Below are positions 1 through 64,000 of a stretch of DNA of 64,000 nt, piece by piece. The stretch's first letter is position 1. Each line of letters begins with the position of its first letter. Source of the DNA: Owenia fusiformis (taxonomy: Eukaryota > Annelida > Polychaeta > Sabellida > Oweniidae); contig CAIIXF020000001.1 of NCBI GenBank assembly GCA_903813345.2, positions 15,087,915 to 15,151,914 on the forward strand, read 5' to 3'. The notes beneath the pieces were generated by a model. The model was not told where the DNA came from, did not search any database, and was given only the letters and a program-made list of their open reading frames with translations. Both the position numbers and the translations under genes were made by a program.

Positions 1-149
1 ACAGAGACATCTATAAGACTTTATGACTAGAATAAAATTGATACACAGTAAAGACTGGCTAAATGACTGAGACATCTAGTGACTATAGTTTATAAAAATT
101 GAGTGAATAGAAATTATTTGCAACTGCACATAGCACATTTACAATCCTG

Positions 150-965
150 ACCCTCCAAATGGGAGATTAAACGTTTGAACTCTCCCAGGGAAATAGCCAA
201 TCTGCATTTATTGGAGAGGCTGTTCCAAATGAAAGCAGCATCCACTCTGAGTGTTTCCATAGCGAGAACTACGGTATGGAGGGACATTGATTGTTTTGGT
301 TGATCTTAAGGAGTATCCATGAGTGTTAGTTTGAAATAAATCTGACAAGTAAGATGGACACGTGCCTTTAATGATTTCACGAGGTTTCAATTGCGATTTG
401 TCGCATTCGACTGAATGTCAGAGTGGGGCCTCAGATTTAACAAGTAGTTCTTCATAGCTAGACTTGTAATCATTATGAACAAATCTGAGACATCGTTTCA
501 TTTTGCCTGAATTGAGTTTACCACAGTGATGTCATATGGTTGGGCAATAATTGAAGCAGGACAGGATAAATGCCTTGAAGATGACCATTCGGGTATTTAC
601 ATCCAGGTGTTTAGAGATTCTCTTAACCCCGGGGGGTTCACTTCAAATAACAGCCTGTCTTGCTACTTTGAGACATAGGCCTATATCTTTGACATGTACG
701 TTAAAATTAAGTTGATTATCAATGGTAATAATACCTTGAATGTTAACATTATCTTCAGTTTTGATAGTTTTACCACTAAAAGTCAGTTCAGAGGGTGCAC
801 CAGTTTTACAAGGCTTTAAAAACATACACTGAAACTTTTCAGGGTTTGCTACCATTTTGTTCGAGTTAAACTAGCCTATGTGACAGCTTGCATCAGTTTG
901 GCCTTCACTTGGTCCATGGTTTCACCCGCAAAACATATAGACCAGTATTGTCGTCAGCATAGTTA
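150..965 (-). pseudogene. Non-LTR retrotransposon (LINE) reverse-transcriptase fragment
   Basis: Three broken minus-strand reading segments resemble the end of a LINE reverse transcriptase. At about 948-961 lies YNYADDNTG, which contains the YADD catalytic box. At 643-855 the segment starting MVANPEKFQ and continuing to ITIDNQLNF matches the conserved block downstream of YADD in CR1/RTE-like elements. At 208-390 lies a C-terminal block with SYLSDLF, a Y-x-LR motif and a VPPYR motif. Stop codons and frame changes separate the segments, so this is a dead copy. The part beyond 965 belongs to another repeat (980-1115). The LINE clade cannot be assigned by eye. Confidence 0.8.
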
Positions 966-979
966 TAGATACTCATATC

Positions 980-1115
980 TTTCATTACTCGAGATATGGG
1001 AAGTTGCCTACACTTCTTTTGAAAGCCCATGAATATGGAAAGTTTCAATCTTTCCAAATAGCTATAGTAAAATGCAATTTGTGCTAGGAATAAATTTAAA
1101 ACTCCCGGCAAAATT
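980..1115. repeat. Dispersed repeat, copy 1 (shared with 19945-20080)
   Basis: The plus strand here matches 19945-20080 in the same orientation. Both copies run from a 'gatatgggaagtt'-like start through 'ttgaaagcccatga' to a shared end resembling 'cccggcaaaattt'. The two are diverged but clearly colinear. This copy abuts the LINE fragment at the YADD box and so probably interrupted it. Confidence 0.5.
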
Positions 1116-1143
1116 TACAAGTTTACGTCATATTAGTTCTTAG

Positions 1144-1148
1144 CCAAT
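1144..1148 (+). promoter_or_regulatory. CCAAT box upstream of the Y-box gene
   Basis: CCAAT in the context tagCCAATcag lies 134 bases before the start codon at 1282. No TATA box is visible at the usual distance. The CCAAT/ATTGG element is the classical 'Y-box' that gave this family its name, so autoregulation is possible but is only an inference. Confidence 0.4.
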
Positions 1149-1281
1149 CAGCTTTAGAGATGCTTGCGTTCATAGGCAGCATGTTGCGCTAATCTACAGC
1201 AGTGAGAACAAAAGCAAACTGCATGTGAGTCCAGTGGCGAAAGGACACCAACAATTTACCATCTTTTTACCATCTTGAATC

Positions 1282-4200
1282 ATGTCCGACTCCGAGAAAC
1301 AACAGGAGGAGAAGCCAGAAGTTGCCGAGAAGAAAGTGCTAGGTTAGTTTTTCTATTTTACTCGAGTTTTTAGGAGTTATCAAAGTTTTAGTGGAGAGAA
1401 AAAAGTAGGTCAAATAAAAAAAATGGCGGCCAACATGTGAATCACAAACTATTCCTCACTTTACGTGAACTTTTATGTTAATATTGAGGCATTGATGCCA
1501 AAGGTTTATCTTTTTTCTAATACTTGGGATATTTTTCGATTTAAAAATTGTATCTTACTCTCACTTGATATCATATGTGTTTCAGCAAACAAAGTTACCG
1601 GCACAGTAAAATGGTTCAACGTCAAAAGCGGATATGGCTTCATCAATAGGTATGTTCTGCACCCCAAAATAGCTCGATGAGCAATGCTTTAACTCTTGTG
1701 TAACTCACTGAACGCTTCTTTTTAAACAAAATGGCATATTGCTGGGTGGATGCATTCATGAATAACATCATAGCCTTTTTAAATTGTTTCCGAACAAAAC
1801 AAAAGTGAAATTGTCTTGACTTGGTGAGATGGACAGGAATCAAGCTGCAAGTACAGTTGATGATGAATAGTTCATTTTGCCTATTACAGCAACTGCAGTG
1901 TTTGGTTTATACCTCCTGCAATTCTCACAGTAAATGTATACAGTGCTCGGCATAATTATAATAATTGATGTGAGAGTTCCTTCCAAAACAGATTCGCCTA
2001 TAGATGCCTAAGACTCGAGGATAGAATACGTTTATTCGGCCATTTTTTAGGAACCATTTTTGTTCCATTGAAATACAAATTCCATGGAAGGAAAAAAAGA
2101 CGAGAAAAAACATGGCACACATGGTTCAGGGGTTTCATTAGCAGCAGGCAACACAAAATCGCCATACTTTTCCATTTTGAATTTATGATTTCTGTTAATT
2201 CCATCCGCTCCCCTTTCCGTCCCATTTTGATAATTTTCGATTCTTTTTTATGTGCCGTTTGGAAACTATTTTATTGTCAGAAATGGCATTAATTTAGTTA
2301 CAGCGTCACTTTCAAGTATATATTACTGGTCACGTATACCATTGTTGCTTGATTTATAGCAAAACATTGACTTTTGCGCGTTGGTGGCCTTGCACCTTTT
2401 TTAATAGATCTCAAATCTTTGAAGTGTATCAGTTCAGAAAAAATCGTAGAACAACCCAACACATTTTACCCTGCCGTGCACCTGTTTATTCAGGAATTCA
2501 TTAGTAAACTTTTTTCTTGAAAAAATTAATCTTCCAGAATTTTCGGCCCATTTCCCTGATCACCAGGCGTGTTCGAGAGAGTGATAAATTCCCAAATTTT
2601 GAACAAGTGGCGGAGGTAATTCCAACACTGTTCTTGAAGGTTATATCTACGGAAAAGATAATTCCTGTTCTGTACCAACCCTATGACAAGTCACATTCAC
2701 AAATGGCTGTACAAAAGCATTTGTTATCCCAACAAACAAAGTTCGAGGGGGATATAGGAAAGCCATCGGTCTGTTTGTCCGTCTGTCCGGGCAGTAACTC
2801 AAATACCGGTTGACTGAAGTGATTCAAATTTTATAGGCTTATGCCTTGTGCCTAGAATTAAATGAACTCTGCCCAAGAAACATTTTCAAGATGGCCATTT
2901 AATTTTAATAAAAATGTATTGTTATCATTGATGACTCAAATACCAGTGGATGGATTTGGTTCCAATTTTATATGCTGATGTCTAGGAACAAGGGAGATCT
3001 GCTTCAGAAGAAATTTCAAAGGCGACAGCTGAATTTCAAAATTGCCACCATTTTTTATAAAAAATGTAATCTTTGATAACTCAATTACCAGTAGATGTAA
3101 TGTTTTGTCCAAATTCTTTGATTGAATCTGATCATTAAGCAAGGTTTATATTTTGAAAATTTCTAATGATTATATCATATTTACTATATTTGGTTTAAAT
3201 GCTACTCCTTGCATCACAATCTTTTTCTTTTATAGTATCATCTATTCACCCTCTCTATCCATACTTTGAATTTTGATCAATACAAAATCAAAAATACAAA
3301 TATAAAACTGTATGTCAACCTGACTCTTATTGTGATTCTTGTACATGCAAAACATTGAAAATGGTGAATGATCTCAGAAAAGTATTTTCTTTAAATGGAT
3401 TTCTAATGTAATTCTGTGTTCTTGCTGTTTTTTGTGTTTAAACATTCTGTAATATCCATTAATCAATGTCTAAACTATTGGTTTCATTTTTTCAGAGACG
3501 ACACAAAAGACGATGTGTTTGTCCATCAGGTAAGTTGAAACACTCCTTTCTTTGTTCAATACTTTATTTATTTTGCATTTACATTAATATGCCCAAAACT
3601 TTCATTTTATATCGTAACGAATGAAGTTTTCAGATAAGAATTGTTTGCTCATGTACTACTGACAAATGATTTATGAGCATATGTTTATATATGAAGTAGT
3701 ATGTAGTAAAGTAGTTCATAGTAGATCTGTTAGTGTATTTAACAGCTGTGAATATCTTCCAATATTTAGTCAATATAGAACATTGTGGTAGATATCTGCT
3801 CTTTTTACATTCCACGTTATGAATATATCATATTTTTGTTAGAGCTCTGGCACTAAAGTAGAGTAGTTTCAATAATGACCTTAAATTATCTGAAGCGAAT
3901 AAAGCTGATCAAGTATTGTGCAAGTGTGTTTGTCATTCAACAGACAGTCCATCCTGAATGTGGAAGGATTTTCTTCATAAGGCCAAACAAAAATATATGT
4001 CCGTTTCCGGAACCCCGACCGACCCTAGTTTGAACCCCCGACCCTAAGACATTTTTTAGTACACTGAAAAATAAAATATTCTATCTCTGGCCCTACTCGA
4101 TTGAAACAATACATTTCCTTCTGAAATGTTTTACTCACATCAGGCCCAGGTGTCCATATTGCTCATACCTTTGAACATTTGCAGTAATATTATCGTTAGG

Positions 4201-7200
4201 GGCCCCAAAACACTTGAAACACAGGAAATATTGTTTATTTTCTTGAAAAGTTCGCCATTTTTGCTCTTCAAAATAGAGGCCCGCAATCAACTCCCAGAGG
4301 GGTCTAGCAATTGCTAGGGAGACATCTATAACACTAAGTACTAACTTGGTTTCGGGTTTCACCCCCTTCAATAAAATTTGCAATTCCCATTTTACCATGC
4401 AGATTTGAAATAAGAAAAATAAAATCTTGGGGAGGGAAACCCGAAAACACAACAGCTATTTGCATAAATCAGCCTGACCTTTCACCTAGGAATGTTTATA
4501 GTGGGAAATTTGAATTTGAATGTTTAGACCACATGATTGGTCTATTATAGTTTGATCTGATCACATGACTTATCATCATCATTATCAAGTTTAGGAGGGG
4601 TGGAGGCTTTATACCCTTTAATGTTCTCCCATCTGATCTATTAAAATTAAAACTGAATTTAGGGAAGGGGACTGATTATTGCTCACTAGTGGCTATTTGT
4701 AAAGATCTGAGTACCATGCCTTGTCCAGGAGGGTTTTGAAGTGGGAAACTGACGTGGCATCAATGATACTCTGGGAGAGGGAATTCCAATGTACCAGATG
4801 AAAATGTTATGTATATACAAGTTTTCTCTGAATTGTTTGAATTAGAAATATTCTTCTAAGGTCTTCTAAAGCTGATTCTGTTTATTTTTGAGTCAGAAAA
4901 ATTATATTTTTGAGGCATATGTTAATATGATGACAACTTTGTAACCTCTGCTGATCCAGTGCTAAATATACTGATATTTGATTTCCATGAAGGCCTTTAT
5001 CCAGAAGTTTCGAATGTTATGGTGGAATAAAATTGATAATAGATCAACAGATCAATAGACTTGTTTATTATTATATAGGCCTATTGTAAAGGAAAACTTT
5101 GTCTTATCGCGATAATAACAATTTCAAGCGATAATAACAACTACCTTACTTTGGTATTTAGTTACCTAGAAAAAATCTTACGTAACAATTTTCAATACCA
5201 GGTGAGAAAGTTAAGTTCGAACCCTGACCAAGTTGTTTATTTAGTTCAATATCTGAAGGTTTTAAGTAAGTACGGATCAAATGATTATAGATTGCATGAT
5301 GAATTAAGGTCTCATGGCAGTTAAGAGCAAATGACAAAATGAAGAGATGACAAAAAACATAAGATAAAATATTTTTCTGACTGACCTACCCTAAAAAAAA
5401 ATGAGTAAAATTTTAATGAAAAATAAAATAATCCTCCTACCTACCTACCCTAATCTGAAAATACATGGAGCAGGAAACAGACATATATTTTTGTTTGGCC
5501 TAATGATTGCTGAATGTACATGTTTTTCAAATGGTTTTCACACTTATCTATAATTTGAGAATTATGACATTTATTTGCATTATGTATCTTAATTGTAACA
5601 TTTATCACATAAGATAATCTAATATGTCTCACATCGACTGACATCATGTGAGGCAAGTATTGGTGATCTTAATGTTTACTTTCACAGGGAAACCTTCTTC
5701 ATGAACATCTCTATTGAACATCTTAGTCTATAATGATTACAATGATTCTTTCTGTATTGCAATGTGTATTCACTATACACAGGTTTTACTGTAGTTCCTC
5801 AACTCTTGTTAGAATCCCAAGGGCATGAGTTGTTGACAAACATACATTTTTCTGATGGTGATTGAACTGATTGTTGTTACAGTTAAAACTTCTATTAATA
5901 GTCTGAAAACAATAAAAACTCCATCAATTATACTAACTGTTGAAGTTTCTTCCTGATTGTATGAACATAATGTATTTTTGTTAAATGAGTAATCAGTTTT
6001 ATTTTGATGTCCACTTTCTATCATCAGAAAGTCCAATATAATCAATACTCACAAGGGGATGAAACAAATGATTTGAATTTTTTTTAATGTTATTTTATTT
6101 CAATTAATGTTTTATTTAACAACACAGTAAATTTGTTTCTTTTTACTTCTTGTTCTAGAAAAAAATATTTGGGCCTGTACAGGACTCAATTGGCCTAGAA
6201 TGTATTAATTCAGCTCAAACCTCTTATATACAGCTCCTAATGTAGTAAGCCTCTCTCGTCTTCATTCTTGGCTGAAAAAGATCTGGTCTCCTAAAAACAC
6301 AATTGAGAGTAACCCCCTGATTTTTTCGTCTGATTTGATGTATAACAAGTTTGTTTAAATCAACTTATCAATTCTGAGGCTTGAATTGATTCGTTAACAG
6401 TATCAATTCGATGATTGTTCCTAGCCATGAATTTACATCAATAGAAATTAAAACTAAAATTTAAAAAGCCCGCTCAAATTTGTTCCAGTCTGATTGGCTT
6501 TTTCCTTCAGATTATTTTGGCTTAGAGAAGCCATATTTATTACTTCTAAGAAGTTACAATATAGATAAATCCCCAAAAAAACATTGTATTCTGTTTTCGA
6601 CTTATTGCGTTCAATTCTGACAGTTGGTTGTTCTTTTGGTTGTCCTGTTGATATCCTCAATATATTGTCAATATCGTGCTTATGATTTGGTCTCAAGATA
6701 TATCTAAGGTATATATGATGTTTTATGAGCAATTATATTTGGATTTTACTGATTGTCCAGAATAGAAATCTGGACGACTCGATCTCTTTAAACTGAAGAA
6801 AATATTTGAACAAAATCACTTTTTGTATTCCAGACCGCCATCGTGAAGAACAACCCTAAGAAATATCTGAGAAGTGTGGGTGATGGCGAGACTGTAGAAT
6901 TTGACGTTGTTGCCGGTGACAAGGGTGATGAAGCATCAAATGTCACTGGACCCGATGGTGAGCCAGTACAGGGCAGCAAGTACGCGGCTGACCGTCGGCG
7001 CTACAGGAGGCGTCGATACTATTCTCGACGCGGGGAGGGCTCCAAAGATGAAGGGAGCGGTGATGGAGAGGCTGTCTCTGGGGAAGAGAAATCTGGGGAT
7101 GAGGATGGAGAGGGCCGAGGAGGAAGGCGCAGACCATTCTGGCGTCGCCGTCGCTTCAATGGTCCAGGAGGGCGTGGTCGTGGCAGGGGAAGAGGACGTA

Positions 7201-8492
7201 GAGGTGATGGGGAGAAAGGGGAGGGAGAGGTAATGTAACAATAATGCTATCTACATGACTGACAGTTTTCTAGATTATCAAAATATTTGATATTTTAAAT
7301 ACAAATATAATGGGATGCTTTAGAATAACAAATGTTCAAACTTTTGGAAATTTAAAGGTTATTGACATTCAATTACAAGACTCGTAATGAGGCCCGTATG
7401 AGGTTGTACAGGGTCCGTTAACACAACGAGCTCTGTGCAGGTGTGTACGAGGTCCAATGTAATTTGCCTGTGTAGGGAAAACGTTTTCAGCTAATTTTGG
7501 TCACCAATAATGGATATCTTCAAAACCCCCGGAGGAATTACTTATTCCTTTATAGGGTTTAATTGTGTGTCAAAACACAACATATTGATGCAACAAAAAT
7601 TAGAAAAGCAGTGGTGGAAGGGGTTGAAAATAAGGACAACATTTCAGAAAAAACATGTGGGTGGGTTGTGTGCATCTTCCCTGTCTCAAAGTCAAAATTA
7701 TTTTATCTCTATGATTGCTTTCCCTGGAGATAATGTATTGGCCTAACATATTCACCTGTTTGAATCCTGAGAAAATGGCCAAAGTCCAACATATGTCTGA
7801 AATCTGTTGCGATACTTTCCCTCCTCCTTTAAAAGTCTTCGACTTTAACTTTAAAACTGGCCTTAAGGTGATCAATTTGAGTATATCAGAACATGTCCAT
7901 GTTTTGCTAAACATGAAAAGTATACATGGTCTAGCTTCCATAGTAGGAGAGAGATGGTATAGCAAGTAATATCCCGTTAGATTACTCCAAATGATTCATC
8001 TAAGCATTTGAGATATAAGTCATCCATGCTTGTTATATTGTCCCCGTGTGAACTAAAATAAAAAATAATGCTGTATGACCTAAATAAATCATGTCATATT
8101 TGCAGGATGATAGTGGTGAGGAGGGTGGTTCAGGCAAGGAGGGTGGAGAGAGGAGAGGAGAGGGCAGTGATCGACGTCCACGTAGGCGATACTACCGTCG
8201 CTACTACAGGAAGAGTGGTGGAGAGGAAGGAGATAAAGAGGGTGGTGAGAGCGGAGATGGGGAGGGCAGTGAACCTCGTAAGAGAGACAGACCTTACCGT
8301 CGGAGGCGTGGGCGAGGTCGTGGGGGTCGTGGACGTGGTGGACCACGTAACCAAGGTGATCGTGAGGCCGCAGGGGACCAGGGGGATGAAGGAACAGGTG
8401 GCGGGGAGCAGGCTGGAGACAGCAAGCCCCCACCACCAGTCGAGAGTGCTGCACCCCCTGCAGCAGCCCCTGATGGCCAAACATCAGTGTAA
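1282..8492 (+). CDS. YBX1: Y-box binding protein (cold-shock domain RNA/DNA-binding protein), 5 exons
   Basis: Exons are 1282-1342, 1586-1649, 3496-3529, 6834-7229 and 8106-8492, giving 313 residues. All introns are GT-AG and all junctions keep frame. Exons 2 and 3 (64 and 34 nt) have the sizes known for vertebrate YBX genes. Residues 1-20 are short and acidic. Residues ~20-98 are the cold-shock domain, with RNP1 KSGYGFI (34-40), the KWF nucleic-acid-binding aromatics (29-31) and RNP2 VFVHQ (49-53). The C-terminal tail alternates basic/aromatic clusters ([22 protein letters not shown]) with acidic runs, the usual Y-box arrangement for mRNA packaging and multimerisation. Family members bind mRNA in cytoplasmic mRNPs and can act in the nucleus on CCAAT promoters. 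The protein ends GQTSV and a poly(A) signal follows at 8844. Single-copy identity as YBX1/2/3 is not resolvable; invertebrates usually have one such gene. Confidence 0.95.
1423..1430 (+). promoter_or_regulatory. YY1-like motif ATGGCGGC in intron 1
   Basis: The sequence aaaATGGCGGCca lies 80 bases after the first splice donor of the Y-box gene. YY1 sites of this form (AAnATGGCGGC) are typical just downstream of transcription starts in metazoan housekeeping genes. Only the motif is seen. Confidence 0.3.
1650..3495 (+). other. Y-box intron 2, with a ~140-bp imperfect tandem repeat
   Basis: This long intron holds no coding exon that I can support. At about 2735-2820 there is an unusual run of 'gtctgtttgtccgtctgtccg'-type pyrimidine-rich sequence. 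It is followed by three diverged copies of a unit starting 'actcaaataccagtrgatg' near 2797, 2936 and 3079. These look like an old dispersed repeat. Confidence 0.4.
3530..6833 (+). other. Y-box intron 3 (3.3 kb), mostly unique AT-rich DNA
   Basis: Apart from the LINE tail at 4690-4990 I see no gene, RNA or well-bounded mobile element. At 4640-5060 and 5340-5460 the sequence looks like old transposon remnants (A-rich, decayed). Confidence 0.4.
4690..4990 (-). pseudogene. LINE reverse-transcriptase C-terminal remnant
   Basis: The minus strand around 4690-4800 reads [14 protein letters not shown] followed by [15 protein letters not shown]. This is the W-N-x-LP ... FK-x-x-LD signature found at the extreme C terminus of CR1/L2/RTE-type reverse transcriptases. 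The sequence upstream (to about 4990) keeps only traces of the frame. It lies inside Y-box intron 3, antisense to the gene. Confidence 0.6.
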
Positions 8493-8843
8493 CCAGCAAA
8501 CACCACATTTACCATCTAGCTAGAACACACACAATATAGCAGAATAGCTGTAAAACAACATCTCTTCAATCAACACTGGACACTAGTATTTGAATGGATA
8601 ATATTGCTCAATGATGTGCTGTGGGCACAGTATTCAGTTTTCGTTGGTTGAGTTGATGTAAATAATTTTATGAGCAATTAATGATGAACAGTGATATGTT
8701 ATTACTTTTGTAGAATGTTGTTTTTATTTTAATAACAGCTTTTTCCATCTTTATTATTTAAATGGCTATTATAAGAATTTACAAGATCTATACAACCAGT
8801 GTGTATATCCAATGAATGAGTTTAAAGCATGTGCTTTTCAAAA

Positions 8844-8849
8844 AATAAA
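8844..8849 (+). terminator. Polyadenylation signal AATAAA of the Y-box gene
   Basis: AATAAA lies 352 bases after the stop codon and is followed by a 'tgccttgttgg' GT-rich stretch, as expected downstream of a cleavage site. Further AATAAA-like words occur near 9040, so alternative ends are possible. Confidence 0.5.
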
Positions 8850-9758
8850 GTGCCTTGTTGGCCATTCAACATGATGTTTTCATAGTTTTGCATGCTTATG
8901 GAGAAAAAAGTGTTTTATAGCACAATTTGGTGCTATATTGCGATTGCTATGATTTAGGTTTCCACAGGTTCCCACAAACTTCAAACACAAAGTCAAACTT
9001 GATTGAGGGATTGATTATACATTTTCAGAAATGTGTGAGAATAAAGAAATGATCGGGTTTGGTTATACTGGAAAATGTTAAGATGGTTATTTTGGATTTA
9101 CTGTCCTAATCTTGTCTGAAATTTATCCTAATCCTAAAATTGTTGGCAATGAGAGGTTCAGTTCCAGCAAACTGATTGCATTTACATTTTCAGAAATGTT
9201 TCTAGATATGACAATCTGATTTGTTTTAGTGCATGATGGTCAGGGTGACCATTTTGGATTTTTCATTTAAATTTTGAGCGTAGTATTTGGTGCATGTAAT
9301 GTACTGTATATTAATTTGCTCCATGGTTGTAATGTTGTTCCCTATGTCTCCAAAGAAAGCGGTCATATTTGTGTATGACCCCTCATCTATGTGATTAGTT
9401 TCTAGTTTAAATTTTTGAAGGGTTATGAATGTCGCCTAGCCTGTAAGCTAATGTGTTTGGGTATTTTAGAGTTGTAAACACCCTTCCAATGCATTTCATT
9501 CTTTAGGAAAGCAACCATTCGGTCATTCCCCAATAGTACCCACTGCATCTTGAAAAAAATCTAATTTTTCTATTATGAAAAATGATTTGAATAAAGACCC
9601 TTTTTGCTGAGCTAAGGAAACTAGGGTATAAAGTAGGGCAATCTGGATTCTGCAGGATATGTTTGAATGGTGCTCCATTCTGTTCGTATTTTACATGCCC
9701 TGTTCAGTTTACCCATCCAATAGTGAGTGAAATTAAAATTTTAATTGTTCCCTTTTCA
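8850..9758. other. Intergenic DNA, nothing recognised
   Basis: This interval separates the Y-box poly(A) signal from the palindromic MITE. I see no open reading frame with family features, no RNA gene and no clear repeat boundary. Confidence 0.4.
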
Positions 9759-10233
9759 CTGGTGATCCACTCGATTACGCTGGTTACCGAAACTGTTCGT
9801 TTTAGTAACAAAATGTCGGAACATGGAAGGTACGATTTTTTTCCTTATTTCACACATTGTAGGCAGAATTCCCACGACATTTATATCACAAACGTCTATC
9901 AGTATCATATGTTTAAGAAAATGTACATATTTGCGAACACATAGTTCAGAAGACAAATTTAATTCCTCACTTAAGTTACATATAAACGGTATTTCGAAAA
10001 ACATTTAAGATCTAACCCAAACCGTTTATGTAACTTAAGTGAGGAATTAAATCGACGATTGTGTTGTCCTCTGAGCTATTTTTTCGCAAACATATACATT
10101 TTCTTAAACATATGATACTGATATACGTTAAAGAGAAAAAACGTCGTGGGGATTCTGTCTACAACGCGTGAAGTAATGAAAAAGAAAAATCGTACCTTCG
10201 ACGTTTCGACATTTTGTTACCAAAACGAACCGT
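9759..10233. mobile_element. Palindromic MITE, copy 1 (right end truncated)
   Basis: The left end reads CACTGGTGATCCACTCGATT and continues into GGTTACCGAAACTG. The right half is an inverted copy, read back from aaaacgaaccgt, and breaks off before the last ~35 bases of the terminal repeat. The arms meet near 9990-10010, where 'taacttaagtgaggaattaa' and its complement occur. A complete relative lies at 39810-40344. No coding capacity. Confidence 0.75.
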
Positions 10234-10266
10234 GTCTATGCCACACCTTCTTCCAATAGCCCCTAT

Positions 10267-10680
10267 GCCCTTTGTACTGACTTTTGCAATGTTTGAAACT
10301 TGAGTCTGAGCTGAATTTTGCCCCACTTTGCAAAATTAATGATTATTCGGCCAGTCAGGACTCCTTGTGAATGAATGATATTCCATTGCAAAGAGGAGTA
10401 TTTTGGTACATTGAATGATTGAGTCAGTCAGCATTGGTTTTATGTTTTCTTCCAATATTGCATCGGGCTCCGTACACTGACTTTTGCGATGTTTATAACT
10501 TGGTCCCAAGCCAATTCTGGCCCACTTTGCAAATGGAATGATTACTCGCCCTTGGAACCATGACCAAATATCAATGAATGATATATCATTTTAAAGAGGA
10601 GACACGTGGCTTTATGGTGCATTGGATGAAATCAATGCTGTTATCACTGGTTTTGTGCTCTTCCGAGATAACAATCTGTT
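10267..10680. repeat. Diverged two-copy tandem repeat (~190 bp)
   Basis: Two units start with 'actgacttttgcratgttt' near 10278 and 10477. Each continues through 'cccactttgcaaa', 'aatgattaytcg' and 'aatgaatgatat', then 'aaagaggag'. They differ at many sites, indicating an old duplication. Confidence 0.55.
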
Positions 10681-10694
10681 GCGTTTTTTTGATA

Positions 10695-10865
10695 CGCACT
10701 GGATGGATATTGACAAAATTGAAAGAGCACAAAGAGCAACAAAATTAGAACCATCATTGAAAGACTTCGTTATGAAGACAGAATGAGACAACTAAGACAT
10801 CCCTCTTTACTGTATAGAAGAAGAAGGGGTGACCTGATTCAAAAATTCAAGATTGTTAACGGTTA
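10695..10865 (+). pseudogene. LINE reverse-transcriptase C-terminal remnant
   Basis: The plus strand reads DIDKIERAQRATK, then ERLRYEDRMRQLRHPSLLYR and RRGDLIQKFKIVNG. This matches the 'L..L.Y.DR...L.L.SL..RR.RGDLI..YKI..G' region near the C terminus of non-LTR reverse transcriptases. Frames shift at least once. It abuts opposite-strand ORF1-like sequence at 10807-11241, so two LINE fragments are joined here. Confidence 0.7.
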
Positions 10866-11700
10866 CGACCGGATGATCGGACCGGACGAGCCTCGGGTAT
10901 ATCCACCTTCTGTTATGAACAACAACGACATTAGTTATGTCCAATTTCACTGAGGCGGTGTGCGATTTAACACGATCTATAACGTTAACATCATCGTCGT
11001 CTGCGAAATCCATACGAATATTACTCACATAAACGGTTTTAGTTGTCTCGAATTTGAGACCTGTGGGAGGTTTAACACGTTTTTTACCAGATTTAGAGTT
11101 TGTATCGCTTACGAGGTTGCCAGCTGGTAGAGCCACCGGGTTAACAATTGAGCGTTTGCCAGATTGAACGACCGATTTATATGATAAGGAAACTCCGACC
11201 TGGCTCGGTCTGGAAGGGTTGGGGGAATTCACAGCTTGCATTGTTTAGTACCAGATTTTGACCCTGAATCAGGTGTACAAGCAGTTTGTTTACCACCAGT
11301 TTTTGACACCGTGTCATGTTTATCAGCCAGATTACTAGTACTAACTGGAGGTTTCCTACAATTGGTGCGCTTCGCTGATTGAGTGGCTAAAGTTTAGCAG
11401 ATTGCACAGCTGGGGTAACGCTAATTGGCTTAAAAGCAGTACACGTTGGTGATTTCGGCACATTTATGGACAACATATGGTCTAAGATTGTGGACATGTT
11501 GTTTACCTCAGCCTCCAACACTTCAATGCGCTTCTTATGAGACAATAGAACTTTATATCACAATCTGACTCCACTTCCACAATTTTAGCGTTCAATTCTT
11601 TAACTTAAGCCTCAAGTCGAATGACATTGGACATGTTGGAGAGGTTAAGCGCTTTGCATATATAATCGAAACTGAACCTGTACGTATAAGATTTTTGGCG
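10807..11700 (-). pseudogene. Degraded LINE ORF1-like protein
   Basis: On the minus strand an open segment of 144 residues (10807-11241) is preceded by further open stretches in other frames. One contains SHKKRIEVLEAEVNNMSTIL, a short heptad-like coiled coil, near 11490-11550. Another, upstream near 11660, reads YICKALNLSNMS. Lysine/serine-rich linkers (KSGKKR) followed by a coiled coil are typical of LINE ORF1 proteins. Several stops and frame breaks make it dead. The assignment rests on general style rather than a diagnostic motif. Confidence 0.45.
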
Positions 11701-11939
11701 CTAAATCATGCATGACATACATCATCGTGTTCAGCAAGAATTCAACTGTGCATCGAAATCAAAATTGACAGCATAGTGTTCAATAGACACGAGTAAAATG
11801 GTTCCCGTTGACCCAACGTCAAATTTCAAATCTCCCGTTCTAAATCCGAAACTCTGAAGCTGAAAGAGTATCTGAAGTAGACTAAGCGCGCATAAAACTA
11901 TGAGCGCTCGATACATTCCTTTGTTAATTTTTGTACTTT

Positions 11940-14298
11940 GCGTTCACGGTTACGTTGTGAAAAACATCGTTAGCTTAACCTCTCCATTATCCCTATTTTC
12001 AGACTGAACATGAATTTCTATAGCTGTACGTTTTGCCTTTTTCACATCTTGCCGAGCTTAGAACCGAACGTGAAAAGTCCTCTACATGTTTATTGGCATA
12101 TAGATATAGAACACAGATGTCTTTACATGATGTCATAGATTTATTGTTAATAATAATATAATAATAGTAAATTGTTCTAGAAAATTATTGTTATTTCCAG
12201 CCAGCTGGAGTTCTGTTGTGAAACATTCATTACTAACTAAATTATACAAGAACTAACTTCTAGCTGATAAACATATATGTTACAATAAGCATAATACATT
12301 TTAGAATTGGTATTGAACAGTTCTGATTTTACATCAAACACTGATACATTACAAAACGAAGAGAAGCCCTGTAGATGATCAACATTTTTATCATCACTTT
12401 CTTGTACTGTCTGAAAGATGATTTCAATGTGAAAAAATATTCTGTTATGTTTTGACAGTCTGGTATTTTTTATTCATTATGACAGCAACACCAGTCATAT
12501 TTGCATGATAAAAATCCCCTTTACAAGGCTTCTTTTAAAGATTGACTCATCATTTAAACATCATAATTTTGTAAATATACATGATATACACTTTTGATTA
12601 ACATCATTATATATAGATAATTCATTTGACTGGACGGATTCATCAACATACAAGTGTACATATACAAGGAAGACACAATAAATGTGTATAAATGAATATA
12701 AATTGACCACTTTATGACATGTATGAGTGCTGCAATGCAATTCAATGGACGGAATACGTTTTCGAACCATTACTAAATGGTTATTATGGAACATGTCGTT
12801 GCATCTTGCTTATTTTATTTTGAACCATGAACATTCATACTACAAGTGTAAAGGGGTTGGTGGTCCTATCAAATTTTGGTCCTACTCTCTATTGATTTAT
12901 ATGGTGACCTAATTACAATTATTTTCCTTATTATTTATACACAGTCAGGGCCAGTAAGGGCCATAAGGAAAGGGGACTATAATCCCCAGGGGACCATAAT
13001 TTCTTTTACACCGGTATCTTATCAGTTTGATTTTGAAAGCTTCATACCTCCTTGCTTGGTAATCCAAGATGTGACCATTAGAAATATTTAAATCAATAGA
13101 CAGAAATAAAGTCATAACTCAAAGTAAAGTATCATCAACTGTTATTAAACCACATGTGAGAAATGATCCCAAGACAGCAATTAACTCTCTAGTTGGTAAA
13201 TATTGTTAAATGGCAACTTAGTATAATGTGCTTAATTTGAGAATATTTTTACAACTGACGAATGCTTATATTTTAGAAAATAATAAATCTGTCAAAAATA
13301 AGTTTTTCCTCTCAATACTTTAATAACCATTTAGCTGCTAAATATTTTATTTTCAAAATCATCATCAGGCCCACCTAGTTATTTTAGGAGGAAAATTTCA
13401 GCAAAAAATGAAAACATGCCTAAGCAGCTAGAAGGTTAAAAATTCAGTTAACTCCAAAGTTTTCATTGTACATTTTCAGATGTTAATAATATTATTTGTC
13501 ATGAGTTGATCAATTAAACAGATCCATTCATTTAGTGCAAGTATTCCTTAGATCAGTTCAATGGATCCATTAACTTGATCTTCTATATGGTATAGATCAG
13601 TACAGTTGATCCTGAGTTGTGTAAATTTGCTTAAATTATATCCTCTGTATATTATGAATTAATGATGGTTTATGCTGCTTGTATTCCAATCAGATGCTGT
13701 TATTGTTCCATTCTCTATGGTTATTAAGATGGCAACATCCAGTTTTGATTGTGGTAGTTTGGTTGAAAAAATTAAGTACTTATATGTTCACACATCTGCT
13801 GTAAATGTGTCTCGGTTACAGCTGTAACTGCATTTATATATGCCATACACAACTGCAACATTTGACAGGTTCATAACACACTCCTGTTCTATAGCGCAAG
13901 TCAAGCACAGAGTTTTTCCAGATTCTGTTGACAATCCAAAAAGGAACCATGACTGTGAGAAACACTGGAATAAGAAAAAATGAATTGGTTGAAGTCACAT
14001 ACTAAATTGGTGCTAAGTAAGATCAATTACACTGTTCAGTATATACATAGTACATTGTATTTTTGGAGTAATAGTATAGAATTCCCATGGCTGCATCACG
14101 CAACCAAATGTTCTTGGAGGATTTCTTGCTCAATTTTGAGAAAATTCAGACTTTCAAGTAAAAATGTAAATAAAATTTAATTGGGAATATGAGTCTTGGA
14201 ATCACAACAAGGCCTTAAATTTTATAGAGGCCCATTTTTGTCAGATGTTTGGAGGAAGTACATGGTCTCATTTTTCTCTCTTGAAAATCAGTGATTAT
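11940..14298. other. Intergenic/downstream DNA without recognised genes
   Basis: AT-rich sequence between LINE debris and the last exon of the FRAG1-like gene. A run of 'gatcaattaa/ttgatc' words occurs near 13500-13620. I see no supported exon, RNA gene or terminal inverted repeats. Confidence 0.35.
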
Positions 14299-17200
14299 TT
14301 ATTTCATATTACAGGGTTGAGGCGCAGCAACTATTCTCCTGTTAGCTTCCATCCTTACTGCAATTTGGTAAGTGTAACCCGAATATGACCTACATGTAAC
14401 TAGCTGTACACATACCTATTCCAATGACTGAGAAGATACTGAGGGCAAGAGAAAAGAAGTACAGTGTCCCTGTAGTCACGCTCTGAAATGAAAAATCAAG
14501 AAAAATCATCACAGGATTCATGAATATTTACACCATTATATTCATACAGCTTGATAATGCATCTGTGAGATAGCTTCATAACCATGAAACTGCATTGCAT
14601 TCATGAGATATGCACATATTCATATGATACTGCATCGATTGAGCATGATACTGGATTCTCATGATATTTACACCATTGTATTCATACATGCAGAGATAAT
14701 AATAATGCATTTCATGATACTGATCTCATTTGTGGAGGTGCATATTCTCTGGATATTTACACTTGTATTCATAGAGCATGATATTGAAATCATCAGATAT
14801 GATACAGGATGATACATGCACTGCTTTCTCTGTATATTTACTTGTACACGTCCATTGTATCCAGCATGATACTGCATTTATGCGGCATATGATGTTGAAT
14901 TCAAGACATATGATAGGCCTATACTGCATTCATGGGGCATATAATTATAATGAATTCAAGACATATGATAATGCATTCATGGGCATATAATGATAATGAA
15001 TTCAAGACATATGATACTGCATTCATGGGGCATATGATAATGAATTCAAGACATATGATACTGCATTAATGGGGCATATGATAATGAATTCAAGATATAT
15101 AATACTGCATTCATAGAGCATATGATGTTGAATTCAAGACATGTGATACTGCATTCATGGGGCATATGATAATGAATTCAAGATATATGATACTGCATTC
15201 ATGGGGCATATGATGTTGAATTCAAGACATGTGATACTGCATTCATGGGGCATATGATAATGAATTCAAGATATATGATACTGCATTCATGGGGCATATG
15301 ATGTTGAATTCAAGACATGTGATACTGCATTCATGGGGCATATGATGTTGAATTCAAGACATATGATTCTGCATTCATGGGGCATATAATGATAATGAAT
15401 TCAAGACATATGATACTGCATTCATTGGGCATATAATGATAGTGAATTCAAGACATATGATTCTGCATCCATGGGGCATATAATGAAGTTGTATTCAAGA
15501 CATATGATACTGCATTCATGGGGCATATGATGTTGAATTCAATACATATGATACTGCATTCATGGGGCATATAATGATAATGAATTCAAGACATGATACT
15601 GCATTCATGGGGCATATGATGTTGAATTCAAGACATATGATACTGCATTCAAAGGGCATCTAATGATAATGAATTCAAGACATATGATACTGCATTCATG
15701 GGGCATATGATGTAGAATTCAAGACATATCATACTGCATTAATGGGGCATAAGATGTTGAATTCAAGACATATCATACTTCATTCATGGGGCATATAATG
15801 ATAATGAATTCAAGACATATGATACTGCATTCATGGGGCATATGATGTTGAATTCAAGACATATGATACTGCATTCATGGGGCATATGATAATGAACTCA
15901 AGATATATGATAATTGTACTGCATTCATAGGGCATATGATAAGTAATTCAAGATATATGATACGTGTACTGCATTCATGGGGCAATTACTTCATTCAATG
16001 GATATTTACACCATGTATTCTATTCATATGCACATTAGCCTACACGTGACATTTGGCAGTAATGTATGAACAATGAACATTGAATAACTGGATGTAGAAG
16101 TCTACTTACACATTCGCCTGCCAGTGAAACAAATATTGTCAGTAGCAACCCGGAAAGATATGTGATGCCTCCAAATATGTGAAATGCCAGTTTCACTTCC
16201 CATGGTATAGGGTCCATAATGGAAAATAGCACAGAAAAACCTAAAAAACACAATGCTATATGTTTTCTTTTTTGATAATTGCTGGCAACATGTACTGTAC
16301 ATGTACAAATTCACATAAGTATTTGGTATAAGTCAAGTAAAATAGTAAAATGGTTTCACCAATACAACAGTTTTGCATAAAGGTACTGTAAGTTATAAGT
16401 AAGATAGTTAAGGTACAGCTGGAAAGTAACATTTTGGTAAAAAATTGCTATACCTGCACATGTTAGTTTCTGGTACAAAATTAAGTATGAAGGCATGTGT
16501 ATATTTTCAAATGTGTTTAAACAATGTTGTAATTCAACTCACCTGACATGCAAAATGTGTTTATACAATGTTGTAATTCAACTCACCTGACAAGCAACAT
16601 GTGTTTATACAATGTTGTGATTCAACTCACCTGACATGCACAATGTGTTTATACAATGTTGTGATTCAACTCACCTGACATGCACAATGTGTTTATACAA
16701 TGTTGTAATTTAACTCACCTGACATGCAAAATGTGTTTATACAATGTTGTAATTCAACTCACCTGACAAGCAAAATGTGTTTATACAATGTTGTGATTCA
16801 ACTCACCTGACATGCACAATGTGTTTATACAATGTTGTTATTCAACTCACCTGACATGCACAATGTGTTTATACAATGTTGTAATTCAACTCACCTGACA
16901 AGCAAAATGTGTTTATACAATGTTGTAATTCAACTCACCTGACATGCAAAATGTGTTTATACGATGTTGTAATTCAACTCACCTGACATGCAAAATGTGT
17001 TTAGGCCTATACAATGTTGTAATTCAACTCATCTGACATGCACAATGTGTTTATACAATGTTGTAATTTAACTCACCTGACATGCAAAATGTGTTTATAC
17101 AATGTTGTAATTCAACTCACCTGACATGCAAAATGTGTTTACACAATGTTGTAATTCAACTCACCTGACATGCAAAATGTGTTTATACAATGTTGTAATT

Positions 17201-19106
17201 CAACTCACCTGACATGCAAAATGTATACAATGTTGTAATTCAACTCACCTATCATGCAAAATGTGTACACAATTGAGACAATGAGGAATTCAAACAGGTG
17301 TTGTCCACAGAACCTTGCAGACTCTGGCGTTGCAAGTACAAATATTTGAGGAATCAGGAATGCAAGTGTTAAGAGGAGAATGAATATTCGCCTGAAAATA
17401 AATGAAACATAATTAATTCAACTCTTATCAGTTTGCTGTTGAGTGTATTCACATTTTGTCTTTCCCTTCTGTCTACTGCTGAGTACATGTCATGGGTCTG
17501 AGAACATGTATAAAAATGGAGTCTGAGTCCCCTTCTACTTTGGACTACAAGACTCACTTAATTATACATGTTCTTGAGCCTATGTTACATGTATTCATGT
17601 GCACATGTATGTGCTAATGTGAAACATTTGTTACGGAAGAAGGTAGGTCACAACTCACAAGTTCAAATTAAATGGAATAATCCAGATTGCTGACAATTAA
17701 TTAACTGTACAGTAGAACCTGTATATCTGAACACCTGGCTAATCCGAACACCTTCCAATTTGAACACTTTTTTTTCGGTCCCATTTTTTCCTCCCATTGA
17801 CTCCCATGTTAAATAAACCTCGAAATCTGAACTCCTCCTAATCTGAACATTGAACAACCAGATATGAAAAAGTGACCTGTCTAATCTGAACATTTTTATC
17901 AGAAATCAAATGTCTGGACATTTCAATAATAGCCACATATTGAGTCAATGTTATTATTGTTATTTATCTATACATATACATGTACAATGTAATCAAAGAA
18001 CCAATACTGTCCTAATTAACTTATTTAGGCTCAGTGACCATCCCTTATTTGTGGAAAACAACAGGATGATTTGAAAAGGTGTGAATACAGGAGTTAATTG
18101 GTTTATCCTATTAGAAAAGAACTGAATGTTTTATGTTTGGATTAAGAGAAAGGTGTGAATCAAGAAGATAATTGATTTATCATTATTGGAAATTACCTGG
18201 ATGTTTTTGATTTGGATTAGATAAAGGTGAGAATCTGGGAGATAATTGGTTTATCCTTATTGTAAATTAACTGGATGTTTTTGATTTGGATTATGAACAG
18301 GTCTCAGATGTTTTATATCCCATGGGTCTGTTATCTGGTTATGATAGCTAAGATTCAATCAGTAAATGTTTTATAATCACAAAGACAACACAGACACAAC
18401 TGCAGACAAGATTTCACGAGAAAGAGAAAAAATTCAACTTCATAATATCCTATCACTAAAATGCCTCCTAAAAAGGGAGGATTATACATTATCTCGAATG
18501 AATTCACACTCATGAAAAATTATTTTTACTTGAAGAGGATATCTACTCAAATATTGCTAATGCTAAAAGTGCCAAAAAACAACATGAAGGACTTTTTCAA
18601 GCAAAAGTAAAGCAGTACGTGCTATATAACCATAATATGGGATAAGTCATTTGAGAAGCAGTAAGATTTCGTACGAGACTATCATATACAAAATTTTTGC
18701 CAAAATATAAGTTATTTTTACTAAAATAATGAAATTGTTCAAAATGTAAATAAAAATAGCATAAACTCATCAACAACATGTATTGTTTTCTGACTTAGTA
18801 TAAGTGTTCAATATAGTGGACTGAACAATGAAAATCCCCCCCCCCCATCAACAATATCCTCGAAATTTGAACACCTGCCAATTTGAACGCTTTTGGCTGG
18901 TCCCATGGGTGTTTGGATTAGACAGGTTTTACTGTAATGTGTACAGATTATTGACATAGACAAGAAATCTAGTTCATACATGCATAAACCTGTAAACAAA
19001 GAGGTATTCAAATACTTACACTTTAGATCTGTTTGTCCTAGGGAACCATCTAATTAAGTGGAAGACCCCATGGGCCCATAAATATTGCCACACCATTGCT
19101 TGTAGT
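14299..19106 (-). CDS. FRAG1/PGAP2/DRAM-family-like multipass membrane protein (N terminus not found)
   Basis: Five minus-strand exons join in frame with GT-AG introns: 19020-19106, 17249-17391, 16110-16240, 14416-14482 and 14299-14357 (stop at 14299-14301). They encode about 162 residues. The order is YLWAHGVFHLIRWFPR, a helix (LTLAFLIPQIFVL), a second helix (FLIVSIVYTFCMIGFSVLF), then KLAFHIFGGITYLSGLLLTI, and a last helix after a conserved-looking Cys-x4-Gly (FFSLALSIFSVIGI). The short polar tail ends APQPCNMK. The spacing resembles the FRAG1/DRAM/Sfk1 superfamily (PGAP2: Y-x-W...LH, then E/L-rich helix, then K-LF...C-x-x-G-x-YT). PGAP2 acts on GPI-anchor lipids in the Golgi; that function is not shown here. 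The first exon(s) with the start codon should lie beyond 19106 but were not found. The 17249 donor is copied many times in the next intron. Confidence 0.6.
14590..15990. repeat. ~45-bp minisatellite, about 24 regular units
   Basis: The unit is roughly 'gatactgcattcatggggcatatgatgttgaattcaagacat', with a variant carrying 'ataatgataatgaattc'. Regular units run from about 14890 to 15990, with decayed flanking units back to 14590. It lies in the intron between the 16110-16240 and 14416-14482 exons of the FRAG1-like gene. No open frame is conserved. Confidence 0.9.
16511..17262 (-). repeat. 44-bp minisatellite reiterating an exon end and 5' splice site
   Basis: Seventeen units are present at 44-bp spacing. 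On the minus strand each carries TTTTGCATGTCAGGTGAGTT or a close variant. The last unit at the high-coordinate end is the real end of the 17249-17391 exon (TTTTGCATGATAG then GTGAGTTG). Sixteen copies therefore lie in the following intron, and fifteen of them keep GTGAGT; the copy near 17024 has AT for GT. Confidence 0.95.
17710..18934. mobile_element. pogo/Tigger-like TA-flanked element, 1,225 bp
   Basis: The ends read TA then CAGTAGAACCTGTATATCTG, and at the right, inverted, CAGTAAAACCTGTCTAATCC then TA. CAGTARAACCTGT termini with TA duplication are typical of pogo-class Tc1/mariner elements. Inner segments of 'tctgaacacc ... aatctgaacatt' type are repeated. No transposase frame survives. 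It lies in the intron before the 17249-17391 exon. A related 776-bp copy is at 62433-63208. Confidence 0.75.
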
Positions 19107-21070
19107 CTGTGAGTATCTATAGCTGACTTTCTCTCATTATATTAGGGTTGCATATACCTATAATGTGAAAGATTGTATGTAAGTGTCTTATGTTAGATTG
19201 TTTGCCTAAGCTAGTTTAATCACAGGCCCCAGAAACAACAAATCGAGTCAAGTTCTCTTCTCTTTTCATACAGAACTCGACTCGATTTTTTATACATATT
19301 CCCGGAACTATATGCCAAGATTAACACTGACCATAGTTTTAGATCAATTTTACCTCTTTCAACAGGCTGGGGTGGTCTGATTTAACAGCCTTTAATTGCC
19401 CTAAATTACTTGTTTTGGAGCTGTCAAGTGTCCCGTGAATGGTGGGATTATCCCGCGAATTTAATCAAAATTGTGTCCCGCAATGTCTTGAGAAGTCCCG
19501 CAAATGTCGGCTTTGACCTCCGCGGATTTCCAAAATTGTAGCAATCCCCTACTCCCTAGGCTAAATAATTGTGATCTTGTGATATACATGTAAGAAGCTA
19601 AGTTTTTGCACTTTTGAGGAGTAAAGTATACCTAATTTGAAAAGTGCTGCCAAACTCCCATCAGATCATTGAAGACATGCTTTTGGAAAGAGCATATAGT
19701 CCATTTAAAAAACTGTGATTTTGATCCAAATAACACCATAGTTGGCTTCTTAAGTACCTAGTATGCCGTTATTTGGTATCAAAATAAAGAGGAAGAGTTG
19801 AAACTATCATTTTAATTACGAAAATAGGGATGTAGGTCACAAATAGTTTAAACGTTGGCCTTTTTACTACAGGTGTGGCCTTCATCTCAGAACTGAGCAA
19901 ATGTTAGCAAACGCGAGTTGCAATAAATGGACACTGGTATCTCGAAAAGAATGCTTACGTATGAAATATGGGAAGTTACCTACCCTTCTAGTTGAAAGCC
20001 CATGATTATCACGGACATCTAATACGTTCTTCGAATTGCCCTGGAACTATATTTGTATTTGAAGTCCCAGAATTTCGCCAGAAACATTCTCTCTGACTGT
20101 GATGATTATACGTATTTGATAAATCATTATGTCAGTGAAAGTTTAATTTGAGTACTTTTACATTAAGTCCCAATCACACAAATCCCTTGAATGTCCGCGA
20201 CATCCCGCAAATTCGCAAGTGGTGAATGGAGATGGAATATATGTAAAGTCAGCAGCTGATTTCAGTATTTCAGTTTCATCCTCTAGCGGCTCATAGCGAA
20301 TGAGCAAAGGCTGTTGTATCAAACCAGTCGCACAGCCTTTGAAAGAGGAAAGTTCAATTGACTGTTGAACATGAAATAAAATGAACTTTTAGACCTGTGA
20401 TTCTGAAAGATCAGTAAGAACTAAAGCTATATATTTTATGTTTTCTTGATAATTCATTAATACACCATTTAACTTTAATCATTAATATCACCTAAAATTA
20501 CCTCGCTTTGATACAGATGCGATGAGATTGTAGCATTTTAATTTTGAAACTTCACTAATTGAAAACGGAAGTAAACAAATCAACCCCATCTGGTGAGCAA
20601 TTTTTCATCACGTTTTTCCGTAGCGCCACCTTTTAATGGGAGCCTCCAGATAAAAACATGTGAGTTTACTTAGTTTATTTTATCGGCTTTTTCCACCGTT
20701 TTTATTGTCTGTTACCATGATAAAAAGTTCGACATAAATATGATAGAGTTACTTTCGCATTTGTAACTCATTCAAGGTGATTGCTACATGGATAGTTACA
20801 GAGAACTTTTCAACTTTATATTTTCAATATTTTCCGATTCAATCAAACTAGACTAGGCTAATTCACAGTTCAATCATGGGCTTTCAATTAGAAAGCCCAT
20901 GATTCAATCAATCATGAATCAATCCACAGGCCCAGGAAGATTTAAATAATGTAAAATATATAGTGAGTGGGAGGTGGATGAACTCTTGTTCCCTGTCTGT
21001 GAATCAATCAATGCGTTACTTCCTGTGAAAGCTATTTGGATATAATAGCTTTCCCACGGAGCATTTGGAC
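19107..21070. other. Repeat-rich interval upstream of the FRAG1-like exons
   Basis: This should hold or precede the missing first exon(s) of the FRAG1-like gene, but none could be supported. It contains a hairpin at 19235-19290, a dispersed repeat copy at 19945-20080 and repeated 'tcccgcgaattt/tcccgcaaat' words near 19440-19500 and 20190-20215. These words also occur near 25320-25370. A perfect 14-bp-arm hairpin lies at 20872-20904. Confidence 0.4.
19945..20080. repeat. Dispersed repeat, copy 2
   Basis: Colinear with 980-1115. Shared words include 'atatgggaagtt', 'gttgaaagcccatga' and 'tttcgcc/gcaaaattt' at the end. No coding frame. Confidence 0.5.
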
Positions 21071-21084
21071 AGCTGAATGATTGT

Positions 21085-21557
21085 GACCTTTGAAATCGAA
21101 TTAAGTCTATCCGCAGCTTACTTTTGGTCTCTAACTCAGTCTTACATCAGTATCATCAATCCGTGTAAGCGCTGAAATACTTCTTTTTCGATGAAGACTT
21201 TTAAATTGTTCATCGAGTGAATGTTTTTTAGACCTATTTCCAATATGGCGGTTTGCTAGGAGCGAAATACGCAACGAACGAAATGAATTTTGAGAATTAG
21301 TTAGGTTCGGACAACCTCCGGAGATTTACGAAAATGTCTGAGCAGAAAACGCCATATTGGAATTTGGCAGTAAAAACATTCACTCGACTAACAGTTACAA
21401 GTCTTGATCGAAAAGGAAGTACTTCAGCGCTCCAATACTTACACAGATTGATGATACTGATGTAAGACACAGTTAGAGACCAAAAGTAAGTCGCGGATCG
21501 ACTTTAGAGACCAAAAGTAAGTCGCGGATCGACTTAATTCGATCTCAAAGGTCACTA
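21085..21557. repeat. Long inverted repeat (foldback element)
   Basis: The left arm 21085-21256 runs from 'tgacctttgaaatcgaatt' to 'ccaatatggcg'. The right arm 21350-21557 is its inverted copy, from 'cgccatattgg' to 'cgatctcaaaggtca'. About 90 bp separate the arms. The right arm contains a ~30-bp tandem duplication ('agagaccaaaagtaagtcg' twice). It resembles a foldback MITE. Target duplications were not identified. Confidence 0.7.
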
Positions 21558-22527
21558 TTAATCAGCTGTTCACTTCCCCGTTTGAGAGCCATAAGTTTCA
21601 AGATCTAACATGGCTCTCGAAGTGAGTAATCAATGCGGTGATGTGCTCAAATTTCCACAGGAAGTTGTAAGTCCTTTTTGGGCCTAACAGAGCTTTTTGC
21701 CCTTCCGCACTCTCAAAACAGTTCTCAAGGATTCCCCCCAAACTCGCGCTGAAAAAAAAGTGAAATCGAAAGTAGATTTTCTACAAGATCACTATTCAAA
21801 ATTTGACCAACACAATTTGGAGGAAAAATACTCTCGAACTCAAATAAACAAAAAAATAACGACCTGTCTGATCCTTCATGACGTTTTTAGTCTTGCAAAA
21901 AATCTAGGCATCATAATGCAGAATATGTGCTGCAAATAATAAATATTTTCCAGACTGTAACTCTTCAATGACACGAGGTAGTTACAAGTACTTTTAAATC
22001 TGAGAAACCTTATACTAAAAGCATTATATATTTCTACACACACTCAACTGATTTGGTATACAAACCTTGGAAATGACAAATGTTTTATTTGTTTATTTTT
22101 CCATCTTCTTTAAATTCCAATATGGCGGATGGACAAGAAGGACACCCCAACACAGGCCCGTAAGACACTTTTCTCCAAGGGGGGTGCGGTTTTTAGCTTA
22201 CTAAAGAGAATATAGAATTATCAGTTTTTTTGCCGCGTAAATCAAATCGCGTAAGACAGGGGGGAGGGGGTCAGTTACTCCCTATATTCGTTTGGAATTA
22301 ACAAATGCAACTTCCAAACGTTCCAATTGTTTTGTGGGGGGTGTGATAGTATGTATCCAACAGTTCTGACTATAAGTCAGTCTGTTATGATGTACTACTT
22401 TCCTGTGGAAATTGCAGTGAAATTTTGGCACAAAATTATCAATTGGAGGAATCATTTCTTCAATAAAATAAACGTTACAAAATTTCAATTAAATAGTAAG
22501 GTACAATTAAATGCAATAAAAAGTGAC

Positions 22528-23337
22528 ACTGTGTTCTCCCTGACTGAAAAATGCGTGGCGCTCGCGCCACGCATATTGTGGCTGCGCCACGCTGATTTAT
22601 TGCGCGCCACACATTTATTAACAGCGCCACGCATTAGACTTTGACAGAAAAATTTCCCAAAGTGAAAATAGAAATTGAAAAAAATCAAAGTTTTAATCAC
22701 ATCAAAATATCAGCCCGTTTTGCTTGAAAACGATACAAAATGCTCTATGTAGATAAAGAAATGTCTGTACTTACCTTTCTTGCACTAAAGAATCTTCAAT
22801 TTACCTTCTATTTTGATAAAAAACAGTTTGATTTGCACAGAAATGAAACATGTTTTTTCTAGGTCAGGACTCACAGCCTCCGATTTTGAAGACTACACTG
22901 AACGAAAATGAACATGTGTGCACATTTTCCCGGGAATTTCGGACTCAATAATTATAGTTGAATTATATTGAAGAAATATATGGCCACATACTGAAAATTA
23001 TTTTGTATATTGAACTTTATATTATATTATGGAAATAAATATTAAATTGAACATTGAATTAAAACAAACCTCTGAGCATTTATATTGCAACATGGCCTAT
23101 TGTCATTAAAGTAGATGATTATACAGTGCTAAATTTCATTTGTTTTGATGTTATGTAATATTTATAACAATTGGCTGTTGATGCAAATGATTGTGATTAA
23201 GAAATGCAGCGAAGCGGCGCCGATTTTTTTAAGCACGTTTTTGTAAACTTATCACCACCCTAATAATTTTGCCACCACCCATCAATTTTTATTCAAACTT
23301 TTTCACCACTCACTTTTGAAAAATTAGGGAGAACACT
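22528..23337. mobile_element. Probable hAT-like non-autonomous element with GCGCCACGC repeats
   Basis: Terminal inverted repeats TGTGTTCTCCCTGA (22530) and, inverted, AGTGTTCTCCCTAA (23324-23337). 'CAGTGTTCTCCCT' ends are common in hAT elements. Just inside the left end (22550-22640) the word gcgccacgc occurs repeatedly on both strands. An 8-bp target duplication could not be confirmed. No transposase. Confidence 0.4.
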
Positions 23338-23499
23338 GGTACTGTAAAGTGGAAATAAAGCTAGTTGAAGTTACAAATTTGCAAATTAATTTTACCCAAT
23401 CGGCAATTTTGAATAGCACTTCCTATGTAAACAAATATTTAGGTTTACCAAACTGTAACATAGGTGCCTTATAGTCTGAATATAATTCAGACTAAATAG

Positions 23500-25025
23500 G
23501 ATATAGTCTAGGGGGTGTGAGGAGTGGTCCACTCCCCCTAGAAAATTTTACAGTTTTGAGATGCTATTTGGTGCTTTCTGGGCACTTTCAAAGTGTAAGT
23601 TTCTAAGTAGTATGCCACCACCACAAGAATAAGAGTTGAGTGAATAAAAAACCGAGCATTCAGGGGGGTCTTGGGTTTCTCCCCAGGAAAATTTTGAAAT
23701 TTGCTTGTATTTGGAGCGAATTCGCAACCATCTGGTACGCCTGTGCGTTATGAGTCAATAAGAAAAATGTGAATTTTTTTTCAAATTCTTTTGGGGGTGT
23801 CAAAGAGGGTGAAGTGGGGTGGGGTGGGGTGCCAGTAGGGGAGCAAGGGGTTGTCCCCCAGAAACATTGACCATATCAAGGTGCTATTTGATGATGTCTG
23901 GGCACTTAAAAAATGTCTGAGACAATACATGAAATTCAGAATATTTATTTTGTTTTGTGGGGGATGTGAGGGGTGGCTAATTCTCCTAGAAAATTTTACA
24001 ATTTAAAGATGATATTTGGTGCTTCTGGGCACTTTTAAAGGTATTAGTCAATAAAAACATTGAAAAACAATCACAATTTTTTTCAAATTTTGGTGGTGTA
24101 AAAGGGGGGGGGGGGGTGCCAGAGGGGGAGGTGGGGCTGGGGTGCCAGAGGGGGAGCAAGTGTTTGTCCCCCATATCAAAATTTACAATATCAAGGTGCT
24201 ATTCGATGAAGTTTGGGCACTTTAAAAGTGTTTGTGCCTAAAAGCGCAGATTTCCCAAGAAAATTTTACAATATTAAGATGCTATTTGATGCTTTCTGGG
24301 CACTTTCAAAATGTATGAGTCAATAAAAAAATTTGAAAAATCTCAATTTTTTTTGGGGGGGGGCAGAGGGGGAGGTGGAGTGGGGATGCCAGAGGGCGAG
24401 TAAGTGTTAGTCTTCCAGAATCATTAACTTTATCAAGGAGCTATTTGATAATGTCTGGTCAATTTAAAAGTGTCTGAGACAATACATAAAACAAATTCAG
24501 AACTTTTCCATTGTTCTGTTTAGGGTGTGAGGGGTGGCCCACTCCCCCTAGAAAATTTTACAATTTTGCGACGCTATTTGGTGCTTTCTGGGCATTTTCA
24601 AATTGTATGAGTCAATTAAAGAATTTGAGAAAATCACAATTTTTTTGGGGGGGGGTCGAGGGGGGGGGGGGGGCGCCAGAGTGGGGGGGGGGGGGTTATG
24701 CAAGTGCAAGATGCAAGAGGGGGAGCAAGTCCCCCAGAAACACTAACTATATCAAGGAGCTATTTGATGATGTCTGGGCACTTTAAAAGTGTCTGAGACA
24801 AAACACTAAAATAAATTGAGAACTTTTCCATTGTTTTGTGGGGGGTGTGAGGGGTGGCCAATACCCCTAGAAAATTTTACAATTTTAAGATGCTATTTGG
24901 TGCTTTCTGGGTACTTTCAAAGTGTATGAGTCAATGAAAAAAATTTTAAAAAAAAATTTCAATTTTTTTTTCAAATTTATTTTGGGGGGGTAACAAAGGG
25001 GGGTGCGCCCATCGCACCCCCCCAT
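23500..25025. repeat. G-rich tandem array, about five 330-450-bp units
   Basis: Units share 'gggtgtgaggggtggccmact', 'ctagaaaattttacaattt', 'gatgctatttggtgctttct', 'gggcactttcaaagtgtatg' and long poly-G runs with 'gccagagggggag'. A second half-unit ('tatcaaggtgctatttgatg ... aagtgtctgagacaatac') alternates with the first. Starts fall near 23505, 23950, 24245, 24515 and 24835. No coding. Confidence 0.8.
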
Positions 25026-25429
25026 CTGACGGCCCTGCAACAAATATCCAGAGGAATATGTATGAAGTTCATTTTGGTAGTCTACTGGGTTATTTGGTCT
25101 TCCTCATCCTCAGACTCAGTATTAATATAATAATACTACTTAGTGTGAAAACGGACAAATAACCCAAGAAATGACCAAAATAGACTTGATACATCTTTTC
25201 TCTGAAAAATTTGTTGGGGTGTCCTTCTTGGCCATCCGCCATATTGGCGCAGAGGCTTTGTACTTTTATCATCCATCTTGAATTAAAATTTGGCCTATTA
25301 GCGCAATCATGCAAATCCCTTAAATGTCCCGCGAATTTAGGTGTATGTTCTGCAAAATCCCGCGAATTTTGGGTACTTGGTCTAAAAAATCTGTCCCTCG
25401 AGAAAATCTTTGGGGGTTGACAGTACTGT

Positions 25430-25780
25430 GACCATCAGACTGATATATAGTGGCAATGTTACAGCACTTTGAACAACATGCCCTAGGTGTGGCCATCATC
25501 GCGTTGTAGGCAAACCTGCACAAGTTGTCAATGACCCGACTCCATTCCTCAGCAGGTATGGCCTGAAAGACATAGACCTGATCTCCCTTTGAGGTTTGCA
25601 ATTGTCCTGAGGTCATTTTTGTACACTCTATCTATCGCATATCCCCACAGGTAGAAGTCAGATATGGACATTTTGGACAGCATGTCATGGGTTTGCCTAC
25701 AGCGCAGTAATGGCCACTGGAGCATGTTGTTTAAAGTGCTGTAACATTGTGACTGTCAGTCAGATGGTCATGAAAGATGG
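25430..25780. repeat. Inverted repeat pair
   Basis: The minus strand of 25430-25520 and the plus strand of 25690-25780 share 'gcctacarcgcgatgatggc' and 'catgttgttyaaagtgctgt' blocks. They form a foldback with a ~170-bp spacer. An open minus-strand segment of 98 residues crosses the left arm, but it has no recognisable domain and is probably not a gene. Confidence 0.5.
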
Positions 25781-26099
25781 CATGTTAGTAGGAAATTGAA
25801 TGATGTTCATATGTACAATGGATTATATATTATATGTGCCAAATATTAGGGAGAAATTCCCTAGAATGACAAAGATATGAGGAAAATAGCTGCAGGGTTG
25901 CCATTTTTTGACCACCCTCAATCCTGTACTTTTTTATGAATTTGAATTCAAACTAGATTTTTTAAAGTGTACTTGATGTGTAATTTTATTTATAGGATGT
26001 ATTAATCTCAATTATCTTATGAAAATTTGTTTCTGCCGACATTCAAAACGACAACAAGTAGACTTGTCAAGCAGATTAGAATGATAAAAATTGAAATTA

Positions 26100-26648
26100 C
26101 TGTACGCCCAGTATTATTCGCGAGCTTTAATTTCGTGAATTTTGCGAAAACACGGTTTCGCGGCTATTAAATTTTGCGAATTTCACAAGTTTGAAATTCA
26201 CTATTCTCGGAATTCTCAAGCTAAATTACTAGTAGATGTACAGTAATTGCACTTACCTGATGTCATAGTTCAGATTTACAATAACTGGGATCTTTATCAT
26301 CAGCAAGCTGCATATCAACTTCTATTATCGCATCGTTAATTTCGGTCTTATTTAAAACGAAAAAGCAGTTTGAATTCGTATTTTGTATTACATGTTGGTG
26401 GAAATCATCCAATTATCACCCAATAACACTAGACGAAACGTTTTACACAAAATGAAATGCATGTTGTAGTTCTTCTTACAGATGTAGGAATGGAGGGATC
26501 AGAAGTTGACGAAATGCATCAGAGCCCCGGGTAAAAACAAATTCCCGGGGATTTAATTGGCAATTTTGCGACGATAATTTTTCGCGATTTTAACACCAAC
26601 GCGAAAAGCGCGAAAGTTAATCGCACGCGAATAATACCAGGCGTACAG
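26100..26648. mobile_element. TA-flanked MITE with CG-rich ends (549 bp)
   Basis: TIRs are CTGTACGCCCAGTATTATTC and, inverted from the right, CTGTACGCCTGGTATTATTC, each flanked by TA. Inside the ends the word ttcgcg/cgcgaa recurs more than eight times, unusual in this AT-rich DNA. No coding. TA duplication places it with Tc1/mariner-type elements. Confidence 0.8.
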
Positions 26649-26918
26649 TACCTCTTTATTCCCCTTATTAGATCTCTGAAGCTTAAACATTTACCTTGCT
26701 TAGATTTAATAGAGAGGTTTCACGACAATGGGCTATAGTTGGAACACACTGTTCTTTTACCCCCTGTAGATTTCACAAATAAAAATCATATATGATAAAA
26801 TAAAAATCAATAATATTTCTATTTACATCTGCCTATTGTTCAAGATACTTGCAATGTTAGAAATGTTCAGGCAAATTAAAAGAAAAGATGATAATTATAT
26901 TTTGTACTTTCAGTTAAA

Positions 26919-28799
26919 ATGGAGAGGAAAGCTAAGAAACGACTCAGCAAGAACAAGAAAAAGACATGGAAGAAGACTGATGTACAAGATGTCGAGGATC
27001 ACCTGGAGGATCAGAGACTGCAGGAACGTACTGGTGGCCTCCTGGCTGAGAAGACTGATGAACAACTGTTCTTTGTCGATTCTACAAAGCCTGTAGAGGA
27101 ACCTGTACCAGCTAAAAGAAGCCGTCGTGATCCTAAACCTTTGAAATGTCACAGTGCCTTGTTGCCTGACCCCAGGATTAAACCAGCGAGGGTGGCCCAT
27201 AATATCAGACGGGATAATCTGAAGCGTAAATGTGCTAAAAAAGTATCTGACATTCAGAATGATGTGTTGTCACCTACTAGAAAAGAAGCTCTTCATAATC
27301 AAGTTAACGCTAAGCTGAATCGTCAAACGAGAATCCGATCAAAAAAGATCACACCTCATGCCAAATTTGATCTTTGGGGTGGTGAAATAGACCAAACTAA
27401 ACAGGAAGATGATGACCATTTTGCTACTGTGACTCGCAAGAAGCCTGTAAAACTGCCATCATATCACAATAAGAAACCCTCTAGCCTGCCTGCAGTTGAG
27501 GTGGCCCTCCCTGGTGCTTCTTACAACCCAACCTATGATGACCATCAGCAATTGCTACATGTTGCCAACAAGGTTGAAGTGAAGAAATTGAAGGTTGAGG
27601 AGAAGATCTTACGCCAAACAGACCACATGTTCCCAAAAGCTGATAAAGCACCAACTAAACAAGATCATTTGCAGGTTTGTGACTTTAATGACAGTGGCAG
27701 AGGCTTCCTTTATTAACATTTATATGTCCTGTTTTGTGAAGTATGTGAGAATTGGCTCATTTACAAGATGTTTCATGTTTTAATTCTTTTAATTTACAAC
27801 TCAGAGGAGAGAATGTGTCAAACCCTTTCCCATATTGACATATTCTCTTCTCTAAAGTGTATTATATATTTTGCAGCTAGACATTTAAGAAGAGAGAATG
27901 TGTCAAACCCCTTTCCCATATTGACATATTCTCTCATCTAAAGTGTAGTTGTAAAATATAGTTAATTAGAATCTTAATGTATTTCACATTTGAAACTTCT
28001 ACTCCTCCAAAGTAAACAAAAAATGAAAACATCATTTTTATAAAAAAATGAAAAAGACTCGAAACATTTTGATCTCATTAAAATACCTTCAGAGTTATGC
28101 TGAAAACTTATGCAAATATTATCCTGGCACTAGTGCCATTAAAAAGTTAATAAAATCTTCTGATCCTGACCCATGCTTTTTATTGTGAATTTCTTAAAAT
28201 TTGGCCATATTTGTGCTAACCTTGTTTCATGTGATTTGCAGGAGATGTCAGCTGGCTTATATGAGGAGGAGGATGATAGCGAGGGAGAAGAAGACACAGA
28301 ATACACGTCCATAAACCCTGCAGTCAGGCGTGACAAGAAGAAGACACCACAAACAAGACGCAAAGAAAAAGAGCGCAAAGCGAAAGAAACTCAACTGAAA
28401 CTTGAAAAATTAAAGCGGAAGAAGGACACTGAGTTATTTAGAATTAAATCTATTCAGAAGGATGTCACTAAAAGCATTAAGCAACACAGTGAGAAAATGG
28501 CAAAGCAACAGACTAAAAGGGCTGAGAGGAAAGATAAGACTCAGAGATTAGGTTCTAATAAATTTGAAGCTCCAGAGACTGAGCTGAAGCTCTCTGATGA
28601 GCTAGTTGGCTCATTGAGACTGTTGAAACCAGAGGGGAATCTACTGGAGGACAGGTACAAGAGCATGCAGAAGAGGAATATCATTGAACCAAGGAAGAGG
28701 GTGAAGGTCTACAGGAAATATAAACTTAAGGACTATAAAAAACCAGGTCATGGTGCCCAGGCATATATGAACTCGTATAAGGCTAAGGGGAAGAAATAA
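26919..28799 (+). CDS. NOP53: NOP53 (GLTSCR2/PICT1) ribosome biogenesis protein, 5' end uncertain
   Basis: Two exons, 26919-27674 and 28242-28799, give 437 residues from the first ATG. NOP53 is a nucleolar 60S-assembly factor that recruits the exosome-associated Mtr4 helicase and binds 5S RNP. Recognisable family blocks are the W-rich basic start (KNKKKTWKK), LEDQRLQERTGG with LFFVD (residues ~28-55), YDLW-like FDLWGGE (~150), PAVEVALPGASYNPTYDDHQ (~190-210), and the C-terminal ELVGSLRLLKPEGN then KSMQKRNIIEPRKR and KYKLKDYKKPG. The tail is strongly basic with K/R coiled-coil-like stretches. The exon begins after an acceptor at 26912-26913 and the codon before the ATG (AAA) is open. The human protein has about 45 more N-terminal residues, so an upstream coding exon probably exists but was not found; otherwise this ATG is the start. 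The intron has a duplicated hairpin. Poly(A) signal at 28880. Confidence 0.93.
27806..27945. repeat. Duplicated hairpin in NOP53 intron
   Basis: Two ~57-bp copies (about 27806-27862 and 27889-27946) each contain gagaatgtgtcaa and its near-complement ttgacatattctc around a 'ccctttcccata' loop. Each could fold into a ~12-bp stem. Confidence 0.7.
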
Positions 28800-28879
28800 T
28801 ATGGAATTACCTATTTGATTATAATGCTTGCCATATTATGATTATGGTGAAAAGATTTTTGAATATGAGATTTCCTGGA

Positions 28880-28885
28880 AATAAA
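28880..28885 (+). terminator. Polyadenylation signal AATAAA of NOP53
   Basis: AATAAA lies 81 bases after the NOP53 stop codon and is the first such word downstream. Others follow near 29226. Confidence 0.5.
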
Positions 28886-30092
28886 GGAAAATGGGTGAAG
28901 GTTAATTATTTTGTCAACCTAATGGATATCGGTAATATGTTTCACTTTATACATACTGTTACTTGAGCATCTGATAAACAATGCCAAAAAAGTAAAAATT
29001 AATTTTGGGAATTTCTTTTCATGCTCTGTACATACATGGCATACATCATGGAATTCATCCTCTATTGAAACAATTTTAGGAAAATTTAAAAGGCTGAAAA
29101 TACATGGAGTAAACTTGACCCTCGATTTAAAGTATGACATGAATTCCTCCAAACTTGAACAGAAATAGAATCAGTGGATGAATTCCTTTTAGAATCATGG
29201 TAATGTATATAAAGTGAATTCAGTAAATAAAAATATATTCAATAAAATTGAAATCTTACTTGGTCCATTTTTAAGAACTACACATATTTCCAGATAATCA
29301 TTTACATATGTTATGCCAATAATATACATGTTGCTGTTGTATCTATAAAATGCTTCCCAATCCAAACTCATCTTATTTGTTTCCCCTTAAAGTGCAGTAC
29401 ATGCATTCATAGATTGTATGGGTGCTTTGGTCCACAAGTGGGTCAAGTTGAACAACTAGTAGATACATTATAACACATTTTTGCTAAAATTGTTATTGTG
29501 AAAATGGCATTAATACCAACACTAATCAACTCTAATTTGAGAGTAAAACCATGTTAACAAAAGTCATTATTAATATTCTGAATTATTTTTGTATTCCATT
29601 TATTACTACCAAGTGATGCTTTACATAACAGAATACTTGATAGTATGTCACATTCAAAGAAATGCCCATGGTCTCTTATTATGAGGGAAACTAGCCAGAA
29701 ATTACTTACTTACTTACTTACTTTATTTTTGACACATGTTATTTCAAGAAAATTTGAAGCATAATATTGCATATACAAGGGGTGTTCAATCAGTAATGGA
29801 TCACCATAACTAAACAGTAAAAAACGATGGTCAAGAAAAATGATTAAACATATACTACTTGTTACTAAATGCTTGTACTATTATGTATTTAGTATTTGTA
29901 ATAGCAATTCGTCATAAGAATTATTTTAAAAGGAATCATAATCGGACTGAAAAAGGCAAAATTAGCAAATAATGTACATGCAGCTTCAGAATGTGTCATT
30001 TAAGTGTCTGTGCTGTGGTTTGTACATGAACTACTGTACTACCTTCATATATGGGATCTCCAATCTTTTGCATATTTTCAGGAATATAGTTA
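28886..30092. other. Intergenic DNA between convergent genes NOP53 and UNC93-like
   Basis: No gene or clear mobile element seen. A short (actt)n microsatellite lies at 29702-29725. The 3' UTRs of both flanking genes must end in this interval and its continuation to 30503. Confidence 0.4.
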
Positions 30093-30316
30093 CAGGGTGT
30101 TTCATAATGATCGGCCCCCAATCCACAGCCAATCCTAGATAACACTGGCCCTATAATCTATATACCATAATAAAGGTTATTCAGTTCTGGACTTATGTGC
30201 CAAATTTTAGCATGACTGGTCAGAATTGAACAAGCTTTCATATGATATATAACATAAGGCGATATGCTATTTAGGATTGGTGGTTGATTGGGGGACAGTC
30301 ATTATGAAACACCCAG
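30093..30316. mobile_element. Palindromic MITE (~224 bp)
   Basis: TIRs CAGGGTGTTTCATAATGA (left) and, inverted from the right, CTGGGTGTTTCATAATGA, followed inward by cccccaatc and 'ccaatccta' in both arms. The left flank has TA; the right flank does not, so the target duplication has decayed or is of another type. Non-coding, downstream of the UNC93-like stop. Confidence 0.7.
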
Positions 30317-30503
30317 TTTTTGGATGATTTCTGCACTGGTGGAAAAGAATTAAGAGAATTAGTCAAGTCTTTAAGAAACTTTCAAGCAAAAAGAGTTGTT
30401 ATACTTTGTTAATGATCACCACTTGTAGTCACAATCTCTCGCTCACTCTTAATTTTCTACAGTCCACGTTTTGCTCAAACACAAAATCACAGTATATATT
30501 CAG

Positions 30504-33191
30504 CTACTGAGTGATGGAAAATTTACCATCAATTGTATATATTTCCTTTTTGGTAGGACTATCATTATAAGTTTCAAGATCATGTTCTTTTTGCCATCTA
30601 TACTTCATGAGTGCCTCAATGGCAATATAGCTGACTATTCCAAGTAGCAGGATGCCCAAGTTTGTCAGTACTTTAGCATACATACACAAGTTGCTGCTTA
30701 ATGCAAAGGCAAGGGTAGAACCTACATTGTGCCACAGGTTCTTTGCACTGAATGCTGTCTCCATGTCTGTTGCGAACAGAATCCCAGTTGTTGCTGAAAA
30801 AATTGAAATCGGAGATACAGTGTATTAATTTTTGCATGCTTGGTTTCAACATGGGCTTTCAAGAGAGTGTTGAAAGCCCATGGTTTCAAGTCCAAGAAAA
30901 TACATAGGGTTGATTTATATAATTATATTTCCACAAAATGATCATTCTACAATTCTGTTGATACTTGATAGCTATGACACATGATTTAGTAATTTGTGTC
31001 ACATAAATAATGGATCAGTTTCTATTGCATACATCAGATAGCTAGATATTGTTAATAAATAACATAAATCCTGTTTCAAATGGATCACCATAAAAATTAT
31101 CATTCAACTTATTGATATTAACTTATTGATATTCTTATCAACTACAATTATAGATCTTAGTTATTTTTTTTGTTCCCATTATAATCCCCTATTTAGTCCT
31201 AAAGTAATGACTGAATTGTTTCATACCACTAAGCTGGGTCTGCCATACTGCATCTCCAACACCCCACACGAATGGCAGCACAAAGAACATTGGCAGCTGC
31301 GTTGCTGTAGGAGTCCAGAACAACATAGCTGCCATGACTGCAGTATGGGATAATGCAGCCATAAATACCATTGTCACACGGCCAAGGTATTTCTGTAGGA
31401 AGCCTCCAATATAGGCAAACACTGTGTTGGAAACACCAATGAACAGCATGGAATAACCAACAAATCCTACTCCAAGCTCACATGTCACAAACGACTGAAA
31501 CAAAATCATTTTTTGTCAGCATTCCATGGATTTAGATTGCTGGTTAACCCTCCTAGAAATACATGTAGGTGCAGATGGCACTAACATGCATGAACATTTA
31601 TGAAAAATAGAGAGATAGTGATATAGTAAACGTTAAGAGTAACATCATGGAGTCCGATCATGATAGTTGTTCTGAAACATTTACAACATTCCTGGATATG
31701 GTACAGGGTGAGCCAAAAAGATAACCCAATCAAATCTTAATACCTCAGTCATCCAGTATGGGCACAAGTAAACATTGTTCAATGTTCTTTAACTCACTTA
31801 AGTGTCTAATGGTTATGATTTTATGGTCATTTTACAAATCATGCTCAAAATGTCTTTTTTCGAGGCAATCTTTAACACATCAGATTAAGTTTTCTGATTA
31901 CCTGTTCACAGATATATTGTATAATGGCTCACATTTGCCTTCTTATCTCTTATTTCAACCCTGAATCTTCTAGTTAATAGTTAATGTAATGTACATATTA
32001 CCTTTGAAATAGCTCCAAAAATAAATTATGTGGTTTCATATTTGATGATTTTGGTAATTTTTGGCATTTGGAGCATGTTTTGTAAAATGGCCATAAAACG
32101 ATGACCATTGGAATGATAACTTGATAGAAAGAACATTGAACAAGGTTCCATTGTGCTAAATATGACTTAAAACCCATCTGGATGATTGAGTAATTTGTTT
32201 GGGTTACCTTTTTTTGGCTCACCCTTGTATGTTATTTTGCTTTCAAAAAGTGCTAAGAACCTTGCACGTACTGTACCTGTGTAAAGTCACTCTGCATCAA
32301 TGCATTCTTGAATCCAATGTAAAGGAACAGTGAGATAATCAGGAGCAGCTTCACATTCTTGTGCAATTTCATTGTACCAAGAATCTTCATACCAACTGAT
32401 GATGATTTCTTGGTTTTAGACTCAACTGGTGCGAGGAATAAGATTACTATGGTTACTGCAACCACAACAAATCCCAGATAAATGCCCAGTAAAGTGTACA
32501 TCCTTCCATCTTCTGGCCTTTGAAATGTTGTCTCATTACCCATTGTGTCAATCTCATATGGACAAAAGTTTGCCCCACAGGTTGTTACCATTTTGGTAGA
32601 GTTCAATGTTGTACTTGGAGCTTGCTGTTGTTGTAAGACTAACGATGATATCAAATTTCCCCATATCCTAGCAGAGTTAAACAAGGAAAAGAAAATGCCA
32701 CTGAACCTCCCGAGAACAACTTGGTCCTTCTCTCCTGTTAAGTCCGCATAATCCAAAGCTATTGTTGACCTGTATACTCCTAATGATGTTGCTACAAGAC
32801 CTTGTGTTAAACCAACTATTACACTTGCTGGATATAATGTGTAGGTTCTCGGGTAAAAGTTAGCAGCCACAAATACCCCATGGCTGAAAATGCCAACAGT
32901 AAACATCCATTTTGCGCCAAATGTTTGAACAAGGAATGAAGATAGGAAAAGTTGAGAGACAACAGTTGCTGCAGATCTGATGCTAAGAGTTGTGGCCCCC
33001 AGTCCCTGAGCACCATTTAGACTACTCTGCAGGCTCACTAGTGAAAAGAATGCAGAGTGAGAGATCATGGAAGTCAATGATAAAATAATCAGACTAAACA
33101 TTATCCTTCTTTTTTTCTTAATTGTATTTTGATGATCTTCAGGATCTTGTGCTGTTTCTTCATTTTTTAGATCTTTCTTTTTAAAATCCAT
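30504..33191 (-). CDS. UNC93A: UNC93-like major-facilitator-fold membrane protein (UNC93A type), 3 exons
   Basis: Exons 32277-33191, 31227-31494 and 30504-30793 (stop 30504-30506) encode 490 residues; all junctions keep frame. The protein has a 30-residue charged N terminus (MDFKKKDLKNEE), then about 11-12 membrane helices. Family signatures are SLNGAQGLGATTLS (~60), GPxG-like YPASVIVGLTQGL (~125), GRFSGIFFSLFNSARIWGN (~165), DFTQ at the exon 1 end followed by FVTCELGVGFVGY, and VWGVGDAVWQTQL then FAxDMETAFSAKNLW near the C terminus. The last block, WQTQL...AF..LW, is diagnostic of UNC93A. Human UNC93A is 457 residues. UNC93 proteins regulate K2P channels in worms and traffic Toll-like receptors (UNC93B1) in vertebrates; which role applies here is unknown. 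The start context ACCATGG is good. The first-exon start is duplicated at 35128-35188. Confidence 0.93.
31704..32227. mobile_element. mariner-like palindromic MITE (524 bp) in UNC93 intron 1
   Basis: TIRs CAGGGTGAGCCAAAAAGATA and, inverted from the right, CAAGGGTGAGCCAAAAAAAG, flanked by TA on both sides. Both halves then read inward similarly (attgttcaatgttctt and ttttacaaa-catgctc occur in each arm), so the whole element is a foldback. No transposase. Confidence 0.85.
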
Positions 33192-35127
33192 GGTGATTGT
33201 TTTATAAATCTTATCCTCTATATCTCCCTCAATTAGGCATGCATAAAATGATCTTTCAAATTCAATACTAAAAATGACACAAGTACTTTATATTATTTAA
33301 TTTATTTGTATCAACGATATTTTGTGCATGTCATCCCTCTTTCAAATAATGGGCAGTTTTCTAATTATAAATCGATACATGTAAATAATGGAGTTTTATA
33401 ATTTTATTCACATGGCCTAACACACTTTTATGAAGTTCAACTCAGATTTAATTAACAACTTCTAGTTAAAAGATATGCAAATCATGAGTTAACTAACACT
33501 GTAAAAGATAAACGTGAGAAATTGTGAAGTGCCATGTGATTTTATCTGAGTTCATTGATATGCAAATCATGAGTTAACTAACACTGTAAAAGATAAACGT
33601 GAGAAATTGTGAAGTGCCATGTGATTTTATCTGAGTTCATTGGGAATGTGCAAACAGTAGCCAGGACAAACTCATAATATACTTGAGATATTGTTTTGTT
33701 TAAAGGGAATTGAAGTACATGTGCATTGTGCATGTAGTCTGATCCTAAATAACATTTTAATTACAAAGGATAGGTATCGATATGGTGCTTTATTGTTAAC
33801 TGATTGACAACAATTCTTGAGAATGAAATGAACCTCGTTGGAACAAAAAAGCATATACAGCATTTTCTTAGACCTCTCAATATTATAGTTATACAAAGGA
33901 AATTTAGGTTGATTTTACAATTTTACAAAAAGTATTCAAAAAATTAAAACAAAACCCCCAAAATAGATAAAAATTAAGATAAACCTTTATTTCATTAGCA
34001 AGAAAAAATCAACCAAACTTTCCTTTGTACAATTACAATATTGAGAGACCTAAACATGTTCTGTTTACGTTCAATGAGTTTCGGATAGATGTTTCATTTC
34101 ATTCCGAAAATATGATACCAAGAACAATAGAAATGCCTGATGTGTTTTCTAAAACAATATAGAGAAAAGGATATATATTTTTTCAAATTATATTGTTACC
34201 ATTCAAAAGATGACCACTAAATTGATGATGTGTAAAATTTTCAGAATTCTTTGATGACTGGTTTAAGAGAAACTTTGTGTTCAAAAAGTTCACCATATCG
34301 ATACCAATCCTTTTGGGACAATTTTAAGGCAACCTTTTTCAGTTTTAACAAGCAATTCATTTTTCTACATATTTAAAATTCTGAATTTTCACCATGCTTA
34401 TGAAGTCCACTGATGGTCCATACTTATGAAGTCCATTACAGGTTTCATAATACACATCTTAACGCGAACAGTGTCAACAAGTGTTTGATGTGTTTTTTAA
34501 AACAATATAGACGGCAGTATGTATATCTATTTCAAATTATATTGTTACCATTCAAAAGATGGCCATTATATTGACAATTTGTAAATTTTTCAGAATTCTT
34601 TGATGACTGGTTTAAGAGAAACGTGTGTTCAAAAAGTTCACCGTTTCGATACCAATCCTTTGGGACAATTTTAAGGCAACATTTTTCAGTTTTAACAAGC
34701 AATTAATTTTTCTACATTTTTAAAATTTTGATAAGAATTTTCAACATGCTTATGAAGTCCATTGATGGTGCATTTTGTGCTAATAACATTCAGAATTTAA
34801 AAATTACTTAGTATTTAGTATTAAAGCAATGGCACCAAATACCAATGAAAGAATTATTCTTGAATCTGAAATGTGACAATATATTGACACAATGCTGTTC
34901 AAAAACATTGATTTGCAACTAAAAGATATTACAGGTTTCATAATACATATCTTTCCTAAGAGTGTAAAGAAAATCTGCCCACCAGTATTTGTGTTATTTT
35001 ATGCAGATAGACCAATATATACATCATCGAAGGTCAAATCTAAAGTCAGATTTGAACTTCTGATATTTTGTAGATGATTTTGAAAAAAAGAATTGGTCAA
35101 TTTGAAGCAAATTGAAGAGACCTTTTT
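33131..35127. repeat. Tandem segmental duplication, copy 1 (includes UNC93 exon 1 start)
   Basis: This ~2.0-kb stretch (from within UNC93 codon ~20 outward) is matched by 35128-36690 in the same order. It includes the start codon, a 5' flank ('ccctcaattaggcatgca', 'tacaaaggataggtatcg'), a palindromic MITE ('ttagacctctcaatattata' arms near 33870 and 34010) and a 300-bp module ('gatgactggtttaagagaaa') that is present twice here. The junction at ~35127 joins 'gaagagaccttttt' directly to UNC93 codons. Confidence 0.9.
33472..33641. repeat. Perfect 85-bp tandem duplication with octamer motif
   Basis: 33472-33556 and 33557-33641 are identical by eye. Each begins gatATGCAAATcatgagtta, containing the POU-factor octamer ATGCAAAT (33475-33482 and 33560-33567), 285 and 370 bp upstream of the UNC93-like start codon. 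The matching part of segmental copy 2 (near 35480) has no such duplication or octamer. Confidence 0.9.
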
Positions 35128-36690
35128 GATGATCTTGAGGATCTTGTGCTGTTTCTTCATTTTTTAGATATTTCTTTTTAAAATCCATGGTGATGGTTTT
35201 ATTATCTTATCCTCTATATCTCCCTCAATTAGGCATGCACAAAATGATCTTTCAAATTCAATACTAAAAAAATGACACAAGTACTTTATATTATTTAATT
35301 TATTTGTATCAATTTTTGTGCAAGTCATCCCTCTTTCAAATAATGGGCAATTTTCATAGGTAATTATATATCGATACATCTAAATCATGGAGTTTTATGA
35401 TTTTATTCACATGGCCTAACACACTATTACTAAGTTCAACTCAGATTTATTTTACAACTTCTGATTTCAAGCTAAAACTGTACAAGATAATCGTGTGAAA
35501 TTGTGAAGTGCCATGTGATTTCATCTGAGTTCACTGGGAACAAGCAAGCAGAAGCCAGGACAAACTCATAATGCACTTAAAGATATTGTTTTGCTTAAAG
35601 GGCATTGAAGTACGTATACATGCACATTTTGCATGTAGTCTGATCCTGAATAATATTTTAATTACAAAGGATAGGTATCGATATGGTGAACTGAATTCAA
35701 CAATGTGTTTCTCTTAAACCAATTATTGAAAACATTCCGTAAAAACACGGTCCTCTATGTAATGTAAACTGATTGACAACAATTTATTTATTTATTTATA
35801 TATATTTTATAATTATAACTGTTTTTGTTAACATTTTTCGTTTTTTAGTGCAATTGTTTTTTATTGTTCCTCATTGGAACAAAATAGCCTTGTACAACAT
35901 TTTCTTAGACCTCTCATTATTATAGTTATACAAAGAAAATTTTGGTTGATTTTACAATTTTACAAAAAGTATTCAAAAAATTAAAACAAAACCCCCCAAA
36001 ATAGAGAAAAATTAAGACAAACCTTTTATTTCATTAGCAAGAAAAAATCAACCAAACTTTCCCTTGTACAATTACAATATTGAGAGACCTAAACACGTTG
36101 TGTTTATGTCCAATGAGGTTTGGATAGATGTTTCATTTCATTCCGAAAATATAATACCAAGAACAAAAGAAATGTCTGATGTGTTTTCTAAAACAATGTA
36201 GAGAAAGTATATATATTTTTTTCAAATTATATTGTTACCATTCAAAAGATGACTACTAAATTGACGATGTGTAAAATTTTCAGAATTTTTTGATGACTGG
36301 TTTAAGAGAAACGTGTGTTCAAAAAGTTCACCATATCGATACCAATCCTTTTGGGACAATTTTAAGGCAACCTTTTTCAGTTTTAACAAGCAATTAATTT
36401 TTCTACATATTTAAAATTTTGAATTTTCACCATGCTTATGAAGTCCACTGATGGTCCATGCTTATGAAGTCCATTACAGGTTTCATAATACACATCCTTT
36501 CAAAGAGTGTAAAGAAAATCTGCCCACCAGTATTAGTGTTATTTTATGCAGATAGACAAATATATACACCATCGAAGGTCAAATCTCAAATCTAAAGTCA
36601 CATTTGAACTTCTGATATTTTGTAGATGATTTAAAAAAAAAGATTTGGTCAATTTGAAGCAAATTGAAGAGACCTTTTTGACCTTTTTTG
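35128..36690. repeat. Tandem segmental duplication, copy 2 (truncated UNC93 5' end)
   Basis: Copies 33131-35127 with scattered substitutions and small indels; the second 300-bp module is absent. At 35188 down to 35128 the minus strand starts MDFKKKYLKNEETAQDPQDH and then runs out into copy 1 flank, so it is a truncated first coding segment and not a gene. Confidence 0.9.
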
Positions 36691-38860
36691 ACCTTGAGAA
36701 GGTCATTGAAGGTCAAACCTCAAATCTAAAGTCAGAATTGAACTTCTGATAACCTGTGGTGGTGGTACTTTTGATACCATTAACTCTTTTAATGGGTGGT
36801 AAATTAACAACACAGTTTGAATGATTCAATTCAACTAGAAAATGTATTTTACAAAGCAATTATTTTCTACATTTTTTCAAGCTTTAATAGTTACAAAAAG
36901 AATATTTGATAAGGTTCAAATCCATTGATGGTGAAGTAAACATCATCAAGAATTGAAGTATTCTTTAGTATTTTGGGGTAATCTAAGGATTAGATTCAGA
37001 AGTAGAAAATGGCAATGTCACTAAACACCAAATCCCAATGAACATATTATTCATAAATCTCACTGATCCCCAACTGGTTTTATAGATATCATGTCTTTAT
37101 AACAAAATGAATAAACTTATGTCAGAAGAAACATTTTCACCAAGAACAAGAAGAAGGTCGATTTTTGTATCTGAAAATTTTACCCGTATCCAAATATTTC
37201 ACATGTTTGTTAATAGTAAACATCCAGGAAGTTAACCAACCAAAGCGTTATGAAATAACTGGATATATTTGCTTGTGATTGACTAGCTTTTCAGTAAGTG
37301 GATGTTAACTTTTAAAATACATGTAAAATATTTGGATACAAATCAACCTCTTTGTAGGTGAAAACTGAGAACGATGAAAAAAAATTGTACAAACTCAAGT
37401 TCACTCATTTTGTGGGGACCAGTGAATCTGAAATGTGACAATACAATATGTTGACAATCTGCCTTGAATTTACACATAAAAAAGATATAGACATCCAGTA
37501 GTGATATATCAGAATTCCCATACATATCTTTCCAAAATGTGAAGAATCTCTGAGCACTACACAGGGAAATATGCTGATTTCTAAATTCGTACAAAATTAG
37601 CAGTCTGGCAAAAGCACACTCATAAGCACTCAACTACAAGTGCTGGTTCAATACTAATTTAAATTTGTACTTACTGAGGACTCAGTTTATGTATGAGTGC
37701 TCATTGAGTATTGAAAAATCAATGAAATCAATGCTATTTTATCACTCATTATACTCATCTAGTACTAAAAATGCAATAAATCAGTACTGATGTCATAAGT
37801 GCTCATTTAGTACTAATATTTACTGAAATGAGTACTCAATATTAGTACTCGGCATATCTCCCTGTGTATTACACTACACAGAAGTATTTGAGTCATTCTC
37901 TGGTCAAGTGGACAGATATATATACTAAGGGCTTCACAGTATTCGTTTGCAAGGATAATTATGTACACTGATTCTAGATCTTGTTCATGGTACCCAATTC
38001 TGGATGCCTCTCACCCAATAACAAAAATATCTAAGTATTAAACTAATGATAAAGTATGTCTTTAGAGTATGTATTTATGATGGTTTTGGGAATTATTTCC
38101 ACCAAACTCATGCACAAAATACTGTGTTGTCTAGGGTAGTCGCCCATTAAATTGTTTATCATCACATCACAGATATGAGTTAGTATAATCAATACTTTTG
38201 ATACCATTAACTCTTTTAATGGGTGGTAGATTAACAACACAGTTTGAATGATTCAATTCAACTAGAAAATGTATTTTATTAAAAATAAATTTTAAGCACA
38301 AATAAGTTCATAAAATAAAGGGTAGTTTTTGAGTTTCCTGATGTTGTCCTTTGTGCTACCTCTCTTCATAGTTCTATCGCAAACATATTGACCAATATTA
38401 ACAAAGGTCATCAAGACATAAGAGTAGTTTCAGATACATTTAAGTTTTAATTAAATTACAGGCAGCTATTTTCAGGAGATTACATGATAATATTATCTGG
38501 ATAAAATGAAAAATCATATTTGCTCCTTACTAACATGTGATAACGATCGTATATGCCAAGGTAGCATAAGTCAGTAAACTCCACTCTATATACATATTAT
38601 CACCAAAATGCAGTCTGAATACAGTGAATAGAGAATTTCTTGTTCTTGTACTGTTAGTCACAAATAAACCAAGATGGCAAAGTCAGTACAAGTCAGTAAT
38701 AAGTCAGACTCAGATGGAACCTGAATAGAGAATTTCTTTTCCTTGTACTGTTAGTCATGAATGTACCAAGATGGCAATTGTACACAAAAATGACTAGATG
38801 ACAAGTGCACCAAGACAATATGAGGTGTCAGTTTGTTGGATACTAGACTACCAATCTCCA
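36691..38860. other. Intergenic DNA with an 85-bp direct repeat and MITE
   Basis: 36767-36851 and 38194-38278 are direct repeats with one mismatch in 85 ('ttttgataccattaactctt' start). Between them lies the 307-bp MITE at 37560-37866. An open minus-strand segment at 37343-37633 (96 codons) has no recognisable domain and is not called. Confidence 0.6.
37560..37866. mobile_element. TA-flanked MITE (307 bp)
   Basis: TIRs CACAGGGAAATATGCTGA and, inverted from the right, CACAGGGAGATATGCCGA, each next to TA. The inside is enriched in agtact/gtgctcat words. Non-coding. Confidence 0.75.
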
Positions 38861-41800
38861 TCAAGCTTGTCTTGGTATTTGGTGTTCCCAATCATGTTTG
38901 CATTTTGGGCACTTTGGGTTTGTTTGATCTTTGAACAGTCTTACAGCACAATATAGATGTAGTTTGGTATTATCCTCAGGTCTCTCTGCCCTGTCTTCAC
39001 ACACTGAGCACATCTGGCCCTGAAAGAAGTTTCATAGATGTTTTCAGTAATCTGGGTCTGTAACAATGTACATGTATGTACTGTACAATGAAAATGCATC
39101 ATCATGCAGAATAAACCTGGTCACAGCCTGAATCTAATATGCATTGAACAAGTTGGAACCAACAATATATCTTACCACTTTTGGTGGTGGTGACATAAAA
39201 AAATTAGCATAGCAGGGTACAAGAAATTTTCTCCAATTTTCCATAAGTGCGATTTTTTGATTACTTTTACAATGTCTGCCTAACCTCTATTTTCCACATG
39301 AGCTTCCCTTTTCAAATCTTTTTGTCTTTTTATTTGCAAATGCTGAATGGCAAACGTTAATTCAGAACTCTGTTGTTGTGAACAATGAACAATTTTTTGG
39401 GGGGAAATGTCATGTCAATAGACTAGATGCAGGTAGAAATAATCTTGATTTACATCAAATATTCAAAATTCATATTTAACATCTACATGTAAAATTACAT
39501 ATAGAATTATGGTTTCAAAAATTGTTTAAGGATGTAAGCCCTGGACTCAGTACAATGTGGAATGACCATTCCTTGAAGATGTTGCTTTCCAAAATTTGCA
39601 CGAGATGTGCAGCATCGAGTACTAATTTTAGAAAACAACGCCTGAAAGGAATGGTCATTCCCCAATGCATCGAGTCTTGGGCTTAAATTTTTCACACATT
39701 GCCAGTGGTTTCAGTAACTTTTTTTACAAGAGGCAGCAGATTAGAAATACAAGGGGCGGCATTCAAAATAACCAATTTTACACTCCCGGAAATGCAAATT
39801 TTTGTTTTACACTGGTGATCCGCTTGATTACACTGGTTACCGAAACTGTTCGTTTTGGGGTAACAAAATGTCGGAACGTCAAAGGTACGATTTTTCTTTT
39901 TTCCTTATTTCACACGTTGTAGGCAGAATCCCAACGCCATTTTTTCTCAAAAACTAGTATCAGCACCATATGTTTTAGGAAATGTACATGTTTGCGAAAA
40001 AATATGTCAGAAGACAACAAAATCGTCGATTTAATTCCTCACTTTAACGGTTTTGGGTTAAAAGTGCAGATCTTAACTGTTTTTCGAAAAACCGTTTATG
40101 TAACTTAAGTGAGGAATTAAGTAGACGATTCTGTTGTCTTCCGAACTATTTATTCAAAAATATGTACATTTTCTTAAACATATGATAGTCATACTGATAC
40201 ATGTTTGTGTTAAAAATGTCGTGGGAATTCTGCCTACAACGTGTGAAATAAGAAAAAAAGAAAAATTGTACCTTCGATGTTCCGACATTTTGTTACCAAA
40301 ACGGACCGTTTCGGTAACCAGCGTAATTGAGTGGATCACCAGTGTTATTAGAGCGTCGGCGCACCGAAAGTGGATAAATGGGCAGGGAATGTCAAATTAA
40401 ATTCACATTCTGATGTGCATTATGCTGTTGCTATTGCGTGGGATCACTGATCAGATGGGTTTGATGTAATCCATGGTTATTATTGTTCTTGTAAGATTAA
40501 AGGCAAAATATACTACATGTCACAAAAGTGCAAGGATGAAGACTTCACCTGTGAATATATTTCAGACAACGTATCTCATACACAAGAGTATTGTACAGTC
40601 ATTCAAAGTTTTGAACATTGAATCCTATTTGAGAGGTGATTTAAAAGATTTTACGTGTTGCAGGTTTTCCAAAGTCATTTCCATGTGTGATATTGTCAAT
40701 TTAATTGACCACAAGACACGGGCTACACAAAATAACATCTTGAACTGTGGAATGACTAGGGCAACTCATATAGAATGCCATTTTTATTTTTTATATTCTT
40801 ATAAAATAAATTATGATTTACTCTTCCACAGGTTTCATTTTACAAATTCAAATGCACTTCCTGGGTTGAACACTCAATATAGAATGCAACCTGTGTGTAT
40901 ACAATGTACAGGGCATTCAATAAGTACTGATGAAATGATGTGACTTTTTTAATCTCCCCCCTAAACTTAAGACCATATTTGGCTTCTGACAACCGGCGAA
41001 TTATAGAAAACAAACGGCGATTTTGGACTCTCGCCCCCTGCTATTGAAAGCCCAGATTGCAAAACATTTTCTAAAAATTGTCACTTAAAAGAAATCACTA
41101 AAATAACATATTTTCAATGAAACCTTTTGTAAGGGTCAAGTTGGCAAAGCATCAATTTATATCTGAAGAGCCAAGTTGTCACCTTGAAAACCACATAAGG
41201 AATGACCTTGGATGCAGTGATTGGTTATATAATGCACTGCAGTTATATGAAATACTGTTTTCAGATTGGCTAGAATGGAACACACATTGCCTATCCATGT
41301 GTCAATTATCAATATCAACTATGAAAATTTAATTTTTTTTGAAAATGTGACAACTACGTTGTAGGTCGGGTATAGAATCCAGGTTATAATAATAAAATAA
41401 CAAGGCATTAACATGACAAAATGACACCGCCTAGTTGCGCACAATATTATTAGTTCAATCTTAGTCAGATTTGAACTTCTGAGAAGTTGTAGATGATTTT
41501 GAAAAAAAATTGGTCAATTTGAAGCAAGTTGAAAAAATACCTTTTTAACCTCGAAAAGGTCATTGAAGGTCAAGTATTTTTTGTCCTTAAGAATGTCATT
41601 GAAGGTCAAATCTATAGTCAGATTTGAACTTTTGAGACATTCTAGATGATTTTGAAAAAAGTTGGTCAATTTGAAGCAAGTTCAAAAAATACATTTTTGA
41701 CCTTTTTTACAATGAGAAGGTCATTCAAGGTCAAATCTCAAATCTAAAGTCAGATTTGAACTTCTGATAACTTGTCAATGATTTTTTTAAAAAATATGGC

Positions 41801-44612
41801 CAATTTGACGCAAGTTGAAAAAAAACCTTTTTGACCTTTTACCTTGAAATGGTCATTGAAGGTCAAATCTAAAATATAAAGTCAGATTTGAACTTCTGAA
41901 AACTTGTAGATGATTTTGAAAAAGCTGAAGTCAGTCTAAAAGGTATTTGTTAAGTTATTGGAAATTTTAAGAATTTGTAACACATGCCAACCGCCACCCA
42001 CCGATCACCAACCAGCAACTACCGGTTGCCACCACAAAAAGACGAAGACCACAACAATATGTCACCACTTTTTGGTGGTGACATAAAAAGTGTAATATTT
42101 TTTCTTGAATTCAGCAGATAATATTTTCTTTTACTGGAGATTAGAGATATTTTAATTTGTATAACTACATTAAGGCAATCTGAAAATTGTTCCACCAAAA
42201 CTGTTGAGTATTTAAGTTTAAGGGAACTATCTACTACTAGTTTCTGTCATTTAATCTGACCCGAATTATCCACTTTGATTAGCCACTGCGGCATTCAGTA
42301 AGTTCTGATAAAAATTAAACTTGTGAATTTCTGAAACGTGCATTATTTAATGACAACATAGTAGTTGCTCATACCTTGATACACAGTCTTTTGCAGATGT
42401 TGCAATTGATGGCAGACAATGGGTATGTCTTGCTTATGTATTGGTCCAGTTCAAGGATGCCTCTTGTACCAAGAGATATAATGCCCTTCCCCTAAAACAC
42501 AATAAAATACATTGAAAATTTCATGATCATATTGTTATAATTGTCAGATCTTGAAGCTCTATAAAAACAAATAAAAGCTCCTCAACAAGTCGAATTTCAA
42601 AGGTGTATCATACATATCACCTATATAGCACAGCGGTAGAGCACATGTACCAAGTATGCATAGGTCACGGATTTGATCCCCGGTTCAGGCAATACTTAAT
42701 TTGCTTGTTTGCGTAAAGTACTTCAGGGTGTTTAGTTGAGCAGTCCATGACTCGCAAAAAGGCTGTGGTGTGTACTTGTATGCCTATGTATGAGTGCACA
42801 TAAAAGAACACCGGGGTTCTTCAAGGAGGGGTTCCTAGATCTGACTTCCATGATGATGCGTTAATTACGACCGTATATATACGGGATATACTCAAGAGGT
42901 ATTGCTCACCTTCAATGGTGGTAAACAAGATACAATATAATACAATCACACTTCAAACATTCTTGTTTTTTGCTTAGTGACATAGTAAATATATGATGAA
43001 CTTCAAAACACCTGCCTTGTGTATTGTTATCCAGCCTGCTGTGGACAGAGATTCAATAAGTGTTTCAGCTTCTTTTTTTGTCATTCTCTTTTTACTTATG
43101 GTCTTTATCTCATCAGTGAGGTTGACTGCTTGTATTGTGTTGATCTCCCCATCCCCATTCACTATCTTTTGAACCTGTACATATTGCAAGTGTGATATAA
43201 ATTAGATTACTGTATATAGAACACTGAAGCTGCACAGCTACATAAAGGCATTTTTCATCAATGTCAGCATTAACTATATTCTCTGGAACCAGTCATCTGA
43301 CTATGCAATGTATATAATAAAGTGTGATGTGTGAATTCTATATTGGTCGGGGTATATGGACAAACTAAAGGCAAGATCATGTGAAAAATTCACACTTTAA
43401 GATGAACCGGCCAATTGTCTTAATGACATGAATGAAGGGTGTATTTGACTAATAGTAAAGAATTACTTACGATTTTTTTGAAAAGCTCAAGTTCATTGAC
43501 GGTGTATGTTGCAAGGTGTGGGTTTTTCAAGAAGTCAGAGTCGTATGTATTCACCTGAAATATTTAAATGTTTCACATTTAAATTCTAAATCCAAAGATA
43601 AACCAAATATATTGAGCAGTATTAAAGAAGTCAAAGTGAAAAGAAATGGCACTGAAAAATATCCAAGTCTTCCAATAGGTTGGCTTTCATTTGCTTAGCA
43701 TAACCATATACGAGTACATGCATACATTGCAATTCAAAAATATAAACCTAATAAACATTTAAAAAACATTTCATTTTTTCTTTCCTCTCCAAAATATGTC
43801 CTTAAATCTCAGCTGGGACTGGTCAAAGGTATTCAGATGGACAGGTGTTCACATTTCAAGGTGTTTACATGGTAATCTTAGCACATGTATTTCACATTGG
43901 GAGGTGTACAAGAGGAGTTTAGATATACAGTTTTACTGGCCAAGTACATACCAATGCATAATATGAGGATCCTGTAAATTCACTGAGGCCTTTCTTTATT
44001 TCAATTCCAACTGGTTTGATGTTCCTGTTTATCTCTTGGACAAATTGTCCTAAGTTTGTTTGATCATAATTAGCTGAAAATATATAAATTAATGTGTATT
44101 TTATGTACACTATTGAAATGCCTCCCATCTGTAAATTAAATGGACAATGATGAATACATTATCATTAAGAAAAACACATAGTTTCCATGGTTTAACATTG
44201 TAATTACCAACAGAAAATCATGTTTTTGCCAGTTATTGCTCAGTATTACATGTTTTTACTGTTAAAAAGTGGCTGTTCAAATGTGTAAGTATCTTGAAAA
44301 ATATGTTCAGGTAAAATCACTTAAAAGTCTTCATAATCATGTAAAATTGCAATCCAAGAATGAGAGCTGTTTTTAAAGTAAGCATGGAACCTTATTACAC
44401 TCACACTACACAACTTTTTCAGAAGAGCAATGTAAATTAGTAATAATTATCATGGTAACCATGACAGCAGGTTTACTAACTAAATCAATGGTCATACCTT
44501 CAAACCTTGCACAACTCGCCCTGTGGGCCATTTTTACACCAGACGCATCCATTATATTTTTGCTCATCAACATCTGTAAAAAAACTCTTTGTTCATCAGA
44601 CATTGCCTCCAT
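38861..44612 (-). CDS. NSMCE1: NSMCE1: SMC5/6 complex RING-like E3 ubiquitin ligase subunit, 6 exons
   Basis: Exons 44498-44612, 43952-44073, 43471-43554, 43016-43174, 42375-42491 and 38861-39019 give 251 residues (human 266). NSE1 forms the NSE1-NSE3-NSE4 subcomplex of SMC5/6 in the nucleus and acts in DNA repair. The N-terminal ~160 residues form tandem winged helices (FLQMLMSKNIMDA; EINRNIKPVGIEIKKGL; NELELFKKI; KKEAETLIESLSTAGWI matches the family's KEAE...L...W). The C-terminal variant RING has all eight zinc ligands: C190, C193, C203, C206, H220, C223, C236, C239 (C4HC3). The loop between C206 and H220 has 13 residues instead of 4 in human. TAA lies in frame two codons before the ATG. 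Exon 4 can only stay in frame with a GC donor (AAG|GCAGGT). The last intron is 3.36 kb and contains nested repeats. Confidence 0.95.
39810..40344. mobile_element. Palindromic MITE, complete copy 2 (535 bp), TTA target duplication
   Basis: Starts CACTGGTGATCCGCTTGATT and ends with the inverted copy (from aattgagtggatcaccagtg). TTA precedes the left end and follows the right end. Nearly the whole element is a foldback. Related to 9759-10233. CACTG ends with a 3-bp duplication fit CACTA/EnSpm-type or, by the TTA target, PIF/Harbinger-type elements; the superfamily is undecided. Confidence 0.85.
41455..41935. repeat. ~130-bp tandem array rich in AGGTCA half-sites
   Basis: About four units of 'gtcagatttgaacttctga' ... 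'ttggtcaatttgaagcaagt' ... 'aaggtcattgaaggtcaaat'. Related single units occur at 35030-35125 and 36575-36745. AGGTCAnnnnAGGTCA (DR4 spacing) appears near 41557 and 41716, with a decayed form near 41851. See findings. Confidence 0.8.
42619..42945 (+). repeat. tRNA-derived SINE (plus copy)
   Basis: The head 'tagcacagcggtagagcaca' is a tRNA A box, and 'ggatttgatccccggttcag' is a B box, ~45 bases apart. A non-tRNA body (cttgtttgcgtaaagtac, 'gaccgtatatatacggg', 'gaggtattgctcacctt') and a simple tail (tacaatataatacaat) follow. A minus-strand copy of the same family is at 56849-57174. Confidence 0.85.
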
Positions 44613-45530
44613 TGTTTATGAGATGCTTGGCATAAACTATGATGACTTGGCTAGGATCTTTGCTGGTGATGTATTGTAGATTTTTAGGTATCCAGGCCAA
44701 TTCTTAGGTTACTTTGTGAATATTCTAAGATCAATCCTGTGAAGACTTTCCTATTTGCCTACTATATTCTAGTCCAGATGTACATCTATTAGGTGGTGTA
44801 AACTATTTGGTGTAGACTTTTGACTTTCTGGAGATCTAACTGGAAATAAACATAATAGAATTGTACTCAAGTAAAAAGAAATTGCAATTTTCATGCAATA
44901 ATTGTTTAATTATTGGTTAATAAATATTCATTTTGATTAGTGTTAATCTGTTTCAGTCAATATAAAATATTGAAATTAAAAGACTTCTTTGTTTTTTGTT
45001 TACAGAGTACATAAGAGTACATGTGAGTTATATAATAAAACAAATAGTGACAGCCAATTTTTGGCAAACAGTGTCAAAATTTTCCTATGGAACATGTCAG
45101 TTGATAGGATAATCTCTCGGGAAAATATTTTGCAAAAAAAAGTTATTTCCCTCAATGTTGCTAGTACATAGGAGTTTGATTGCAATAAACCGTGATGGCT
45201 AACATTGCCACGGTTGCACCAAACAGAATCCTGCATCTGATCATATGTGAGAATTATGTGTTAGTGCACTTGAATGAGTTTTTTTGTTGAAAACATGGGA
45301 CCATGTAAATTGCGCTACGGGGCTTGCAGGGGGAAATCTCATTACCTATTACGCAATGCTCCACCAAGAGGGGGGAAAGCCCCAGAGATCACCACATCTG
45401 TTTGCTCAACTTCTCACCAGCTAGTTTTCAAAAATAACACGTTGCTGTGCTGTTTTAATCGATGTAAGCATGTTCACTACACCTTTCTTTATCTTGATCC
45501 AAAATAACAAAAACTATGATATAAATCAAA
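44613..45530. other. Upstream of NSMCE1; no further gene recognised
   Basis: Sequence between the NSMCE1 start and the LINE fragment. It should include the NSMCE1 promoter, but no convincing core motif is seen. A G/C-richer patch (45300-45420, 'gaggggggaaagccccagag') stands out from its AT-rich surroundings without an identifiable function. Confidence 0.35.
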
Positions 45531-45539
45531 AAAATGACA

Positions 45540-45763
45540 GAAATTAGCCTGTAGTGTAGGCAGACAAACCAGCAGCCCTACCACCATGCTGAGGAATCTG
45601 CAGCTGCCAGTACCACTACAAAACAGACATAATTTGACAAGAGTAGTCATGCTTTACAAGATAGTCCACCATAAGGTAGCCATTCCACCAGCGGCATACC
45701 TTGAGCCAGTAGGATCTGTGACTAGGGGTCACAACCTACGCTACTTTGTCCCATCCTCAAGAG
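45540..45763 (+). pseudogene. LINE reverse-transcriptase C-terminal fragment, part 1
   Basis: Reads MLRNLQLPVPLQNRHNL, then RVVMLYKIVHHKVAIPPAAY and RGHNLRYFVPSSR, the typical end region of CR1/Jockey-like reverse transcriptases. The frame is cut at 45764 by the inserted element and resumes at 48225. Confidence 0.85.
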
Positions 45764-48219
45764 CACTGGGGATGAACTGGAAACGAGGGAGGTTTTGCCT
45801 CGTATCAAAATGGCGGCGCGTGAAAAAATTTCATTCGGTAAGATTTTTGTTTTTTACAATTTTCGTGCTTTTATCCTTCAAATTAAAACTTAATATTTGG
45901 CAAGTAAATAGTTTATAAGTTCCGGTTTTATAATATGATTGCAAATTAGAAATCAATACAGACATTGCTGAGATATTTACATTTCAATTCTCTCACTTAG
46001 GAAACGAGGCACCTGTCTACATTTTGTAACAATGAAACGAGGCAATGTTTGACTTGCAACGAGGCAACTATTCTTTCTCTGATAGTGTCTACATTTATGA
46101 TCTTATTTCCACCGTTCTTTCTGGTCACATACTACCGATTACGTTTTACCCGATATACATGATTATATATGTAAGAGTTAAAAAGAATAACCATATTGTT
46201 TAAAGTACCAATACAGGCAAAAGCAATCACATCATATACAGGTACAATGATGGTACATGTGTACACATTCCAAATGTAGTTATACATATTAGGCTATGAC
46301 ATGATGAGCTAATAAGAATGTATGATAAGCATGTAGGCCTATGTATATCTGATAATCTGTACAATCTGAATGTTTGATAAAGGAACTTGATGATGCAGCT
46401 GAAGGTATGGAATGATTAAAGTTGCAGCAAAGAAAAGTCTAACTGTACCAATTTAGTTAAGCTACATGTTGTTAAAGTCCCCGATAAATCGGGCTACGTA
46501 TACCGCCGTGTTTACATTAGGGGATTAGAAGAGTTTATTTTTTACTTAGGTATGCAAGCTACGTATATCAATATTAGGCCTTCATTCATGTACTCGTGTG
46601 CATGTAATCAGCATGCCCTTCAATATTATGTAAACCAGGCTATTCAAGTACTGTATAATGTACACTATTTATGTGTGTACTACATACATACAATACAATT
46701 CCCTGGGAAACAAAACACAAATACTTTTTATATGTTCAAAATGAGCCATTTGATTGATGCAAACACTAAATAGCTTCATAAATAACATCTACAAAGTATA
46801 TCTAATAGTAATTTTTAATTTCAATGGTGAAACTTCCCTGGTTACGATTATATGGGAAATCATCACGAGACGAAGATCGTTCGCCTTCCTGGCTTACCTC
46901 TGAATCGTGTACCCGGTAATCTCTTTATATAGTTTAGCGAGAGCGGTGCGCCTGCGCAGTTTTAAACTTTGGCGCACACTTTAAGGTTCATCTTTAAGTA
47001 CAGAAAATGTCAATGCACTTCACTCGATTCATTCTTTGCTGCAGCTTAAAATTCATGCTAAGGAGTTATACTGTTTTATTTTTTAAATATTTCGAAAACG
47101 TTAAATAGCATTGCTTTGAGTGTCAATTCCAATAAACGAGCCAGCTATCCGAGCTATCAATGGTAGCGCATATATCGTCAAAATGTTCTCTCAAATAAGA
47201 AAATCTCGTTCAAAGAAGTGCTATTTTAATAGCTAGGGAGCTTAAGCTACACGTATTTTAGAAATGGCGAACGTAAACGTGAAATGACCCCTGGGAACTA
47301 TAGTTCCGTTCTGGATTGACTTATACAAAGACCCAATTAAAACAGTTTAACTGATACCTTTGTAATCATTCATGCAAATAAAGACGTTGAAGACAAGAAC
47401 TAGTTCTCTGAAGATTGCAATTTTACACGTTTACGTACACTTCTCTTTAAAACATGTGTCGTTAAACCTCCCTACTAATCGTACGCAAATGGGGCATTGT
47501 TGTTGCTCGAGATGGATATATTTGATAGAATATAATTCCAGATACGATAAAAAACGAATGACCATGGTAATAATTAAATGACTCGCCTATATTACAAAAA
47601 TAGCAGAGTCAAGGAGCACACTGACATTGTCTCATTTGTGTACATTGGATTTTACTGTTTGTATTCTTTAATGTCTGTATGTTACACGTTCAATGGCAAA
47701 GCCAAAATGATGAGACGCGTATACAAATGAACCTGTTTTCTCATCTAACGTTCGTTTCCGTACAGAGAGATTACCATCATGCTGTTGCATCATATGGAAT
47801 ACAATATCAGCAACGTTGTCGTTTCCTGTGTTACAGAAATAGCATTTGAACAGGGACGCTTCTTTTTGTAGGCCCCGTTCTGTAATAAAAACAAAACATT
47901 TTTAATTAAATATGGTTGCCTCGTTTCATTCTTAAGAATGCTATATAGCTGCCTCGTTTCCTTGAGAAACATGCCTCGTTTCCTAAGTGAGAGAATTGAT
48001 ATGTAAATATCTCAGCAATGCCAGTATTGATTTCTAATTTGTAATCATATTATAAAACCGGAACTTATGAACTATTTACTTTCCAAATATTAAGTTTTAA
48101 TTTGAAGGATAAAAGCACGAAAATTGTAAAAAACAAAAATCTTACCGAATGAAATTTTTTCACGCGCCGCCATTTTGATACGAGGCAAAACCTCCCTCGT
48201 TTCCAGTTCATCCCCAGTG
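45764..48219. mobile_element. 2,456-bp DNA transposon with ~245-bp terminal inverted repeats and 5-bp target duplication
   Basis: Left end CACTGGGGATGAACTGGAAA; the right end is its exact inverted copy. The TIRs (about 45764-46008 and 47975-48219) differ at only a few positions. Inside each end the word gaaacgaggca recurs several times, as transposase-binding subterminal repeats do. The target duplication is AAGAG (45759-45763 and 48220-48224). No transposase frame is present, so it is non-autonomous. 5-bp duplication with CAC-started ends is the Transib/RAG-like pattern, but the match is weak and the superfamily is unassigned. Confidence 0.93.
46900..46960 (-). promoter_or_regulatory. Putative minus-strand promoter inside the transposon
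   Basis: On the minus strand an NRF1-type site TGCGCAGGCGCA (46947-46958) is followed by a TATA box, TATATAAAG (about 46924-46932). About 30 bases on comes a good splice donor, CAGAG|GTAAGC (near 46898). Only motifs are seen. Confidence 0.35.
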
Positions 48220-48224
48220 AAGAG

Positions 48225-48345
48225 TAGATATACATCTTTACTCATTTTTCCCTGCAACCATACGACTATGGAACCTTCTTTCAGCAAATGTAGCCATGAT
48301 ACATTCCCTGGACATTTTTAAGAAGGAGGCAATTGTGATGCTTTC
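48225..48345 (+). pseudogene. LINE reverse-transcriptase C-terminal fragment, part 2
   Basis: Continues the frame of 45540-45763 after removal of the element and one AAGAG: VDIHLYSFFPATIRLWNLL, then HSLDIFKKE. The SFFP-x-T-x-x-WN-x-L signature is the conserved end of this reverse-transcriptase class. Confidence 0.85.
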
Positions 48346-48708
48346 GTACGAAGTCAGGGCTCTCGCCAGGCTTTTAGACTGTGGCGCAGCACCACACTCT
48401 ATTTAGCTCCCTCCACACCCTATTGGCAAATCATGACTCTTTCCACAGTCTATACTTGACTAAATATACAATAATAGCATTTAAAAAGGATAAAATATGA
48501 CATAAATATGATTTATCACGATTGAACGGTTATTCTGAAGATGTTCGCACCACACCCTAAATACATCCTGGTGAGAGCCCTGTAAGTGATGACGATTTAA
48601 AAACGATTTTAGAAATTTTAAAGCACATTCACACTACAATTGTATATATACACCGCACACAAGCACACATAGTACGAAATATCCTCAAGAGGAGTCTGTA
48701 CTGTAATA

Positions 48709-48749
<41 letters not shown>

Positions 48750-48811
48750 AGAAGATGAAGAGGAAGTGGAAGAGGAAGAGGAAGAAGAAGAAGAAGAAGA
48801 CGAAGAAGACA
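48709..48811. repeat. (GAA)n-rich microsatellite
   Basis: About 100 bp of gaa/gga repeats. Purine-only on the plus strand, able to form triplex; codes poly-Ser or poly-Phe on the minus strand by chance. Confidence 0.95.
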
Positions 48812-48819
48812 AAGACCCT

Positions 48820-49150
48820 ATCTGTTGCAAGACTTTTGCTTGGCACAACCGTCACCATGTTATTAAGTGTTGTTAAGTTTCGCAAGGATCCTGCCATGAC
48901 CATTGTAGTGTTATCGTGATAGCCTGATATAACCGTGACAATGCTATATTATACTGCATGGCCTGTCATGACCGTGGTAATGTCAGCCTGATATGACCAT
49001 GACAATGCTATACTATATTGCAAGACCTGTCATGACCGTGGTAATGTTAAAGCCTGATATGACCGTGATAATGGTTGCACTTAGGCCTGTCATGATTGTG
49101 GTAATATTAAAGCACAATATAACCGTGACAATGGTTATATTAAGTGACAT
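48820..49150. repeat. Dispersed repeat with internal ~50-bp tandem units (copy 1)
   Basis: Starts 'gaccctatctgttgcaagac', then 'gcaaggatcctgccatgacc' and several units of 'cctgtcatgaccgtggtaat' alternating with 'gcctgatatgaccgtgacaa'. A second copy lies at 54470-55230. Confidence 0.85.
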
Positions 49151-49248
49151 TAATAGCATGAGAATACTGTAATGAAAAATTTCATCGTTTATCTACCTTA
49201 AATATGTAAATCTAGACTACTACATGCCCATAGTCAGTTTTTTGTAAG

Positions 49249-49290
49249 GGGGGGGGGGGGGCTTGAAACCCCCCCGCACCCCCCAAAAAA
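49249..49290. repeat. Poly-G / poly-C hairpin
   Basis: A run of 15 G is followed after 7 bases by 'accccccc' and 'gcacccccc', giving a G/C foldback. Assembly or sequencing errors are likely here. Confidence 0.8.
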
Positions 49291-49399
49291 ATATTTCCCC
49301 ATTCTAAACCAAGACCCTTTGTATTGTAAAGGACAGTGGCGGATCAGGAAGCTAACAAGGGGACCCACATTTCAAGTCAGGAAAAAAATATCCGCGCTT

Positions 49400-51000
49400 G
49401 CACGGAAAAACTTTTTAGGGCCCTAAAACCAAAATTTGGGCCAAAATTTAGCAAATCTATGGCATGTTTTTTGAAAATTTGGCTTAATATTGAAAAATAA
49501 GGCCTAAAAAGATTAAGTAATGCCCAAAAAGGCCCACTAAAGAGGTCCTATGATATTTTTTGGCCAACATTTATTTTGGACCAATTATTGCCGCGCAGAA
49601 AACCTTTTAGGGCCCTAGAACTAAAATTTTGAAAATTTATAGCCCGTTTTTTTTGAAAATTTGGCCTAAAATTGAAAGAAATAAGGCGCGAAAAGGTCAA
49701 GTAAAAAGGTCAAGTAAAGGCCAACTAAAGTGGCCCTACAACATTTTTGGCCAAACATTTTTTGTCAAGGCCCATCCTAGGGGCGCGCATAAAATGTTTA
49801 GGGCCCTTTAACCAAAATTCGGGGGAAAATTTTGAAAATTAATGGCCCGTTTTTTAAAAATTTGGCCTTAAATCAAAAATAAAGCCTAAAAAGGTAAATC
49901 AATGCCCAAAGAGGCCTACTGAAGAGGCCCTACAATTTTTTGGGCCAAACATTTTTTGTCAAGGCCCATCCTAGGGGCGCGCATAAAATTTTTAGGGCCC
50001 TTAAACCAAAATTCGGGCGAAAATTTTGAAAATTAATGGCCCGTTTTTTAAAAATTTGGCCTTAAATCAAAAATAAAGCCTAAAAAGGTAAATCAATGCC
50101 CAAAGAGGCCTACTGAAGAGGCCCTACAATTTTTTGGGCCAACATTTTTTTCTGGGCCCAACCTTTTAGGGCCTTGGAACTAGGGCTGGCACGGAACGGA
50201 ACGGAATCGGAACAGAACGGAATTCGGAACTTGGCTTCGGAATTCGGAACTTTCGGAATTTTGGACCTTATCTAAAATAGTTCCTACTTCTCCCCTTAAG
50301 TTCTCATTTTTGTTACCACTGGAACAGTGTACAACTATATATATATATAAGTTGTATTATGTTTATTAAATACAAACACTAACACTATCTAACTGCCAGA
50401 ACAAGTGGCATAAATGTTCAAAACTAATGGCAAAATGTAAATGTCCTTGCCTTCTTGGCATACAACTGTTACTTTATATTGTATATTATCTTTCTTACAA
50501 TAATTGTCTCCTCTTATAGAATATATCTAAAACAATCACAATTTATTTATTTCTATCATTCATTACATATAAAACAACTTTACCAAGTGAAAATGTTTAA
50601 TAATTATATATATTTATTGATTTCGTTTCATAGTACTAGTTCGCTATAGCGTGTTAGCGTGTCGCTATAACGATGAGTGAATGTTCTTTAAGGAAAATAA
50701 AAATTCCGAAAATTATCGGAATATGAGAAGGTAGGTCCGAAAGTCCGTTTCCGAAGGCAAAACCGGATGGTTCGGACAATAATTCCTTTCCCTGCCAGCC
50801 CTACTTGGAACAGATCAAGTAAAAAGGCCAAGTAAAGAGGCCGTACAATATTTTTGGCCAAACATTTTTTTCTCGACCCATCCTAGGGCCGCGCGTAAAA
50901 TATTTTAGGGCCCTAAAACCAAAACTCGGGCCAAAATTTAGAAAATTTATAGCCCGTTTGTGAAAAATTAGGCCTGAAATTGAAACTTAAAAAATAAGCA
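49400..51000. repeat. ~190-bp satellite-like tandem array
   Basis: Units start near 49417, 49610, 49799, 49992 and, after an inserted element, 50888. Each contains 'agggccctaaaaccaaaatt', 'atagcccgttttttgaaaat', 'ttggcctaaa' and 'ggccctacaatttttt', then 'aggcccatcctagggg'. The two units at 49799 and 49992 are almost identical. Confidence 0.9.
50181..50803. mobile_element. hAT-type MITE (623 bp) with perfect 8-bp target duplication
   Basis: TIRs TAGGGCTGGCACGGAA and, inverted from the right, TAGGGCTGGCAGGGAA. Flanking 8-bp duplication CTTGGAAC at 50173-50180 and 50804-50811. Subterminal 'cggaac/cggaatt' repeats at both ends. No transposase. An 8-bp duplication and TAGGG ends are the hAT hallmark. 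Confidence 0.93.
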
Positions 51001-51572
51001 ATCAAATGACCATATTGAAACAGTTTATGTAAAAATAGAAACATTTATATTTATCCTAACTTTTGTCCTCTTTGTGTCCTCTTATATTTTGATACTTCTC
51101 TGCCATGTTATTTTCGGAAAAATTAACATGGATGAAAATTAGGGTGTCCCAAAAAATCACTTTTTTGGAGTTGAGCTTAGCACAGTTGGGGTTTGGTTCC
51201 TTTTGGGGAGTTTATTAAGTGTGTAAAATATTATAGAGACAGATCGATGTTTCAGTTGTTGGAATTAGACCTAAAAATGTAACGTTTTTGGCAAAAATCG
51301 CACTTTTTGACCAGATTTACTGAAGAATAATGGAAACCTACCTCACCTTCTGTTCATAAAAATGAAGGCTAAATGAAAGGTTGTGCACCACATTACCACT
51401 CTAAGTAAGAATACTGCTGAGATTTGGGTATATACCCTCCAAAAAGACTCTGAAATGAGGCTAAAAATGACATATTTTAAGATTGAAATCAATGGGTAAC
51501 ATTCATACGTATTACAAATGTTTTATTTAGCTATAGATATGCAGATCACATAAGTAAGTTCAGATCAGTTCT
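51000..51572. other. No gene recognised
   Basis: AT-rich sequence after the satellite array. No open frame with domain features and no repeat bounds seen. Confidence 0.35.
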
Positions 51573-52041
51573 TCAGGTCAGTTCTTCAGATAAAATTGTC
51601 CATATTGTCCATTTGTTGTTTGTTAAGGTTTTTAAAATCAAGAAGCTGGCGGTGATGGTTAACCACCATCTGAACACGATCGCGGCGATCCACACCCTTA
51701 CTGTAGTTTGCGAACTCGGTACATCCTTGATTGCCCGTTCTGCACAATTGTTAACTACTTCCATGGAAGTAACGAGCTCCTTAAATCTAATATACTCTGG
51801 AAAGTGGAAACTGATCCCAGTTGTCGGGATTAAATTCCATCCAGTGTACATCTACTTGAAAGAGGTCAAAAATTAACCATGACCTTTCCCCACCAAAGTT
51901 TTCAAGCGTGACGTCCCCTGGTCTTGTTAACAAGTGAACTTTCATTTGTGTTTTCTGTTGAGGAAAGTTCTGGGGACGACCTGCATCTATCATTACTCTG
52001 ACGAACTCAGGCCATGAAAACAATTCTACTATTTTTTTCAT
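51573..52041 (-). pseudogene. Transposase-like (ND/NxAER-type) protein fragment, frameshifted
   Basis: Two overlapping minus-strand frames together read FSWPEFVRVMIDAG, LTRPGDVTLENFGGERSWL, then EYIRFKELVTSMEVVNNCAE followed by RAIKD. In a third frame FANYSKGVDRRDRVQMVVNH and HRQLLDFKNLNKQQ follow. I have an impression of 'VND-x-AERGV ... R-x-x-VV-x-HR' patterns in uncharacterised, transposon-associated proteins of marine invertebrates; this is memory, not a database result. At least two frameshifts make it non-functional. It is interrupted at its N-terminal side by the 52028-52837 inverted repeat. Confidence 0.5.
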
Positions 52042-52837
52042 GGCCTGAGTTCGTCGCTAACATGCTAAATATAAGAGTTAGCTGACGTTTGGGAGTCTGA
52101 CTTACCTTCTAAAGGTTAGAACCCGAATCTTAATGAAACCATATCACCTTTGTTCCGTCGATGATGATGCATAAACACAGCATTTGATAGAAATTAGTGT
52201 AAATGTTTTTCCGACATTTTCATTTTTCATCAATGTTGACTTCCGGGAAGGCGTTGTAGTTATCACGAAATAACGCATTGACCCTTAAACTTTACTTTGT
52301 TGACGTGTCAACCAAGCATGTCTGGTGTGAAAATTAAAAGAATATTAAGCAATGTTCTACATCCGCCAAGCTAAGTGAAGTAGCCAATATTTAAAATTAC
52401 CAATTTCAAGTGAAGTACGCAACGAACGAAACTGCGCGATCTACACTCCCACTATTGGTCTGAACGAAATGCTACATAGAAATATGAGCCGTCTGCTGTA
52501 TTAGTCGATTAATAGAGTAAGACCTGTTGGTGATGCTTTATAATTTAGACCAAAACATTGAAGAACAAACGAACCTGTAAATCGTAACGAACAAATATTC
52601 GGTTTTCACATATGTTCGGTAATTTTTCGTATTGAAACTTCCGGAACTTACAAGGAAATCATTCATCTTCACGGTCTTGGATGTTATGGCAAATGCTCCA
52701 TGGTTGACGGAACAAAGGTGATATGGTTTCATTAAGATTCGGGTTCTAACCTTTAGAAGGTAAGTCAGACTCCCAAACTTCAGCTAACTCTTATATTTAG
52801 CATGTTAGCGACGAACTCAGGCCATGAAAAAAATAGT
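52028..52837. mobile_element. Inverted-repeat element with ~132-bp arms (810 bp)
   Basis: Arms 52028-52159 and 52706-52837 are nearly identical inverted copies (start actatttttttcatggcctg; end 'acctttgttccgtc'). The outer 21 bases of the arm also occur, inverted, just outside at 52000-52020, giving a perfect local hairpin. No target duplication is evident and no coding is seen inside. Confidence 0.75.
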
Positions 52838-53235
52838 ACGTGAATTTTGTTGTGGGGACTGGCAAAAGTAATTTTTGAAAGGGACAGATATTAGACATAC
52901 TGAAATGCCAAGTATTTTATAGATAATATATTTAAAATGATCAAGATTATATAGCATAGTATATGGTATCTCTCTCGATCACTAAAAAGGGAAAATAATA
53001 TCGAAGAAATATTCATACTCCCGCCATACTTACAGATGATTGAAGAGCTCGCCAAGCATGAGCCACCACGTCTACTTTTGAGGGGCTTTTGAACTATCAA
53101 TTTGCAATAAAGCATTATCAAGTTCTTCCCGCTATTTAATATCTTAAGTGTTGAACATATTTAGTTATTTATGGGTGTTCATATTACTAAATACATTGAT
53201 GGACGATTGAGACAGAGGGAAGAAGAAAGATCAAA

Positions 53236-53271
53236 CCGGAAGTACAAACCCGGAAATACAGACACGGAAGT
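53236..53271 (+). promoter_or_regulatory. Triple ETS-type site, 14-bp period, before spermidine synthase
   Basis: CCGGAAGT (53236), CCGGAAAT (53250) and ACGGAAGT (53264) are spaced exactly 14 bp apart and end about 150 bp before the start codon at 53424. ETS/GABP sites commonly drive TATA-less housekeeping promoters. No TATA box is seen. Confidence 0.5.
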
Positions 53272-53423
53272 GAAAAGTAACATGTGTTGAAATCACAAAA
53301 ACACATGTGTGAAAGTGTCTAATTATATCGTTTGATTTTCAATTTGAACACCTATTTGTCGCTCAACAAACCAATCAAGAAGTTGCACTAGACATAGGAG
53401 AGGTCGTATGTTGATATAAAACA

Positions 53424-64000
<10,577 letters not shown>

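What the first reader, a model, noticed from the sequence alone, without database searches (positions are those of the whole stretch)
16511..17391. Minisatellite that multiplies a functional 5' splice site
The exon at 17249-17391 (minus) ends TTTTGCATGATAG|GTGAGTTG. The following intron begins with sixteen further 44-bp units, each carrying TTTTGCATGTCAG|GTGAGTT or a close variant. Fifteen keep an intact GTGAGT donor. The array therefore reiterates an exon end plus donor, and each unit ends in CAG next to GTGAGT, so it could serve as acceptor or donor. This might cause variable exon ends, act as U1 decoys, or allow recursive splicing. It apparently arose by expansion of a unit spanning the exon-intron boundary.
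Basis: seen in the sequence. Interest (0 to 1): 0.75.

Follow-up and report, generated by a model that had tools for sequence, protein, structure and literature searches.

The report
Minisatellite copying an exon's splice donor
In an invertebrate genome, probably a marine worm's, a short stretch spanning the end of an exon and its splice signal has been copied sixteen times into the following intron, and similar expansions sit at the edges of other genes there, a little-known kind of DNA change described before mainly in amphioxus.

Summary
The predicted exon 17391-17249 (minus) ends ATAG|GTGAGTTG; sixteen further units follow, 14 of 16 at 44-bp steps, 15 of 16 with GTGAGT. The exon's last bases align with the unit (0 of 5,000 shuffles as good).

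Best reading: a 'mirage', a minisatellite made from an exon-intron border, the term used for amphioxus genes. A human minisatellite giving multiple splice donors is known to me by title.

The genome (498 Mb, annelid linker-protein domain present) holds more. Of 36 donor-motif arrays examined, ours included, 28 have a visible exon at or near the first unit, 13 with Pfam matches, some below cut-off. At CTDNEP1, INTS9, SMC4 and PLC-delta, joining through the exon-proximal donor gives a conserved protein without a gap at the junction. Acceptor-side arrays exist too.

Most likely mechanism: tandem expansion across a splice junction, nearly silent because splicing keeps the exon-proximal site. No RNA was available, so donor use is inferred. 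Recursive splicing is unlikely; decoy or variable-end functions are untested. The host gene is an ab initio prediction without a known relative.

The parts
17249..17391 (-). Predicted coding exon (143 bp), ends ..ATGATAG; encodes RIFILLLTLAFLIPQIFVLATPESARFCGQHLFEFLIVSIVYTFCMI|G
   Evidence: Open frame, acceptor TTTCATTTATTTTCAG, donor GTGAGT; no homologue found; codon score negative
17247..17248 (-). Exon-proximal (presumed authentic) GT donor, context TAG|GTGAGTTG
   Evidence: U1 duplex energy -10.6 kcal/mol
16509..17266 (-). Minisatellite, period 44 bp, 17.2 copies, 92% matches; 16 donor-like units after the exon's own, 15 with GTGAGT, one ATGAGT (unit at 17035)
   Evidence: at up to 3 mismatches the unit is found only here in the genome (15 of 15 hits)
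16110..16240 (-). Next predicted exon, phase-consistent: GFSVLFSIMDPIPWEVKLAFHIFGGITYLSGLLLTIFVSLAGEC
14416..14482 (-). Following predicted exon: SVTTGTLYFFSLALSIFSVIGIG
14866..15963 (-). Second minisatellite in the same predicted gene (44-bp unit, no donor motif), in mid-intron: not an exon-border array
   Evidence: unit not significantly similar to the first array's (173 of 2,000 shuffles as good)

Best explanation
It is an exon-border minisatellite ('mirage'). A 44-bp segment made of about 27 bases like the exon end and 17 bases of the intron start was duplicated in tandem, and the array grew by slippage or unequal exchange. Because every copy lies on the intron side of the first donor, splicing that keeps using the exon-proximal donor removes the whole array with the intron, so the expansion is close to silent and can accumulate. 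The copies are spare donor-like sites with at most low use. Shown: the array, its similarity to the exon end, recurrence of the architecture at other genes, and four conserved proteins that continue without a gap at the exon-proximal site. Inferred: the growth mechanism, the choice of donor in the cell, and near-neutrality.
For: Array and exon-tail similarity. Of 20 CAGGTRAGT arrays (19 fetched plus ours; the distinct arrays among the first 100 places listed in each), 16 have a visible exon ending at or near the first unit: 9 with Pfam matches (the INTS9-type match is below Pfam's cut-off, and the queries for CTDNEP, INTS9, SMC and PLC included the next exon) and 7 by open frame and splice signals only, ours included; 4 show none. 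Of 16 AAGGTRAGT arrays (first 100 of 181 places), 12 show an exon: 4 with Pfam matches (Tudor and I-set over cut-off, FANCI E 5.7e-6 and MIR E 0.0027 below it), 3 where I recognise the family from memory, 5 by open frame only; 4 none. Joined through the exon-proximal donor, four proteins align without a gap at the junction to solved relatives: SMC4, INTS9, PLC-delta1, CTDNEP1. Acceptor side: 5 of 8 arrays fetched by eye run into an exon at the last unit, three with Pfam matches, one of them below cut-off. An exon-end score is higher for arrays than for 40 unselected motif sites (all arrays, automatic donor choice, p = 0.0002).
Against: No RNA data, so donor use is unobserved. The host exon scores poorly for codon usage and has no homologue. 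For the 20 CAG arrays alone with automatic donor choice the difference from unselected sites is not significant (p = 0.076). Neither the 20 arrays nor the 40 sites passed the 99th percentile of negatives. Some exon-adjacent arrays show little exon-tail similarity (L003 6 of 6 nt, L020 8 of 10 nt), so not every array near an exon is a clean border copy. In PLC-delta (48 bp) and, over part of the array, the matrixin gene (72 bp) the units are in frame and open, so copies could be translated there; L019 (54 bp) is likewise open over the stretch listed.
Confidence: 0.75

Rival explanations
1. Regulatory donor cluster: the copies compete for U1 or are used as alternative donors, giving truncated, decay-prone transcripts and so tuning expression with copy number.
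For: 15 of 16 copies pair better with U1 than the real donor (-12.2 against -10.6 kcal/mol) and read-through meets TGA after 42 nt; a human minisatellite is reported, by its title, to provide multiple splice donors (reference seen).
Against: Units and periods differ from array to array, which fits by-products better than a selected device; the amphioxus globin paper says that mirages do not seem to interfere with regular splicing (passages).
Confidence: 0.14
2. Ordinary intronic minisatellite whose unit contains a donor-like word by chance and that merely sits close to an exon.
For: The two other large arrays of the window lie in mid-intron; the reversed motif also forms 9 arrays; two other 28-mers of the window match the unit as well as the exon tail does.
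Against: The unit matches the exon's last bases in register with its donor; 28 of 36 donor-motif arrays have a visible exon at or near the first unit.
Confidence: 0.08
3. Recursive splicing or zero-length exons: each CAG|GTGAGT unit acts as acceptor then donor.
For: 15 of 16 units have the AG|GT arrangement.
Against: Weak pyrimidine tracts (8-10 of 15) and no yTnAy site in the stretch inspected; 44-bp steps are very short for introns (general knowledge).
Confidence: 0.03

Closest known systems
Amphioxus 'mirages' (Adh, globins BflGb6 and BflGb9, PGBD5, TnC)
   Same: Tandem minisatellite-like copies of an exon-intron border, many with AG/GT signals, at 5' or 3' borders, without apparent effect on regular splicing (PMC3087553, passages; PMC3902484, one passage)
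   Different: Here a genome with an annelid-type domain, several dozen loci sampled at once, and no RNA evidence
Minisatellite with multiple splice donor sites in a human interferon-induced transcript (NAR 1995; the gene name 6-16/IFI6/G1P3 from context and recall)
   Same: Minisatellite units provide splice donors
   Different: Only the reference was seen; the paper is not held
Intron gain by tandem duplication
   Same: Duplication creates new potential splice pairs (PMC4974935, listing; PMC2812944, passages)
   Different: Here the intron already exists and only grows; no new intron shown

Membership tests
Amphioxus-type mirage | Tandem minisatellite in an intron touching an exon | tested here: met
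   the exon is an ab initio prediction
Amphioxus-type mirage | Unit spans the exon-intron boundary (copies exon end and splice signal) | tested here: met
   Exon tail aligns with unit, 0 of 5,000 shuffles; GTGAGT in 15 of 16 copies
Amphioxus-type mirage | Regular splicing from the exon-proximal copy | not testable with these tools
   No RNA for this locus; supported indirectly at four other genes
Amphioxus-type mirage | Length instability between haplotypes | not testable with these tools
   One assembly; the array is found once
Amphioxus-type mirage | Host is a cephalochordate (not part of the definition, but so in the cases read about) | tested here: not met
   Annelid erythrocruorin linker domain, 3 matches over cut-off, one with a stop inside; species not proven
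Recursive splicing ratchet site | Strong polypyrimidine tract and branch point before AG|GT | tested here: not met
   8-10 of 15 pyrimidines in the 15 AG|GT units; no yTnAy in 16700-16800; a simple score, not a trained model

The most novel reading that the evidence does not exclude
In this annelid-like genome splice junctions, donor and acceptor alike, are recurrent seeds of minisatellites, so that many conserved genes carry arrays of spare splice sites next to an exon. If junctions seed arrays more often than other DNA does, a transcription- or splicing-linked process makes them fragile, and the arrays are a standing supply of sites for new exon ends and new introns. That would make the amphioxus mirages one case of a wider animal phenomenon.
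Probability: 0.35. Interest if true: 0.7.

Novelty: new member of a known kind. Interest (0 to 1): 0.45.

Why it matters
Each array is a natural test of how the spliceosome picks one donor among many equal or better ones, and the conserved genes found here (SMC4, INTS9, CTDNEP1, PLC-delta and others) would let the question be answered with RNA-seq. If junctions are real hot spots, they link splice-site sequence to DNA instability and to the birth of introns and exon variants.

Tried and rejected
Species identity: no cox1 match in the assembly; a paper search on the assembly size found nothing; the annelid linker domain and the size compared with Owenia fusiformis (505.8 Mb, 12 scaffolds, passages) point to an annelid, species not proven.

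Naming the host gene: no match in Pfam, PDB sequences or elsewhere in the genome (only its own three exons).

Counting arrays as proof of a hot spot: triple-motif hits exceed the reversed control (CAGGTRAGT gap 20-50: 316 against 71; gap 36-66: 188 against 50; AAGGTRAGT 181 against 131; TTTTCAGG 286 against 55), but single motifs do too (8,875 against 6,057; 55,592 against 23,493), hits overlap, long arrays dominate, and only the first 100 places are listed. The 20 CAG arrays pool two gap ranges, the 9 control arrays (complete list) come from one, so array numbers are not comparable. I claim no hot spot from these counts.

Window array 61375-62278 (CCCCAAG|GTAAAG units) looked like a second case but lies between two exons of a spermidine synthase gene, away from both. 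Array 14866-15963 lacks a donor and is not related to the first.

Selection and controls: the 8 acceptor arrays were picked by eye from the 100 places, some because the unit looked coding, so 5 of 8 is not an unbiased rate. The donor of 5 of the 20 CAG arrays was set by hand and in one of two versions. The 40 control sites (every other one of the first 80 of 100 listed places) all lie in the first 4.9 Mb of contig C1 and are CAG sites, also when compared with AAG arrays. The leave-one-out dropped the array's own exon but not the next exon of the same gene.

Full report
The array. On the minus strand, a predicted 143-bp exon (17391-17249) ends ATGATAG|GTGAGTTG and is followed by 16 further donor-like units. 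Spacings are 40 (first), 50 (once) and 44 bp (14 times); 15 of 16 have GTGAGT and one ATGAGT. Tandem Repeats Finder gives 16509-17266, period 44, 17.2 copies. At up to 3 mismatches the unit is found only here in the genome (15 of 15 hits). The exon's end aligns with the unit with one substitution and a two-base gap over 23 unit bases (score 16, 0 of 5,000 shuffles as good). Outside the array, one minus-strand and one plus-strand 28-mer of the window, sampled every 7 bases, also reach 16, so the weight lies in the match being in register with the donor. A unit thus has about 27 exon-like and 17 intron bases.

The host gene. This exon and the next two (16240-16110, 14482-14416) have open frames in agreeing phase and usable splice signals, and encode hydrophobic stretches. 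No relative was found in Pfam, PDB sequences or elsewhere in the genome. A codon-usage score was negative for this exon, so the gene remains an ab initio prediction.

What the copies could do. The real donor pairs with U1 at -10.6 kcal/mol, 15 copies at -12.2, the ATGAGT copy at -5.5. Reading on past the real donor meets TGA after 42 nt, at the second donor, so the third and later donors would give truncated proteins. As acceptors the copies are mediocre: 8-10 pyrimidines of 15 against 12 for the exon's own acceptor and 10 for the next exon's; no yTnAy site in 16700-16800.

The same architecture elsewhere. I searched the whole genome (498,259,871 bases, 525 contigs) for three CAGGTRAGT words at 20-50 or 36-66 base gaps. 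The first 100 places listed by each make 20 distinct arrays, ours included; I fetched about 4 kb upstream of the other 19. In 16 of 20 an exon ends at or near the first unit: 9 with Pfam matches (INTS9-type below cut-off), 7 by frame and splice signals only, 4 none. Three AAGGTRAGT words gave 16 arrays among the first 100 of 181 places; 12 of 16 show an exon: 4 with Pfam matches (Tudor, I-set; FANCI and MIR below cut-off), 3 that I recognise from memory (ABCC transporter, neuronal calcium sensor type, DIP2; no Pfam match), 5 by frame only, 4 none. At SMC4, INTS9, PLC-delta and CTDNEP1 I joined the exon to the next through the exon-proximal donor; each product aligns with a solved relative without a gap at the junction (the PLC alignment has a one-residue gap elsewhere). 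In PLC-delta (48 bp) and over part of the matrixin array (72 bp) the units are in frame and open, so inner donors could add repeats there.

Acceptor borders. Three TTTTCAGG words at 20-50 base gaps gave 286 places against 55 for the reversed motif. Of 8 arrays fetched, chosen by eye, 5 run into an exon at the last unit: septin (recognised from memory, not searched), alanyl-tRNA synthetase (from memory; Pfam match only E 0.034), an SBF-like transporter (E 0.00045, below cut-off), a C2H2 zinc finger and a sodium:solute symporter (over cut-off). Three show none.

Is this more than motif frequency? Donor words lie partly at real donors anyway. I therefore scored 40 unselected CAGGTRAGT sites (all from the first 4.9 Mb of C1) with the same exon-end score. 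Trained on window genes only, numbers above the 90th percentile of negatives are: unselected 7 of 40; CAG arrays 9 of 20 with automatic donor choice and 12 of 20 with the exon-proximal donor (5 set by hand); AAG arrays 13 of 16. Mann-Whitney p against the unselected sites: 0.076, 0.006, 0.0000036, and 0.0002 for all arrays with automatic choice. In an earlier version, trained also on array exons with the array's own left out (exon-proximal donors), 12 of 20 arrays and 6 of 40 sites passed the 95th percentile; none in either set passed the 99th. The arrays thus seem to favour exon ends beyond the motif's own bias, with the caveats above. Whether junctions give birth to arrays more often, or arrays elsewhere are removed by selection, is not settled.

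Relation to known cases. Tandem minisatellites of exon-intron borders were named mirages in amphioxus Adh; the globin paper (passages read) describes AG/GT in many units, both borders affected, length instability, splicing apparently undisturbed, and proposes intron gain; the PGBD5 paper (one passage) adds PGBD5 and mentions TnC. A human minisatellite with multiple splice donors in an interferon-induced transcript is known to me by title from a reference list. In the open-licence library, one search named annelids (one paper, on earthworm metallothionein; its passages, speak of intronic minisatellites, not of border copies), and general searches listed no annelid border-copy report that I recognised from titles and abstracts; subscription journals are mostly not held.

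The organism. Three matches over cut-off to the annelid erythrocruorin linker domain at C6:27.03-27.05 Mb, one with a stop inside, indicate an annelid. Size, and contigs of 32-62 Mb among those seen (C1-C8), resemble Owenia fusiformis (505.8 Mb, 12 chromosome-scale scaffolds, passages). The species is not proven.

Verdict. Real, explained as a mirage-type exon-border minisatellite, probably in a phylum where I found no report of it. Shown: sequence anatomy, recurrence, gapless junctions at four genes. Inferred: expansion mechanism, donor choice, near-neutrality.

Noticed in passing
61375-62278 (+): 43-bp minisatellite with CCCCAAG|GTAAAG donor-like units inside an intron of a spermidine synthase gene (coding stretches near 57240-57332 and 63310-63470); no exon seen at its edge.
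   Followed up: partly
14866-15963: Second 44-bp minisatellite in the same predicted gene as the finding, without donor motif; same period as the first but not similar in sequence.
   Followed up: partly
L016 with L025 (PLC-delta), L008 with L027 (matrixin), L019: Exon-border arrays with in-frame units (48, 72, 54 bp), open over the whole or part of the array, that could be translated as protein repeats if inner donors were used.
   Followed up: partly
L087 (C3:2523500-2524300): Acceptor-side array repeating the start of what looks like a septin P-loop exon (ESGLGKSTLINSLF), with CAG and AAG variants of the acceptor among the units.
   Followed up: partly
18068-18302: Tandem repeat of 3.2 copies, 74 bp, upstream of the exon.
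   Followed up: no
54619-54693 (-) and 57101-57172 (-): tRNA-Ser (GGA) gene found by both tools; a second tRNA-like match found by Rfam but not by ARAGORN.
   Followed up: no
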